Below, piece by piece: positions 1-64,000 of a stretch of 64,000 bases of DNA (within the stretch, counting starts at the first letter, position 1; each line of letters starts with the position of its first letter). The stretch is from contig OX387203.1 of NCBI GenBank assembly GCA_947561715.1, positions 868,001 through 932,000 on the forward strand, given 5' to 3'. The notes beneath the pieces are model-generated. The model was not told the origin of the DNA and made no database searches. It saw only the letters and a program-made list of their open reading frames with translations. A program made the translations under genes and the position numbers. Origin of the DNA: Ascidia mentula (taxonomy: Eukaryota > Chordata > Ascidiacea > Phlebobranchia > Ascidiidae).

Positions 1-374
1 CATTCAAGGTTAGCAATTGTTACAGGCGTAAACAAATTTATTGTGCTGTTTTGGTAAACTTTCCCCATCTCAAATAAGTACAGTACATAATAAACGTGCT
101 GTGTTCAGGTCGCAGTACTTTAGACAACTCGGCCATCCTGTCTATACACTGTACTTTGTTATATTATTTAGAAATGTTTAGAAGTAGTTTTTGGGGCGCA
201 ATTACAAACCTTGTAAACGATGATTTGTTCAAAATTATTTCATCCTGGTCAATTAAATGCCTTGTTGGTTTTTTGAACTATAAAACTGTCAAAATCACAA
301 CAAAAAATCCAAAAAAACACACAAAAACCGGCGCAGTCTCAATCAATAATGTTGGTAATATTAACCAAGAATCC

Positions 375-1335
375 GATAAGATCGAACAAAGCTTGACACC
401 CTCGTGTAAATCCCAGGTTTGTTTACGTTTCCACAACCGATGCCCCAACTTGTAATTTCCCAGATTGTGTGATGGTTTATGTTAAGTGCCGTCGTTCTGA
501 AAAACAAGATTGGAAATTGTTTGTGGAAATATGTTTAGATAAGCAAGAATGACTCGATTTAACCATACAGTAGCTAACAGTGGAAAAAGAAAATTTCCAC
601 TCTTACTGCAGTAAACATTGTCAGGCTCAAACAGCCAAGTAGGCGACTGCAATTCTCATGGACGAATATGCTCATTGGCGCCACTGGTGGCTATTTTTTT
701 GGAAAATAGTGATTAGTTTATTTTTGTAAAAATGAAATACGATTTTCACTTTCATTACTGTTGTCATGGATGTCACTTGTATCTTGTGCAGTGTTAATAC
801 ATAAAGATAAAAGAAATAGGGTAAGTTTGTACCACACCGAAAAGTTTTCAAGTAACATGTGCTTTGTATAATTTCACCTTTTAGCATTACCCCAATAAAC
901 AATTATGTCCAGAAACATAGAAAACTTCCTGCATCCCGCATGCGCCAACCAGATATTCCATACTCACATTGTGATGAAAACTGGTTTTGTCCAAAAGGCA
1001 AACACGTTGACTGCATAAATTGACTGCAAACATAGAAATAGGTTAGTAATGGAACAGGAAAGTACATGGATTACATTTGAATAAAATTGTGATTGTGTAC
1101 TAAAATCCAAGCTGACATACTGATTATTTGGGAGAATATTCAAATTTAGAAAAGTGAGATCCTGTGTAGAACGACATTGTCCCCGTAGACTTTCCACTTG
1201 AATGATTTGCAACAGTATAGTTGGGAATGATCACATAGTGAGGTTTCCCTCTTCAATAATTAGGTCGTGTCAATCCTTTGATTTGTAGTAACCTGTAACC
1301 ACCCACCCCAGGCCCCGATCGCTGGTCTCATTGGT
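375..1335 (-). pseudogene. Serine-protease-like relic, third copy
   Basis: This copy aligns with 47470-48480. The acceptor of the last exon is kept near 502, but the segment coding for the GDSGGP motif is absent, while the sequence for DITSWG (here EITSWG) and the C-terminal part remains. The middle exon starts at 1023 (QFMQSTCLPFGQNQFSSQC). It is a clear pseudogene. Confidence 0.6.
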
Positions 1336-4130
1336 TAACCTGTCACCATGGAAACAGCTCAATAATACTATTTGTTGTTTTAAAAGTTAATCAAGAAAAC
1401 ATGAGCGAATCAATCCTCTTTATGAAACAGATTGCACACAAGAAACACTTACATTTGAGCTGAATTTAACACAATGTGAAGCTGTAAGAAGGTAATGTCA
1501 AGTGTGGGGTTTACAGCATGTTAGTGGATGTCTCCAATGTATGGAAACCTGTTGAAATTGAAAAAGTGAACAGTAACCTGTGTTATTTTCCAATCCTTAG
1601 GTTGGCATCGCTATGACTCTGCAAAAACAGCACAGGTATTTAATGACTCTGCAAAAACATCACAGGTATTTACAGGTTTGCATTCAAAAATGTTTGTAGA
1701 AGAGTTTTAGATAAAGACGTTTTTCTTGATGGTTCTTTTGCTTTTGTCAATAAATTCGAGAAACAACAACTACAGTCAGACCTTTTTAATCTAAACTGCT
1801 TGGTTTCATCTAATATGTTTTAGTCTGCATAAAGAGCCATCCAGCACATACTTTTATTAAATTCCACTTAACAAATGTAGGGGTCAACACAAAATCAAAA
1901 ATGTGTTTGCTCTTTCTTTATTAACAAAGTCGTTCTAACCTTTTTTGCACCAACTACAAGGATTCAATGTAGGGCAGGCATGTTGTTGGTGACCTTGTGA
2001 AAATTAGAGGTCATGACATTTTTTGTGTGTTTGTTTTGACCACACAGGGATTTGAATATTGTTGATGTTGCCTTGGTGATGTTTTATTCTTCAGTGCAAC
2101 CTGGTGGATAAATGAAAAATGAAAGGTTTTGTGACCACTGGCAACCCGCAACTAGAGTACCACTGAAACTTGGCAAATCTCAAACAAATGCATGATTATG
2201 ACTGCCAAACATAACATGGTTTTAATGTAATAAAACAAAAAAAATAGTTGTCTAATAATGCTACAAGAAATTACTGTTGTAAAGTTTATGCAGCAAAATA
2301 ATGTTATATAGGCAAAGTTACACACACTTGTGATAATATAGCAATATCAATACCAAGGAAAAAGTATCACATAAGTTTTCAGTATTTCTTTCATTGAAAT
2401 TTACGTACAACAAAGTTAAATACCGCTTGTGGCAACCCAACTTTTTTGAATGCGACCTCTTGTTCAGATCAAAATTTCCTGGGATTCGTTGTGCTGGTCA
2501 ATCATCTAATTCAGTGACTCTAGACCTCTTTGTCCTGGCATATAAAGCAGTCAGAAAAGTCATTGACCTCTTTGATGTTTTGATAAATCTGTTCCTGCCA
2601 AGATTAAAATATGGGGTAAAAGTCACAATGTGTTTTCCATATAACCAGGTTGTTACTTGCTTCTACTGTTTTACATATATCCATGCTCATATTGTAAACT
2701 GCACAAACATTTTTTGAAAAATAGGGGTTTATAAATCACTTAGAGTGAGTATTTAGAGGTTGTGGCAGACTCCCTGACAACGCTCTATGGAGGGGGTCGG
2801 CAACCCCTGGCACATGAGGTTAATATTCATGGCATGCCAAGTGATTTATCAGTGCATACTTCAGTACTTTTACATGCGTTCGGGATTGGCTTGCGTCGCA
2901 AAGATACGTCAAAAAGATAAATGCCAAAGAATTGCACAAATTTACACAATAAAATTTATATAATGATATAAGTAATGAGGTGGTGGCAACACAGCGGTAA
3001 CAAGATAAGGGCAACATACTCTGGTTTGCACGTACATAATTTATAAACACACGCGTAATGTTGAAAATGTTGCTGGCCCCTGCTGCACTGACACTGGTTA
3101 AGAACCACTGGTATAAGCTTAAATTCCCCAAAAAATTCAACTATCTTTTCCAGAAAATTTCACAAGCCCTGCATATATATATATAATTTACTGTGACATG
3201 GAGCCCGACGGCACCACTGGTTTTAGCTTTTACATGGACATAGGGTTTTCACCTCGATTGTCTTCAGAGGTTTGCATCCAGATTTTGTGGAAATCTTCGA
3301 CTGGTTGTTTGGCGAGAAAGATTGTCACGAGCCAACATCAAGCTGCACTGATGAGACCTAACAGATCAAAACATTCGCCCAGTCGTCCAGTCTGCAACTC
3401 ACTTAATATGATTTCTGTTGACAAAAGTTACAAATTAATTTAGTTTGGGGTCAGCATGATGACTAGGACTTCTTCCAGCAACAATTCATTGTGTGGATTA
3501 GTGATGGTTTTTGGAGCCGACAATTTGTTCTCATTAATTTTTTTATTCAGATTTTAGGTAAAATTTCTTCTATGATTTTCTCTTATCTGGATTGACTCGA
3601 GGATTCATTTTTAAATAAACCCAGCAACCAACATTAACACAGCGCACAACTAAACTGCAAGTAATTATTTGTGTACAACAGACCAATACAAGACATATAC
3701 ACTTACTTCATTAACCAACCTATTCTCTTGTAACTTGATTCATGGACGTTGTCAGTTTGTGGGAATTTCACTCTTCATTTGCAATGAGATTTCTTGCATT
3801 TAAAACCAATTCATTCAAAAATAAGATATTTTGAGACAGTTGAAGTTTTAATTTTATTCCAAGACCAAGTAGATCCGTCTGTTACGTTCCTACATGACAA
3901 CATTCTATTCTACAAACAACCCCTGGTATTCTTTCTTCTGAAAACTGGAATAAAAATGTCGGAAAGCTTTCGTCTCACTTTCTGCTCCAGACATATTTCA
4001 CTTTATATATTTCGCAGCAATTTTATTTACAGTAAAAAACATTTATTTTGAACAAATCACAAAAAAACACAAATAATTATGAAAGTCTCGTGTTTTGTTT
4101 CAATCCGGACCACTGGAGTCTCCATCGGAT
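1336..4130. other. Non-coding part of duplicated block 1
   Basis: The interval contains decayed copies of the Cys-containing exon (near 1600-1680) and a 250-bp stretch at 2460-2720 that is open on the plus strand in all copies but has no clear gene context. The rest (2730-4000) is AT-rich spacer conserved between copies. I see no gene here. Confidence 0.5.
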
Positions 4131-4145
4131 GCGAGGAAGGAATAT

Positions 4146-4719
4146 TTACTGACGATCCAAACCCTCAACTTCCGGCTGAAAAAAAATCACAAAACTTTTA
4201 ATTTCATCAAAATTAACAAAACCATGTTTTAATGCAAATATAAATTAAACAAATTCTTACCGGGTTTTTCAGTTTTTTAATCTCTTCTCTCAAGACTCGA
4301 ATAGATTCGGAATCGAATCCGCATCCATCCAGCCACAACTTCTCATCCACTTTAGGGAGAATCCGACAAATATTTCCAACATCTTTTCGTTCAAACTTGT
4401 TTCCACTCAGGTCGAGATTTCCCAACTATTGAAAATATAAAAACTGATCGGAAATCTTTGTTTCAAACTTTTTTGAAACAGATTTTGTTTCTTAAAACCG
4501 GATTAAAATTAACTCTATGTTTTCACTTTTGATTAAAAAAAGTAAGTTTTATAAAATTATCATGGATTTAAACAAATATTTTTTCTTAAAATAATGAAAA
4601 GCAACCTTGGGTCCCATCTTCATAATCGCTTCACAGATCATGTTTAAAGTTTCGGAATTAAATCCGCATTCCTTCAACCTCAGCCCCAAACCGGGTTCTC
4701 GAATCCGTGGGAGGAAATC
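4146..4719 (-). pseudogene. Third NLR copy: LRR tail only
   Basis: Three pieces match the 3' end of genes A and B: the back half of the first LRR exon (4719-4606), the 55-codon LRR exon (4425-4261, begins LGNLDLSGNKFERKDVGNI) and the last exon (4175-4146, PEVEGLDRQ and stop). AATAAA signals follow at about 4047 and 4027 on the minus strand. The match to the LRR exon stops abruptly at about 4719, where calponin-like sequence begins. No NACHT exon is present, so this is a truncated copy although the retained exons are open. Confidence 0.75.
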
Positions 4720-5648
4720 AAGTCTGCTGTCTGCAAAAGTAACCACTTCGTTTAGAAATCTTTCACATTTACCGTAAACTTTTCTCAAGTAGGCAAACGG
4801 ACATACCTCGAACATATTTGCTCTATTCACACCAAACTTTACACAAGCGTCCAAAAATGCATTAATATTGTCCATTTGCAGGTAAGAAATTGCCCATATT
4901 AAACAGAAAATACTGGCCGTTATAAACGTGGCAAATGACAGTAACACATCGTGAACAACGTTTACCACAGTGCTGATTTCTTTGACAGAGTTTGGCTGCA
5001 ATTCATTTATCAATTTACATAAAACTGTCCCGTCTTTGAGCCATGCTTGTATTCCCTGCAAGTGTAGTGTTAACAACATATTGAACGTAAATTGATGCCT
5101 TAGTAAACGGTATATCACGTGAACGGATATAACCGCACCCAGCATAATCTATTCGAACTAGCAAAAGCGGAACCATCAACAATATGTATCACACAAGAAT
5201 ACCAGACAATATTCTTTGTAGTTTCACAAGTTACGCTAATTAATATGTCATAACTTGGTATTATTACGTCATGCAGGTCGCGGGGCCTTAAATGAAATAC
5301 AAACAAAAATATTAATTGTATATTGTACGGATTAAGTCGGCTAGTTTATCAAATTATTTAAAAATCTATTGTACATGCATGGGCATCAATAGTTTCTTCT
5401 TCAAATATATTCATATATCAAGTCATTGGTTGGTTGGCTGGCCTGATATATATAATGCCCGCAACCCTTAACGAGTCCTCTGGCATAAATAGTATGGAGT
5501 TGCCCTAATGACAGTAAAAATTTATTTGGACTTTTGTTGTAACAACGGAAAAAAAACTTGCTTCAACTCCTGCTTCTGGACAAGTTAATTTGGTGTTGTA
5601 TTCAATCCATTCCCGAACTTCTTTTTCTATCTCATTGCTGCTTGCCAT
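4719..5648 (-). pseudogene. Calponin/transgelin-like gene fragment (CH domain, 5' part)
   Basis: Exon 5648-5568 starts MASSNEIEKEVREWIEYNT. Exon 5055-4966 reads GIQAWLKDGTVLCKLINEL then QPNSVKEI, the signature of calponin-family CH domains. Exon about 4878-4807 gives QMDNINAFLDACVKFGVN and MFE before a GAG|GTATGT donor. The next exon starts at 4730 after TTTTGCAG with TADL, matching the family sequence after MF(Q/E), but only 12 nt remain before the LRR sequence begins. The third exon has CAA where a CAG acceptor would be expected, so splicing may also be impaired. By family these proteins bind actin; this copy lacks the rest of the CH domain and the calponin repeat. The junction puts the LRR part out of frame, ending soon in a stop. 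Confidence 0.72.
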
Positions 5649-6290
5649 TTTACCAAGAGTGTTTGAGGATGTTATGTTTAATAATACTTCCCCTGTTACA
5701 AATAAAAACAAGCTCTTACATATATACTAATACAAAACGCTCATACTGCAAGAAACATGCATAAAATTACGCGCAACACACACAGCATCCCCGCAAAGGA
5801 AGAACTGATCAGCAGCAAAATGCGGAAATTTATCACATTAAAACTCTAAACTACAGGTTATAGAATGCCATTACTATCTAGCGCATGGCTAAAGGTACAA
5901 ATGAGTCGGTTGCTACAGATAAGGTAGCTGCATTAATCCCTGGCTTGAATTTCCAGAATGGCATGCACAACAACTGTGATTACAGTAGTCAGACAATGCG
6001 AAGCCCGGTAAATGTGTAATTATCAGTAATAATCATCAGTTTAATTATGTATGAAGTGGCATCAGAGCACAGTAGTGTTTGTAACGTGTGCATTAGTATG
6101 ATTATCTTTGGCTTTTTCGACTAGTTAACTCCAAGCATTTCGCACTTAACGAAACATGTCAAGCATAAAATTAAATTCAAAGGTTACAGGCAGCGTTAAA
6201 CCCAACTCTAGACCAACACTAACCCTAATCTAAGCCCCAACCTAAACCATCGCAATTTCTCCCCAAAAAATGCTTCGGGTGTGGCACTTG
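5649..6290. other. Intergenic, no gene seen
   Basis: The sequence is AT-rich, and a short run at about 6205-6250 has degenerate telomere-like CTAACCCTAA words. There is no coding signal or structured element that I can support. Confidence 0.5.
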
Positions 6291-6440
6291 ACCGTGAAGG
6301 GATTGGCTAAAAGCGGTCACATGTCTCAACCGTGAAGGGATTGGCGAAAATCGGTCACATGTCTCAACCGTGATGGGATTGGCTAAAATCGGTCACATGT
6401 CTCAACCGTGAAGGGATTGGCTAAAATCGGTCACATGTGG
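6291..6440. repeat. 38-bp tandem repeat, four copies
   Basis: The unit begins ACCGTGAAGGGATTGGC and ends CGGTCACATGTCTCA. Four copies follow one another with only a few substitutions. Each unit contains CACATG and an ATTGG (inverted CCAAT) word. Confidence 0.85.
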
Positions 6441-6694
6441 TTTATGACGTCAGAAAGATGTAATCTGGAAGTTTATGCGGGCGTATGAAATGTGATAAAA
6501 CATAAGCTAAGAATGCGAGAATATTTTGTGATATTTAATGTCAATCCACTGCGGCAATACATGGGAAATTACTGTTTGTTAATTTTTTCTTTCTAAACGT
6601 TGAAATGGACTAAGTTGGCGTGCAATTCACACAAGCATTTTAATGGAGGACCGGGGCTGGAAACACCCTTTTCGAAACCTGGTTAACATATGGG

Positions 6695-7885
6695 TTATGC
6701 ATGGGTGCCAGTGTTAAGGTTGAATGAGCACTGATACACAAAATGTTGCGAAGGCGATATTGAGCTTTGGGCAATTTTAGAATGATTTCCAGTTTTTTAA
6801 GTCAGAAAGGTGCTGGGTGTTGTTGAAATTTGTTGGATATTGTTTGCTTTAAAAAGTAAGAAAGCATTGAGGCAGGTTTGGAATAAGGAAATGCTATTAA
6901 TTTGTAATGAAATATCACAACTGTAAATCTTGTAACATATACGTCAGAGAAACCACTACTTTTATTGCGTAATGTTTTGTGTGCAGCATTCTATTTCATT
7001 TGTAGCTTTGCACAAGCATTTGCAAGCCCCGTTACCAGATGCATTGGATATTTCGCAACTTCCAAGTGTAAACATAACCATATAATGTGACCTAAATGAT
7101 TAATCAATAGACTGTTCTTGAGTAAAGTGATTCATTCAACATCCTGTTTGCCACATAAAATGTTCTCTTATGCTTATGTCACATCACACCTATGTTCTTG
7201 TATTATATTACTTCAAGCGGCTCATGATATCACATGACATTATTGACCAATCAGCTCACAGGATGGAGAGCTTTAAAAGGCCCAATTAACAGGCGCACAT
7301 GACTATTTAAACTTGGGTTATCGGAAGCTTATTGGTTAGTTTAGTCACGAGCCGTTACACATCACTTGGGTTAGTATCTGACAAGAACATAGGTGTAGTG
7401 TTACATAAGCATAGGAGAACATTTTATGTGGTAAACAGGATGTGGAATGAATAACTTTACTCAATCGACGGTTAATCATGTGGGTCACATTATGGGATTA
7501 TGTTTACACTTGGGTCGGAAGCTGCGAAACATTCAATGCATCTGGTAACGGGGCTTTCAAATGCTTGTGCAAAGCTGAACATAATAGATTACGCAATACT
7601 TGTGCAATGCTGCACACAAAACATTGCGCAATACAATTACTGATGGTTTCTCTGACATATGTTACAATGTACAATATGCATTTGATGCAGTTGTTTATTT
7701 TTTCCGTAAAATTCACCTCAATATTTTGTTGCTGTTTTAAGCAGTTACAACAAAATCCATTGACTAGCTAACTAAAACTCCCCAAAACCACATAGAAACT
7801 GCCAAAAGAACACTCAAAATCGCCATAGCAACAACTCGTATATCTGTGCTCATTCAACCTTAACACTGGCACCCATGCATAACCA
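6695..7885. mobile_element. Long inverted-repeat (foldback) element
   Basis: The left arm (6695-7202) is repeated inverted as the right arm (7378-7885), with matching landmarks from the outer GGGTGCCAGTGTTAAGG to the inner CCTATGTTCTTGT. A spacer of about 175 bp separates the arms. The arms are diverged in their middle but collinear. No transposase is encoded and I could not define a target-site duplication. The outer parts belong to a dispersed repeat family seen elsewhere in the window. Confidence 0.7.
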
Positions 7886-7949
7886 ATTGCAATTCCGCCT
7901 TTTCTTCATAGAAATACAGACATTTTTCCTTCATCATTTTTAAGGCAAA

Positions 7950-9130
7950 GCCAACTCTTGTGCAAATTCCTTGTTGGTTTTATTCCCACAACCGATGTCC
8001 CAGATATGTTATGGTTCATGTTGGGGTCAACACATGCGATTCCCACATATGTCAGTGCCGTTGCTGTAGAATTCAACGGCTGTTATTGTTTATTGACAAT
8101 GCGATGTGGTCATTCAATACGCATTACTTTCCGAGCAGTTATACAAATTATGTTTTGAGCGAAATGTAGCTTGTTCATATTTATGAACTGAACGGATAGA
8201 AATGAGAGTAAGCTTGTGATCGATTGATTTTGTACCTTTTACATTTCCCTACAAAAGAATTATATTCAATGACCCAACGACAGCTAATCTTCTTCTCGTG
8301 TCATACCACGCCACTGATTCACACATGTTTTGGAGCAGTGGTTCTTAACCTTTTTTATTTTATTTCCCACCAGTTAAGAAACACTTTTCTGGAGTGTTTG
8401 ACACACTTGCCCGTCTCAAGGATGCAAGTTAGCAGGTGTTGCATTTGTGAGCTCCTCGCCACATTCCCATTAGCTCTTCCTTAGTCACCACTTTTCCATC
8501 ATCACCCTACATTGACCAATCTCCGGCCACAGTCGGTTTAAAGCAGATCTGAAAGGGTCGCTTCTCATAAGAACTGGGTGGTAGTGACTACTCTTAGAGA
8601 ACGGTAAATTTATATTTAAATCATGTGCATTTCACGCTTAAACAACCTCGCAGATGAACAATACACAAAAGAAATAGAAAGGTATGGGCACTGATAAAAC
8701 CGCAAAGATTATCGAGTCAGTGGCCATAATCCGCTGTTTCCGAGATTTCTTTTAGAACTTTAGACAGCTAATAAACCAACTTACACACACAATGTTATGC
8801 CCCAACAAGATACACCATACAATCGGATTGTGAAGAAAACGTTTTGATTTTGAGATTGTGCGATATAAAATCCTAGCTGGCCTATTGCTTTCATAGCATT
8901 CTATTTTAAAAAATGCCAAAATTTGTGCAGAATGAAATGTTTCCACAACTGAAGATTTTTACCCAAATGATTGCCCAGTTTATAAAGATAGGTTCAATAG
9001 TAAGGGTGATCTCTTCCATAATTAGGTTATACCAAGCTTTTGCATCCTCCGATTGGGTGAATTGGAGGCTAACATGGATTTGATAACCACCCACCCCTGG
9101 ACAATTAATCTTATTGGTTAAAAAAACTTC
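7950..9130 (-). pseudogene. Older serine-protease-like relic
   Basis: Two stretches match the protease copies at lower similarity. The stretch 7965-8090 resembles the last exon region, and 8985-9125 resembles the His-region exon; its minus strand contains SEDAKAWYNLIMEEITLTI against SKDSHDLIIEEENLTM in the other copies. The order and strand agree with the block lying downstream of NLR gene A. The material between them (8100-8980) is not recognisable to me. Confidence 0.35.
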
Positions 9131-9404
9131 GGGGACTTCATCACCAAATCAATGCTGAGGCTAGCTTATGTAAGGAAATGCATAACTGGGGGGTACGATA
9201 TTTAACTGATGTCACAAATTACAATGTTACAGAGAAAAGTGCAGTTACGAACAAACATGCAATAGGAAAGTGGTTTGTTGTAGAAATGCGTGGTTGAAGC
9301 AGAAAAATCCAGAATTCAAGATGGAAAATGAGCAACTTTAATCTTGATGAAGATCTGCAAAAATATCTGGATTATTTGAAGCTTTTGTTAAGGCCGCATA
9401 TCTG

Positions 9405-9640
9405 ATTTTCTATGAAAATAAGTTTTGTTTGTGGGAAATGCCCACCCTTGTTTGCCTCTGTCACAATACAAAGATTACATAATAAAGCACTGGGGATCAA
9501 TGTTTTGGGTAAATGAGCATGTATGCACTGCTGCTAGGGTGAAGTTAAGCATGTTTCGGACAGTTCAGTGTGGTTTGGGGTGTTTTAAGTCAGGTAGTTA
9601 CTTGGTGCTGATGGGTGTTAAAAAACATTGCAACTAAACG
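9405..9640 (+). repeat. Dispersed repeat family member
   Basis: The sequence contains AAATGCCCACCCTTGT followed by AGTTTTTAAGTCAGG-like words shared, in the same order, with copies near 19440-19740, 19180-19440 and 57600-57910 (plus) and 14860-15200 (minus). It is probably a SINE or MITE family; the ends are not certain. Confidence 0.5.
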
Positions 9641-9892
9641 CAGCTGAAACTTGGCTGTATTTACAGCCAAATGAATGGTCCAGATCTACACATTCTGGTC
9701 AAATTGGTTGCTGGACACGTGTTTTGGTGAACGTCAACATTTGTGCGGAGAATTGTTTTGTATTATTTAATGTTTTTGCCTCCATGTCTGATAAGTTTTA
9801 TTCCATGGGCATAGCATTTTTACTATCTGGCCCTAACTTAATTTTTGTACTGGACAAAACCAAATTTTAAATTCGCATTTCTGTAAACCAGA

Positions 9893-12410
9893 GTAATACA
9901 AGACATACACTTACTTCATTAACCAACATATTCTCTTGTAACTTGATTCATGGACGTTGTCAGTTTGTGGGAATTTCACTCTTCATTTGCAATGAGATTT
10001 CTTGCATTCAAAACCAATACATTTGAAAATAAGATATTTTGCGACAGTTGAAGTTTTAATTTCATTCCAAGACAAAGTAGATCCGTCTTTCACATTCCTA
10101 CATGACAACATTCTATTCTAGAAACAACCCCTGGTATTCTTTCATCTGAAAACTGGAACAAAAATTTCGTGAACTTATAAAATAGTATAACTTTTTGTGT
10201 TGATTAAAAGCAATACTGCTTACCGCATGTTTGTCATCTTTCATTATCATATTCTGTTATGAGTAAGATTGCATTCTATCAGAGTGTGTTTAACTTCTAA
10301 TATTACAATTTGGGTGTTTTTTACCCAGGATATCCTTGCAGAGAAGTATTTGTGTTTACAACAACTCCATTATTTCCAGTCGTTATTTTCCAATCCTCAA
10401 GTTGGCATCGCTATGACTCTGCAAAAACAACACTGGTATTTAATGACTTTGCAATCAAAAGCATCCATGTTTGTAAAACAGTTTTAGAAAAAACGTTTTT
10501 TTCTTAGATATTTTGCTTTTGAACACTTTTGTGTATTTCTTGCAATAAATTTGTGAAACAACAACTGCAGTCAGACCTTTTTAATCTAAATCGTCACATC
10601 TAATATGTTTTAGTCTGTATAAAGAACCAATCAAAAATGGGTTTGCTCTTTCTTTATTAACAAAGTCAATCTAACCTTTTTTGCATCAACTACAAGGATT
10701 CAATGTAGGGCAGGCATGTTGTTGGTGACCTTGTGAAAATTAGAGGTCATGATATTTCTGATGTTGCCTTGTTGATGTTTTACTCTTCACTGCAACCTGG
10801 TGGATAAATGAAAAAGGATTTTTCAAAAAAAAATGAAAACAATGATATTTTGACAAAGGTTTGGGAGCACTGGCGACCAGTAACTAGAGTACCACCAAAA
10901 CTCGGCAAATCTCAAACAAATGCATAATAATGACAGCCAAACATAACATGGTTTTAATGTAATGAAACGAGAAACATTTGCTGTCTTTATAATGCTACAA
11001 GAAATTAGGCTAGTACTTGTGTTAATATAAGAAAAGTTTATGCAGCAAAATAATGGTATAAGGGCATAGTTACACACACTTGTGATAATATAGCAATATC
11101 AACATCTAGGTAAAAATATCACAGAAGTTTTCTGTATATCGTTCATTTAAATTTATATGCAACAAAGTTAAATACAGATTGTGGGACCCAACTTGTTTAC
11201 TTGCGACATCTTTTTCAGATCAAAATTTCCTGGGATTCGTTGTGTTGGTCAATCATCTAATTCAGTGACTCTAGACCTCTTTGTCCTGGCATACAAAGCA
11301 GTCAGTAAAGTCATTGACCTCTTTGATGTTTTGATAAAATCTGGCCCTGCCAAGATTAAAGTATGGGGTGAAAGTAACAATGTGTTTTCCATATAACCAG
11401 GTTGTTACTTGCTTCTACTGTTTTGCATATATCCATGCTCATATTGTAAACAGAACAAACATTTGATTAAAAATAAGGGTTTATAAATCACATAGAGTGA
11501 GTATTGTAGGTTTTGTGCTATGTTTTACTCAGAGGTAACACAAAACCTAACTATAACTCCAAAAAGACTCCAACACTGTGCAATTAGTAATTACTGGGTT
11601 GTATTAAAATTAGTAAGACATTCGAATACTCACAATAAAAGATGCAATTTCAATGACGAAGGTCGAGTAAATCCAATTGGCGTTGAGACAGTACAAATGT
11701 TCAATGTTACGATTTTAGAAACTGTCTGGCTTTACAGCCCAAGCGGTCAATTATATCGAATAACTTTCAGGCGTGTTGACCGGGTAAAAATGTCATAAAC
11801 AAACGTAGATTATATAAAAATCATAAGGCTTTGGTCAGCGGAAACGTCCGCTGCTACTAAGCTGGCCAAGATGAATTTGTCTCACGTGCTAGAGCGGGCT
11901 TATCAGATTTATAACGCACGAGTATCATGACTTGGCGAATTAAAGAGTGACGTGCATTAATGAACGAATGTTGGTTAAACAAACAAAAGCGATAACATAC
12001 AATTTTCATTATCTTCTACAGTATTTAGAGGTTGTGGCAGATTCCCTGGCAACGCTCTATGGAGGGGTCAGCAACCCCTGGCACATGAAGTTAATATTCA
12101 TGGCATGCCAAGTGATCATAAGTTCATACTTCAGTAGTTTTACATGCGTTCGGGATTGGTTTGCGTCGCAAAGACAGCACCACTGGTTTCAGCTTTTACA
12201 TGGACATGGGGTTTCACCTTGATTGTCTTTGGAGGTTTGCACCCATTTTTTTGTGGAAATCTTCGACTGGTTGTTTGGCGAGCAAGATTGTCATAAGCCA
12301 ACATCAAGCTGCACTGATGAGACCTAACAGATCATCACATTGGCCCAGTCGTCCAGTCTGCAACTCACTTAATATGATTTCTGTTGAAAAAATTTATACA
12401 ATAATTTAGT
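9893..12410. repeat. Segmental duplication copy 2 (downstream flank of NLR gene A)
   Basis: The stretch 9893-10165 matches the 3' flank of the LRR tail (3690-3990). From about 10170 on, it follows the order of 48910-50300, including the Cys-containing exon (start 10418), the plus-strand-open stretch (11210-11400) and the spacer. An insertion of about 500 bp at 11500-12020 is absent from the other copies. No intact gene is seen. Confidence 0.65.
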
Positions 12411-12982
12411 TTGGGGTCAGCATGATGACGAGAACTTCTTCCAGCAACAATTCATTGCGTGGATTAGTGATGTTTTTCGGAGCCAATAAATTGTTCTCAT
12501 TATTTTTTTATTTGGATTTTGAATAAAATTTATTCTAGGATTTTTTTTTATTTGCTTTGACTCGAGGATTCATTTAAAAATAAACCCAACGACTAACTTT
12601 TAAACAGCACAACTAAACTGCAAATAAGTATTTGTGTACAACAGACCAATACAAGACATACACTTACTTCATTAACCAACCTATTCTCTTGGAACTTGAT
12701 TCATGGGCGTTGTCAGTTTGTGGGAATTTCACTCTTCATTTGCAATGAGATTTCTTCCATTTAAAACCAATACATTCAAAAATAAGACATTTTGAGACAG
12801 TTGAAGTTTTAATTTTATTCCAAGACCAAGTAGATCCGTCTGTTACGTTCCTACATGACAACATTCTATTCTACAAACAACCCCTGGTATTCTTTCTTCT
12901 GAAAACTGGAATAAAAATGTCGGAAAACTTTCGTCTCACTTTCTGCTCCAGACATATTTCACTTTATGTATTTCGCAGCAAT

Positions 12983-13008
12983 TTTATTTACAGTAAAAAA
13001 CATTTATT
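12983..13008 (-). terminator. Poly(A) signals of NLR gene A
   Basis: On the minus strand, two AATAAA hexamers (13008-13003 and 12988-12983) lie about 95-120 nt after the stop codon. The same pair is conserved after the stop codon of gene B and of the third LRR tail. The cleavage site itself cannot be read from the sequence. Confidence 0.55.
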
Positions 13009-13101
13009 TTGAACAAATCACAAAAAAACAAATAATTCTGGAAGTCTCGTGTTTCGTTTCAATCCGGACCACTGGAGTCTTCGGATGAGAGGAAGGAATA
13101 T

Positions 13102-14234
13102 TTACTGACGATGCAAACCCTCAACTTTCGGCTGAAAAAAATCGCAAAACTTTCAATTTCATCAAAATTAACAAAACCATGTTTTAAAGCAAATTTAAAT
13201 TAAACAAATTCTTACCGGGTTTTTCAGTTTTTTAATCTCTTCTCTCAAGACTTGAATAGATTCGGAATCGAATCCGCATCGAAACAGCACCAACTCCTCA
13301 TCCACTTTAGGGAGAATCCGACAAATATTTCCAACATCTTTTCGTTCAAACTTGTTGGAAGTCAGGACGAGTTTTCTCAACTATTTAAAATATAAAAGTT
13401 GGTCGGAAATCTTTGTTTCAAACTTTTTTCAAACAGATTTTTTTTCTTAAAACCGGATTAAAATTAACTCCATGTTTTCACTTTTGATTAAAAAAAGTAA
13501 GTTTTATAAAAATATCATGGATTTAAACAAATATTTATTCTCAAAATAATGAAAACCAACCTTGGGTCCCATCTTCAAAATCGCTTCAAAGATCATGTTG
13601 AAAGTTTCGGAATTAAGTTCGCATCCCAGCAACCCCAGCAACAAACCGGGTTCTCGAATCCGTGGGAGGAAATCCGCGAGAGCGAAAACATCCGAAATCT
13701 TCAGTGGGGTTTGGTTGAAATCCAACACCCGAGGACAAGAGAGGGCGATTTCATCTCTAAATATTTCGTCAACTTCCTGTAAATCTACGAGGAAATCTGA
13801 AACAGGGACAAGTTTATTAAAACAAACATGGCGGAAGTTTTCTTAAATCACTAAAACTTTTTATTGGAAACTTCAAACAAGATTTCTTCACTTTTAACCG
13901 GATTTAAACAAGAAAAGATCCAACAAATTAATCAAATACAAAAACATTAACTTACTGGAAGGAAAACATAAACTTTATCCGACAAAAAATATGCGACCTT
14001 TCTTTAAAACTTTCAACCTGAATTAAACATTTTTATTCCATTCTCTTCTATAAGAACAATGGAATTGCGACGTCACAATACTTACTGTGACGTAACAGTT
14101 ACGTTTACAAACACGCATCACACAGACTGGAAATAAATACTAACCTCGTAACTCGTGTTTACGTAAATATAATCCATTAAGCCTTTTTTCTTGCAGGTAT
14201 TTCGAAAGTTTCTTCAACTTTTTCTTACGTTTGT
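13102..14234 (-). CDS. NLR gene A exons 8-11: LRR region and C-terminus
   Basis: Exon 14234-14145 encodes a basic cap (KRKKKLKKLSKYLQEKRL) and runs phase 1 to 1. Exon 13796-13561 begins FLVDLQEVDEIFRDEIALS and contains DFLPRIREPGLLLGL followed by a Cys-Glu-Leu-Asn turn. Exon 13380-13216 (55 codons, phase 0-0) begins LRKLVLTSNKFERKDVGNI and ends KLKNP, a typical ribonuclease-inhibitor-type repeat pair. The last exon 13131-13102 adds nine residues (PKVEGLHRQ) and a TAA stop. About three repeats are present, fewer than in most NLRs. Confidence 0.8.
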
Positions 14235-17200
14235 CTGAAAATAACAAGATCAACATTTACGGCAAAAATAGAAGCCATGTATTTGGATGGGAGAATTATT
14301 TAAACTCCCAATGTGCGTTTTCCACAAATATAACCTGCGTATGTTAGATGCGTAATGAGATGTGAGACTTTCTAAAGGCCGCATCTCTCAATTAAATCCC
14401 AAAAATTGAGTTTTAGAAGTCATTTGTTATTGTGCACCTGGTTACAGTTTCTCTTGTTTGCCAAAAACAATTGCCGGGTCTGATGACTCATGAAGGGGGA
14501 CTACTATTGCTGAACAGAAAAAAAATTGATTGCAGCTGCATTAAGACAGCACATTGGGGGGGTTTGCAAAGGCTAACTGCTAAATTGTCAGTCCTAGGGG
14601 GTGTACAAACAGCCCCGGTGGGGCCCCAAGACAATTACAAGACATCTAATTCTTCATGAATTGTGTAGAGGAGGGTTGGTGGCTTCACTTAATCGCAAAT
14701 GGAGGTAACTTTCTGTGATTCATTTTTTCACAAAACAAACCTACACTTTTTTCTGCTTTTTTGACCAAAATAATGGCCAACAGAGGGTCAAAATGCCCCC
14801 GGGGGAGCAGTTTAACTAGTTATTTCGATTATAAATTTGGCCACAATTCCTTGCCAAGGGTCCGCACTGACAGAAAATCACAAATTGAACATACTTTCTG
14901 TGATTCATTTTTTCACAAAATCAACCTCAATATTTGGGTAGTTTTTCAGCTACATGTACAACAGCACCCTCTACCAATTTACTGCCTGACTAATAACCCT
15001 GAAAAACAAACTAAAACTGCCCCAAACACGCTGAAAATCGCCCTGGCAACAGCCTGTTCATCTGCGCTCATTCAACCAAAACACTGGCGCTCATGCATGA
15101 CCCATTGCATTGTTACACATAATTTTACTCTGTTACGCAGGACAGAGTTCGAGAAGGGCAATTCCCAACCGGGAAAGTCTTTTCCATAGAAATACAGAGA
15201 TGCGGCCTAAACCACGATGCCCGTTTACCCAATATAATGTTAACTTGCAGTGGAAACTGTGTGAAAGTTTAACAGCAAGCTTTTCGCGCAAAGCAACGTT
15301 GTGTAACAAATTGTAAACATGTTTTTGCAAATCGTTTAGGGCCTGTCAATGCAGACAAGTGCAACAAAACAAATATGTTAAATAACAGCAGCATCTTAAC
15401 TTTGCCAATAGTTTCTTTGTCCCAGCTTTTTACACCTAAATGCCTTGCATTACTTTGCTGGTTACAATTATTACAGCAGAATAATTTTCATATTTTTAGA
15501 TGAGAAAAAAGAAAAGATTGTTTTTAATGTAACTGACTACCATGCATTTGTTCCTCATTGTTAAGTGTGGAGGATGCTGGATCACTGGAGTCAGTCTTGA
15601 CTGAGGTTGATGGCAAGATTTTTAGACTAGAACCACTTCCATCACCTGTAAAAAACAATCAAGGTGATAACTGCAATTTAATGGCACTTATGTACACTGT
15701 AAGGGTTAACCCAATACGAAGGCCTTACTTGATAATTTTGACAATAAATAAATTAGTTTACAGTGGCCTAACAACCAAGCTGGACCTGGGCATTCTAGGC
15801 CACTGCTCTGTCTGTGGGAGTTCGCCAGTTGGACTTTAGAGCAGGGATGCACAACTCAAATGTCAAATTTGGCTTGCCAGTGGTTTTTGCCTGTTTTACT
15901 GGGAAAAGGGGATTTAATTCAGCTATGCTGTATTCATAGGCTAATCACTGCTTTAAACCACACCAGGAGTCCATTTCAAGAGCAAATAAAAAAGAGACAT
16001 TTTTGGAGCCATTGAGATCTATAAATATTCATACTGACTGCTTCAGGTACAGCAACAGCAAAATGTTTAAAAAAAGCCAAAATAATTGAGAGCTGCAGAC
16101 AGGGTGTACATGCACCAGCTACACTGGTGAGACATCATAGGTCGAAACAGTGCATGTACACCCTGTCTGCAGCTCTGAAATGTTTACACATGTGAAATGT
16201 TGTAATATTCATACCATTTGACAATTAATTTAAGTGCCCAAAACCACAGGTTTATGCAAAACAATGGATATAATAAATACCAAAGAATTTTTGTGTTACA
16301 AAAATGGTAAACTTCAGTACTTGCACTAAAAATCAATTAAGCAGCGTGTGTGCATAGGGCAGAACTTACTTTTGACATGTCCTAGCTCAACACCATCTAT
16401 TTGAGGTATTCTGGATGCCTCAAGTTCAGCTGCAGCAGTGGAAGTTTCACCAGCTGTAGAAACATGTGCATTACAAAGCAGAAACAAAATACACTGGGAT
16501 ACCATCTGCTTACAGGTACCTTGATGAAACAGCGTACAAACATTTGTTGAAATTACGGTAATATTTTAAATAATTGTCCAGTGGTTTCAACCTGTAAGGG
16601 CTGTTTAAGTGGTGTGCAAAAAATGCAAGATAGACAAATTCGATCCAAAAATGCAAATCAAAACTATGTTTTGTCGTATTGATATTGCATGCTGGGACAT
16701 GTGTCATGAACTTTCAATGGGCATTAAATCCTGTTTCTGGTTGTTATTTTGCATTTTTATATTCAGTTCATAGCACAACAAAACCATACTTTAACACATA
16801 ATACACTGTCAAATCTTGTGCACCACAGTTTAAAAAAGGGAGCATTGTTGTTTTAACAGGTTATGTTTTACTCAAACAGTTTTCTGCTTCGAAAACATTT
16901 CCCACCATATTCCGGCGACTGTTTTGAAAGTTGGGCCTTGGAATTTGTTGCGCCACCCAATGTTTTGGATGAAGTAGATTTTACATTTGTTGAAGCCAAA
17001 CCTCCTCTGCAAGCTGTAAAACATCAAGTCACAATATATAGTATAGCATATATCTTTCTTTTTCTATCAGTTATATTTAAGTTCAATGCTAAGTTTTGTC
17101 AGCAAAAAATATAACAGAAACATTTTTAATACACAAAGACCAAATAAATATAGTACTGACGGATTTTATGCATCTTGGAAATTGTCGTACCGCTGACAGC

Positions 17201-20200
17201 ACTATTGACAGGATCAGATTCTGAACTGGTTTCACTACATCCACTTCCAGAGGCTTGGATAGAAAATTGTAAAATAAAAATAATGGTCATTAAAGCACAA
17301 ACTTTCCAATGCACTGCACATACCTGGTTTGTGTCCGAGCAAAAAACCACACACAAAACGACGAACCATTGCCCAATGGGGTTTGTAAATCAAATCGTCA
17401 ACGATTTGATCAAATTCTTCATCTGACATGAACATAGAAATGTAGTATGCACCAAACATTTCCTGCAGAACTTGATGAAGGTAGTAGAAGAGAACATCTC
17501 TCCCATCAAAGACTCTACGACTGGGAAACCAGGAGAACTTTGCCATTTTGAACACTACATCCTGTACTTTCACATCTTCTAAACCTACTTTTTGAAGGTC
17601 AATATGTGTGAACACAACGGTTTTACGAACCATGCCTTCATATGCCATTTGGCCAAGTGGCAATTTGAGGTTTTCTAATTTCTCTCCTTTTGCATGCTCA
17701 GATTGACCAAGATGTTGCAAAACAACATCAAATACATTAGTTATGGTGGAAATACTCTGTACTTCACCAAATAACCCAGCATAAACAATAAATTGTAAAA
17801 GCATTGGATTGCGGCATAAATCAAGCAATTGTGGAGATTTAGTTGCAAGTTTGCTCCACAATTGTTTTGCTTTATCACCCGAGTAACCATCAAACAGTGT
17901 CTTTGCATCCTCAGGAGAAAGATCACTGACATAAATTGTTGGCTTAGGTCGGAGTCCTAATGGTATTAATAGCAATGAGTGGGGTCGAGAAGTAAAAATC
18001 AATGTAGATTTTGGAAAAAAATGCCTGCTGCAAAGGTTAGCAACAAGCTGTTGTACTGGCAAGGGAGTGCCATACTTCTCATTTACAGGTGCCATGTTTT
18101 CTAGTGTCCAGGTTGCCTGATCTAATCCATCAAATATAAAAGCACACTTTTCTGGGTTGTCTTTCATCCACTGGAAAACCATATTGAGTGTTTCCTGTGA
18201 AGCATGGTTGAACTGGTTATCCAGCAGAAGCTCCTGCAAAGTAAGCTTTCTATCACCGTAGTTTAAATACATGAACCGAAGATGAAGCACTAAGTGATCT
18301 TCTGTTTCTAATTGCCTGCATAATCTCTTTGAAAGAGTGGTTTTGCCGCATCCAGCCGGTCCAAGAAAAGCTAGAAATAAGCCTTGCTTTTTGTGTTCTT
18401 TGAAGCTTGAAACTAGTTGAGGAAATTTGATGTGTTCACCAACAAATCGATCATTGTCCCCCTTGCTTGTTGATGGCTGAAACTCATTTTCCTTTTCAGG
18501 ATCAATTCCTTTGTAAATATCAGTATCTATCAGTGTTGGTTGAACCTCTGCTATTTTAACCTTTTGCAACTCTTCACTGTAAGGGACAACATCGGGATCA
18601 AGATTTTCAAGCTGATACTTTTTGATTTCATCAACTGCCTGTTGCAACTTTTCTTCTGCAAATTTTAAACAGGTTTTTCAGATAATAAATCCACGTTACT
18701 GTGGTTTTTAGACAAAACAGTGGGCTCTAGCATCTATGTTTGGCTGGTTTATTTTTAGTGTAGCATGCTGCATAACCACAACCCAAATTGAGGATTAGCG
18801 TTTATCAGTAAAATTATATTGTAATGGTAACGTCAAATGCCACAGAAAAATGATAAAATCCCCAAGTACAAAAACGGGAAAAATTGTCTGCTGTTTAGTT
18901 TTTTAGCCAACCGTATAATGTATCATCATATTTTCATTTCAAATGCTAATTTACAAAGTTTTAGTTGATCTAACTCTTATTTTACGTCAATTTATGGAAC
19001 TACTTTGCTTCGTAGTAGTAGGAACAAACATAATTTCAGATGACATCAGTAAACATCACAGAGTATATTTAGTTGTAACAGGCAAATTTCGAGTTGTAAC
19101 TCTCTGATTGGTTGGATTTTTACCCACAATGCAGTATACTTAATGGAGATTAAAAAAATCTGCTAAAGGACGCATATTGGTATTTCTACTAAAATAAGTT
19201 TGGCGGCGGAAAATTTGCACCTCGTATTTAATCCTCTGTCACCAAAGAAGGACGCCACAAAGCAATGAGTGATGTATGGGAGTCAATTTTACGGTTGAGT
19301 GAGCACATATGTATGTGCGGTTACTAGGACGAATTTAAGCCAGTTTTGGGCAGTTTTAAGTAGAGTTTTGGGCGTTTTAAGTCATGTAGTTACGTGGTAA
19401 CGGGTGCTATATAAAATTTAGCTAAAAAGGCGGTTCAAACTCCAGGCTATATCTGCGGGACGCATATTGATATTTCTATGAAAATAAGTTTTGGTGCTGG
19501 GAAATGCCCACCGTGTAGACCTGTTTCAAAATAGAAATTCATGCATTACCAAGCAAAGTAGTGATGCATTTAAGTTAAATTTAAGGTTGAATGAGCGCAC
19601 TTGTGCGTGCTGTTGTCATGGCGAATTTTAGGGTGTTTGGGGCAGTTTTAGTGGGGTTTTGAGCTATTTCAATTAGATAGTTACTTGCTGGTTTGTGCTG
19701 CTGAAAATTATGTTGAAAATGGAGCAAAAAAATCAGGCTGTATTTGTGGAAAAATGAATCGTTTAAGTGTCTAATCATTCGTGATTTTACGAAAGATCTA
19801 TCTCATATCTACAAATTTTGATCAAAATTAGTCTCCGAAAAAATGGTTTAGCACCCCCCTGCCCCCCTGGTTACTCAGTATTTTGGTTAAAAGAGCAACA
19901 AAAAATGGAACTGGATTTTGCAGAAAAATAGATCGTTCAACTACCCACTCATTTGCATTTTTTTGTAACTTCCAACTCTTTCTCTATGCAATGGCATCAA
20001 ATTTAGTAGTTGAAAAAGTGTAAAAGCCCTCCCCCCCAGGGCTGTTTATATCCCCTTGTTGGTCATATGATCTTCCAGGAGGCCCAACAAGTCCTTGCTC
20101 TGTACAGTCTCATCCAGAAGCAAAATTTTTTTTTCAACTTTGAAGAATTTTAGGTCCCTATGTAAGTCACAAGACCCATCAACGGACATTGGGAAACAAG

Positions 20201-22798
20201 CGGAACAGTCGCTAGATGCATTAAAGCCGAGGGCCTTGAACACAGGATTTCTCCAATTTAATACCCATACAGGTCTTGCAGAATAATTAAAAATTTATGT
20301 CTGCGTTGAATTACAAAAAAATTCTGGTCCAAGAACAGACCACCGGTGACGGGACCTGCAGCCAACATGGTGTCTGACGGAAGTCAATGTTCATAACGAC
20401 AGTGATGTTTCAATCCTGCTATAACTGACAAATCGCATCCTAAAAGCATGAGCAATCAGTCATGTTGTGTAGCAGCCTACTGTTAATGCCACAGTTCTAA
20501 CCCGCTTTTTTGCCAAGTTAAATAATGTGAGTGATATTTTTTATTATTGTTGAAACTTTCTATTAGTTATGTTCGCAGTTCTAAACTATCCGGCCTGGCG
20601 AAACCTAGTGTGAAGAAAGTGGGCAGAAAAAGTGGACGCGAACACATGAGCGGGAAGTAAATCCATCGAAATCATAATCACTCAGCAAAACATGGGAAAC
20701 AAGCCAGGTTTTGTTAACAAAGTTGTATATTTTGTGTGTTTTCAGAGGACGAACTTTCAGCGATTGTATGAGAGTGTTTCCGTTCCACAGTCAGCAAAAA
20801 AAGCTTCATCGTAGATAAACGTATGGTGTTTCAGCTACAGTGTTTGTTTTACATGTTGGCCAAACAAGCGTGAAGAAAATTCCTCACTTTCTAAGCCCAT
20901 GTGATCGGCGTGAAGATGCCTTGGACTTACTGGCACCGTAGCTTCATTTGACAGTTTGGCTTAACACAAGATGCGGTAAACTGGAATCTTCTGTCCACCG
21001 TAATCCATATTGGAAATAGCTGTCCCTGTACTGTCGTATCTACCAACTGATTTAAACGTTTTCACAAACACTTTTACTTCCCGTATGTTTGCACAGTTTC
21101 GCTTGTCACTGCTACCGAAATATTCCAACACTTGTCCTCAAGTGGTTTGTAAAATGGTTACGTAGGTTATTTGTGATGTCACAAGGTTATAATTTGTGAT
21201 ATTTTATCAATTTTTCACCGCACACACAGTTTGCGAAATCTGTTAAATGCAGTATTCTGACAAGCTGTAAAGTGCACTATTCGTTCAAGTAGACAAAATG
21301 ATCCCAACTCATGATTCTACAAGGGAAGTGAGATCTCCCGAGCATCTGGATCCCAACACAAATTACTAAACACATAAAAGTATCTGAAAACTTTTTTACA
21401 CCTTTCACGCAAAAAAGGTCACGGACAGAATGCTTTCAACTTAAATGCTGAAGTCAGACAAATTCTTATTTCAATCAGAATATTGATTTCCTTAGAAGCA
21501 GAGGTCGGTGCTATGACAACCAAGACACGCACGCCCACAGCCACCAACAATTACCGTAACTGGAATTTAAGGGCACCAGAGGCGGTTGATGGTTGCGCCT
21601 GACGAAACAATTTCCGTGCTTTTGGAAGCGGCTATCCCAACGAAAACAAGCTTCGGGTCATTGCGACTGACGGAAAAGTTAAATCAGATTTAACTCCGCC
21701 GTCAGACGTTTCGAGCGAGAAAATCAAGGCCATCACGGCTATGGCCGTGTTTAGTGTGAATCCTGCTTTAGGCAGTCACTATCTCCGTGGTATATGTTAA
21801 TTGCTCCTGCTCAGTAACTTAATACATGAAGGCCAACGATGAACATTTACAAGAACTTGCGTTCCATGAGATAGCACCAGATTTCCATAGCAATGCATCA
21901 TGCATGGCAACCTAACTGATCATTGGTAGCAAAATTGCTGACAACCATAAACAAAAATGTAGAATTCGGTAAAAACATCATCTGCAGTGACAATTTTAAT
22001 GTGATGATGTCCACGTCATTTAATCAGTGTCTAACGGTCTAAGTCACGTAATATGTTGAATTGGATTCTATGTTGTCGTTGGGGCAAGACACAGATATTA
22101 GTAAATGAGTCGCATTAAGCTAATAATTTTGTCATCTCCAAATGGTCGAACACAAATGCTAAATCAGTTGGGGTTCGACTTGAATACAAGCATTTGTATT
22201 CCAAACTTCCCTAGTAAAACTCTCATACCTCGTTTATCTTCTGCTTCTGTTATGGTTGATTCATGATAATGGGCGTGATGGTGATGTTCTTCCACTGTCT
22301 GATGATGATGTTCTTCCACAGTCTGATGCAGATGTTGTTCCACAGTCTGATGCAGATGTTGTTCCACAGTCTGAAGCAGATGTTCTTCCACAGTCTGATG
22401 CAGATGTTCTTCCACAGTCTGATGCAGATGTTCTTCCACAGTCTGATGCAGATGTTCGTCACCAGTATGTAGGTGTAGGTTCTGGAATAAAACCAGAATA
22501 GTTAAACAACAACAAGGCGGTTTTCTTTTTGGAGTATCTTCACTAAACTAGTGATCGCCAATTTTGGTTGTTCGAAGGAAAGTAATAATTAACTGCATTT
22601 GTAAACGTCACAAAGAGACCACTATGCGTCATAATAATAATTATATTGAAGTGTGATATCTTTGATGTAATACAGCAGATCACTATAAAGTGAATAATCA
22701 ACAAAAACCTTTACTATCAAGAATAAAATCTTTACATTCAAGCTTACCTCGGCAACAATGTTTTGTGGGTTTTCTCCTTCTGTTTGTTGTTCGGCCAT
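13102..22798 (-). CDS. NLR-type gene A: NACHT ATPase with short RI-type LRR tail, 11 exons
   Basis: Exons read from splice sites on the minus strand are 22798-22748, 22481-22229, 18655-17324, 17253-17161, 17013-16906, 16453-16370, 15645-15541, 14234-14145, 13796-13561, 13380-13216 and 13131-13102. Phases agree throughout and the joined length is 2547 nt, giving 848 residues and a TAA stop. NACHT features are Walker A GPAGCGKTT (about residues 200-208), Walker B FIFDGLD (274-280) and a sensor-like LIFTSRP (320-326). Ser/Thr-rich linkers follow, then leucine-rich repeats of ribonuclease-inhibitor type. By family this is a cytosolic pattern-recognition ATPase of the STAND class. No CARD, PYD, DED or Death domain is visible; the N-terminus is His-rich instead. 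The LRR region is short for an NLR. Exon borders are inferred without transcripts, and the 3.6-kb intron after exon 2 could hide a further phase-1 exon. Confidence 0.85.
14700..15200 (-). repeat. Dispersed repeat family member inside NLR gene A intron
   Basis: Inverted copies of the family seen at 19440-19740 lie here, including the word for GAATGAGCGCA and the tail TTTCTATGGAAAAG. They occupy the intron between linker exon 7 and LRR exon 8; gene B lacks this insertion, having only about 550 bp between the flanking exons. Confidence 0.5.
15541..17253 (-). CDS. NLR gene A exons 4-7: Ser/Thr-rich linker cassette
   Basis: Four short exons lie between NACHT and LRR: 17253-17161 (begins SGSGCSETSSESD), 17013-16906 (CRGGLASTNVKSTSSKT), 16453-16370 (GETSTAAAELEASRIPQ) and 15645-15541 (GDGSGSSLKILPSTS). 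All begin and end in phase 1, so any can be skipped or duplicated without changing frame. Composition suggests a flexible, possibly phosphorylated tether. The donor of the second exon is weaker than in gene B: the site used there has changed, leaving a GTGGGA alternative three bases earlier that keeps the frame. I recognise no domain in these exons. Confidence 0.7.
16089..16176. repeat. 27-bp perfect inverted repeat in an NLR gene A intron
   Basis: Left arm 16089-16115 and right arm 16150-16176 are exact reverse complements (AGAGCTGCAGACAGGG outward). The 34-nt loop contains CTGGTGA, a GAC/GTC helix and CGAAAC, resembling a decayed hammerhead ribozyme core on the plus strand. Gene B has only one arm at the same place. 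Confidence 0.8.
17324..18655 (-). CDS. NLR gene A exon 3: NACHT domain
   Basis: A single 1332-nt exon (acceptor TTTGCAG, donor CCAG|GTATGT, phase 1 at both ends) encodes a whole NACHT module. Walker A is GPAGCGKTT; the hydrophobic Walker B strand ends FIFDGLD, with the second acidic residue one position later than in many ATPases, which fits NACHT proteins. LIFTSRP matches the sensor strand, and CRNPMLLQFIVY the helical region after the nucleotide-binding fold. FYYLHQVLQEMFGAYY corresponds to the conserved F-H-x(2)-hydrophobic-Q-E-F/M motif near the end of NLR NACHT regions. A leader of about 95 residues precedes the P-loop and is acidic and Pro/Ser-containing. The binding and hydrolysis residues look intact, so the ATPase is probably functional. 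Confidence 0.92.
18656..22228 (-). other. Intron 2 of NLR gene A, with dispersed repeats
   Basis: This 3.6-kb interval has no exon I can defend. Copies of a dispersed repeat family lie at about 19180-19440 and 19440-19740. The part from about 20290 to 22150 aligns with 57940-59530 in gene B, which lacks the 19440-20280 portion, so that portion is a gene-A-specific insertion or a gene-B deletion. A 65-codon open stretch on the minus strand at 20046-20243 has no convincing splice sites and no counterpart in gene B. Confidence 0.6.
19180..19790 (+). repeat. Two dispersed repeat family members in tandem
   Basis: Two successive copies share CGCATATTG(G/A)TATTTCTA, GTTGAATGAGCGCA-like and GGCAGTTTTAAGTAGAG-like words. 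They lie in intron 2 of NLR gene A; the first is shared with gene B (57600-57910), the second is not. Confidence 0.5.
22229..22481 (-). CDS. NLR gene A exon 2: histidine-rich 8-residue tandem repeat
   Basis: The acceptor TTCCAG lies before 22481 and the donor GAG|GTATGA follows 22229; the exon runs from phase 0 to phase 1, so it can splice directly to the NACHT exon. It starts NLHLHTGDEHLHQT and continues with about eight copies of the unit VEEHLHQT, with L, Q or H substitutions, then a His cluster (HHHHAHYHE) and an acidic end (TEAEDKR). At DNA level it is a 24-bp minisatellite. The His pattern could bind metal or mediate multimerisation; both are guesses. The plus strand is also open through the repeat, but only the minus frame has flanking splice sites. 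Confidence 0.75.
22748..22798 (-). CDS. NLR gene A exon 1 (start exon)
   Basis: This 17-codon exon begins with ATG in a good initiation context (purine at -3, G at +4) and reads MAEQQTEGEN then PQNIVAE before a GAG|GTAAGC donor in phase 0. Gene B carries the same exon with one substitution (P to S). No signal peptide is seen, in keeping with a cytosolic protein. Upstream on the minus strand lies a TATA-rich stretch at about 22835-22865, also shared with gene B, which could serve as promoter. Confidence 0.75.
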
Positions 22799-22799
22799 T

Positions 22800-23430
22800 C
22801 TTGGATTAGCAGGAGTAGTTTTGTATTGCAAGTACAGTATAGATATATATTACACATATATATACAAGCTGTGTAAAAATTTTGTATGCAGTTATGATGC
22901 AACAATGATGTAAATTGTTTCTAATCCAATGTTTTCATTCTGAAATACAAATATTTTATCTCAAACTAATCACGAAATTCGCCTAAGTCAGAATTTCGTA
23001 AAATTTTTGGGCTGCAGGCCTTTTGTATTGAAATTGTTCTCGGCCCGCAATCTTATGTTCCATGAATTTTTCCGCTTTCTCAGCGTGGAAGGCAAAAGAA
23101 AGCAAAAATAAATAACGTAACAGCCTGGATTTAAAATTGCAAGATCTTACGAAACACAAATTTTGCCATAGCGTTGCAAACTGGTGGTTCTCAGTTTAGC
23201 AAACGTCGTATCAAGCTAAGCCTAATTTACCGAGTGTTGTTTGCTTGAAACTCGTAAATGCTTCGGTGATGAAGTTTCAATATTATGTTAAGGTTTAACA
23301 ACGATTTCGTCCTTGCACGAAAAGTTTGTTCAGTAAACAATAAATCGGTTCAATTGTTACAAGCAGAGAAAGTCGGCCATTATTGTTGACAATCTTTTTG
23401 AATTTTTTATACATTTTTTACTTGATTTGG
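22800..23430. other. Upstream region of NLR gene A
   Basis: The first 100 bp upstream of the start codon is TATA-rich and conserved with gene B. The rest (22900-23430) has no gene, repeat or structure that I can support. Confidence 0.45.
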
Positions 23431-25490
23431 CACCGATAAAACCATGGTGTTAAAGAAGCAAACACTTGTGGAAAATTATATTCCGACACGGAGAATCACG
23501 TTTTGCGTATATAATCACAGCAACATAACCAGTGTGGTTACAATGGGGTTTGTATGTGGATGTGGTCGAAACAAAATGGCGGCCGCGTATCGCTTGTTGA
23601 TAATTACATATTGTTGATAATGTCACGTAACAATTTTCAGAAATGGAATATAACATTTGAAGTTGTCCTTAATTCGAACCTGTCTTTGTCGTGACTTGTA
23701 CTGAACACGTGACGTCAGCGCTGTAGTTAAAATTTTCCAGTAGGACGAAGTTACGATTAAACAACCATGTTTTCAAACGTACGGGATGTACGAAGTTACC
23801 AAACACCGTTCCCTGTTCAAACCTCGTTTACAAATCTCTTAAATCTCGACGAGCATTGTTCGTTAAACGGGAAGAGGATTTGAACTCTCGTAAAGCTGTA
23901 ACAGAAAGATTACTTACATGTTTTCTATCATCTGCACCCGCGGTAACATGGACTTTTTTAAAAACGGGAAAGAATTAAATATCTTAAACCGTAAATGCAA
24001 TCTGTAGACTTCAAAAAAAACTCATTTAGCGATCTGGTAGGATAATGTGACAATTTTGAATTTTGTTCACAATATACGGCGAGATTTAAACACGTTTTAT
24101 GCAACTTATGGATCCAAACAAGCTACAATAGGAAAAGATTGGGAACCACTAATTTAGGCGATCTTAATCAACAGGAGCGCGACGAGGGTGGCGTCATCCA
24201 GTGTACAAAGAAATTCAACAAAGCGTGATCTCGCTCTCACTCTGTTTTACGATCACAGCCAGTTTTACGTCAGTCGGTAAGTTGAATTTACTGCCTAACG
24301 AATCGTAAACTGACCCAACTTAAAGCTCATAGGAAGCTGACGACCGCAAACTTTACCAACGCCCATGCACTCTATAATTTGGTGTGTTGGCGACAGATGA
24401 GTGAGTTTTTATTTCTCGCAGATGTTTCCCGAAAAATATGCCGGAAAACATCGATGAAGCGTGAAATAATTTTCAATAAATTTAATTTTGTAGCGCTAGC
24501 CGCAATACGCACCCACACATCGAGCGTACAACAAAATGTGTTTTCGTATTCCACACTTTTTAACAGAGTCATTGCTCTGTTGTACTAAAATCGTCAGTAA
24601 GGTGATTAGTATTTTCTGTCACAAAGTTGAGAATACTCAAACACTCGTGTATATATAAACACATATACTCCTGTATACATAAACACACATACTCCTGTAT
24701 ATATAAACACATATACTCCTGTATATATAAACACATATACTCCTGTATATATAAACACATATACTCCTGTATATATAAACAGATATACTCCTGTATATAT
24801 AAACACATATACTCCTGTATATATAAACACATATACTCCTGTATATATAAACACATATACTCCTGTATATATAAACACATATACTCCTGTATATATAAAC
24901 ACATATACTCCTGTATATATAAACACATATACTCATGTATATATAAACACATATACTCCTGTATATATAAACACATATACTCATGTATGTAAAAAGCAAA
25001 GGGAACAAATAAAAACAAGTAAGAGACCAAGAAACCGTGTATGCTTTGAAGTAATCTAAACTATTCAGTGCCAGACAAAGTAAGCAACACTATGGTTAAT
25101 TTGTTCAAGCCAGTATTAAACCTTGCAGACAAGAAACAACTTCTGTTTTCGCCGTTTTGGCATCTTGCGTTGAAATGATGGAACTGACTGCTTGTAACTT
25201 GCTATAGTTTTACAAGTTATTCTACAAGCAAAACCAGGATTTAATATAACCTAGTTGTAACAAATATGAGAATACAACTTGTATCAGTTCTCAAAGCAGG
25301 GACCGCATGTGAGAATAGCCCAACATCACCAAATCACCCCACCACCCCCATATCACACCGGTTCACGCACAAACTACTCTCACCAACACCTAAAACTGTC
25401 CAGACACAAAACGAGCCAGGTAGCGGAAGTATTTCATTAGAATCTTTCCCACCGACCAAGGGTATATATTTAATTTAAAATAGCTTGACA
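23430..25490. repeat. Duplicated intergenic block, first copy
   Basis: It aligns with 25700-28385: the AACCAGTGTGGTTACAATGG start, the GCGCTGTAGTT region, a conserved stretch ending at an AT-rich minisatellite, and the following ACTGACTGCTTGTAACTTGC tail. No coding signal is supported. Its tail part also matches 42122-42440 and 60840-60990. Confidence 0.7.
24645..24990. repeat. AT-rich 24-bp minisatellite, about 14 copies
   Basis: The unit is TATATAAACACATATACTCC plus TGTA. It has no stop in several frames on both strands, which produces long repetitive open frames that are not genes. Confidence 0.9.
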
Positions 25491-25932
25491 GCGCCGTCTA
25501 GCGGATGAATCACCAGATGGCACGAACTTTTGTTCTTGTTGAATCTTTTGAAAATGGTTTGTTTATGTAAAAATATTGATTTTGTGAAGTACATTGTTGG
25601 TTATCTGTTGCTCTGTCCGGACCCAAAGAGTCATTCCCGCCGGACTGCCAAGGACATCGTTTAACACCGAAAGATATTGAAGGGTTTGGATAGTTTGAAG
25701 GAAAAAGAGAATCAGGTTTTGCGGGTATAATCGCAGCAACTTAACCAGTGTGGTTACAATGGGGTTTGTATGCGGATCTGGTCGGAACAAAATGGCGGCC
25801 GCGTATCGCTTGTTGATAATCACATATTGTTGATAATGTCACGTAACAATTTTCAGAAATGGAATATAACATTTGAAGTTGTCCTTAATTCGAACCTGAC
25901 TTTGTCGTGACTTGTACTGAACACGTGACGTG

Positions 25933-26495
25933 AGCGCTGTAGTTCGGGAACGTTCGGGATTTACGAGGGTACCAAACACCGTTCCCTGTTCAAACCTCAT
26001 TTACAAATCTCGTCAGCGCTGTAGTTCGGGAACGTTCGGGATTTACGAGGTTGCCAAACACCGTTCCCTGTTCAAACCTCGTTTACAAATCTCGTCAGCG
26101 CTGTAGTTCGGGAACGTTCGGGATTTACGAGGTTGCCAAACACCGTTCCCTGTTTAAACCTCGTTTACAAATCTCGTCAGCGCTGTAGTTCGGGAACGTT
26201 CGGGATTTACGAGGGTACCAAGCACCGTTCCCTGTTCAAACCTCGTTTACAAATCTCGTCAGCGCTGTAGTTCGGGAACGTTCGGGATTTACGAGGGTAC
26301 GAAACACCGTTCCCTGTTCAAACTTCGTTAGCGCTGTAGTTCGGGAACGTTCGGGATTTACGAGGTTGCGAAACACCGTTCCCTGTTCAAACCTCGTTTA
26401 CAAATCTCGTCAGCGCTGTAGTTCGGGAACGTTCGGGATTTACGAGGTTGCCAATCACCGTTCCCTGTTCAAACCTCGTTTACAAATCTGTTAAA
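25933..26495. repeat. 82-83-bp tandem repeat, seven copies
   Basis: Each unit starts GCGCTGTAGTTCGGGAACG and ends near TTTACAAATCTCGTCA; one copy is shortened. The sister block at 23715-23860 has a single unit, so the array expanded after the block was duplicated. The unit contains the near-palindrome CGGGAACGTTCGGG. Confidence 0.85.
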
Positions 26496-27169
26496 CTTCG
26501 ACGAGCATTGTTCATTAAGTGGGGAGAGGATTTAAACTCTCGTAAATCTGTAACAGAAAGGTTGCGTACATGTTTTTTATCATCTACACACACGGTAACA
26601 TGGACTTGAAGTTTTTTTAAAACGGAAAGAATTAAAAATCTTAATCCGTAAATGCAAACTGTAGCCTTTAAAACAAAGTCATTTAGCGATCTGGTAGGCT
26701 AATACAGCATTTTTGAATTTTGTTCACAATATACGGCGAGATTAAAACACATTTTATGCAACTTAGGGATCCAAACAAGCTAAAAGAGGAAAAGATTGGG
26801 AACCACTAATTTGGGCGATCTTAATCAACAGGAGCGCGACGAGGGTCGCTTCATCCAGTGTACAAAGAAATTCAACAAAGCGTGATCTCGCTCTCACTCT
26901 GTTTTACGATCACAGCCAGTTTTACGTCAGTCGGTAAGTTGAATTTACTGCCTAACGAATCGTAAACTAACCTAACTTGAAGCTTATCGGAAGCTGACGA
27001 CCGCAAACTTTACCAACGCCCATGGACTCGGTAATTTGGTGTGTTGGCTACAGATGAGTGAGTTTTTATTTTCCGCAGATGTTCCCTGAAAAATATGCCG
27101 GAAAACATCGATGAAGCGTGAAATAATTTTCTATAAATTTAATTTTGTAGCGCTGGCCGCAATACGCAC

Positions 27170-27694
27170 CAGGGTTGCCATTTGGCCGTCTTCACGGCCA
27201 AATTCCAGAAATTTGGCCGTTTGAAAATCGGCCTGGCCGCGAAAAAATCGTTTGGCTGTAAGGCAGATATTTGGCCGAATTTGGCCGAATTTCACTTGGT
27301 ACTATATAAATCCACAAAAGGCATTGCTGGTTTCAGGTTATCAACAGATTTGTGGACGATTGTGTTGTCATAAATATGTCTCCGAAAAATTGTTACGTCA
27401 TAAACTAATCTTGACTGAGTTGGCAAAGAATTATGCTGCACTCGTAATGCTTTAGCAACATAACCGGTTTTGAAACCACTGATAAGCATATAGATAACAG
27501 TGTTTTGAACATACAATTTACGAATTTATTTCCGGCTATGTAGTCGTTTTTGTAGAAATCATCAAACTTATAACGTGATTTGGCCGAATTTTGACCGTAA
27601 GAGAAAAAAAATATCAAAAACGTGATTTGGCCGAATTTTGGCCGTAAGAAAAAAAAAATTGGCCGTCAAGTGTTTTAACCATCTGGCAGCCCTG
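27170..27694. mobile_element. hAT-type MITE, 525 bp, with 8-bp target-site duplication
   Basis: Ends are CAGGGTTGCCA and TGGCAGCCCTG, an inverted repeat with the CAGGG start usual in hAT elements. It is flanked by ATACGCAC on both sides (27162-27169 and 27695-27702). The sister block near 24509 has a single ATACGCAC and no insertion. There is no transposase. The interior is rich in the word TTTGGCCG on both sides. Confidence 0.88.
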
Positions 27695-27834
27695 ATACGC
27701 ACCCACAAATCGGGAGTATGGCAAAATGTGTTTTCGTATTCCACACATTTTAACCGAGTTATTGCTCTGGTGTATTAAAATCGTCAGTAAGGTGATTAGT
27801 ATTTTCTGTCACAAAGTTGAAAATACTCAAACAC

Positions 27835-28085
27835 TCATGTATATATAAACACATACACTCCTGTATATATAAACACATATACTCCTGTATATATAAACAC
27901 ATATACTCCTGTATATATAAACACATATACTTCTGTATATAAAAACACATATACTCCTGTATATATAAACACATATACTCCTGTATATATAAACACATGT
28001 ACTTCTGTACATAAAAACACATATACTCCTGTATATATAAACACATATACTCCTGTATATATAAACACATATACTCATGTATATA
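27835..28085. repeat. AT-rich 24-bp minisatellite, about 10 copies
   Basis: It has the same unit as 24645-24990 with several variant copies (for example TACTTCTGTA). It is the sister of that array in the duplicated block, with fewer copies. Confidence 0.88.
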
Positions 28086-28385
28086 AAAAGCAAAGGGAAC
28101 AAATAAAAGCAAATAAGAGACCAAGCAACCGTGTATGCTTTGAAGTAATGTAAACTATTCAGTGCCAGACAAAGTAAGCAACACTATGGTTAATTTGTTC
28201 AAGCCAGTATTAAACCTTGCAGACAAGAAACAACTTTTGTTTGCGCCGTTTGGCATCTTGCGTTGAAATAGCGGAACTGACTGCTTGTAACTTGCTATAG
28301 TTTTACAAGTTATTCTACAAGCAAAACCAGGATTTAATATAACCTAGTTGTAACAAATATGAGAATTCAACTTGCGTCAGTTCTC

Positions 28386-31300
28386 AAGGACGGCGCTCTG
28401 GATTGGCGATGTGTTTTAAGCGCAATTATAAACTAAGTAAACGGCAAGTTAAGCGAGCACAATATGAAATATGAAGATTAATTACACGAGCAAACAGTGC
28501 GAACTGTCATAAGCCGAGTTCTGCCATTAGTTAATGTTTGCTTGTGATAAAACGAGGTGTTCAAAGATCCTGCTTACGTTATATTGCGTGACTATAGGTC
28601 GTGGCTGAAGCGAACTTTGTTTATATTGCATGTTGATATGGAGGAAAGTGCTCTGTGTTATAATTCCAATGTCGTTGCACTGAAAGTGTGGATTTACCAA
28701 CATGTCTAGCGATTTGCACACATGCGTTGCCATGCAACGAATGACGTTGCTCTGATTTCCATGCCACAGTGAGATATAATGATCACGCATTTTACATCAT
28801 ACAACCAGAAGTCAACATGCGTTAATTTAAACTTACTACGTTTAAATAGGAGACTAAAAATAACCACGTGATTTAACAGCCGAATCTACCAGAAACATAT
28901 TTTCCAAAGATAAATATAAGTCATATTTTTTTAATGTATTATTCAAACCAATAATTAAACGTATTTTTTGGTAAAGGTATTGTCGTGACAATACCAGCTA
29001 AAAAATTATAACAAACAAGCTTCGGTGACAAAGCCAACACAGAACGAACCAAATATTACGTTAACTTACAGCAAATCTGTGCACGAAAGTCTATGAAACA
29101 TCGACCACCGACATATTTTAATTTCCCAAAGTGAACAATTGAATCTATACAGAAAAGTCGCAACCACAACCGATATTGTGGTTGGTAAACATTCTTAACT
29201 ATGCACCTTCACTTAATCTAAAATATCACTTGAACGATCGAAATCGAAATTGTCGCCAACTTATAGAGAAATTACGCAAAGCCGACAAAAACGACGACGG
29301 TGTTAAGTTGTGATTTATGCATCGGAAGCCTAGCGGCATAGGTTCTTGGGTGGGCAAACAAGTTATTACACCTCCAGCCGAATATTGACCTATAATATTT
29401 GTTTGCGATAAGACGAAACACCTGAAGTGCTTTGTTCAAATTAGGGCAGACTTTAAACAGCGCTTATACGTGAGACAAACTTGTTGTTTCATGGCAGGCC
29501 TGGTGGAACGGTTGATCACCACGAATATCAGAAGCCGAACTTTGCCCGTAATTAACGATATGCTTGTGATAAAACTGAACTATTGCCCTCTTGCAAAACA
29601 TTCCACAACACTTCCAAAAAACTGCAAACCCAAGACCAATCACACCCACACATTGTAATATTTTTCTGCATCTTCTGTTTTTTTATCTCCGTCGTTTTCT
29701 GTATTTTAGCTACCTTTAGTGTAGAAACATCACACGATTTTCCGCACTGCACAGTAGTAAAGTCGCTCGGTAACATATGTTCACTCATTGGTTCAATATT
29801 GAGCATCTTGAAACCTTGATACCACGCAAGCTCGGTTTCAATGATGCTTCTATGCCAAGGAACACTGAGGTTTCTTCAAGTGCACGGGGTTTCGAATCCA
29901 CTTTTGTAAAAACGGAACCATCAGGGCGCGCAACTGGCAACGTCGGTTAAAGTCATTGGGGTTTGTTTTACAAAAAATGCAACACCTTAAATAAATGCTT
30001 GCCACATACACAAAAAGATTATTCCGCTTTCGATTTCATAGCTGGTCGGTTCTCATTAACTTTGTGGAAACATTTCACAAAATTGTACTTGCCATTGAGA
30101 CGAGGAATAAATTAAATTATGGATTATTCCAAACACTCTTTTTAAGCGCTGCAAACCAAGCTTAAAGTTAAATTAGTAACAAACACGTTTAAGATTGGAC
30201 AAACAACAACTTTATCGAGGGAAATTGATTCAATAACTTAAGTGTGAATTTTGCATTTTTATTGTGTTTGAACCACAGGCACTCGCCAAATTCATATATC
30301 ATAGTGATGGTTTTCAACAATTGAATTCGTAAGAGTGTCGCGCTGGATTGGCGATGTGTTTTAAGCGCAATAAAAACTAAGTAAACGGCAAGTTAAGCGA
30401 GCACAATATGAAATATGAAGATTAATTACACGAGCAAACAGTGCGTACTGTCATAAGCCGAGCTCGGCCATTAATTAATGTTTACTTGTGATAAACGAGG
30501 TGTTCAAAGATCCTGCTTACGTCATAGTGCGTGACTAGGTCGTGGCTGAAGCGAACTTTGTTCATCATATTGCATGATATTATGGAGGAAAGTGCTCTAT
30601 GTTACATTTAGGAGTCCGTTGTACTGAAAGTTTAGATTTAACAACTAATTGAGCGATTTGCACAAATGACATTTTTTTAGTCATTTATTATTCAAACCAT
30701 TAATTAAATGTATTATTTGGTAAAGGTTTTTGCGTGACAAAACCAGATAAAAAATAATAATAAACATTGGAAGCTTCGGTGACAAGGCCGACACAGAACG
30801 AACCAAATATTACAACAACAAATCTGCGCACAAATGTCATTGATACAACGACCACCGACATATTTTAATTTCCTGAAGTAAACAATTGAATCTACACAGA
30901 AAAGTCGTAATCACAACCGATATTGTAGTTGGTAAACATTCTTAACTATGCACCTTCACTTAATCTAAAATATCGCTTGAATGATCGAAATCGAAATTAT
31001 CGGCAACTTATAGGGAAATTACGCAAAGGCGACAAAAACGACGACGGTGTTAAGTTGTGATTTATGCATCGGAAGCCTAGCGGTATAAGTTCTTGCGTGG
31101 ACAAGCAAGTCGATAGCGCTTCGAGTCGAACATTGGAATAATAATATTTGTTTTTGATAAGACGAAACACCTGAAGTGCTTTGTTCAAATTAGGGCAGAC
31201 TTTAAACAGCGCTAATACGTGAGACAAACTTGTTGTTTCATGGCAGGCCTGGTGGAACGGTTGATCACCACGAATATCAGAAGCCGAACTTTGCCCATAA

Positions 31301-34300
31301 TTAACGATATGCTTGTGATAAAACTAAACTATTGCCCTCTTGCAAAACAATCCACAACACTTCCAAAAAACTGCAAACCCAAGACCAATCACACCTACAC
31401 ATTGTAGTGTTTTCTGCATATTCTTTTTTTTATCCGTTGTTTCCTGTATTTTAGCTACCTTTAATGTAGAAACATAACACGATTTTCTGCACTGCACAGT
31501 AGTAAAGTCGCTCGGTAACATATGTTAACTTATTGGTTCAATAGTGAGCATCTTGAAACCTTGATACCACGCACGCTCGGTTTCAATGATGCTTCTATGC
31601 CAAGGAACACTGCGGTTTCTTCAAGTGCACGGGGTTTCGAATCCACTTATGAAAAACGGAACCATCAGGGCGCGCAACTGGCAACGTCGGTTAAAGTCAT
31701 TGGGGTTTGTTTTACAAAAAAATGCAACACTTTAAATAAATGCTTGCCACATACACAAAAAGATTATTCCGCCTTTGATTTCATGTCGGTTCTCATTAAC
31801 TTTGTGGAAACATTTCACAAAATTGTACTTGCCATTGAGACGAGAAATAAATTAAATTATCGCTTATTCCAAACACTCTTTTTAAGCGCTGCAAACTAAG
31901 CTTAAAGTTAAATTAGTAACAAACACGTTTAAGATTGGGCAAACAACAACTTTATCGAGGGAAATTGATTCAATAACTTAAGTGTAAATTTTGCTTTTTT
32001 ATTGAGTTTGAACCACAGGCACTCGCCAAATTCATATATCATATAGTGATGGTTTTCAACAATTGAATTTGTAAGAGTGTCTTGCTGGATTGGCGATGTG
32101 TTTTGAGCTCAATTGTAAACTAAGTAAACGGCAAGTTAAGCGAGCACAATATGAAATATGAAAATTAATTACACGAGCAAACAGTGCGTACTGTCATAAG
32201 CCGAGCTCGGCCATTAATTAATGTTTACTTGTGATAAACGAGGTGTTCAAAGATCCTGCTTACGTCATAGTGCGTGACTAGGTCGTGGCTGAAGCGAACT
32301 TTGTTTATCGTATTGCATGATATTATGGAGGAAAGTGCTCTGTGTTACATTTAGAAGTCCGTTGTACTGAAAGTGTAGATTTAACAACTAATTGAGCGAT
32401 TTGCACAAATGACATTTTTTTAGTCATTTATTATTCAAACCATTAATTAAATGTATTATTTGGTAAAGGTTTTTGCGTGACAAAACCAGCTAAAAAATAA
32501 TAATAAACATTGGAAGCTTCGGTGACAAGGCCGACACAGAACGAACCACATATTACAACAACAAATCTGCGCACAAATGTCATTGAAACAACGACCACCG
32601 ACATATTTTAATTTCCTGAAGTAAACAATTGAATCTACACAGAAAAGTCGCAATCACAACCGATATTGTAGTTGGTAAACATTCTTAACTAGACACCTTC
32701 ACTTAATCTAAAATATCGCTTGAATGATCGAAATCGAAATTATCGCCAACTTATAGAGAAATTACGCAAAGGCGACAAAAACGACGACGATGTTAAGTTG
32801 TGATTTATGCGTCGGCAGCCTAGCGGCATAAGTTCTTGCGTGGACAAGAGTCGTTAGCGCTTCGAGCCGAACATTGGAATAATAATATTTGTTTTTGATA
32901 AGACGAAACACCTGAAGTGCTTTGTTCAAATTAGGGCAGACTTTAAACAGCGCTAATACGTGAGACAAACTTGTTGTTTCATGGCAGGCCTGGTGGAACG
33001 ACCAATCACCACGAATATCAGAAGCCGAACTTTGCCCGTAATTAACGATATGCTTGTGATAAAATTGAACTATTGCCCTCTTGCAAAACATTCCACAACA
33101 CTTCCAAAAAACTGCAAACCCAAGACCAATCACACCAACACATTGTAGTGTTTTCTGCATATTCGTTTTTTTATCTCCGTCGTTTCCTGTATTTTAGCTA
33201 CCTTTAATGTAGAAACATAACACGATTTTCCGCACTGCACAGTAGTAAAGTCGCTCGGTAACATGTGTTCACTCATTGGTTCAATATTGAGCATCTTGAA
33301 ACCTTGATACCACGAAAGCTCGGTTTCAATGATGCTTCTATGCCGAGGAACACTGTGGTTTCTTTAAGTGCACGGGGTTTCGAATCCACTTTTGTAAAAA
33401 CGGAACCATCAGGGCGCCCAACTGGCAACGTCGGTTAAAGTCATTGGGGTTTGTTTTACAAAAAAATGCAACACTTTAAATAAATGCTTGCCACATACAC
33501 AAAAAGATTATTCCGCCTTTGATTTCATGTCGGTTCTCATTAACTTTGTGGAAACATTTCACAAAATTGTACTTGCCATTGAGACGAGAAATAAATTAAA
33601 TTATCGCTTATTCCAAACACTCTTTTTAAGCGCTGCAAACTAAGCTTAAAGTTAAATTAGTAACAAACACGTTTAAGATTGGGCAAACAACAACTTTATC
33701 GAGGGAAATTGATTCAATAACTTAAGTGTAAATTTTGCTTTTTTATTGAGTTTGAACCACAGGCACTCGCCAAATTCATATATCATATAGTGATGGTTTT
33801 CAACAATTGAATTTGTAAGAGTGTCTTGCTGGATTGGCGATGTGTTTTGAGCTCAATTGTAAACTAAGTAAACGGCAAGTTAAGCGAGCACAATATGAAA
33901 TATGAAAATTAATTACACGAGCAAACAGTGCGTACTGTCATAAGCCGAGCTCGGCCATTAATTAATGTTTACTTGTGATAAACGAGGTGTTCAAAGATCC
34001 TGCTTACGTCATAGTGCGTGACTAGGTCGTGGCTGAAGCGAACTTTGTTTATCGTATTGCATGATATTATGGAGGAAAGTGCTCTGTGTTACATTTAGAA
34101 GTCCGTTGTACTGAAAGTGTAGATTTAACAACTAATTGAGCGATTTGCACAAATGACATTTTTTTAGTCATTTATTATTCAAACCATTAATTAAATGTAT
34201 TATTTGGTAAAGGTTTTTGCGTGACAAAACCAGCTAAAAAATAATAATAAACATTGGAAGCTTCGGTGACAAGGCCGACACAGAACGAACCACATATTAC

Positions 34301-37300
34301 AACAACAAATCTGCGCACAAATGTCATTGAAACAACGACCACCGACATATTTTAATTTCCTGAAGTAAACAATTGAATCTACACAGAAAAGTCGCAATCA
34401 CAACCGATATTGTAGTTGGTAAACATTCTTAACTAGACACCTTCACTTAATCTAAAATATCGCTTGAATGATCGAAATCGAAATTATCGGCAACTTATAG
34501 AGAAATTACGCAAAGGCGACAAAAACGACGACGATGTTAAGTTGTGATTTATGCATCGGCAGCCGAGCGGTATAGGTTCTTGCGTGGACAAGCAATGCGT
34601 TAGCGCTTCGAGTCGAACATTGGAATAATAATATTTGTTTTTGATAAGACGAAACACCTGAAGTGCTTTGTTCAAATAAGGGCAAACTTTAAACAGCGCT
34701 AATACATGAGACAAACTTGTTGTTTCATGGCAGGCCTTGTGGAACGACCAATCACCACGAATATCAGAAGCCGAACTTTGCCCATAATTAACGATATGCT
34801 TGTGATAAAACTGAACTATTGCCCTCTTGCAAAACATTCCACAACACTTCCAACAAACTGCAAACCCAAGACCAATCACACCTACACATTGTAATATTTT
34901 TCTGCATCTTCTGTTTTTTTATCCGTCGTTTCCTGTATTTTAGCTACCTTTAATGTAGAAACATAACACGATTTTCCGCACTGCACAGTAGTAAAGTCGC
35001 TCGGTAACATATGTTCACTCATTGGTTCAATATTGAGCATCTTGAAACCTCGATGCCACGAAAGCTCGGTTTCAATGATGCTTCTATGCCAAGGAACACT
35101 GCGGTTTCTTCCAGTGCACGGGGTTTCGAATCAACTTTTGTAAAAACGGAACCATCAGGGCGCGCAACTGGCAACGTCGGTTAAAGTCATTGGGGTTTGT
35201 TTTACAAAAAAATACAACACCTTAAATAAATGCTTCTTCACATACACAAAAAGATTATTCCGCTTTCGATTTCATAGCTGGTCGGTTCTCATTAACTTTG
35301 TGGAAACATTTCACAAAATTGTACTTGCCATTGAGACGAGAAATAAATTGAATTATGGATTATTCCAAACACTCTTTTTAAGCGCTGCAAACTAAGCTTA
35401 AAGTTAAATTAGTAACAAACACGTTTAAGATTGGGCAAACAACAACTTTATCGAGGGAATTTAATTCAATAACTTAAGTGTGAATTTTGCTTTTTTATTG
35501 AGTTTGAACCACAGCCACTCGCCAAATTCATATATCATAGTGATGGTTTTCAACAATTGAATTCGTAAGAGTGTCTTGCCGGATTGGCGATGTGTTTTAA
35601 GCGCAATTATAAACTAAGTAAACGGCAAGTTAAGCGAGCACTATATGAAATATGAAGAATAATTACACGAGCAAACAGTGTGTTCGACCACGGGCTGAGA
35701 TCTGCCATTAAATAATGTTTACTTGTGATAAAACGAGGTGTTGAAGTAACCTCTACTTGCTTACGTCATATCACGAGACGCGGTCGTGGCTGAAGCAAAC
35801 TTTAGTGATGTTAGAAATATTATGGAGGAAAATGCTCTGTGTTATATTTCCAATGACGTTGCTCTGAAACTGGGGATTTACCAACAGAGATTTGCACACA
35901 TGCGTTGCCATGCAACGAAGAACGTTGCTCTAATATTTGTAAACCAGTGAGTGGTTCTAAATCCTCATGAATCGGTAACGTACTATAAACAAATCGGTAC
36001 AAATATTTTTTGAAAAGGTCCAACCAGAATTTTTGAAAGGGAGTGTCAAAATGGGATTGGAGCATTTCCCCGTATTGCCAACTTTATTTTTTTCAGTTTT
36101 TTTGGAAGCCCACGGTATCAAACCTTTAGGTCGTGTATTTGCAAATGCAATATACCTTACTGTTAATAAAACTAATAATCAAAAACATGTTTGCCTAACG
36201 CTTTGAAAATATACCAATTTTTCGAATTTAGTATAAATATGCATACCTATTGGCAACAAAGCGCGCAACCAGTGATTGGACACGTCATATTATGATTGGT
36301 GAGTCATAACTAAAGGATTATTTTGCGTCACAATGCCTTTTAGCTTTTCATGTTTGGATATTTTGGACTTAATTTGCTGTTGTTGCTGATATTATTAGAA
36401 TGCGATGTATTGTTTCAAGCACATAAATATTAGAAGAATTTTGAGCAATGAAATTAATTGGTTTTAATATTGGTTAAAACGTTTGTGACCCACGATAACT
36501 GTCTTCATTTTAAAGTGGCCTTAAATTGTTGGGTAAGCCTGGCTTGCTGTTTAAAGTAATGATTTATGCATCGGAAGCCTAGCGGCATAAGTTCTTGCGT
36601 GGACAAACAAGTTATTACACCTCCAGCCAAATATTGACCTATAATATTTGTTTTTGATAAGACGAAACACCTGAAGTGCTTTGTTCAAATAAGGGCAAAC
36701 TTTAAACAGCGCTAATACGTGAGACAAACTTGTTGTTTCATGGCAGGCCTGGTGGAACGGTTGATCAACACGAATATCAGAAGCCGAACTTTGCCCGTAA
36801 TTAACGATATGCTTGTGATAAAACTGAACTATTGCCCTCTTGCAAAACATTCCACAACACTTCCTAAAAACTGCAAACCCAAGACCAATCACACCTACAC
36901 ATTGTAATATTTTTCTGCATCCTCTGTTTTTTTTATCTCCGTCGTTTCCTGTATTTTAGCTACCTTTAATGTAGAAACATCACACGATTTTCCGCACTGC
37001 ACAGTAGTAAAGTCGCTCGGTAACATATGTTCACTCATTGGTTCAATATTGAGCATCTTGAAACCTTGATACCACGCAAGCTCGGTTTCAATGATGCTTC
37101 TATGCCAAGGAACACTGCGGTTTCTTCCAGTGCACGGGGTTTCGAATCCACTTTTGTAAAAACGGAACCATCAGGGCGCGCAACTGGCAACGTCGGTTAA
37201 AGTCATTGGGGTTTCTTTCACAAAAAAATGCAACACCTTAAATAAATGCTTGCCACATACACAAAAAGATTATTCCGCTTTCGATTTCATAGCTGGTCGG

Positions 37301-40300
37301 TTCTCATTAACTTTGTGGAAACATTTCACAAAATTGTACTTGCCATTAAGACGAGAAATAAATTAAATTATAGATTATTCCAAACACTCTTTTTAAGCGC
37401 TGCAAACTAAGCTTAAAGTTAAATTAGTAACAAACACGTTTAAGATTGGGAAAACAACAACTTTATCGAGGGAAATTGATTCAATAACTTAAGTGTAAAT
37501 TTTGCTTTTTTATTGAGTTTGAACCACAGGCACTCGCCAAATTCATATATCATAGTGATGGTTTTCAACAATTGAATTCGTAAGAGTGTCGTGCTGGATT
37601 GGCGATGTGTTTTGAGCGCATTTGTAAACTAAGTAAACGGCAAGTTAAGCGAGCACAATATGAAGAATAATTACACGAGCAAACAGTGCGTACTGTCAAA
37701 AGCCGAGCTCTGCCATTAATTAATGTTTACTTGTGATAAACAAGGTGTTGAAGTAGCCTCCACTTGCTTACGTCATATCGCGCGACGCGGTCGTGGCTGA
37801 AGCGAACTTTGTTTATATTGTGTATTATTATGAAGGAAAGTGCTCTATGTTACATTTAGGAGTCCGTTGTACTGAAAGTATAGATTTAACAACTAATTGA
37901 GCGATTTGCACAAATGACATTTTTTTAGTCATGTATTATTCAAACCATTAATTAAATGTATTATTTGGTAAAGGTTTTTGCGTGACAAAACCAGCTAAAA
38001 AATAATAATAAACATTGGAAGCTTCGGCGACAAGGCCGACACAGAACGAACCAAATATTACAACAACAAATCTGTGCACAAATGTCATTGTAACAATGAC
38101 CACCGACATATTTTAATTTCCTGAAGTGAACAATTGAATCTACACAGAAAAGTCGTAATCACAACCGATATTGTAGTTGGTAAACATTCTTAACTAGACA
38201 CCTTCACTTAACCAAAAATATCGCTTGAATGATCGAAATCGAAATTGTCGCCAACTTATAGAGAAATTACGCAAAGGCGACAAAAACGACGACGATGTTA
38301 AGTTGTGATTTATGCATCGGCAGCCTAGCGGTATAGGTTCTTGCGTGGACAAGCAAGTCGTTAGCGCTTCGAGTCGAACATTGGAATAATAATATTTGTT
38401 TTTGATAAGACGAAACACCTGAAGTGCTTTGTTCAAATTAGGGCAGACTTTAAACAGCGCTAATACGTGAGACAAACTTGTTGTTTCATGGCAGGCCTTG
38501 TGGAACGACCAATCACCACGAATATCAGAAGCCGAACTTTGCCCGTAATTAACGATATGCTTGTGATAAAACTGAACTATTGCCCTCTTGCAAAACATTC
38601 CACAACACTTCCAAAAAACTGCAAACCCAAGACCAATCACACCTACACATTGTAATGTTTTTCTGCATCTTCTGTTTTTTTATCTCCGTCGTTTCCTGTA
38701 TTTTAGCTACCTTTAATGTAGAAACATAACACGATTTTCCGCACTGCACAGTAGTAAAGTCGCTCGGTAACATATGTTCACTCATTGGTTCAATATTGAG
38801 CATCTTGAAACCTTGATACCACGCAAGCTCGGTTTCAATGATGCTTCTATGCCAAGGAACACTGAGGTTTCTTCAAGTGCACGGGGTTTCGAATCCACTT
38901 TTGTAAAAACGGAACTATCAGGGCGCGCAACTGGCAACGTCGGTTAAAGTCATTGGGGTTTGTTTTACAAAAAATGCAACACCCTAAATAAATGCCTCTT
39001 CACATACACAAAAAGATTATTCCGCTTTCGATTTCATAGCTGGTCGGTTCTCATTAACTTTGTGGAAACATTTCACAAAATTGTACTTGCCATTAAGACG
39101 AGAAATAAATTAAATTATGGATTATTCCAAACACTCTTTTTAAGCGCTGCAAACTAAGCTTAAAGTTAAATTAGTAACAAACACGTTTAAGATTGGGCAA
39201 ACAACAACTTTATCGAGGGAAATTGATTCAATAACTTAAGTGTAAATTTTGCTTTTTTATTGAGTTTGAACCACAGGCACTCGCCAAATTCATATATCAT
39301 ATAGTGATGGTTTTCAACAATTGAATTCGTAAGAGTGTCTTGCTGGATTGGCGATGTGTTTTGAGCGCATTTGTAAACTAAGTAAACGGCAAGTTAAGCG
39401 AGCACAATATGAAATATGAAGATTAATTACACGAGCAAACAGTGCGTACTGTCATAAGCCGAGCTCGGCCATTAATTAATGTTTACTTGTGATAAACAAG
39501 GTGTTGAAGTAGCCTCTACTTGCTTACGTCATATCGCGCGACGCGGTCGTGGCTGAAGCGAACTTTGTTTATATTGTGTATTATTATGAAGGAAAGTGCT
39601 CTATGTTACATTTAGAAGTCCGTTGTACTGAAAGTGTAGATTTAACAACTAATTGAACGATTTGCACAAATGATATTTTTTTAGTCATGTATTATTCAAA
39701 CCATTAATTAAATCTATTATTTGGTAAAGGTTTTTGCGTGACAAAACCAGCTATAAAATAATAATAAACATTGGAAACTTCGGTGACAAGGCCGACACAG
39801 AACGAACCAAATATTACAACAACAAATCTGCGCACAAATGTCATTGATACAACGACCACCGACATATTTCAATTTCCTGAAGTAAACAATTGGATCTACA
39901 CAGAAAAGTCGCAACCACAACCGATATTGTAGTTGGTAAACATTCTTAACTAGCCTTCACTTAATCTAAAATATCGCTTGAATGATCGAAATCGAAATTA
40001 TCGCCAACTTATAGAGAAATGAAGCAAAGGCGACAAAAACGACGACGGTGTTAAGTTGTGATTTATGCATCGGAAGTCTAGCGGCATAGGTTCTTGCGTG
40101 GACAAGAGTCGTTAGCGCTTCGAGTCGAACATTGGAATAATAATAATTGTTTTTGATAAGACGAAACACCTGAAGTGCTTTGTTCAAATTAGGGCAGACT
40201 TTAAACAGCGCTAATACGTGAGACAAACTTGTTGTTTCATGGCAGGCCTGGTGGAACGGTTGATCACCACGAATATCAGAAGCCGAACTTTGCCCATAAT

Positions 40301-42113
40301 TAACGATATGCTTGTGATAAAACTGAACTATTGCCCTCTTGCAAAACAATCCACAACACTTCCAAAAAACTGCAAACCCAAGACCAATCACACCTACACA
40401 TTGTAATATTTTTCTGCATATTCGTTTTTTTTTATCCGTTGTTACCTGTATTTTAGCTACCTTTAATGTAGAAACATCACACGATTTTCCGCACTGCACA
40501 GTAGTAAAGTCGCTCGGTAACATATGTTCACTCATTGGTTCAATATTGAGCATCTTGAAACCTTGATACCACGAAAGCTCGGTTTCAATGATGCTTCTAT
40601 GCCAAGGAACACTGCGGTTTCTTCAAGTGCACGGGGTTTCGAATCCACTTTTGTGAAAACGGAACCATCAGGGCGCGCAACTGGCAACGTCGGTTAAAGT
40701 CATTGGGGTTTGTTTCACAAAAAAAATGCAACCCCTTAAATAAATGCTTGCCACATACACAAAAAGATTATTCCGCTTTCGATTTCATAGCTGGTCGGTT
40801 CTCATTAACTTTGTGGAAACATTTCACAAAATTGTACTTGCCATTGAGACGAGAAATAAATTCAATTATGGATTATTCCAAACACTCTTTTTAAGCGCTG
40901 CAAACTAAATTAGTAACAAACACGTTTAAGATTGGGCAAACAACAACTTTATCGAGGGAAATTGATTCAATAACTTAAGTTTAAATTTTGCTTTTTTATT
41001 GAGTTTGAACCACAGGCACTCGCCAAATTCATATATCATATAGTGATGGTTTTCAACAATTGAATTCGTAAGAGTGTCTTGCCGGATTGGCGATGTGTTT
41101 TAAGCGCAATTGTAAACTAAGTAAACGGCAAGTTAAGCGAGCACAATATGAAATATGAAGATTAATTACACGAGCAAACAGTGCGTACTGTCATAAGCCG
41201 AGCTCGGCCATTGATTAATGTTTACTTGTGATAAACAAGGTGTTGGAGTAGCCTCTACTTGCTTACGTCATACTACGTGACGCAGTCGTGGCTGAAGCGA
41301 ACTTTATTGATGTTAGAAATATTATGGAGGAAAATGCTCTGTGTTATATTTCCAATGTCGTTGCACTGAAACTGGGGATTTACCAACAGAGATTTGCACA
41401 CGTGCGTTGCCATGAAACAAATGACGTTGCTCTTATTTCCATGCCACAGTGAGATATAATGATCATGCATTTTGCATCATACATCCGGAAGCCGACATGC
41501 GTTAATTTAAAGTTACTATGTTCAAAAAGGTGACAGAATATAAGCACTTGATTCAACAGGCGAATCTACCAGAAACATATTTTCCATAGATAAATATAAG
41601 CTATATTTTTTGATGCAAATATGTGTCATATTTACACAGAAAAGTCGCAATCACAACCGATATTGTAGTTGGTAAACATTTCTATTCACCTTCACATATA
41701 ATGCTTGCTGGTGCACTGCTTTTGTAAGCGACTGACTAGTAAACGACTTTATCAGCACGAGCTTTCGCGAGCGTGATCTCGCTTCTTCAGGTGCAGCAAA
41801 TTTGCACGGCAAATTGAAGAAATTGAATTATTCACCTTCACCTTATCCAAAATATCACTCAAATGATCGAAATCAAAATTATCGCCAACTCATAGAGAAA
41901 TTACGCAAAGCCGAAAAAAACGACGACGGTTTAAAGTAATGATTTACGCATCGGCAGCCTAGCGACATAAGTTCTTGGGTGGACAAACAAGTTATTACAC
42001 CTCCAGCCGAATATTCACCTATAATATTTGTTTTTGATAAGACGAAACACCTGAAGTGCTTTGTTCAAATTAGGGCAGACTTTAAACAGCGCTGATTACG
42101 TGAGACAAACTTG
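28386..42113. repeat. Tandem array of ~1.74-kb units, about eight copies
   Basis: Using the anchor GGATTGGCGATGTGTTT, units start at 28400, 30345, 32087, 33831, 35581, 37596, 39345 and 41084, with spacings of 1945, 1742, 1744, 1750, 2015, 1749 and 1739. The last is truncated near 42113, where host sequence shared with 28280-28380 resumes. Each unit has a conserved block that is open on both strands: plus-strand MRQTCCFMAGLVER-type frames of 62 codons, and a minus-strand stretch reading FYHKHIVNYGQSSASDIR between a TTTGCAG acceptor-like and a CTTCAG|GTGTTT donor-like site. I recognise no protein family, RNA gene or transposon ends. Confidence 0.88.
41695..41840 (-). mobile_element. Short insertion with 12-bp direct repeats and a hammerhead-like motif
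   Basis: The insertion interrupts the last array unit and is flanked by ATTCACCTTCAC on both sides (about 41683-41694 and 41830-41841). On the minus strand it contains CTGAAGA, a GCGAG/CTCGC hairpin and CGAAAGC (41791-41761), which matches the core order of a hammerhead ribozyme. Such motifs are known from Penelope-like retroelements and related repeats. The family assignment is an inference. Confidence 0.45.
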
Positions 42114-42121
42114 GCTTGGTG

Positions 42122-43380
42122 TAACTGACTGCTTGTAACTTACTATAGTTTTACAAATTATTCTACAAGAAACTCCAGGATTTAATATAAGCTTGTTGTA
42201 ACTATGAGAATTCAACTTGTATCAGTTCTCAAAGCAGGGACCGCATGTTAGAATAGCCCAGAGTCACCAAATCACCCCACCACCTCCATATCACACCGGT
42301 TCACGCACAAACTACTCTCACCAACACCTAAAACTGTCCAGACACAAAACGAGCCAGGTAGGGGAAGTTTAAAACCCCACGGTTCATTAGAACCTTTCCC
42401 AGCGACCAATGGCAAGTTTAAAATGGCTTGGCTGCGCCGTCTAGCGGATGAACCTAGAAATAACACTAAAACATCTATTTCGCCTGGGTATTCACTAGTT
42501 TTGACGTCAACACAATGTATCGTTGTTACGCCACACAAGCCTTTGTCCCTGTTTTCGTCTTGGTTAGTTGTCATGCACTGCTGTAGGTTGCTAAACCTTA
42601 TTCTTTTTGTATGAATATGGACAATTTTAGGCAAATTTAATGGCCAGTTGTTTTTTGCTGCCTACAATTCTACGGTAAGCTGGCATTATTTATTGTGCTG
42701 TATAACTTCTTGGTAAATAACGTTAACCTTGTTTACGGTGATAAAAAAAGATGATTTGTTGGAAAACTCCGATATTTGTGACTCTGATCTCATAGTAGTT
42801 CAGTAAAGACCATTGTGTATTTAATTTCTTTGTATTTTTGGTCGCTATTTCTACGCTTGTGTAGAAACCGCAGCGCCTTCGGAATAAAGTTTATCGGTTT
42901 CTGTTGACCGGAGCGCTTTGTGACTTACGGACTAATGTAGAAATCCCCGCCTGGTGCTCTGTCCGGGACCAAAGGGTCACGCCCGCCGAACTGCTAAGGG
43001 CCTCGCAACACTGGTTAACACCCAAAGATATTGAAGGGTTCGGATGGTTTGACGGAGTTGCATCTCCGCGAATCCAACATCAAGTCTGTCAAGAAAGTTT
43101 CGGTCTGACACCATGTTGGCCGCAGTTCCCGTCAACGATGGTAGTGATGTAGGAAACCACATGTTGGGATCTAGGAGACAAAATGTTGTAACCAATGAGA
43201 CCACATTGCGATCTGAGTTAGACTGAACGTTAGGATCTCTGAGACCAAAAGTGATGAATTGTTTATTTGTGGAAATAGTCGCAAATATGTCGGGCGATAT
43301 CAAAGACAGAAACAAAGAGATAATTGCTGCGATTACGCGACAAAGGAAACTTAGAAAAAGTAGCGCAAATTGAAAGTTTA
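42122..43380. other. Intergenic region between array and protease relic
   Basis: The part 42122-42440 matches 25165-25500, ending with the word GCGCCGTCTAGCGGATGAA, which also occurs at 46300. Apart from the coding-like fragment at 42940-43150 and some loosely repeated GATCT/GAGACC words at 43150-43260, nothing is recognisable. Confidence 0.5.
42940..43150 (+). pseudogene. GC-richer coding-like fragment, unknown
   Basis: The plus strand reads WCSVRDQRVTPAELLRASQH then WLTPKDIEGFGWFDG and stays open to 43150. A decayed second copy lies at about 25605-25700 (same order, with the reading frame lost). The composition differs from its surroundings. No family is recognised and no splice sites were identified. 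Confidence 0.3.
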
Positions 43381-45290
43381 CGTTTCCACAACCGATGCCT
43401 CAACTTGTGACCCCAGATAGTGTGAAGGTTTGTTGGTGTCAACGCATGACAAGAACCACACTGTCACCACCACGTGTATAAGTGCCGTCGTTCTTAAAAA
43501 CAAGATTGGACATTGTTTGTGGACTCGATTTAACCATACAGTAGTAAACAGTGCACATTGTCAAGCTTAAACAGCCAAGTAGGCGACTGCAATTCTCATG
43601 GACAAATATGCGAAAACTGTTTTTGTCCAATTAGGCAAGCATGCTGACTGCACAAATCGACTGCAAACATAGAAATAGGTTAGTAATGGAACAGAAAAGT
43701 GCATGGATTTCATTTAAATTAAAATTGTGATTGTGTACTAAAATCCAAGCTGACATACTGATTATTTGGGAGAATATTCGAATTCAGAAAAAGTGAGATC
43801 CTGTGTAGAACGACATTGTCCCCGTAGACTTTCCACTTGAATGATTTGCAACAGTATAGTTGGGAATGATCACATAGTGAGGTTTTCCTCTTCAATAATT
43901 AGGTCATGTGAATCCTTTGATTTGTAGTAACCTGTAAACACCCACCCCGGGCCCCGATCGCTGGTCTCATTGGTTAACCTGTCACCATGGAAACAGCTCA
44001 ATAATACTATTTGTTGTTTTAAAAGTTTATCAAGAAAACATAGCAAATCTATGCTCTTTATGAAACAGATTGCACACAAGAAACACTTACATTTGAGCTG
44101 AATTTAACACATGTGAAGCTGTAAGAAGGTAATGTCAAGTGTGGGGTTTACAGCATCTTAATAGATGTCTCCAATGTATGGAAACCTGTTGAAATTGAAA
44201 AAGTAAATTAGTTTTCTTGATGTTATGCGAATATCACATATCTTGCACACTTGCACAGAATGTCAAAATATAATCAATGATATTATTAATTAATACTTCA
44301 TTATTTTGTAACAATTAAATAACAATGACTTATATCAATGGTGGGGAAGGTCAACCATAAAAACATAACCTTGTCGCAGACAATTCATAAAATATCATTT
44401 ATGCAAAAGTTTTTGCATTGATTAAAAGCAATACTGCTTACCCCATGTTTGTCATCTTTCATTGTCATTTTCTGTTATGAGTAAGATTGCATTCCATCGG
44501 AGTGTGTTTAACTTCTAATATTACAATTTGGATGTTTTTTACCCAGGATTGCAGAGAAGTATTGGTGCTTACAACAACTCCATTATTTCCAGGCGTTATT
44601 TTCCAATCCTCAGGTTGGCATCGCTATGACTCTGCAAAAACATCACAGGTATTTAATGACTTTGCAATTAAAAGCATCAATGTTTGTAGAAGAGTTTTAG
44701 ATAAAGACGTTTTTCTTGATGGTTCTTTTGCTTTTGTCAATAAATTCGAGAAACAACAACTACAGTCAGGCCTTTTTAATCTAAACTGCTTCGTTTCATC
44801 TAATATGTTTTAGTCTACATAAAGAGCCATCCAGCACATACTTTTATTAAATTCCACTTAACAAATGTAGGGGTCAACATAAAATCAAAAATGTGTTTGC
44901 CCTTTCTTTATTAACAAAGTCGATCTAACCTTTTTTGCACCAACTACAAGGATTCAATGTAGGGCAGGCATGTTGTTGGTGACCTTGTGAAAATTAGAGG
45001 TCATGACATTCTTTTTTTGTGTGTTTGTTTTGACCACACAGGGATTTGAATATTCTTGATGTTGCCTTGGTGATGTTTTACTCTTCAGTGCAACCTGGTG
45101 GATAAATGAAAAATGAAAGGTTTTGGGAGCACTGGCAACCCGCAACTAGAGTACCACTGAAACTTGGCAAATCTCAAACAAATGCATAATTATGACTGCC
45201 AAACACAAGAAATTACTGTTGTAAAGTTTATGCAGCAAAATAATGTTATATAGGCAGAGTTACACACACTTGTGATAATATAGCAATATA
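43380..45290. repeat. Segmental duplication copy 3 (partial)
   Basis: It aligns with 47520-49830 but ends abruptly at about 45290 after the shared word GTGATAATATAGCAATAT, where unrelated sequence begins. It contains the second protease relic and the Cys-containing exon starting at 44631. Confidence 0.7.
43385..43985 (-). pseudogene. Serine-protease-like relic, second copy
   Basis: The sequence aligns with 47440-48480, but about 300 bp between the last two exons is missing. The Ser exon is degenerate: the GDSGGP motif reads GGDSVVL. The middle exon begins at 43660, and the His-region exon at about 43965-43870 reads GWVFTGYYKSKDSHDLI as in the best copy. No intact product is possible. Confidence 0.6.
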
Positions 45291-45301
45291 TTCTCAATCC
45301 G

Positions 45302-45455
45302 TCTTTGACCTCAGGACAGAAAGCCGGAACAGGAATGTCGGTGGTGGCTTCACCGCAAGATTCTTCTTGCAGTTTGCTACCTGGGAATATACTACCGAGT
45401 TGTGCATCCCCGTAATAAATTGTGAAAAACTTCGTACAGCTAACCTAAATCTTGG
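45302..45455 (-). CDS. Candidate exon fragment with Cys residues, unknown gene
   Basis: The minus strand is open and reads CTKFFTIYYGDAQLGSIFPG, then SKLQEESCGEATTDIPVPAF and CPEVKDG. A possible acceptor (TTAGGTTAG) precedes it. It begins exactly where the duplicated protease block stops (near 45290), so it is foreign to that block. I do not recognise the family; it could be part of a secreted or membrane protein. Confidence 0.3.
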
Positions 45456-45459
45456 TCAG

Positions 45460-46735
45460 TTAAAAGCCGAAAATGTTCCGTCCTTTGCGAGTTGTAAACA
45501 GCAATGTGGTTGGTTTCTCCAATGGAAGGCAATCTTCTCGTAATTCTAAACAGCAGAGAGCAACTACATGAAAATCTTTTAAAATCTCCAACTTTTTCCG
45601 AAAAGAGTTAACATTGTTGAATATTCATCAATTAGTATTAGAAGTATTGAATATAAATTGTCTTTACACATTACAAAGCCAGTTATCTTTTGGTAGAAAG
45701 CATTATCCATTCTTTTCTAGTTACAAATTCATTACTTTTTCGACCGAACATTTAGGCATAGGCAACACATATATATTTTGCACTATATTGTATAGAATAA
45801 CAAACTAATGTTAGCTTACGGTAAGACGTAGGTAAGAGCTCCGTTGTAATATATCATGATGGATATGGTGTGAATACGAATAATGATTTGAAACTTAGTC
45901 CCTCTGCTTAATCTTGCCCTGCCCAGACGACAAAAGGGCCTTGCACTCCATTCATTTCCAGTTGGTCCGTTCTTGATGATTAGCTGTGTGTTACATACAA
46001 AGCGAAACCATTACAACCAGCAAGTTTATTCAATTCAATGTTTTACAGCATGATAATTTGTATTATCATAATCTCCCGATAGCAATATACCCAACAGAAA
46101 CACATTCTACTTGAATAAGCTATACTGATGATGTTTTGAAGCATAGGCGATACATATACATATGAATATATCAATTGAAAAGCTTGCGAAATACCGACTC
46201 CGGATTTATTACAGAACTTGCTACAGTAAGTTGAAAGTTCGTTCAATTTATTGTAACCTTTCCCACCGACCAATGGCATATTTAAATTAGAATGGCTTGA
46301 CAGCGCCGTCTAGCGGATGAACCAAAAGAAGGCACTAAAACATACGAACTTTTAATTCTAGCTGATTCTATTTGAAAATGGTTTGTTCATGCCAAAATAA
46401 TGTTTTTGTGAAGTACATTGTTAGTTATCTAACTTAATCTTGCATGCCTCGTGTTATTACACTAGTGACCTGTAGTAACCCAGACGGACTGTACTGTTAT
46501 GGAGGTGGTTTGAGTTTCTTCCCACTAAAAGATATGTTTGGGTGATAGTTTGCTTATCAAGCTATGAACGGTCGTTACATCGCTGCTTTTCTATGTCGTG
46601 TAAATATGTTTTCTATGTCACGTTATTTTATGAACAATAGTGTATATCGCTACTGAACTGCAACTCACAGCTAGGGTTGAGGCAAGGAAAATGTTTAAAC
46701 CCCTCCGGACTCATGCAAGCAAAGAAAACTTTCGA
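45460..46735. other. Intergenic, no gene seen
   Basis: At 46255-46440 a dispersed repeat shared with 25440-25600 is present (GACAGCGCCGTCTAGCGG). No other coding or structural signal is supported. Confidence 0.45.
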
Positions 46736-46740
46736 AAATG

Positions 46741-46796
46741 CGTGCAGAGCATAATGGATTAGCGATCCATCGTCTTAACCACTCGGCCACCTCGTC
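46741..46796 (-). pseudogene. tRNA-Ser(GCT) fragment
   Basis: The minus strand from 46796 reads GACGAGG (acceptor stem), a D arm with GGCCGAGTGGTTAAG, an anticodon stem-loop ATGGA-TCGCTAA-TCCAT with anticodon GCT, and a serine-type long variable arm (GCTCTGCACG). The T arm and the 3' acceptor strand are not recognisable after that; the expected GGTTCGAATCC is replaced by unrelated sequence. It is a tRNA pseudogene or the head of a tRNA-derived element. Confidence 0.65.
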
Positions 46797-46913
46797 GTCC
46801 AAAACCTGTTGTTAAATGAAATATTTACGTGAGATTTGTTTGAAAAAAATATTGTCTTGGAAAAATGACTTTAGTTTGGTTTAATATTGTCAGATACGAT
46901 AAATTGCACTTAC

Positions 46914-46988
46914 ATAAACTTGTTAGATGGTTTGCCACATCCTTCGATAGTTCAGTTGGTGCGGCGGTAGAGTTTATCACAAATACAT
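46914..46988 (-). CDS. Candidate isolated exon, unknown gene
   Basis: A 75-nt open stretch is bounded by a TACTTCAG acceptor and a strong GTAAGT donor and is phase 1-1. It reads VFVINSTAAPTELSKDVANH. The Ser/Thr/Ala content and phase recall the NLR linker exons, but no partner exons are seen nearby, so it may be a stray or chance exon. Confidence 0.25.
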
Positions 46989-47439
46989 CTGAAGTACGCA
47001 GCATTTTAGGTAAAAGTACGTTTGAAAAAGAATGCATTAAACTAACTGGTTTTACAGGATTTCTTTCTTCCTGAGTATTACAAATGCCTTCACTATATTT
47101 AGTAAATAGTAAGCATGAAAGCTTTTCCATTCAAGGTTAGCAATTGTTACAGGCTTGAACAAATCTTTTTGCACTGTTTTGGTCAATTTTGCCCATCTTA
47201 AAAACAGTACAGTACATAATAAACGCGCTGCTTTCAGGTCGCAGTACTTTAGACAACTTGGCCATCCTGTTTTATATTATTTAATGTTTAGAAGTAGTTT
47301 TTAAGGCACAATTACAAACTTTTGTAAACGATGTTTGAAATGATTTTATCCCGTTCAATTAAATGCGTTGGTTTTCAAAACAAAAAAGCTGTCAAAATCA
47401 CATAAAAAAATAAAAAAACACAAACCGGCGCAGTCTCAA

Positions 47440-48490
47440 TCAATAATGTTGGTAATATTTGTCAGGAATCTGATAAGATGGAACATAGCTTGATGCCCTC
47501 GTGTAAATCCCAGGTTTGTTTATGTTTCCACAACTGATTCCCCAACTTGTGATATCCCAGATAGTGTGACATGCCGTGTTGGGGTCTAAACATGCCGAAG
47601 GACCCCCACTGTCACCCCGACATGTGTGCCAGTGCTGTCGTTCTGAAAAACAAGATTGGAAATTGTTTGTGGAAATATGTTTAGATAAGCAAGAACGACT
47701 CGATTTAACCATACAGTAGCTAACAGTGGAAAAAGAAAATTTCCACTCTTACTGCAGTAAACATTGTCAGGCTCAAACAGCCAAGTAGGCGACTGCAATT
47801 CTCATGGACGAATATGCTCATAGGCGCCACTGGTGGCTATTTTTTTGTAAAATAGAGATTTGTTCATTCTCATAAAAATGAAATACGATTTTCCCTTTCA
47901 TTACTGTTGTCATGGATGTCACTTGCAGCTTGTGCAGTGTTAATACATAAAGATAAAAGAAATAGGGTAAGTTTGTACCACACCGAAAAGTTTTCAAGTA
48001 ACATGTGCTTTGTATAATTTCACCTTTAGCATTACCCCAATAAACAAATTATATCCAGAAACATAGAAAACTTCCTGCACCCCTCATGCCCAAACCAGAT
48101 ATTCCATACTCACATTGTGAGGAAAACTGGTTTTGTCCAAGAGGCAAACACGTTGACTGCACAAATCGACTGCAAACATAGAAATAAGTTAGTAATGGGA
48201 CAGAAAAGTACATAGATGACATTTGGATAACATTGTGATTGTTTACTAAAATCCAAGCTGACATACTGATTATATGAGAGAATATTCGAATTCGGAAAAA
48301 GTGAGATCTTGTGTACAACGACATTGTCCCCGTAGACTTTCCACTTGAATGATTTGCAACAGTATAGTTGGAAATGATCACATAGTGAGGTTTTCCTCTT
48401 CAATAATTAGGTCATGTGAATCCTTTGATTTGTAGTAACCTGTAACCACCCACCCTGGACCCCGATCGCTGGTCTCATTGGTTAACCTGT
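47440..48490 (-). pseudogene. Serine-protease-like (S1/trypsin family) gene copy, best preserved
   Basis: The last exon (47642-47440) follows an acceptor TTTTTCAG and contains CRGDSGGPSACLDP, then DITSWGISCGN and KPGIYTRASSYVPS, the S1 region around the catalytic Ser to the C-terminus, with a TGA stop. An upstream exon beginning at 48169 after TTTGCAG reads RFVQSTCLPLGQNQFSSQC then EYGISGLG, the S1 motif of the middle strand (normally SGWG). Further upstream at about 48480-48383, GWVFTGYYKSKDSHDLI resembles the exon that normally holds WV-TAAHC, but the catalytic His and Cys are not there. A catalytically active protease is therefore unlikely. The gene lies directly downstream of NLR gene B on the same strand. 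Confidence 0.65.
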
Positions 48491-48974
48491 CACCATGGAA
48501 ACAGGTCAATAATACTATTTGTTGTTTTAAAAGTTTATCAAGAAAACATGAGCAAATCTATGCTCTTTATGAAACAGATTGCAGACAAGAAACACTTACA
48601 TTTGAGCTGAATTTAACACAATGTGAAGCTGTAAGAAGGTAATGTCAAGTGTGGGGTTTACAGCATCTTAATAGATGTCTCCAACGTATGGAAACCTGTT
48701 GAAATTGAAAAAGTAAATTAGTTTTCTTGATGTTATGTGAATATCACATATATTGCACACTTGTACAGAATGTCAAAATATAATCAATAATATTATTCAT
48801 CAATACTTCATTATTTTGTAACAATTAAATAACAATGACTTATATCAATGGTGGGGAAGGTCAACAATAAAAACATAACCTTGTCGCAGACAATTCATAA
48901 AATATCATTTATGCAAAAGTTTTTGCATTGATTAAAAGCAATACTGCTTACCGTATATTTGTCATCTTTCATTG

Positions 48975-49141
48975 TCATTTTCTGTTATGAGTAAGATTGC
49001 ATTCTATCGGAGTGTGTTTAACTTCTAATATTACAATTTGGGTGTTTTTTACCCAGGATTGCAGAGAAGTATTGGTGTTTACAACAACTAAATTATTTCC
49101 AGTCGTTATTTTCCAATCCTCAGGTTGGCATCGGTATGACT
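48975..49141 (-). pseudogene. Cys-containing exon of unknown family, upstream of the protease copy
   Basis: After a strong acceptor (GTTTTTGCAG) the minus strand reads SYRCQPEDWKITTGNNLVVV, then NTNTSLQSWVKNTQIVILEV and HTPIECNLTHNRK before TGA. A GTAAGC donor follows about 25 bases after that stop. Related exons start at 44631 and 10418, and a fragment lies near 1630. It looks like part of an extracellular domain and may have belonged to the protease gene. I do not recognise the family. Confidence 0.4.
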
Positions 49142-51205
49142 CTGCAAAAACAACACTGGTGTTTAATGACTTTGCAATTAAAAGCACCAATGTTTGTAAA
49201 TGAGTTTTAGATAAAGAAGACTTTTTTTTAAGGTTCTTTTGCTTTTGTCAATAAATTCGAAAAACAACAACTAAAGTCAGACCTTTTTAATCTAAACTGC
49301 TTCGTTTCATCTAATATGTTTTAGTCTGCATAAAGAGCCATCCAGCACATACTTTTATTAAATTCCACTTAACATATGTAGGGGTCAACATAAAATCAAA
49401 AATGTGTTTGCTCTTTCTTTATTAGCAAAGTCAATCTAACCTTTTTTGCACCAACTACAAGGATTTAATGTAGGGCAGACATGTTGTTGATGACCTTGTG
49501 AAAACTAGAGGTCATGACATTCTTTTTTTGTGTGTTTGTTTTGACCACACAGGGATTTGAATATTCTTGATGTTGCCTTGGTGATGTTTTATTCTCCAGT
49601 GCAACCTGGTGGATAAATGAAAAATGAAAGGTTTTGTGACCACTGTCGACCCGCAACTAGAGTACCACTGAAATTTGGCAAATCTCAAACAAATGCATGA
49701 TTATGACAGCCAAACATAACATGGTTTTAATGTAATAAAACAAAAAAAATAGTTGTCTAATAATGCTACAAGAAATTACTGTTGTAAAGTTTATGCAGCA
49801 AAATAATGTTATATAGGCATAGTTACACACACTTGTGATAATATAGCAATATCAATACCAAGGAAAAAGTATCACATAAGTTTTCAGTATTTCTTTCATT
49901 GAAATTTACATACAACAAAGTTAAATACCGCTTGTGGGACCCAACTTGTTTACTTGCGACGTCTTTTTCAGATCAAAATTTCCTGGGATTCCTTGTGCTG
50001 GTCAATCATCTAATTCAGTGACTCTAGACCTCTTTGTCCTGGAATATAAAGCAGTCAGAAAAGTCATTGACCTCTTTGATGTTTTGGTAAATCTGATCCT
50101 GCCAAGATTAAAGTACGGGGTGAAAGTCACAATGTGTTTTCCATATAACCAGGTTGTTACTTGCTTCTACTGTTTTGCATATATCCATGCTCATATTGTA
50201 AACTACACAAAATTTTTTTTGAAAAATAGGGGTTTATAAATTACTTAGAGTGAGTATTTAGAGGTTGTGGAAGACTCCCTGGCAACGCTCTATGAAGGGG
50301 TCGGCAACCCCTGGCACATTAATTTAATATTCATGACATGCCAAGTGATTTAGAAGTTCATACTTCAGCACTTTTACATGCGTTCGGGATTGGCTTGGGT
50401 TGCAAAGATACGTTAAAAAGATAAATGTCGAAGAATTACCCAATTTACACAATAAAATTTATATAATGATATAGGTAATGAGGTGGTGGCAACACAGTGG
50501 TAACAAGATAAGGGCAATATACTCTGGTTTGCACATACATAATTAAAAAACAAACATGTAATGTTTAAAACGTTGCCGATAAGATTGTTCTCATTACGTG
50601 TGTTTTATTCAGGTTTTGGATAAAACTTATTCTAGGATTTTTTTTATTTGGATTGACTCGAGGATTCATTGAAAAATAAACCCAGCAACTAACTTTTAAA
50701 CAGAGCACAACTAAACCGCAAATAAGTATTTGTGTACAACAGACCAACACGAGACATACACTTACTTCATTAACCAACATATTCTCTTGTAACTTGATTC
50801 ATGGACGTTGTCAGTTTGTGGGAATTTCACTCTTCATTTGCAATGAGATTTCTTGCATTTAAAACCAATTCATTGGAAAATCAGATATTTTGGGACAGTT
50901 GAAGTTTTAATTTTATTCCAAGACCAAGTAGATCCGTCTGTTACGTTCCTACATGACAACATTCTATTCCACAAACAACCCCTGGTATTCTTTCTTCTGA
51001 AAACTGGAATAAAAATGTCGGAAAACTTTCGTCTCACTTTCTGCTCCAGACATATTTCACTTTATATATTTCGTAGCAATTTTATTTACAGTAAAAAACA
51101 TTTATTTTGAACAAATCACAAAAAAAACACAAATAATTCTGAAAGTCGCGTGTTTTGTTTCAATCCGGACCACTAGAGTCTGCATCGGATGCGAGGAAGG
51201 AATAT

Positions 51206-52345
51206 TTACTGATCATCCAAACCCTTAACTCGCGGCTGAAAAAAAATCACAAAACTTTTAATTTCATCAAAATTAACAAAACCATGTTTTAATGCAAATA
51301 TAAATTAAACAAATTCTTACCGGGTTTTTCAGTTTTTTATTCTCTTCTTCCAAGACTCGAATAGATTCGGAATCGAATCCGCATCCACGCAGCCACAACT
51401 CCTCATCCACTTTAGGGAGAATCCGACAAATATTTCCAACATATTTTTGTTCAAACTTGTTCAAACTCAGGTCGAGAATTCTCAACTATTTAAAATATAA
51501 AGATTGGTCGGAAATCTTTGTTTCAAACTTTTTTAAAACAGATTTTTTTTCTTAAAACCGGATTAAAATTAACTCCATGTTTTCACTTTTGATTAAAAAA
51601 AGTAAGTTTTATAAAAATATCATGGATTTAAACAAATATTTATTCTCAAAATAATGAAAACCAACCTTGGGTTCCATCTTCATAATCGCTTCACAGATCA
51701 TGTTGAAAGTTTCGGAATTAAGTCCGCATTTCCTCAACCCCAGCACCAAACCGGGTTTTCGAATCCGTGGGAGGAAATCCGCGAGAGCGAAAACATCCGA
51801 AATCTTCAGTGGGATTTCGTATAAATTTAAATTCAACTTCCGAGGACAAGAGAGGGCGATTTCATCTCTGTATTTTTCGTCAACTTCCTGTAAATCTACG
51901 AGGAAATCTGAAACAGGGACAAGTTTATTAAAACAAACATGGCGGAAGTTTTATTAAATCATTAAAACTTTTTATTGCAAACTTCAAACAAGATTTCTTC
52001 ACTTTTAATCGGATTTAAACAAGACAAGATCCAACAAATTAATCAAATACAAAAACATTAACTTACTGGAAGGAAAACATAAACTTTATCCGACAAAAAA
52101 TATGCGACCTTCCTTTAAAACTTTCAACCTGAATTAAACATTTTTATTCCATTCTCTTCTATAACAACAATGGAATTGCGACGTCACAATACTTACTGTG
52201 ACGTAACAGTTACGTTTACAAACACGCATCACACAGACTGGAAATAAATACTAACCTCGTAACTCGTATCCATTTAAATACAATCCCCGAAGCCTTATTT
52301 CTCGCAGGTATTTCGAAAGTTTCTTCAACAACTTCGCACGTTTGT
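51206..52345 (-). CDS. NLR gene B LRR region and C-terminus
   Basis: Exon 52345-52256 encodes a basic cap (KRAKLLKKLSKYLREIRL). Exon 51907-51666 reads FLVDLQEVDEKYRDEIALS then an LRR pair with DFLPRIRKPGLVLGLRKCG. Exon 51485-51321 begins LRILDLSLNKFEQKYVGNI and ends KLKNP. The final exon 51235-51206 adds PRVKGLDDQ and a stop. It is two codons longer than gene A in the second of these exons. AATAAA signals lie on the minus strand at 51106-51101 and 51086-51081. Confidence 0.8.
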
Positions 52346-55300
52346 CTGAAAATAACAAGATCAACATTTACGGCAAAAATAGAAGCCATGTATTTGGATG
52401 GGAGAATTATTTAAACTCCCAATGTGCGTTTTCCACAAATATAACCTGCGTATATTAGATGCGTAATGAGATGTGAGACTTTCGAAACCACAATGCCAGT
52501 TTACCCAATATAATGGTAACTTGTAGTGGAAAGTATGTGAAAGTTTAACAGCAAGCTTTTCGCGTAAAGCAACGTTGTGTAACAAATTGTAAACATGGTT
52601 TTGCAAATCGTTCAGCATTTAGCTCAAAACCACGTGAGAATGGTAAGGTACGTACATGGTTAAGAGTCACAGTTATTACACTTGCAGTTGATACTAAATT
52701 TGCACCATTTTTAGGCAGGGGCAATTTAGGCGACCCCTCCCTAGGACATTTCATAAAAATGATAAAACGATGCAGTGGCAGAAAAAATATCGTCCAAAGC
52801 GCAAGCTTGCTTTTGTCTAGAGCAAGTTTATCTTCTCGTCCAGCGCATGGAATCGCCATTAATGCATCATAATGAATTTTGGATAGTAGCAAACCTTGTC
52901 CTGCAGGTTTTGGTTGTTTGTGAAAAAGATCTAAAAACAGCTTCATCAATCCTCTGGGTTTTTCTGTGGTGGAATTAGTAGCAACTGAAAAGTAAAAATA
53001 TGTTGTTTAAAATGTTTGTGTTCATCATCAGTGCAAGACTGACTAATTGTAAGAAAGGCAGGCAGGGTCAGTCAATGGAGACAAGTGCAACAAAACAAAT
53101 ATGTTAAATAACAGCAGCATCTTAACTTTGGCATCAATTAGATGGTCCCAGATTTATGCACCTAAATACCTTGTATTACTTTACTGGTTACAGATGTTAC
53201 AGCAAAGTTTTTTTTAACTGACTACCATGCTTTTGATCCTCATTGTTAAGTGTGGAGGATGCTGGATCACTGGAGTCAGTCTTGCCTGAGGTTGATGGCA
53301 AGGTTTTTAGACTGGAACCACTTCCATCACCTGTAAAAAACAATCAAGGTGATAACTGCAATTTAATGGCACTTATGTACACCAATAAGGGTAAACCCAA
53401 TACGAAGGCCTCATTTGATAATTTTGACAGCTGGACCTGGGCATTCTAGGCCACTGCTCTGTCTGTGGGAGTTTACCAGTTGGACTTTACAGCAGGGATG
53501 TACAACACAAATGTCATATTTGGTTTGCCAGTGGTTTTAGATGTGACTTTGCAAACAGGTTTTAACATTAAAAAAATGCATTAATCCTTGAATTGTGCAT
53601 CCTGCTTTACTGGGAAAAGGGGATTTAATTCAGCTATGCTGTATTCATAGGCTAACCACTGCTTTAAACCACACCAGGAGTCCATTTCAAGAGCAAACAA
53701 AAAAGTGGCATTTTGGGAGCCATTGAGATCTATGAATATGCTTACTGACTGTTTCAAGTACAGCAACAGCAAAATGTTTAAAAAAAGCCATAATAATTGA
53801 GAGCTGCAGACAGGGTGTACATGTACTGTTTCGACCTATGAGGTCTTATCAGTGCACCTGTAGACAGTGGCACTGTGCTAGCTTTTACACTAGGGGACAC
53901 ACTGACATATTTTTACATTAACAATACATAATTGTTTAGATTAACACACCAAATGGATTGAGCTACTGTGGCATGCTTACAGCACTAAAACGTTGCACAC
54001 CAAGTAACAGTGGCATCACAGCCAAGCCTGGTAAAGCTTCTTTTCCTGACAGCTCAAGATATAAAAAAACACTGGAGTTTAAACTCATAACCCTGGTCAT
54101 TAGGAACCATAGTTCTTCCAGCTAAGGTATGAGAGTTCAACAAAATAGAAACACCCAGATTGGCTGTGATGTCACTGCCGAGAAGCAGGGAAATAAAATT
54201 CAAAAATTTAACCTTTTCCTGCATGTTTTGGATGTTTCTTTGAACGTCTTGAAAAAAGTCTCACAAAAAAACCTGTTTGTTTTTTTGGGGCAGAATTGGA
54301 AGAAACTAAACAAAAATATTGAGTTTATCAAGTCAAGCATAATAATACTGTAACACATGATACACTGTCAAATCGTATGGAGCCCAGTTTAAAAACGGAA
54401 GCATTGTTGTTGTTATGTTATCTGCTTTGTATATATTTATCACCATTATCCAGCGACTGTTTTGAAAGTTGGGCCTTGGAAGTTGTTGCGCCATCTAATG
54501 TTTTGGATGAAGTCGATTCGATATTTGTTGAAGCCAAACCATCCCTGAAAGCTTTAAAACAATGTGTTGAAATATATAGTATAGCACATATATATATATC
54601 ATTTATTTCCATTTTTTGTAGACTTTAGTGAAGTGTTTTAATATTCATACCATTTAACAATTAATTTATGTGCCTTAAACCACATGTTTATGCAAAACAA
54701 TGATTATAATAAATACCAACAAATATATGAATGCAAAACATGGTGGCAACATTACACTCCAGTTTGTGTTGTAAAAATGTTATACTTCGTTACTTGCACT
54801 AAAAATCAGTTAAGCAATGTGCGTATATAGGGCAGAACTAACTTTTTACATGTCCTAGTTCACAACCATCTATTTGATGTATTCTGGTTGCCTCAAGTTC
54901 AGCTGCAGCAGTAGAAGTTTCACCAGCTGTAGAAACATGTGTATTACAAAGCAGAAACAAGATATACTGGGATACCATCTGTTTACAAATGCCTTGATGA
55001 AACAGCGTACAAACATTGATTGAAATTCTAGTAAAATTTTAAATAATTGTTCCAGTGGTTCTCAACCTGTAAGGGCTTTTTAAGTGGTGTGCATAAAAAA
55101 TTGCAACATAGACAAATTCCATCTAAAAATGCCAATCGTTGTGAAATTGCATGCTGCGACATGTGTCATGAACTTTCAATGGGCATTAAATCCTGTTTCT
55201 GGTTGTTAATTGGCATTTTGATATTCAGTTCAAAGTACAACTCAACCATACTTTAACACATAATACACTGTCAAATCTTGTGCAGCACAGTTAAAAATGA

Positions 55301-58300
55301 AAGCATTGTTGTTGGTTATGTTTCACTCCAACAGTTTTCTGCTTCGAAAACATTTACCACCATTTTCCGGCAACTGTTTTGACAGTTGGGCCTTGGAATT
55401 TGTTGCGCCATCTAATGTTTTGGATGAAGTAGATTTAACATTTGTTGAAGCCAAACCTTCTCTGCAAGCTGTAAAACAATGAGTCACAATATATAGTATA
55501 GCGTATATCTTTCTTTCTCTTTCAATTACATTTAAGTTCATTGCTAAGTAATCAGCAAAGTTTTGTCAGCAAAAAAGATAACAGAAACACATTTTTAATA
55601 CACAAATACCAAATAAATATAGTACTGACGGATTTTATGCATCTTGGGAATTGTTGTACCGCTGACAGCACTATTGACAGGATCAGATTCTGAACTGGTT
55701 TCACTACTTCCACTTCCAGAGGCTTAGATTGAAAATTATAAAATAAAAATAATGGTCATTAAAGCACAAACTTTCCAATGCACTGCACATACCTGGTTTG
55801 TGTCCGAGCAAAAGGCCACACACAAAACGACGAACCATTGCCCAATGGGGTTTGTAAATCAAATCGTCTACGATTTGATCAAATTCTTCATCTGACATGA
55901 ACATAGAAATGTAGTACGCACCAAACATTTCCTGCAGAACTTGATGAAGGTAGTAGAAGAGAACATTCCCCCCATCAAAAACTCTACGACTGGGAAGCCA
56001 GGAGAACTTTGCCATTTTGAACACTACATCCTGTACTTTTACATCTTCTAAACCTACTTTTTGAAGGTCATCATGTGTGAACACAACGGTTTTACGAACC
56101 ATGCCTTCATATGCCATTTTGCTAAGTGGCAACTTGAGGTTTTCTAATTTCTCTCCTTTTGCATGCTGAGAGTGGCCAAGTTGTTGCAAAACGGCATCAA
56201 ATACATTAGTTATGGTGGAAATACTGTGCACCTCACCAAATAACCCAGCATAAACAATAAATTGTAAAAGCATTGGATTGCGACATAAATCAAGCAATTG
56301 TGGAGATTTAGTTGCAAGTTTGTTCCACAGTTCATTTGCTTTATCACCCGAGTAACTATCAAACAGTGTCTTTGCATCCTCAGGAGAAAGATCACTGACA
56401 TAAATTGTTGGCTTAGGTCGGAGTTCTAATGGTATTAATAGCAATGAGTGGGGTCGAGAAGTAAAAATCAATGTAGATTTTGGAAAAAATTGCCTGCTGC
56501 AAAGGTTAGCAACAAGCTGTTGTACTGGCAAGGGAGTGCCATACTTCACATTTACAGGTGCCATGTTTTCTAGTGTCCAGGTTGCCTGATCTAATCCATC
56601 AAAAATAAAAGCACACTTTTCTGGGTTGTTTATCATCCACTGGAAAACCAAACTGAGTGTTTCCTGTGAAGCATGGTTGAACTGGTTATCCAGCAGAAGC
56701 TCCTGCAAAGTAAGCTTTTCATCGCCGTAGTTTAAATACATGAACCGAAGATGAAGCACTAAGTGATCTTCTGTTCCTAGTTGCCTGCATAATCTCTTTG
56801 AAAGAGTAGATTTGCCGCATCCAGCCGGTCCAAGAAAAGCTAGAAATATGCCTTGCTGGTTGTGTTCTTTGAAGCTTGAAACTAGTTGCTGAAATTTGAT
56901 GTGTTCACCAACAAATCGATCATTGCCCCCCTTGCTTGTTGATGGCTGAAACTTATTTTTCTTTTGAGGATGAAATCCTTTGTAAATATCAGTATCTATT
57001 AGTGTTGGTTGAACCTCTGGTATTTCAACCTTTTGCAACTCTTCACTGTAAGGGACAACATCAGGATCAAGATTTTCAAGCTGATATTTTTTTATTTCAT
57101 CAACTGCCTGTTGCAACTTTTCTTCTGCAAATTTTAAACAGGTTTTTCAGATAATAAATCTATGTTACTGTGGTTTCTTGAGAAACAGTGAGCTCTAGCA
57201 TCTATGTTTGGCTGGTTTAATTTTAGTGCAGCATGTTGCATAACCACAACGCAAATTGAGGATTAGTGTTTATCTTTCAAATTATATTGTAACAGAAAAA
57301 TGATAAAATCCCCAAGTACAAAAACGGGAAAAAAATTGTCTGCTGTTTAGTTTTTTAGCCAACCGTATAATGTATCATTATATTTTCATTTCAACTGCTT
57401 ATTTACAAAGTTTTAGTTGTTCTAACTCTTATTTTACGTCAATTTATGTAACTACTTTGCTTCGTAGTAGTAGGAACAAACATAATTTCAGATGACATCG
57501 ACAAACATCACAGAGTGTATTTAGTTGTAACAGGCAAATTTCGAGTTGTGACTCCCTGATTGGTTGGATTTTTACCCACAATGCAGTATACTTAATGGAG
57601 CTTAAAAAAACTGCTGAAGAACGCATATTGGTTTTTCTATGAAAATATGTTTGGCGGCGGAAAATTTGCACCTTGTATGTAATCCTCTGTCACAAAAGAA
57701 GGACGTCACAAAGCAATCAGTGATGCATGGGGTTCAATTTTACGTTTGAGCACATGTGCCGTAGCTTGGACTAAGTTAGTAGTCTCTGCTTGGATGAATT
57801 TGAGCCAGTTTTAGGCAGTTTTAAGTAGAGTTTTGGGTGTTTTAAGTCAGGTTGTTACGTGGTAACGGTTGCTGTATAAAATTGAGCTGATAAGGCGGTT
57901 CAATCTTGAGGCTATATCTGCAGAATAATCAAAGACTTATGAATTACAAAAAATTTCTGGTCCAAGAACACCATCGGTGACGGGACCTGCAGCCAACATG
58001 ATGTCTGACGGAAGTCAATGTTCATAACGACAGTGATGTTTCAATCCTGCTATAACTGACAAATCGCATCCAAAAAGCATGAACAATCAGTCATGTTGTG
58101 TAGCAGCCTACTGTTAATGCCACAGTTCTAACCCGCTTTATAGCCAAGTTAAATAATGTGAGTGATATTTTTCATTATTGTTGAAACTTTCTATTAGTTA
58201 TGTTCCTCAATCGAAATCATAATCACTCAGCAAAACATGGGAAACAAGTCAGGTTTTTTTACAAAGTTGTATATTTTCTGTTTTTTCAGAGAAAAAAGTT

Positions 58301-60464
58301 TTAGCGATTGTACGAGAGTGTTTCCGTTCCACAGTCATCAAAAAAAGCTTCATCGTAGATAAACGTAGGTGTTTTAGCTACAGTGTTTGTTTTGCATGTT
58401 GGCCAAACAAGCGTGAGGAAAATTCCTTACTTTCTAAGCCCATGTGATCGGCGTGAAGATGCCTTGGTTACTTATTGACACCGTTTCGACAGTTTGTGTA
58501 ATAGAATGGTTTCATATCTTCGTCGAAACTCTTTCATTAATTTTTCGCGGCACGCACAGTTTGCGAAACCTGTTAAATGCAGTATTCTGACAAGCTGTAA
58601 AGTGCTCTGTTCGTTCAAGTAAACAAAAATGATCGCATGCTCATCATGATTCTACAAGGAAAGTGAGAGCTCCCGAGCATCTGGATCCAAACCCAAATTA
58701 CTAAACACATAAAAGTGTCTGAAAACTTTTTTACACCTTTCACGCGAAAAAGGTCACGGACAGCATGCTTTCAACTTAAATGCTGAAGTCAGACACATTC
58801 TTATTTCAATCGGAATATTGCTTTCCTTAAAAGCAGAGGTCGGTGTTGTGACAACCAAGACATGCACGCCCACAGCCCCCAACAACTACCGTAACTGGAA
58901 CTTAGACAGTCTCTATCTAAGTAGTATATTTGTTAATTGCTCTTGCTCAGTCGCTCTCTCTTAAGGACTCGTTTACCCAGTTTTAAATTCCATTGATATG
59001 ACGCGTGTGTTATAATTCGTAGACGCATTCTGTTCACGGAGTAAAATTATATCGTTAAGAACACGCCCCAGAAGATCAGGACTTAGTTAAAACAGCCAAA
59101 TTCACACCGCTGCGTCTGACCCATGCTCCGCAATGGAGTTTTAGGTGCTTGACAATTTCTGAAATTACATAAACTCATTACATAAAAGCCAAACATGTAC
59201 AAGAACTAGCATTCCCAGACATAGCACCAGATTTCCATGGCAATGCATCATGCATGGCAACCTAACTGATCATTGGTAGCAAAATTGCTGACAACCATAA
59301 ACAAAAATGTAGAATTTAGTGAAACATTATCTGCTGTGACAATTTAATGTGATGATGTCCACGTCATTTAATCAGAGTCTAACTGTCTAAGTCACATAAT
59401 ATGTTGAATTAGATTCTATGTTGTCGTTGGGGCTAGACACAGATATTGTTAAATGAGTCGCAATTAAGCTAACAATTTTGTCATCTCCAAATGGTAGAAT
59501 ATAAATGCTAAATCAGTTTGGTTTCCACTTGAATACAAGCATTTGTATCCCAACCTATTGAGCGAAGCGTTTATGTAAACAGGCTTAGCGAGTATTGAGC
59601 GGGAAATGCTGATGTGAAACGTTTATCAGTTGATTGTTTTGTACCTTGTTGCCCCCCTTGGGGTTTTATGGCAGCATCTGTGTTGGCTGGTGGTGCTGTT
59701 GGCGGCTGTTGTTGCTGTATCACAGTATTGTAATGTACAATTGGCTGGTGCACATATACATCACCAATTTGGAGGTTCTGGAATGAAATGGTGCATCTTT
59801 GCCATGGAGCTAGCGGCAAATAACAAGTTGTTTGCTAGTTTTGGGACAGAGGACTTCTCAATTTGTGCAGCCGCAAATAGATTTGACTTGATATAACTTA
59901 CAATTCAACATTTGCAAACATTTTTCCAAACCTGAGCAAAACCAACGAAAGTTCTCTATTTACGAAGTACATTATCTTTCAGTTTCTGCGTACTACACTC
60001 GGCGCGTTCATTAGAGACGAACGTGGCAAACACCTATGGAGCGCAACCTTTTAGAGTTAAGTCAAATTCTCCATGACTATTAGTCTCTTCTGCAGGGCAT
60101 AAATAGAAACGGCAACAAGCTTACCTCGGCAACAATGTTTTGATGCAGATGTTCATCCACAGTCTGATGGTGATGTACGTCACCAGCATGTAGGTGCAGG
60201 TTCTGCAATGGAACTAACAAAAGTAACCAAACACACTAATATTAATCGTCCAAAAAGACAGCATGGTCGTTGAAATTTTCTGAAATCCAATACTGCTCTA
60301 AGCTGCCCACATGCGTTTTGTTACGTGCAAAAAAAACTGTCGCTCACAAATGACTTTCTCCAACCTCTGCCACCAATACAGCAAATCTCAATATTCAAGA
60401 ACAACAAGCTTACCTCGGCAACAATGTTTTGTGAATTTTCTCCTTCTGTTTGTTGTTCGGCCAT
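51206..60464 (-). CDS. NLR-type gene B: NACHT ATPase with short RI-type LRR tail, 13 exons
   Basis: Exons on the minus strand are 60464-60414, 60202-60125, 59777-59645, 57124-55793, 55722-55630, 55468-55358, 54926-54843, 53330-53226, 52984-52895, 52345-52256, 51907-51666, 51485-51321 and 51235-51206. All phases agree; 2604 nt encode 867 residues and a TAA stop. Walker A is GPAGCGKST (about residues 186-194) and Walker B FIFDGLD (260-266). The gene is a paralogue of gene A, lying downstream of it in the duplicated block order. It differs in having two N-terminal exons in place of the His-rich repeat exon, one extra linker exon (52984-52895) and possibly another (near 54551-54441). Role by family: cytosolic nucleotide-dependent immune or stress sensor. 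Borders are inferred without transcript data. Confidence 0.83.
52895..55722 (-). CDS. NLR gene B linker exons between NACHT and LRR
   Basis: Exons 55722-55630, 55468-55358, 54926-54843 and 53330-53226 are counterparts of gene A exons 4-7. Exon 52984-52895 (ATNSTTEKPRGLMK, ending QPKPAGQ) has no counterpart in A, where the surrounding sequence of about 440 bp is missing near 15330. All are phase 1-1. A further copy of the 55468-55358 exon lies at about 54551-54441 (FRDGLASTNIESTSSKT), but the base needed for the usual donor GT is changed to A, so it may be skipped or use a GT three bases earlier. Confidence 0.68.
53826..53854 (-). ncRNA. Degenerate hammerhead-ribozyme-like motif
   Basis: The minus strand reads CTGATAA, then GACC-TCAT-AGGTC hairpin, then GAAACAG. 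This matches the hammerhead core CTGANGA / helix / GAAA except for one core base (A for G). A palindromic helper arm (CAGACAGGGTGTACATGTA) is next to it. Activity is unlikely given the substitution. Confidence 0.4.
55793..57124 (-). CDS. NLR gene B exon 4: NACHT domain
   Basis: The exon has the same length (1332 nt), phase and splice sites as in gene A. Walker A GPAGCGKST, Walker B FIFDGLD, LIFTSRP and the FYYLHQVLQEMFGAYY motif are all present. Roughly 45 residue differences from gene A are spread along the exon, many of them charge changes, while the motifs are unchanged. No stop or frame break is seen, so both paralogues appear to be maintained. Confidence 0.92.
57125..59644 (-). other. 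Intron of NLR gene B before the NACHT exon
   Basis: This 2.5-kb intron aligns with the gene A intron over most of its length: 57125-57900 with 18656-19440, and 57940-59530 with 20310-22150. A dispersed repeat copy lies at about 57600-57910. I see no open exon with flanking splice sites inside it. Confidence 0.55.
59645..59777 (-). CDS. NLR gene B exon 2b: Gln/Pro-rich exon
   Basis: The acceptor ATTCCAG precedes NLQIGDVYVHQ, which is related to the start of gene A exon 2. The rest is Gln/Pro/Ala-rich (IQQQQPPTAPPANTD) and ends GGQQ before a donor CAAG|GTACAA. It runs from phase 0 to phase 1, as required to join the NACHT exon 2.5 kb downstream. No domain is recognised. Confidence 0.6.
60125..60202 (-). 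CDS. NLR gene B exon 2a: short His-rich exon with an exon-1-like end
   Basis: The exon starts after an acceptor TTGCAG and begins NLHLHAGDVHHHQT, like the start of gene A exon 2, then has VDEHLHQ. It ends with NIVAE and the donor GAG|GTAAGC, which is the end of exon 1. The exon is therefore a join of the front of exon 2 with the back of exon 1. The result is 26 codons in phase 0-0, so it can be inserted between exon 1 and exon 2b without a frame change. Confidence 0.65.
60414..60464 (-). CDS. NLR gene B exon 1 (start exon)
   Basis: This 17-codon exon reads MAEQQTEGEN then SQNIVAE and ends at a GAG|GTAAGC donor in phase 0, as in gene A. The bases on both sides of the exon, including the TATA-rich upstream stretch at about 60505-60530, are shared with gene A. 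Confidence 0.75.
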
Positions 60465-61144
60465 TCTTGGATTAGCAGGTGTAGCTTTGTATTGCAAGTA
60501 CAGTATAGATATATATTACACATATATACAAGCTGTGTGAAAATGTGTATGCAGTTAAGATGCAACAAGGATGTAAATTGTTTCTGCTCCAGTTCATTTG
60601 TCACACAGTTGGAAATACTCATACACTTTGGTATATATACACACATATACTTATGCATGTATTTAAAACACACATACTCATGAACATAAAAGTAAACTAA
60701 TGTATTGCAGATAACAGAAAAAAAACTAAAGTACACATATTTGGCCACTACAGTAAGCAGTGCCAGGCAAAGTAAGCAACAATATGGTTGATTTATTCAA
60801 GCCAGTATTGAAGATTGCAGGCAAGAAAAAACGTTTGTTTCCGCCGTTTGGCATCTTGCGTTGAAATAGCGGAACTGACTGCTTGTAACTTGCTATAGTT
60901 TTACAAATTATTCTACAAGCAACACCAGGATTTAATGTAAGTAGTTGTAACTATGGGAATTCAACTTGTGTCAGTTCTCAAAGCAGTCATCGGATGTAAG
61001 AATGGTAGATGCTCTATAACCACCATACAGACGGGCGATAGGGATTTTCCTATTTCATGCGTGGCTACTTTAAGAATGGTCCTCGTCCTTTCAGGTAATT
61101 GAGACGGGAAATGAGTCATGCGATTGGCAACATTCAGTCAAAAG

Positions 61145-61321
61145 CAGTGGTGGGATTAAATTTTTTCAGCCAGTTCTATCACAAAAGTTATATTTTTCAG
61201 CGGGTTCTGTTACAAAAAGTCATATTGACAGCAACCAGTAATGCTAACCGGTTCGCTGATCTCATAAAATTTCGTGAGACGGTTCTATGAACCGGTGCGA
61301 ACCGGCTGAATCCCACCACTG
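61145..61321. mobile_element. hAT-type MITE, 177 bp
   Basis: Ends are CAGTGGTGGGATT and its inverse AATCCCACCACTG. Flanks GTCAAAAG and GTCACAAA are an imperfect 8-bp target-site duplication. The interior contains CCGGTTCG-type words near the right end, as in widespread hAT MITEs of this end sequence. No coding capacity. Confidence 0.8.
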
Positions 61322-61329
61322 GTCACAAA

Positions 61330-62215
61330 CCACAAGTTAATACATGTGGAGTTATCAGCTGTGTTGGTTGGGTAATCCCCCGCTCGACCCACGTATACAA
61401 TGTCGAATAAATATTCGCAACCTGAATATTTATCACAAAATCTATTCACCAAGGCGACAACTCTATGTATTAAAACATTAGAAAACTTCTGTCTACGGCA
61501 CAACACATGCTTACCGACCCTAAGACACCATGCGTTAACATCACAAATTCGTCCCATTGCTAATGACGCAACAAACAAAAAACTACAGCGCGCCATACGA
61601 AAATACAGCAGTGGTGACGTCACAAAGCGCTATGTTTCGCTTTCAGTTTGTCGTGATTCGAATTCCATTATGAAACTGAATCTGACGACGAAAAGAAACG
61701 AATAAATTTGATATCTTTATGCATGGACTTAAGTATAATTTATACCAAGTACTGATGGTAGTTTAGCATTAGAAATGTTTGTGCGCAATCTGTCAGGATG
61801 TTGTTGAGCTTGCATATTATAGCTGAATACTGAATTTTATACTGGTCTACCATCTGCACGGACAGTGTGAAGTTCTTAACAGTGCACTTCACAAACAACA
61901 TAAATAACAAACTTACTTGTCAGCACAAAAAAATGTCAAAAGGAATGTTAGCACAGGGTAATCATATTTGCATAAGCGCAATTTCGGACACAGTTATTTC
62001 AGTTACGTTGACAAATTTTGGCTTCAAAAACCATTTGAGACCTTTCAGACTCTTGAGCGTCGCAACTAAAGAATGATACTTAGTTCAGATGTTGTTATAA
62101 GAGGTTGAGAGGTGCCGTCTTAAAAATTCCGGTCATTTTCACGTACACAGGAATTAAACCGCCAATTTTCGTAAATGTCCGGACGACTGGGAACTCTAAA
62201 CATGCAGGCTACACA
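61330..62215. other. Intergenic, no gene seen
   Basis: A TGACGTCA palindrome occurs at about 61615. Open frames here are short and lack splice or family evidence. Confidence 0.4.
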
Positions 62216-62216
62216 A

Positions 62217-63415
62217 TTCCTATTCATGGTTTCGATTATGCGTCATCAATGGTTCAAACATCACAATGCTGCAGGTAAAGATTGGCTGAAAATGCATTGG
62301 TTTAGATAAGAGCTATTTACTAAAACGTGTGTAGCGCAGGCATAGATCCTTTTGTGAGAAAACTGTTACGTTTAGGTAAAGCAGAAATTGTTCAAGAATG
62401 TAAGTACCAGGCAACAAAAACAAAAATTTTCGTATAGGCGAAGAAAAACATCTTCAATTAACGGCAACCAGCGCGCGTGGCCCCAACTTTCGCTGTTGTG
62501 TGCGTTTTTGCTGCGGTGAATCAATCTTTATCGTATTGAAACTGAAAGTAGACTGACACTAAAGCTTATCTGTTATGTTTTTTTGTTAGAAAAAAAAAAT
62601 TTTTTTGTTTTTGAAAATTTCGTAAATTTTACAATCTTTTGCAAAACGTGGGCAGGGATTCCCAAAGATTGCACTGCGGGGTCCGTAATGATAACCCCCC
62701 GAAAAAAAAACAATTTTATACAGTGCGTAAGCAGTAATCACTGCAGTAATCTTAACTGGATTGGTTTCGTAAGCTTTACAATACGTACATTTTACATTTA
62801 CTCTACTTTTGAATGGTTCCTACACTATCCTTGTATCTTACGATTTCAAACTTGTTTACAAGTTTCTTTCTTTTACTACGCGTCTATGACGTAAGAATTC
62901 ACCCTAATCGCCATTGTTGATATTGTTTGTGGAATTCTCAACGCCGATTACGTTGCAAAATGGTATGACGTAAGACAGGGGGTCCGAGAAAAACAGGTTC
63001 ACAAAATGAGGTCCGCGGCCAAAAAAGTTTGGGAATCCCTGACCTAGAGAATTAGGAGAACACGTTGATCATTTGATTTGAGGTCTTTTGTTTCATATGC
63101 TGCGATTTTGCCATCTAACGAGGCACTAAACGCGCACATCAATGCAATGCAGCTGCAAGACGCGCAAGTTGCGGTTAATTCCAGATGTTTTTCTTCGCCT
63201 ATACGAAAATTTTTGTTATTGTTGCTTGGTACTTACATTCTTCGACAAATTCTGCTTTGCCTAAACTTAACAGTTTTCCCGCAAAAGGATCTATGCCTGC
63301 GCTACACGCGTTTTAGTAAATAACTCCTATCTAAACCAATGCATTTTCAGCCAATCTTTACATGTAGCATTGTGACGTCAAACTCATTGTGACGCGTTGT
63401 CGGAACCATGAATAC
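62217..63415. mobile_element. Inverted-repeat (foldback) element with a nested MITE
   Basis: Left arm about 62217-62490 and right arm about 63150-63415 are inverted copies; landmarks include AAATTTTCGTATAGGCGAAG at 62431 and its reverse complement at 63190, and GATTGGCTGAAAATGCATTGG in the outer part. Arms are diverged. The centre holds the MITE at 62653-63041. No open transposase is visible. Confidence 0.7.
62653..63041. mobile_element. MITE, 389 bp, CAGGGATTCCCAAA termini
   Basis: Ends are CAGGGATTCCCAAA and TTTGGGAATCCCTG, a perfect 14-bp inverted repeat with a hAT-like CAGGG start. Flanks do not give a clear 8-bp duplication. It sits inside the foldback element and so is probably younger. 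Confidence 0.75.
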
Positions 63416-64000
63416 TTCGAAAATATCTGAAAACAGCATTGTTGAGTGAACAAACACATATTGTCCGAGATATCTTTGGTCCAGGTAACACAATTATGTC
63501 GCAATTCCATCCGCAAAACTGCTAGTTATCAACGAATCAGTAAAACCACCACGAGCAGCAAATCTACTACTTCCAAAACAAGTTTCTTATAAAAAAGTGC
63601 TTCTGTAGTTGCGAGATTACAGCGAAAGAAACTGTTTCATCGCCAACACCTGGAACCGCCAAGCGCCTGTGATTTTATTATTTGTATCCCAGAATATAGC
63701 TGATCGGTGTTGCCCATACACCCTGTCACTTATCAGGGAAACGAATCGACCCCGACCGCATCTAGCTGCTGTAGTTTCCGCCATAAGTAGCAACCTGTTT
63801 TAAGTGTAGTTGATACAGTGGCTGGAATTAGCGTTTGACAAAGACTACAATTTTGTTTTGACGATAAATAATACGTTTAGCACTGGCGTTTGATTCAAAT
63901 ACAATTGCACAGCAGCCTGGTATTTAAAAATATACGTTAACCCGATATACTGTAGTGTTGCGACTGAACTTGGTCAGAAATTAATAATCACTTATTCGAA
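63416..64000. other. Intergenic, no gene seen
   Basis: I see no supported coding, RNA or repeat feature in this end of the window. Confidence 0.4.

What the first reader, a model, noticed from the sequence alone, without database searches (positions are those of the whole stretch)
22229..22481. Coding minisatellite gives an NLR a histidine-rich tandem-repeat N-terminus
The second exon of NLR gene A consists mainly of about eight 24-bp units encoding VEEHLHQT-type repeats, with good splice sites and phases that link exon 1 to the NACHT exon. Known NLRs use CARD, PYD, BIR, DED or Death domains here. A His-rich repeat of variable length could bind metal, respond to pH or drive multimerisation; those roles are inference. 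Unit number is likely to vary between individuals.
Basis: partly seen in the sequence, partly recalled or inferred. Interest (0 to 1): 0.8.

Follow-up and report, generated by a model that had tools for sequence, protein, structure and literature searches.

The report
Histidine-rich repeat exon in tunicate NLRs
In a sea-squirt genome, a large family of immune-receptor genes starts its proteins with a histidine-rich stretch built from a short repeat whose copy number differs from gene to gene; what this front end does is still to be tested.

Summary
The exon is real and almost certainly coding: 22229-22481(-), 253 nt, with a 24-bp array of 7.6 copies. Both junctions have consensus splice sites, and exons 1-2-3 join without a stop. 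At least 46 copies lie on the same 19.9-Mb contig. In all 45 that I read, acceptor AG, donor GT and frame are kept, while unit number runs from 1 to 12. Of 55 NACHT exons at 72% identity or more, 41 have one upstream. Substitutions in the units favour codon position 3 in this frame only. The host is a tunicate: its mitochondria read AGR as glycine. The genes are NLR-like: NACHT, winged helix, LRR-like exons. No death fold was found in exon 2. Gene B and more distant paralogues carry a Gln/Pro- or Gln-rich exon in the same slot, so the His repeat looks like one lineage's expansion of a fast-evolving N-terminal segment. Function is inferred: a titratable arm clustered by NACHT assembly, or only a tolerated linker. 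Zebrafish NLRs are a precedent for N-terminal repeats, with another unit.

The parts
22748..22798 (-). Gene A exon 1: MAEQQTEGENPQNIVAE, donor GTAAGC
   Evidence: the same exon 1 or its donor found upstream of the repeat exon in 21 of the 26 distinct loci scanned for it
22229..22481 (-). Gene A exon 2: His-rich repeat exon, 253 nt, phase 0 to 1; 22 His of 84 aa
22276..22457 (-). 24-bp minisatellite, 7.6 copies, unit HLHQTVEE
17324..18655 (-). Gene A exon 3: NACHT (PF05729 E 2.9e-18) and start of winged helix (PF17779)
17157..17253 (-). Candidate exon 4 (ASGSGCSETSSESDPVNSAVSGTTISKMHKIR), boundaries read by eye
   Evidence: 42% identical stretch at the same place in a 57% paralogue, L089, E 5e-4
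13558..13791 (-). LRR-like C-terminal exon 1 of gene A (assignment by position and paralogues)
13210..13371 (-). LRR-like C-terminal exon 2 of gene A
60413..60463 (-). Gene B exon 1: MAEQQTEGENSQNIVAE
60125..60202 (-). Gene B chimeric exon: start of the repeat exon fused to the end of exon 1 (NLHLHAGDVHHHQTVDEHLHQNIVAE), phase 0 to 0
59645..59777 (-). Gene B Q/P-type exon 2 (NLQIGDVYVHQPIVHYNTVIQQQQPP...), phase 0 to 1
55793..57124 (-). Gene B NACHT exon, 92% identical protein to gene A; ends placed by analogy with gene A
51663..51902 (-). LRR-like C-terminal exon 1 of gene B
51315..51485 (-). LRR-like C-terminal exon 2 of gene B

Best explanation
Shown by sequence: 22229-22481 is a coding exon of a duplicated tunicate NLR-type gene. 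It gives the receptor a histidine-rich octapeptide-repeat N-terminal arm in the place where other NLRs carry a death-fold domain. Between paralogues its length changes by 24-bp units and smaller in-frame steps, and chimeric copies point to recombination, while frame, splice phases and the two ends (NLH..GDV.. and HHHHAHYHE...KR) are kept. Inferred: the arm is extended or helical. When NACHT domains oligomerise, many arms are brought side by side. The cluster of closely spaced His and Glu then acts as an assembly or partner-docking surface whose charge depends on protonation, and possibly on Zn or Cu, with unit number setting reach and avidity.
For: Paralogues: 45 of 45 read exons keep AG, GT and frame, with 1-12 units; 41 of 55 C71 NACHT exons at 72% identity or more have one upstream on the same strand, 37 of them within 8 kb; 2 of the 41 are the chimeric type. 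Selection: of 112 single changes in 128 units chosen by nucleotide match, 72 are at codon position 3, with 0 stops; the two other frames show 23 and 11 stops. Position conservation: His 1 and His 3 kept in 114 and 108 of 116 units (that unit filter favours conserved residues), and HxH before QT in 116 of 132. A HH..H[YF] motif is present in 43 of 43 ordinary exons, and His makes up 30% of residues at the median of 45. 46 of the 55 NACHT exons have no stop inside; dN/dS of gene A against 14 paralogues is 0.25-0.79, median about 0.45. NLR class. AlphaFold2 gives one helix, residues 2-83, mean pLDDT 85.5. Computed charge of the exon-2 peptide of gene A goes from -14.7 at pH 7.4 to +3.3 at pH 5.5. 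tblastx of intron 2 against four distant loci (L080-L083) gave 0 hits at E below 0.1, so no sign of another conserved exon.
Against: The exon's two ends show no significant constraint (omega about 0.59 and 0.97, p 0.23 and 0.53). The distinct-variant test on units is weak (p 0.039), and the copy-level p-values are inflated by homogenisation. Three genes, window gene B among them, and more distant paralogues use a Gln/Pro- or Gln-rich exon in the same slot, so histidine is not required for the family as a whole; 14 of the 55 NACHT exons have no His exon found and 5 of the 46 His exons have no NACHT exon assigned. AlphaFold2 readily draws long helices for Glu-rich repeats (recalled, not tested), and the pTM is only 0.44. 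There are no RNA or biochemical data.
Confidence: 0.45

Rival explanations
1. Coding but nearly neutral: exon 2 encodes a flexible polar linker whose only duty is to stay open and in frame; the minisatellite grows and shrinks by slippage and gene conversion and is tolerated.
For: Alternative Q/P-rich exon in the same slot in 3 genes plus distant paralogues; ends of the exon unconstrained by distinct-variant counts; wide length range, 26-131 aa, chimeric exons included; 3 of 12 pairs with flanks at least 97% identical differ in unit number.
Against: HxH is present in 43 of 43 ordinary exons, including those with a single unit, and His is 30% of residues at the median; third-position bias in units.
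Confidence: 0.35
2. Metal switch: Zn(II) or Cu(II) bound by His (and Glu) of the repeats cross-links arms of neighbouring NLR protomers or gates the receptor, by analogy with the metal-binding histidine octarepeats of the prion protein.
For: 8-residue period with mostly two His per unit, and HxH throughout; Zn binding and self-assembly of a different His octarepeat are reported in the abstract of PMC12522110.
Against: No metal-site geometry was tested; no sequence relative among solved structures at E up to 1; no expression or binding data.
Confidence: 0.12
3. Diversifying surface: variable repeats act as bait or decoy for pathogen factors, so variation itself is selected.
For: Clustered, expanded family with copy-number differences between close paralogues.
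Against: Units are homogeneous in protein sequence, HLHQTVEE and HHHQTVEE making 79 of 116 (filtered); single changes in units are synonymous more often than expected.
Confidence: 0.05
4. Not an exon: a non-coding satellite that happens to be open.
For: Other 24-bp satellites in this genome lie in long open frames, e.g. window 24643-24995 and C70:2.92-2.94 Mb.
Against: Splice sites, phase and exon ends kept in 45 of 45 copies and frame-specific substitution pattern; similar exon 1 and exon 2 before NACHT exons of 57% and 75% identity (the exon-2 matches themselves are weak, E 0.076 and 0.011).
Confidence: 0.03

Closest known systems
Zebrafish NLR-B30.2 family (groups 2-4), PMC4852459 (abstract, passages and section 2.2 seen)
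   Same: Large clustered NLR family; N-terminal extension of tandem peptide repeats; NACHT with winged helix in one large exon; signs of shuffling of N-terminal exons between members
   Different: Unit about 30 aa, N-terminal peptides on single exons (paper), against 8 aa with the units inside one exon here; no FISNA domain among the families listed for the NACHT exon; B30.2 not sought here
Ascidian NLRs as surveyed in PMC11508797 (passages seen)
   Same: NACHT with or without LRR and no CARD
   Different: The paper reports no N-terminal domain; here a histidine-rich exon lies in that position
Prion protein octarepeat; PMC12522110 abstract and outline, PMC2674676 listing
   Same: Coding repeat with an 8-residue, His-bearing unit near the N-terminus
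   Different: Another protein and another unit; unstructured there (abstract), Glu-rich and predicted helical here
Sea urchin SpTransformer (Sp185/333), PMC5491942 (passages seen)
   Same: Clustered immune family, repeats in the second exon, His-rich region of variable size; a His-rich fragment becomes more helical with LPS
   Different: Leader-bearing proteins of another build (Gly-rich, RGD and His-rich regions); here the His-rich exon precedes a NACHT exon

Membership tests
Animal NLR (NACHT-LRR) | NACHT NTPase with Walker A and B | tested here: met
   PF05729 E 2.9e-18; GPAGCGKTT and FIFDGLDQ in gene A, largely kept in 20 aligned paralogues; 27 of 30 PDB sequences matched by the profile are NLRs, the 3 others weak P-loop hits (with 5irl/5irm named as rabbit NOD2)
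Animal NLR (NACHT-LRR) | Winged helix after the NBD | tested here: met
   PF17779 NOD2_WH E 2.6e-6 over 34 residues; Foldseek best hits NOD2 and NLRP3, NLRC4 further down; the model is weak, mean pLDDT 62.9, below 50 in much of this region
Animal NLR (NACHT-LRR) | C-terminal LRRs in the same gene | tested here: inconclusive
   LRR-like exons on the same strand downstream of A and B and of two paralogues; their profile hits NLRP14 at E 9e-4; Pfam found no LRR model in the C52 and C69 versions (those of A and B were not scanned); no transcript to prove linkage
Animal NLR (NACHT-LRR) | N-terminal death-fold effector domain (usual, not universal) | tested here: not met
   Exon 2 matches no Pfam family over its cut-off; no conserved extra exon in intron 2 against four distant loci; intron ORFs were not scanned with Pfam
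Zebrafish NLR-B30.2 family | FISNA domain before NACHT | tested here: not met
   Not among the 25 best families listed for either NACHT exon (each list was full at 25)
Zebrafish NLR-B30.2 family | About 30-aa N-terminal peptide repeats | tested here: not met
   8-aa unit, the units in one exon
Zebrafish NLR-B30.2 family | C-terminal B30.2 domain | not tested
   No scan of the 3' exons of A or B for this domain
Prion-type octarepeat | Sequence similarity to His octarepeats of solved structures | tested here: not met
   phmmer of exon 2 against PDB sequences, no hit at E up to 1
Metal-binding His repeat | Binds Zn or Cu | not testable with these tools
   -
SpTransformer family | Leader, Gly-rich, RGD and His-rich regions | tested here: not met
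   Exon 2 splices to a NACHT exon in the inferred model; signal peptide not tested

The most novel reading that the evidence does not exclude
One tunicate NLR lineage replaced the usual death-fold front end by a repeat-number-tunable histidine arm. NACHT-driven clustering makes this arm a pH- or metal-gated assembly device, and slippage of a 24-bp unit sets each paralogue's (and perhaps each individual's) threshold.
Probability: 0.2. Interest if true: 0.85.

Novelty: new variant of a known kind. Interest (0 to 1): 0.6.

Why it matters
Ascidian NLRs have been reported without an N-terminal effector domain (PMC11508797, passages), so how they signal is open. Here dozens of paralogues fill that place with a histidine-rich repeat of differing length. 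That gives a natural length series from 1 to 12 units for testing whether a simple titratable repeat can replace a death fold, and a case of fast N-terminal change in an immune family by minisatellite turnover and paralogue recombination.

Tried and rejected
Exact search of the genome with a guessed 24-mer found nothing. Coiled coil: the unit is 8 residues, so hydrophobic positions recur every 4 and do not keep a heptad; no coiled-coil program was run. Weak Pfam hits to exon 2 (10 families, best Gp5_trimer_C, E 0.0023, all below their cut-offs) were rejected as compositional. Other hits: the one C70 stretch and the first C67 locus that I read are another 24-bp satellite coding QQTVETCF-like units; the C52, C2 and second C67 hits are 26-31% identical and were not read; three C71 plus-strand hits of 12-16% identity lie on the other satellites of the window. 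A hidden CARD, Death or PYD exon in intron 2: 0 tblastx hits against L080-L083, but the C69 locus L084 shares about 0.8 kb of intron 2 (19450-20284), full of stops and best matched in the opposite direction, which I take for a dispersed element; the intron's ORFs were not scanned with Pfam. Rows dropped before counting: L013, L014 and L028 (second hits of exons already counted), L029 (C67 satellite), and unfetched second hits of the same exons. NACHT rows left out of the 55: those on other contigs, the 57% and more distant C71 ones, and one second piece. Counts are lower bounds, as those tools say.
Full report
WHAT IS THERE. On the minus strand, 22229-22481 holds a 253-nt exon whose core is a 24-bp array of 7.6 copies (22276-22457). 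It reads NLHLHTGDEHLHQTVEEHLHQTVEE...HHHHAHYHESTITEAEDKR, 22 His of 84 residues. Exon 1 (22748-22798, MAEQQTEGENPQNIVAE), exon 2 and the NACHT exon (18655-17324) have donors GTAAGC, GTATGA and GTATGT and acceptors TTCCAG and TTGCAG. Joined, they give 545 codons without a stop.

IS IT CODING? An open frame is not enough: a different 24-bp satellite in this window (24643-24995) lies in an open frame of 163 aa. The paralogues decide. A protein search of the window's own genome found the exon at 46 places on C71, counted after merging double hits (lower bound). I read 45 of them; the 46th is gene B's copy in the window. In 45 of 45 the acceptor is AG and the donor GT, the gene-strand frame is open, and 43 of 43 ordinary exons have length 1 mod 3; the two chimeric ones have 102 and 78 nt. 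The exons were located as stop-free segments bearing the two ends, so openness is partly a search condition, but no locus failed. The five other frames are open in 21, 0, 16, 0 and 2 of 45. Units chosen by nucleotide match alone (128, of which 54 distinct) all lie in one phase. Of 112 single changes 72 are at codon position 3, with no stop; read in the other two frames of the same strand the units give 23 and 11 stops. The distinct-variant test, which counts each variant once, gives p 0.039.

WHERE IT SITS. Of 55 C71 NACHT exons at 72% protein identity or more, 41 have such an exon upstream on the same strand, 37 within 8 kb, median distance of the 41 about 3.5 kb; two of the 41 are the chimeric type, 14 NACHT exons have none found, and 5 of the 46 repeat exons have no NACHT exon assigned. 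46 of the 55 NACHT exons have no stop inside; 9 have one or two, and 3 more are partial matches. The NACHT exon matches PF05729 and NOD2_WH. Of 30 PDB sequences matched by its profile, 27 are NLRs (NLRP1, NLRP3, NLRP9, NOD2 and others) and 3 are weak P-loop hits. Its model's best structural matches are NOD2 and NLRP3, with NLRC4 further down, although mean pLDDT is only 62.9. Downstream of A (13791-13558, 13371-13210) and of B (51902-51663, 51485-51315) lie two LRR-like exons, also found behind NACHT exons on C52 and C69. Their profile hits NLRP14 at E 9e-4, although Pfam finds no LRR model in the C52 and C69 versions. The genome gave 95 NACHT matches in each of two searches, with only 94 of 302 and 95 of 317 candidates scored. 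dN/dS of the NACHT exon of A against 14 paralogues is 0.25-0.79, median about 0.45.

THE HOST. COX1 lies on a 19.5-kb contig. Read with AGR as Gly it scores 333.4 bits against PF00115, with AGR as Ser 317.7 bits; 15 AGR codons are involved in the 321 codons read. AGR as Gly is the ascidian mitochondrial code (NCBI table 13), so the genome is a tunicate's. The species was not identified.

HOW THE EXON EVOLVES. Unit number, counted by motif, runs from 1 to 12 (14 of 45 exons have one, 13 have two). L011 and L021 have flanks 99.2% identical and differ by exactly 24 bp; L024 and L027 have flanks 97.5% identical and differ by 45 bp and two units. Of 12 pairs with flanks at least 97% identical, 3 differ in unit number; the three are two comparisons of L021 with the near-twins L010 and L011, and L024 with L027. 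Three loci (window B, L086, L087) have exon 1, then a chimeric exon that begins like the repeat exon and ends like exon 1 (QNIVA[EK]), then a Gln/Pro-rich exon in the exon-2 slot; the Q/P exon of L087 has one stop, and its chimeric exon has no NACHT exon assigned. The simplest reading is recombination between a His-type and a Q/P-type gene. A 57% relative (C71, 19.7 Mb, L088) has exon 1 MAERQTEQADPQNIHTE and exon 2 NLYLGDQHYDVHQQIVQHQTVVQHNYPQPAASPANTAPLTSVQQ (match to the Q/P exon weak, E 0.076). A 75% relative (C1, L081) has exon 1 MDEQQTEEENNPQNIVAE and exon 2 NLHISDVQNQIWQQQTIYQQPVIQHHYHQ... (E 4.6e-5 and 0.011). So the slot is probably old, and one HQTVVQH-like motif may be the seed of the His repeat (inference). 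In about 5 kb read upstream of single C52, C72 and C69 NACHT exons I saw no His-rich exon of this type; C52 showed a weak exon-1-like match (E 0.22).

HOW IT MAY WORK. Steps shown: coding, splice-compatible, placed before NACHT, length-variable, His-rich (7-42 His per exon, median 30% of residues); HxH precedes QT in 116 of 132 units. Predicted: one helix over residues 2-83, mean pLDDT 85.5, pTM 0.44, from 14 aligned copies; such models may overstate helices in Glu-rich repeats (recalled). Computed: net charge of the exon-2 peptide of gene A from -14.7 at pH 7.4 to +3.3 at pH 5.5, with model pKa values. Inferred: clustering of arms on NACHT oligomerisation, with a protonation- or metal-dependent surface. 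Against it: the exon ends are not significantly constrained (omega about 0.59 and 0.97), and Q/P-type exons can fill the slot. I therefore keep a tolerated-linker rival close behind.

WHAT IS KNOWN. Zebrafish NLR-B30.2 groups 2-4 have N-terminal repeats of a ~30-aa peptide, shuffled between groups (PMC4852459: passages; section 2.2 read). A metazoan survey states that ascidian NLRs lack CARD and contain only NACHT-LRR or NACHT (PMC11508797: passages). SpTransformer proteins have a variable His-rich region, and a His-rich fragment gains helix with LPS (PMC5491942: passages). Zn binding and self-assembly of the prion octarepeats is from the abstract of PMC12522110. Six literature searches listed no paper whose title or abstract start names a histidine-rich repeat at an NLR N-terminus. 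The listings were capped (20 of 22, 20 of 2,939, 10 of 582) and the library is open-licence PMC only, so this is weak evidence of absence.

VERDICT. Observation confirmed; interpretation partly supported; new variant of a known kind (an NLR with lineage-specific N-terminal repeats). My confidence that it is a coding exon of this family is about 0.95; confidence in the clustered titratable-arm mechanism is far lower.

Noticed in passing
window 5648-4140 (-): A calponin-homology gene (PF00307 E 4.6e-9) whose reading runs into LRR-like exons like those of the NLR family (4719-4603, 4425-4255): a possible CH-domain plus NLR-tail fusion gene.
   Followed up: partly
window 60125-60202 (-), L086, L087: Chimeric exon made of the start of the repeat exon and the end of exon 1, each followed by a Gln/Pro-rich exon 2; looks like recombination between two gene types.
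   Followed up: partly
window 24643-24995 and 27833-28089: Two arrays of another 24-bp minisatellite (ACTCCTGTATATATAAACACATAT), the first in an open frame of 163 aa though probably non-coding.
   Followed up: no
G000 C70:2.924-2.940 Mb and C67:9.731 Mb (L096, L029): A third 24-bp satellite, in open frames of up to 1671 aa, coding QQTVETCF-like units; it shares QTVE with the NLR repeat, probably by chance.
   Followed up: partly
G000 C71 14.2-15.2 Mb: Pairs of repeat exons with flanks 99-100% identical (L005/L006, L010/L011, L075/L077) suggest recent segmental duplication or unmerged haplotypes.
   Followed up: no
G000 C69 16.9-21.3 Mb and C70 0.3-4.6 Mb: Further clusters of NACHT exons (C69 ones 52-57% identical to gene A; C70 ones); of their upstream stretches I read one C69 locus only.
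   Followed up: no
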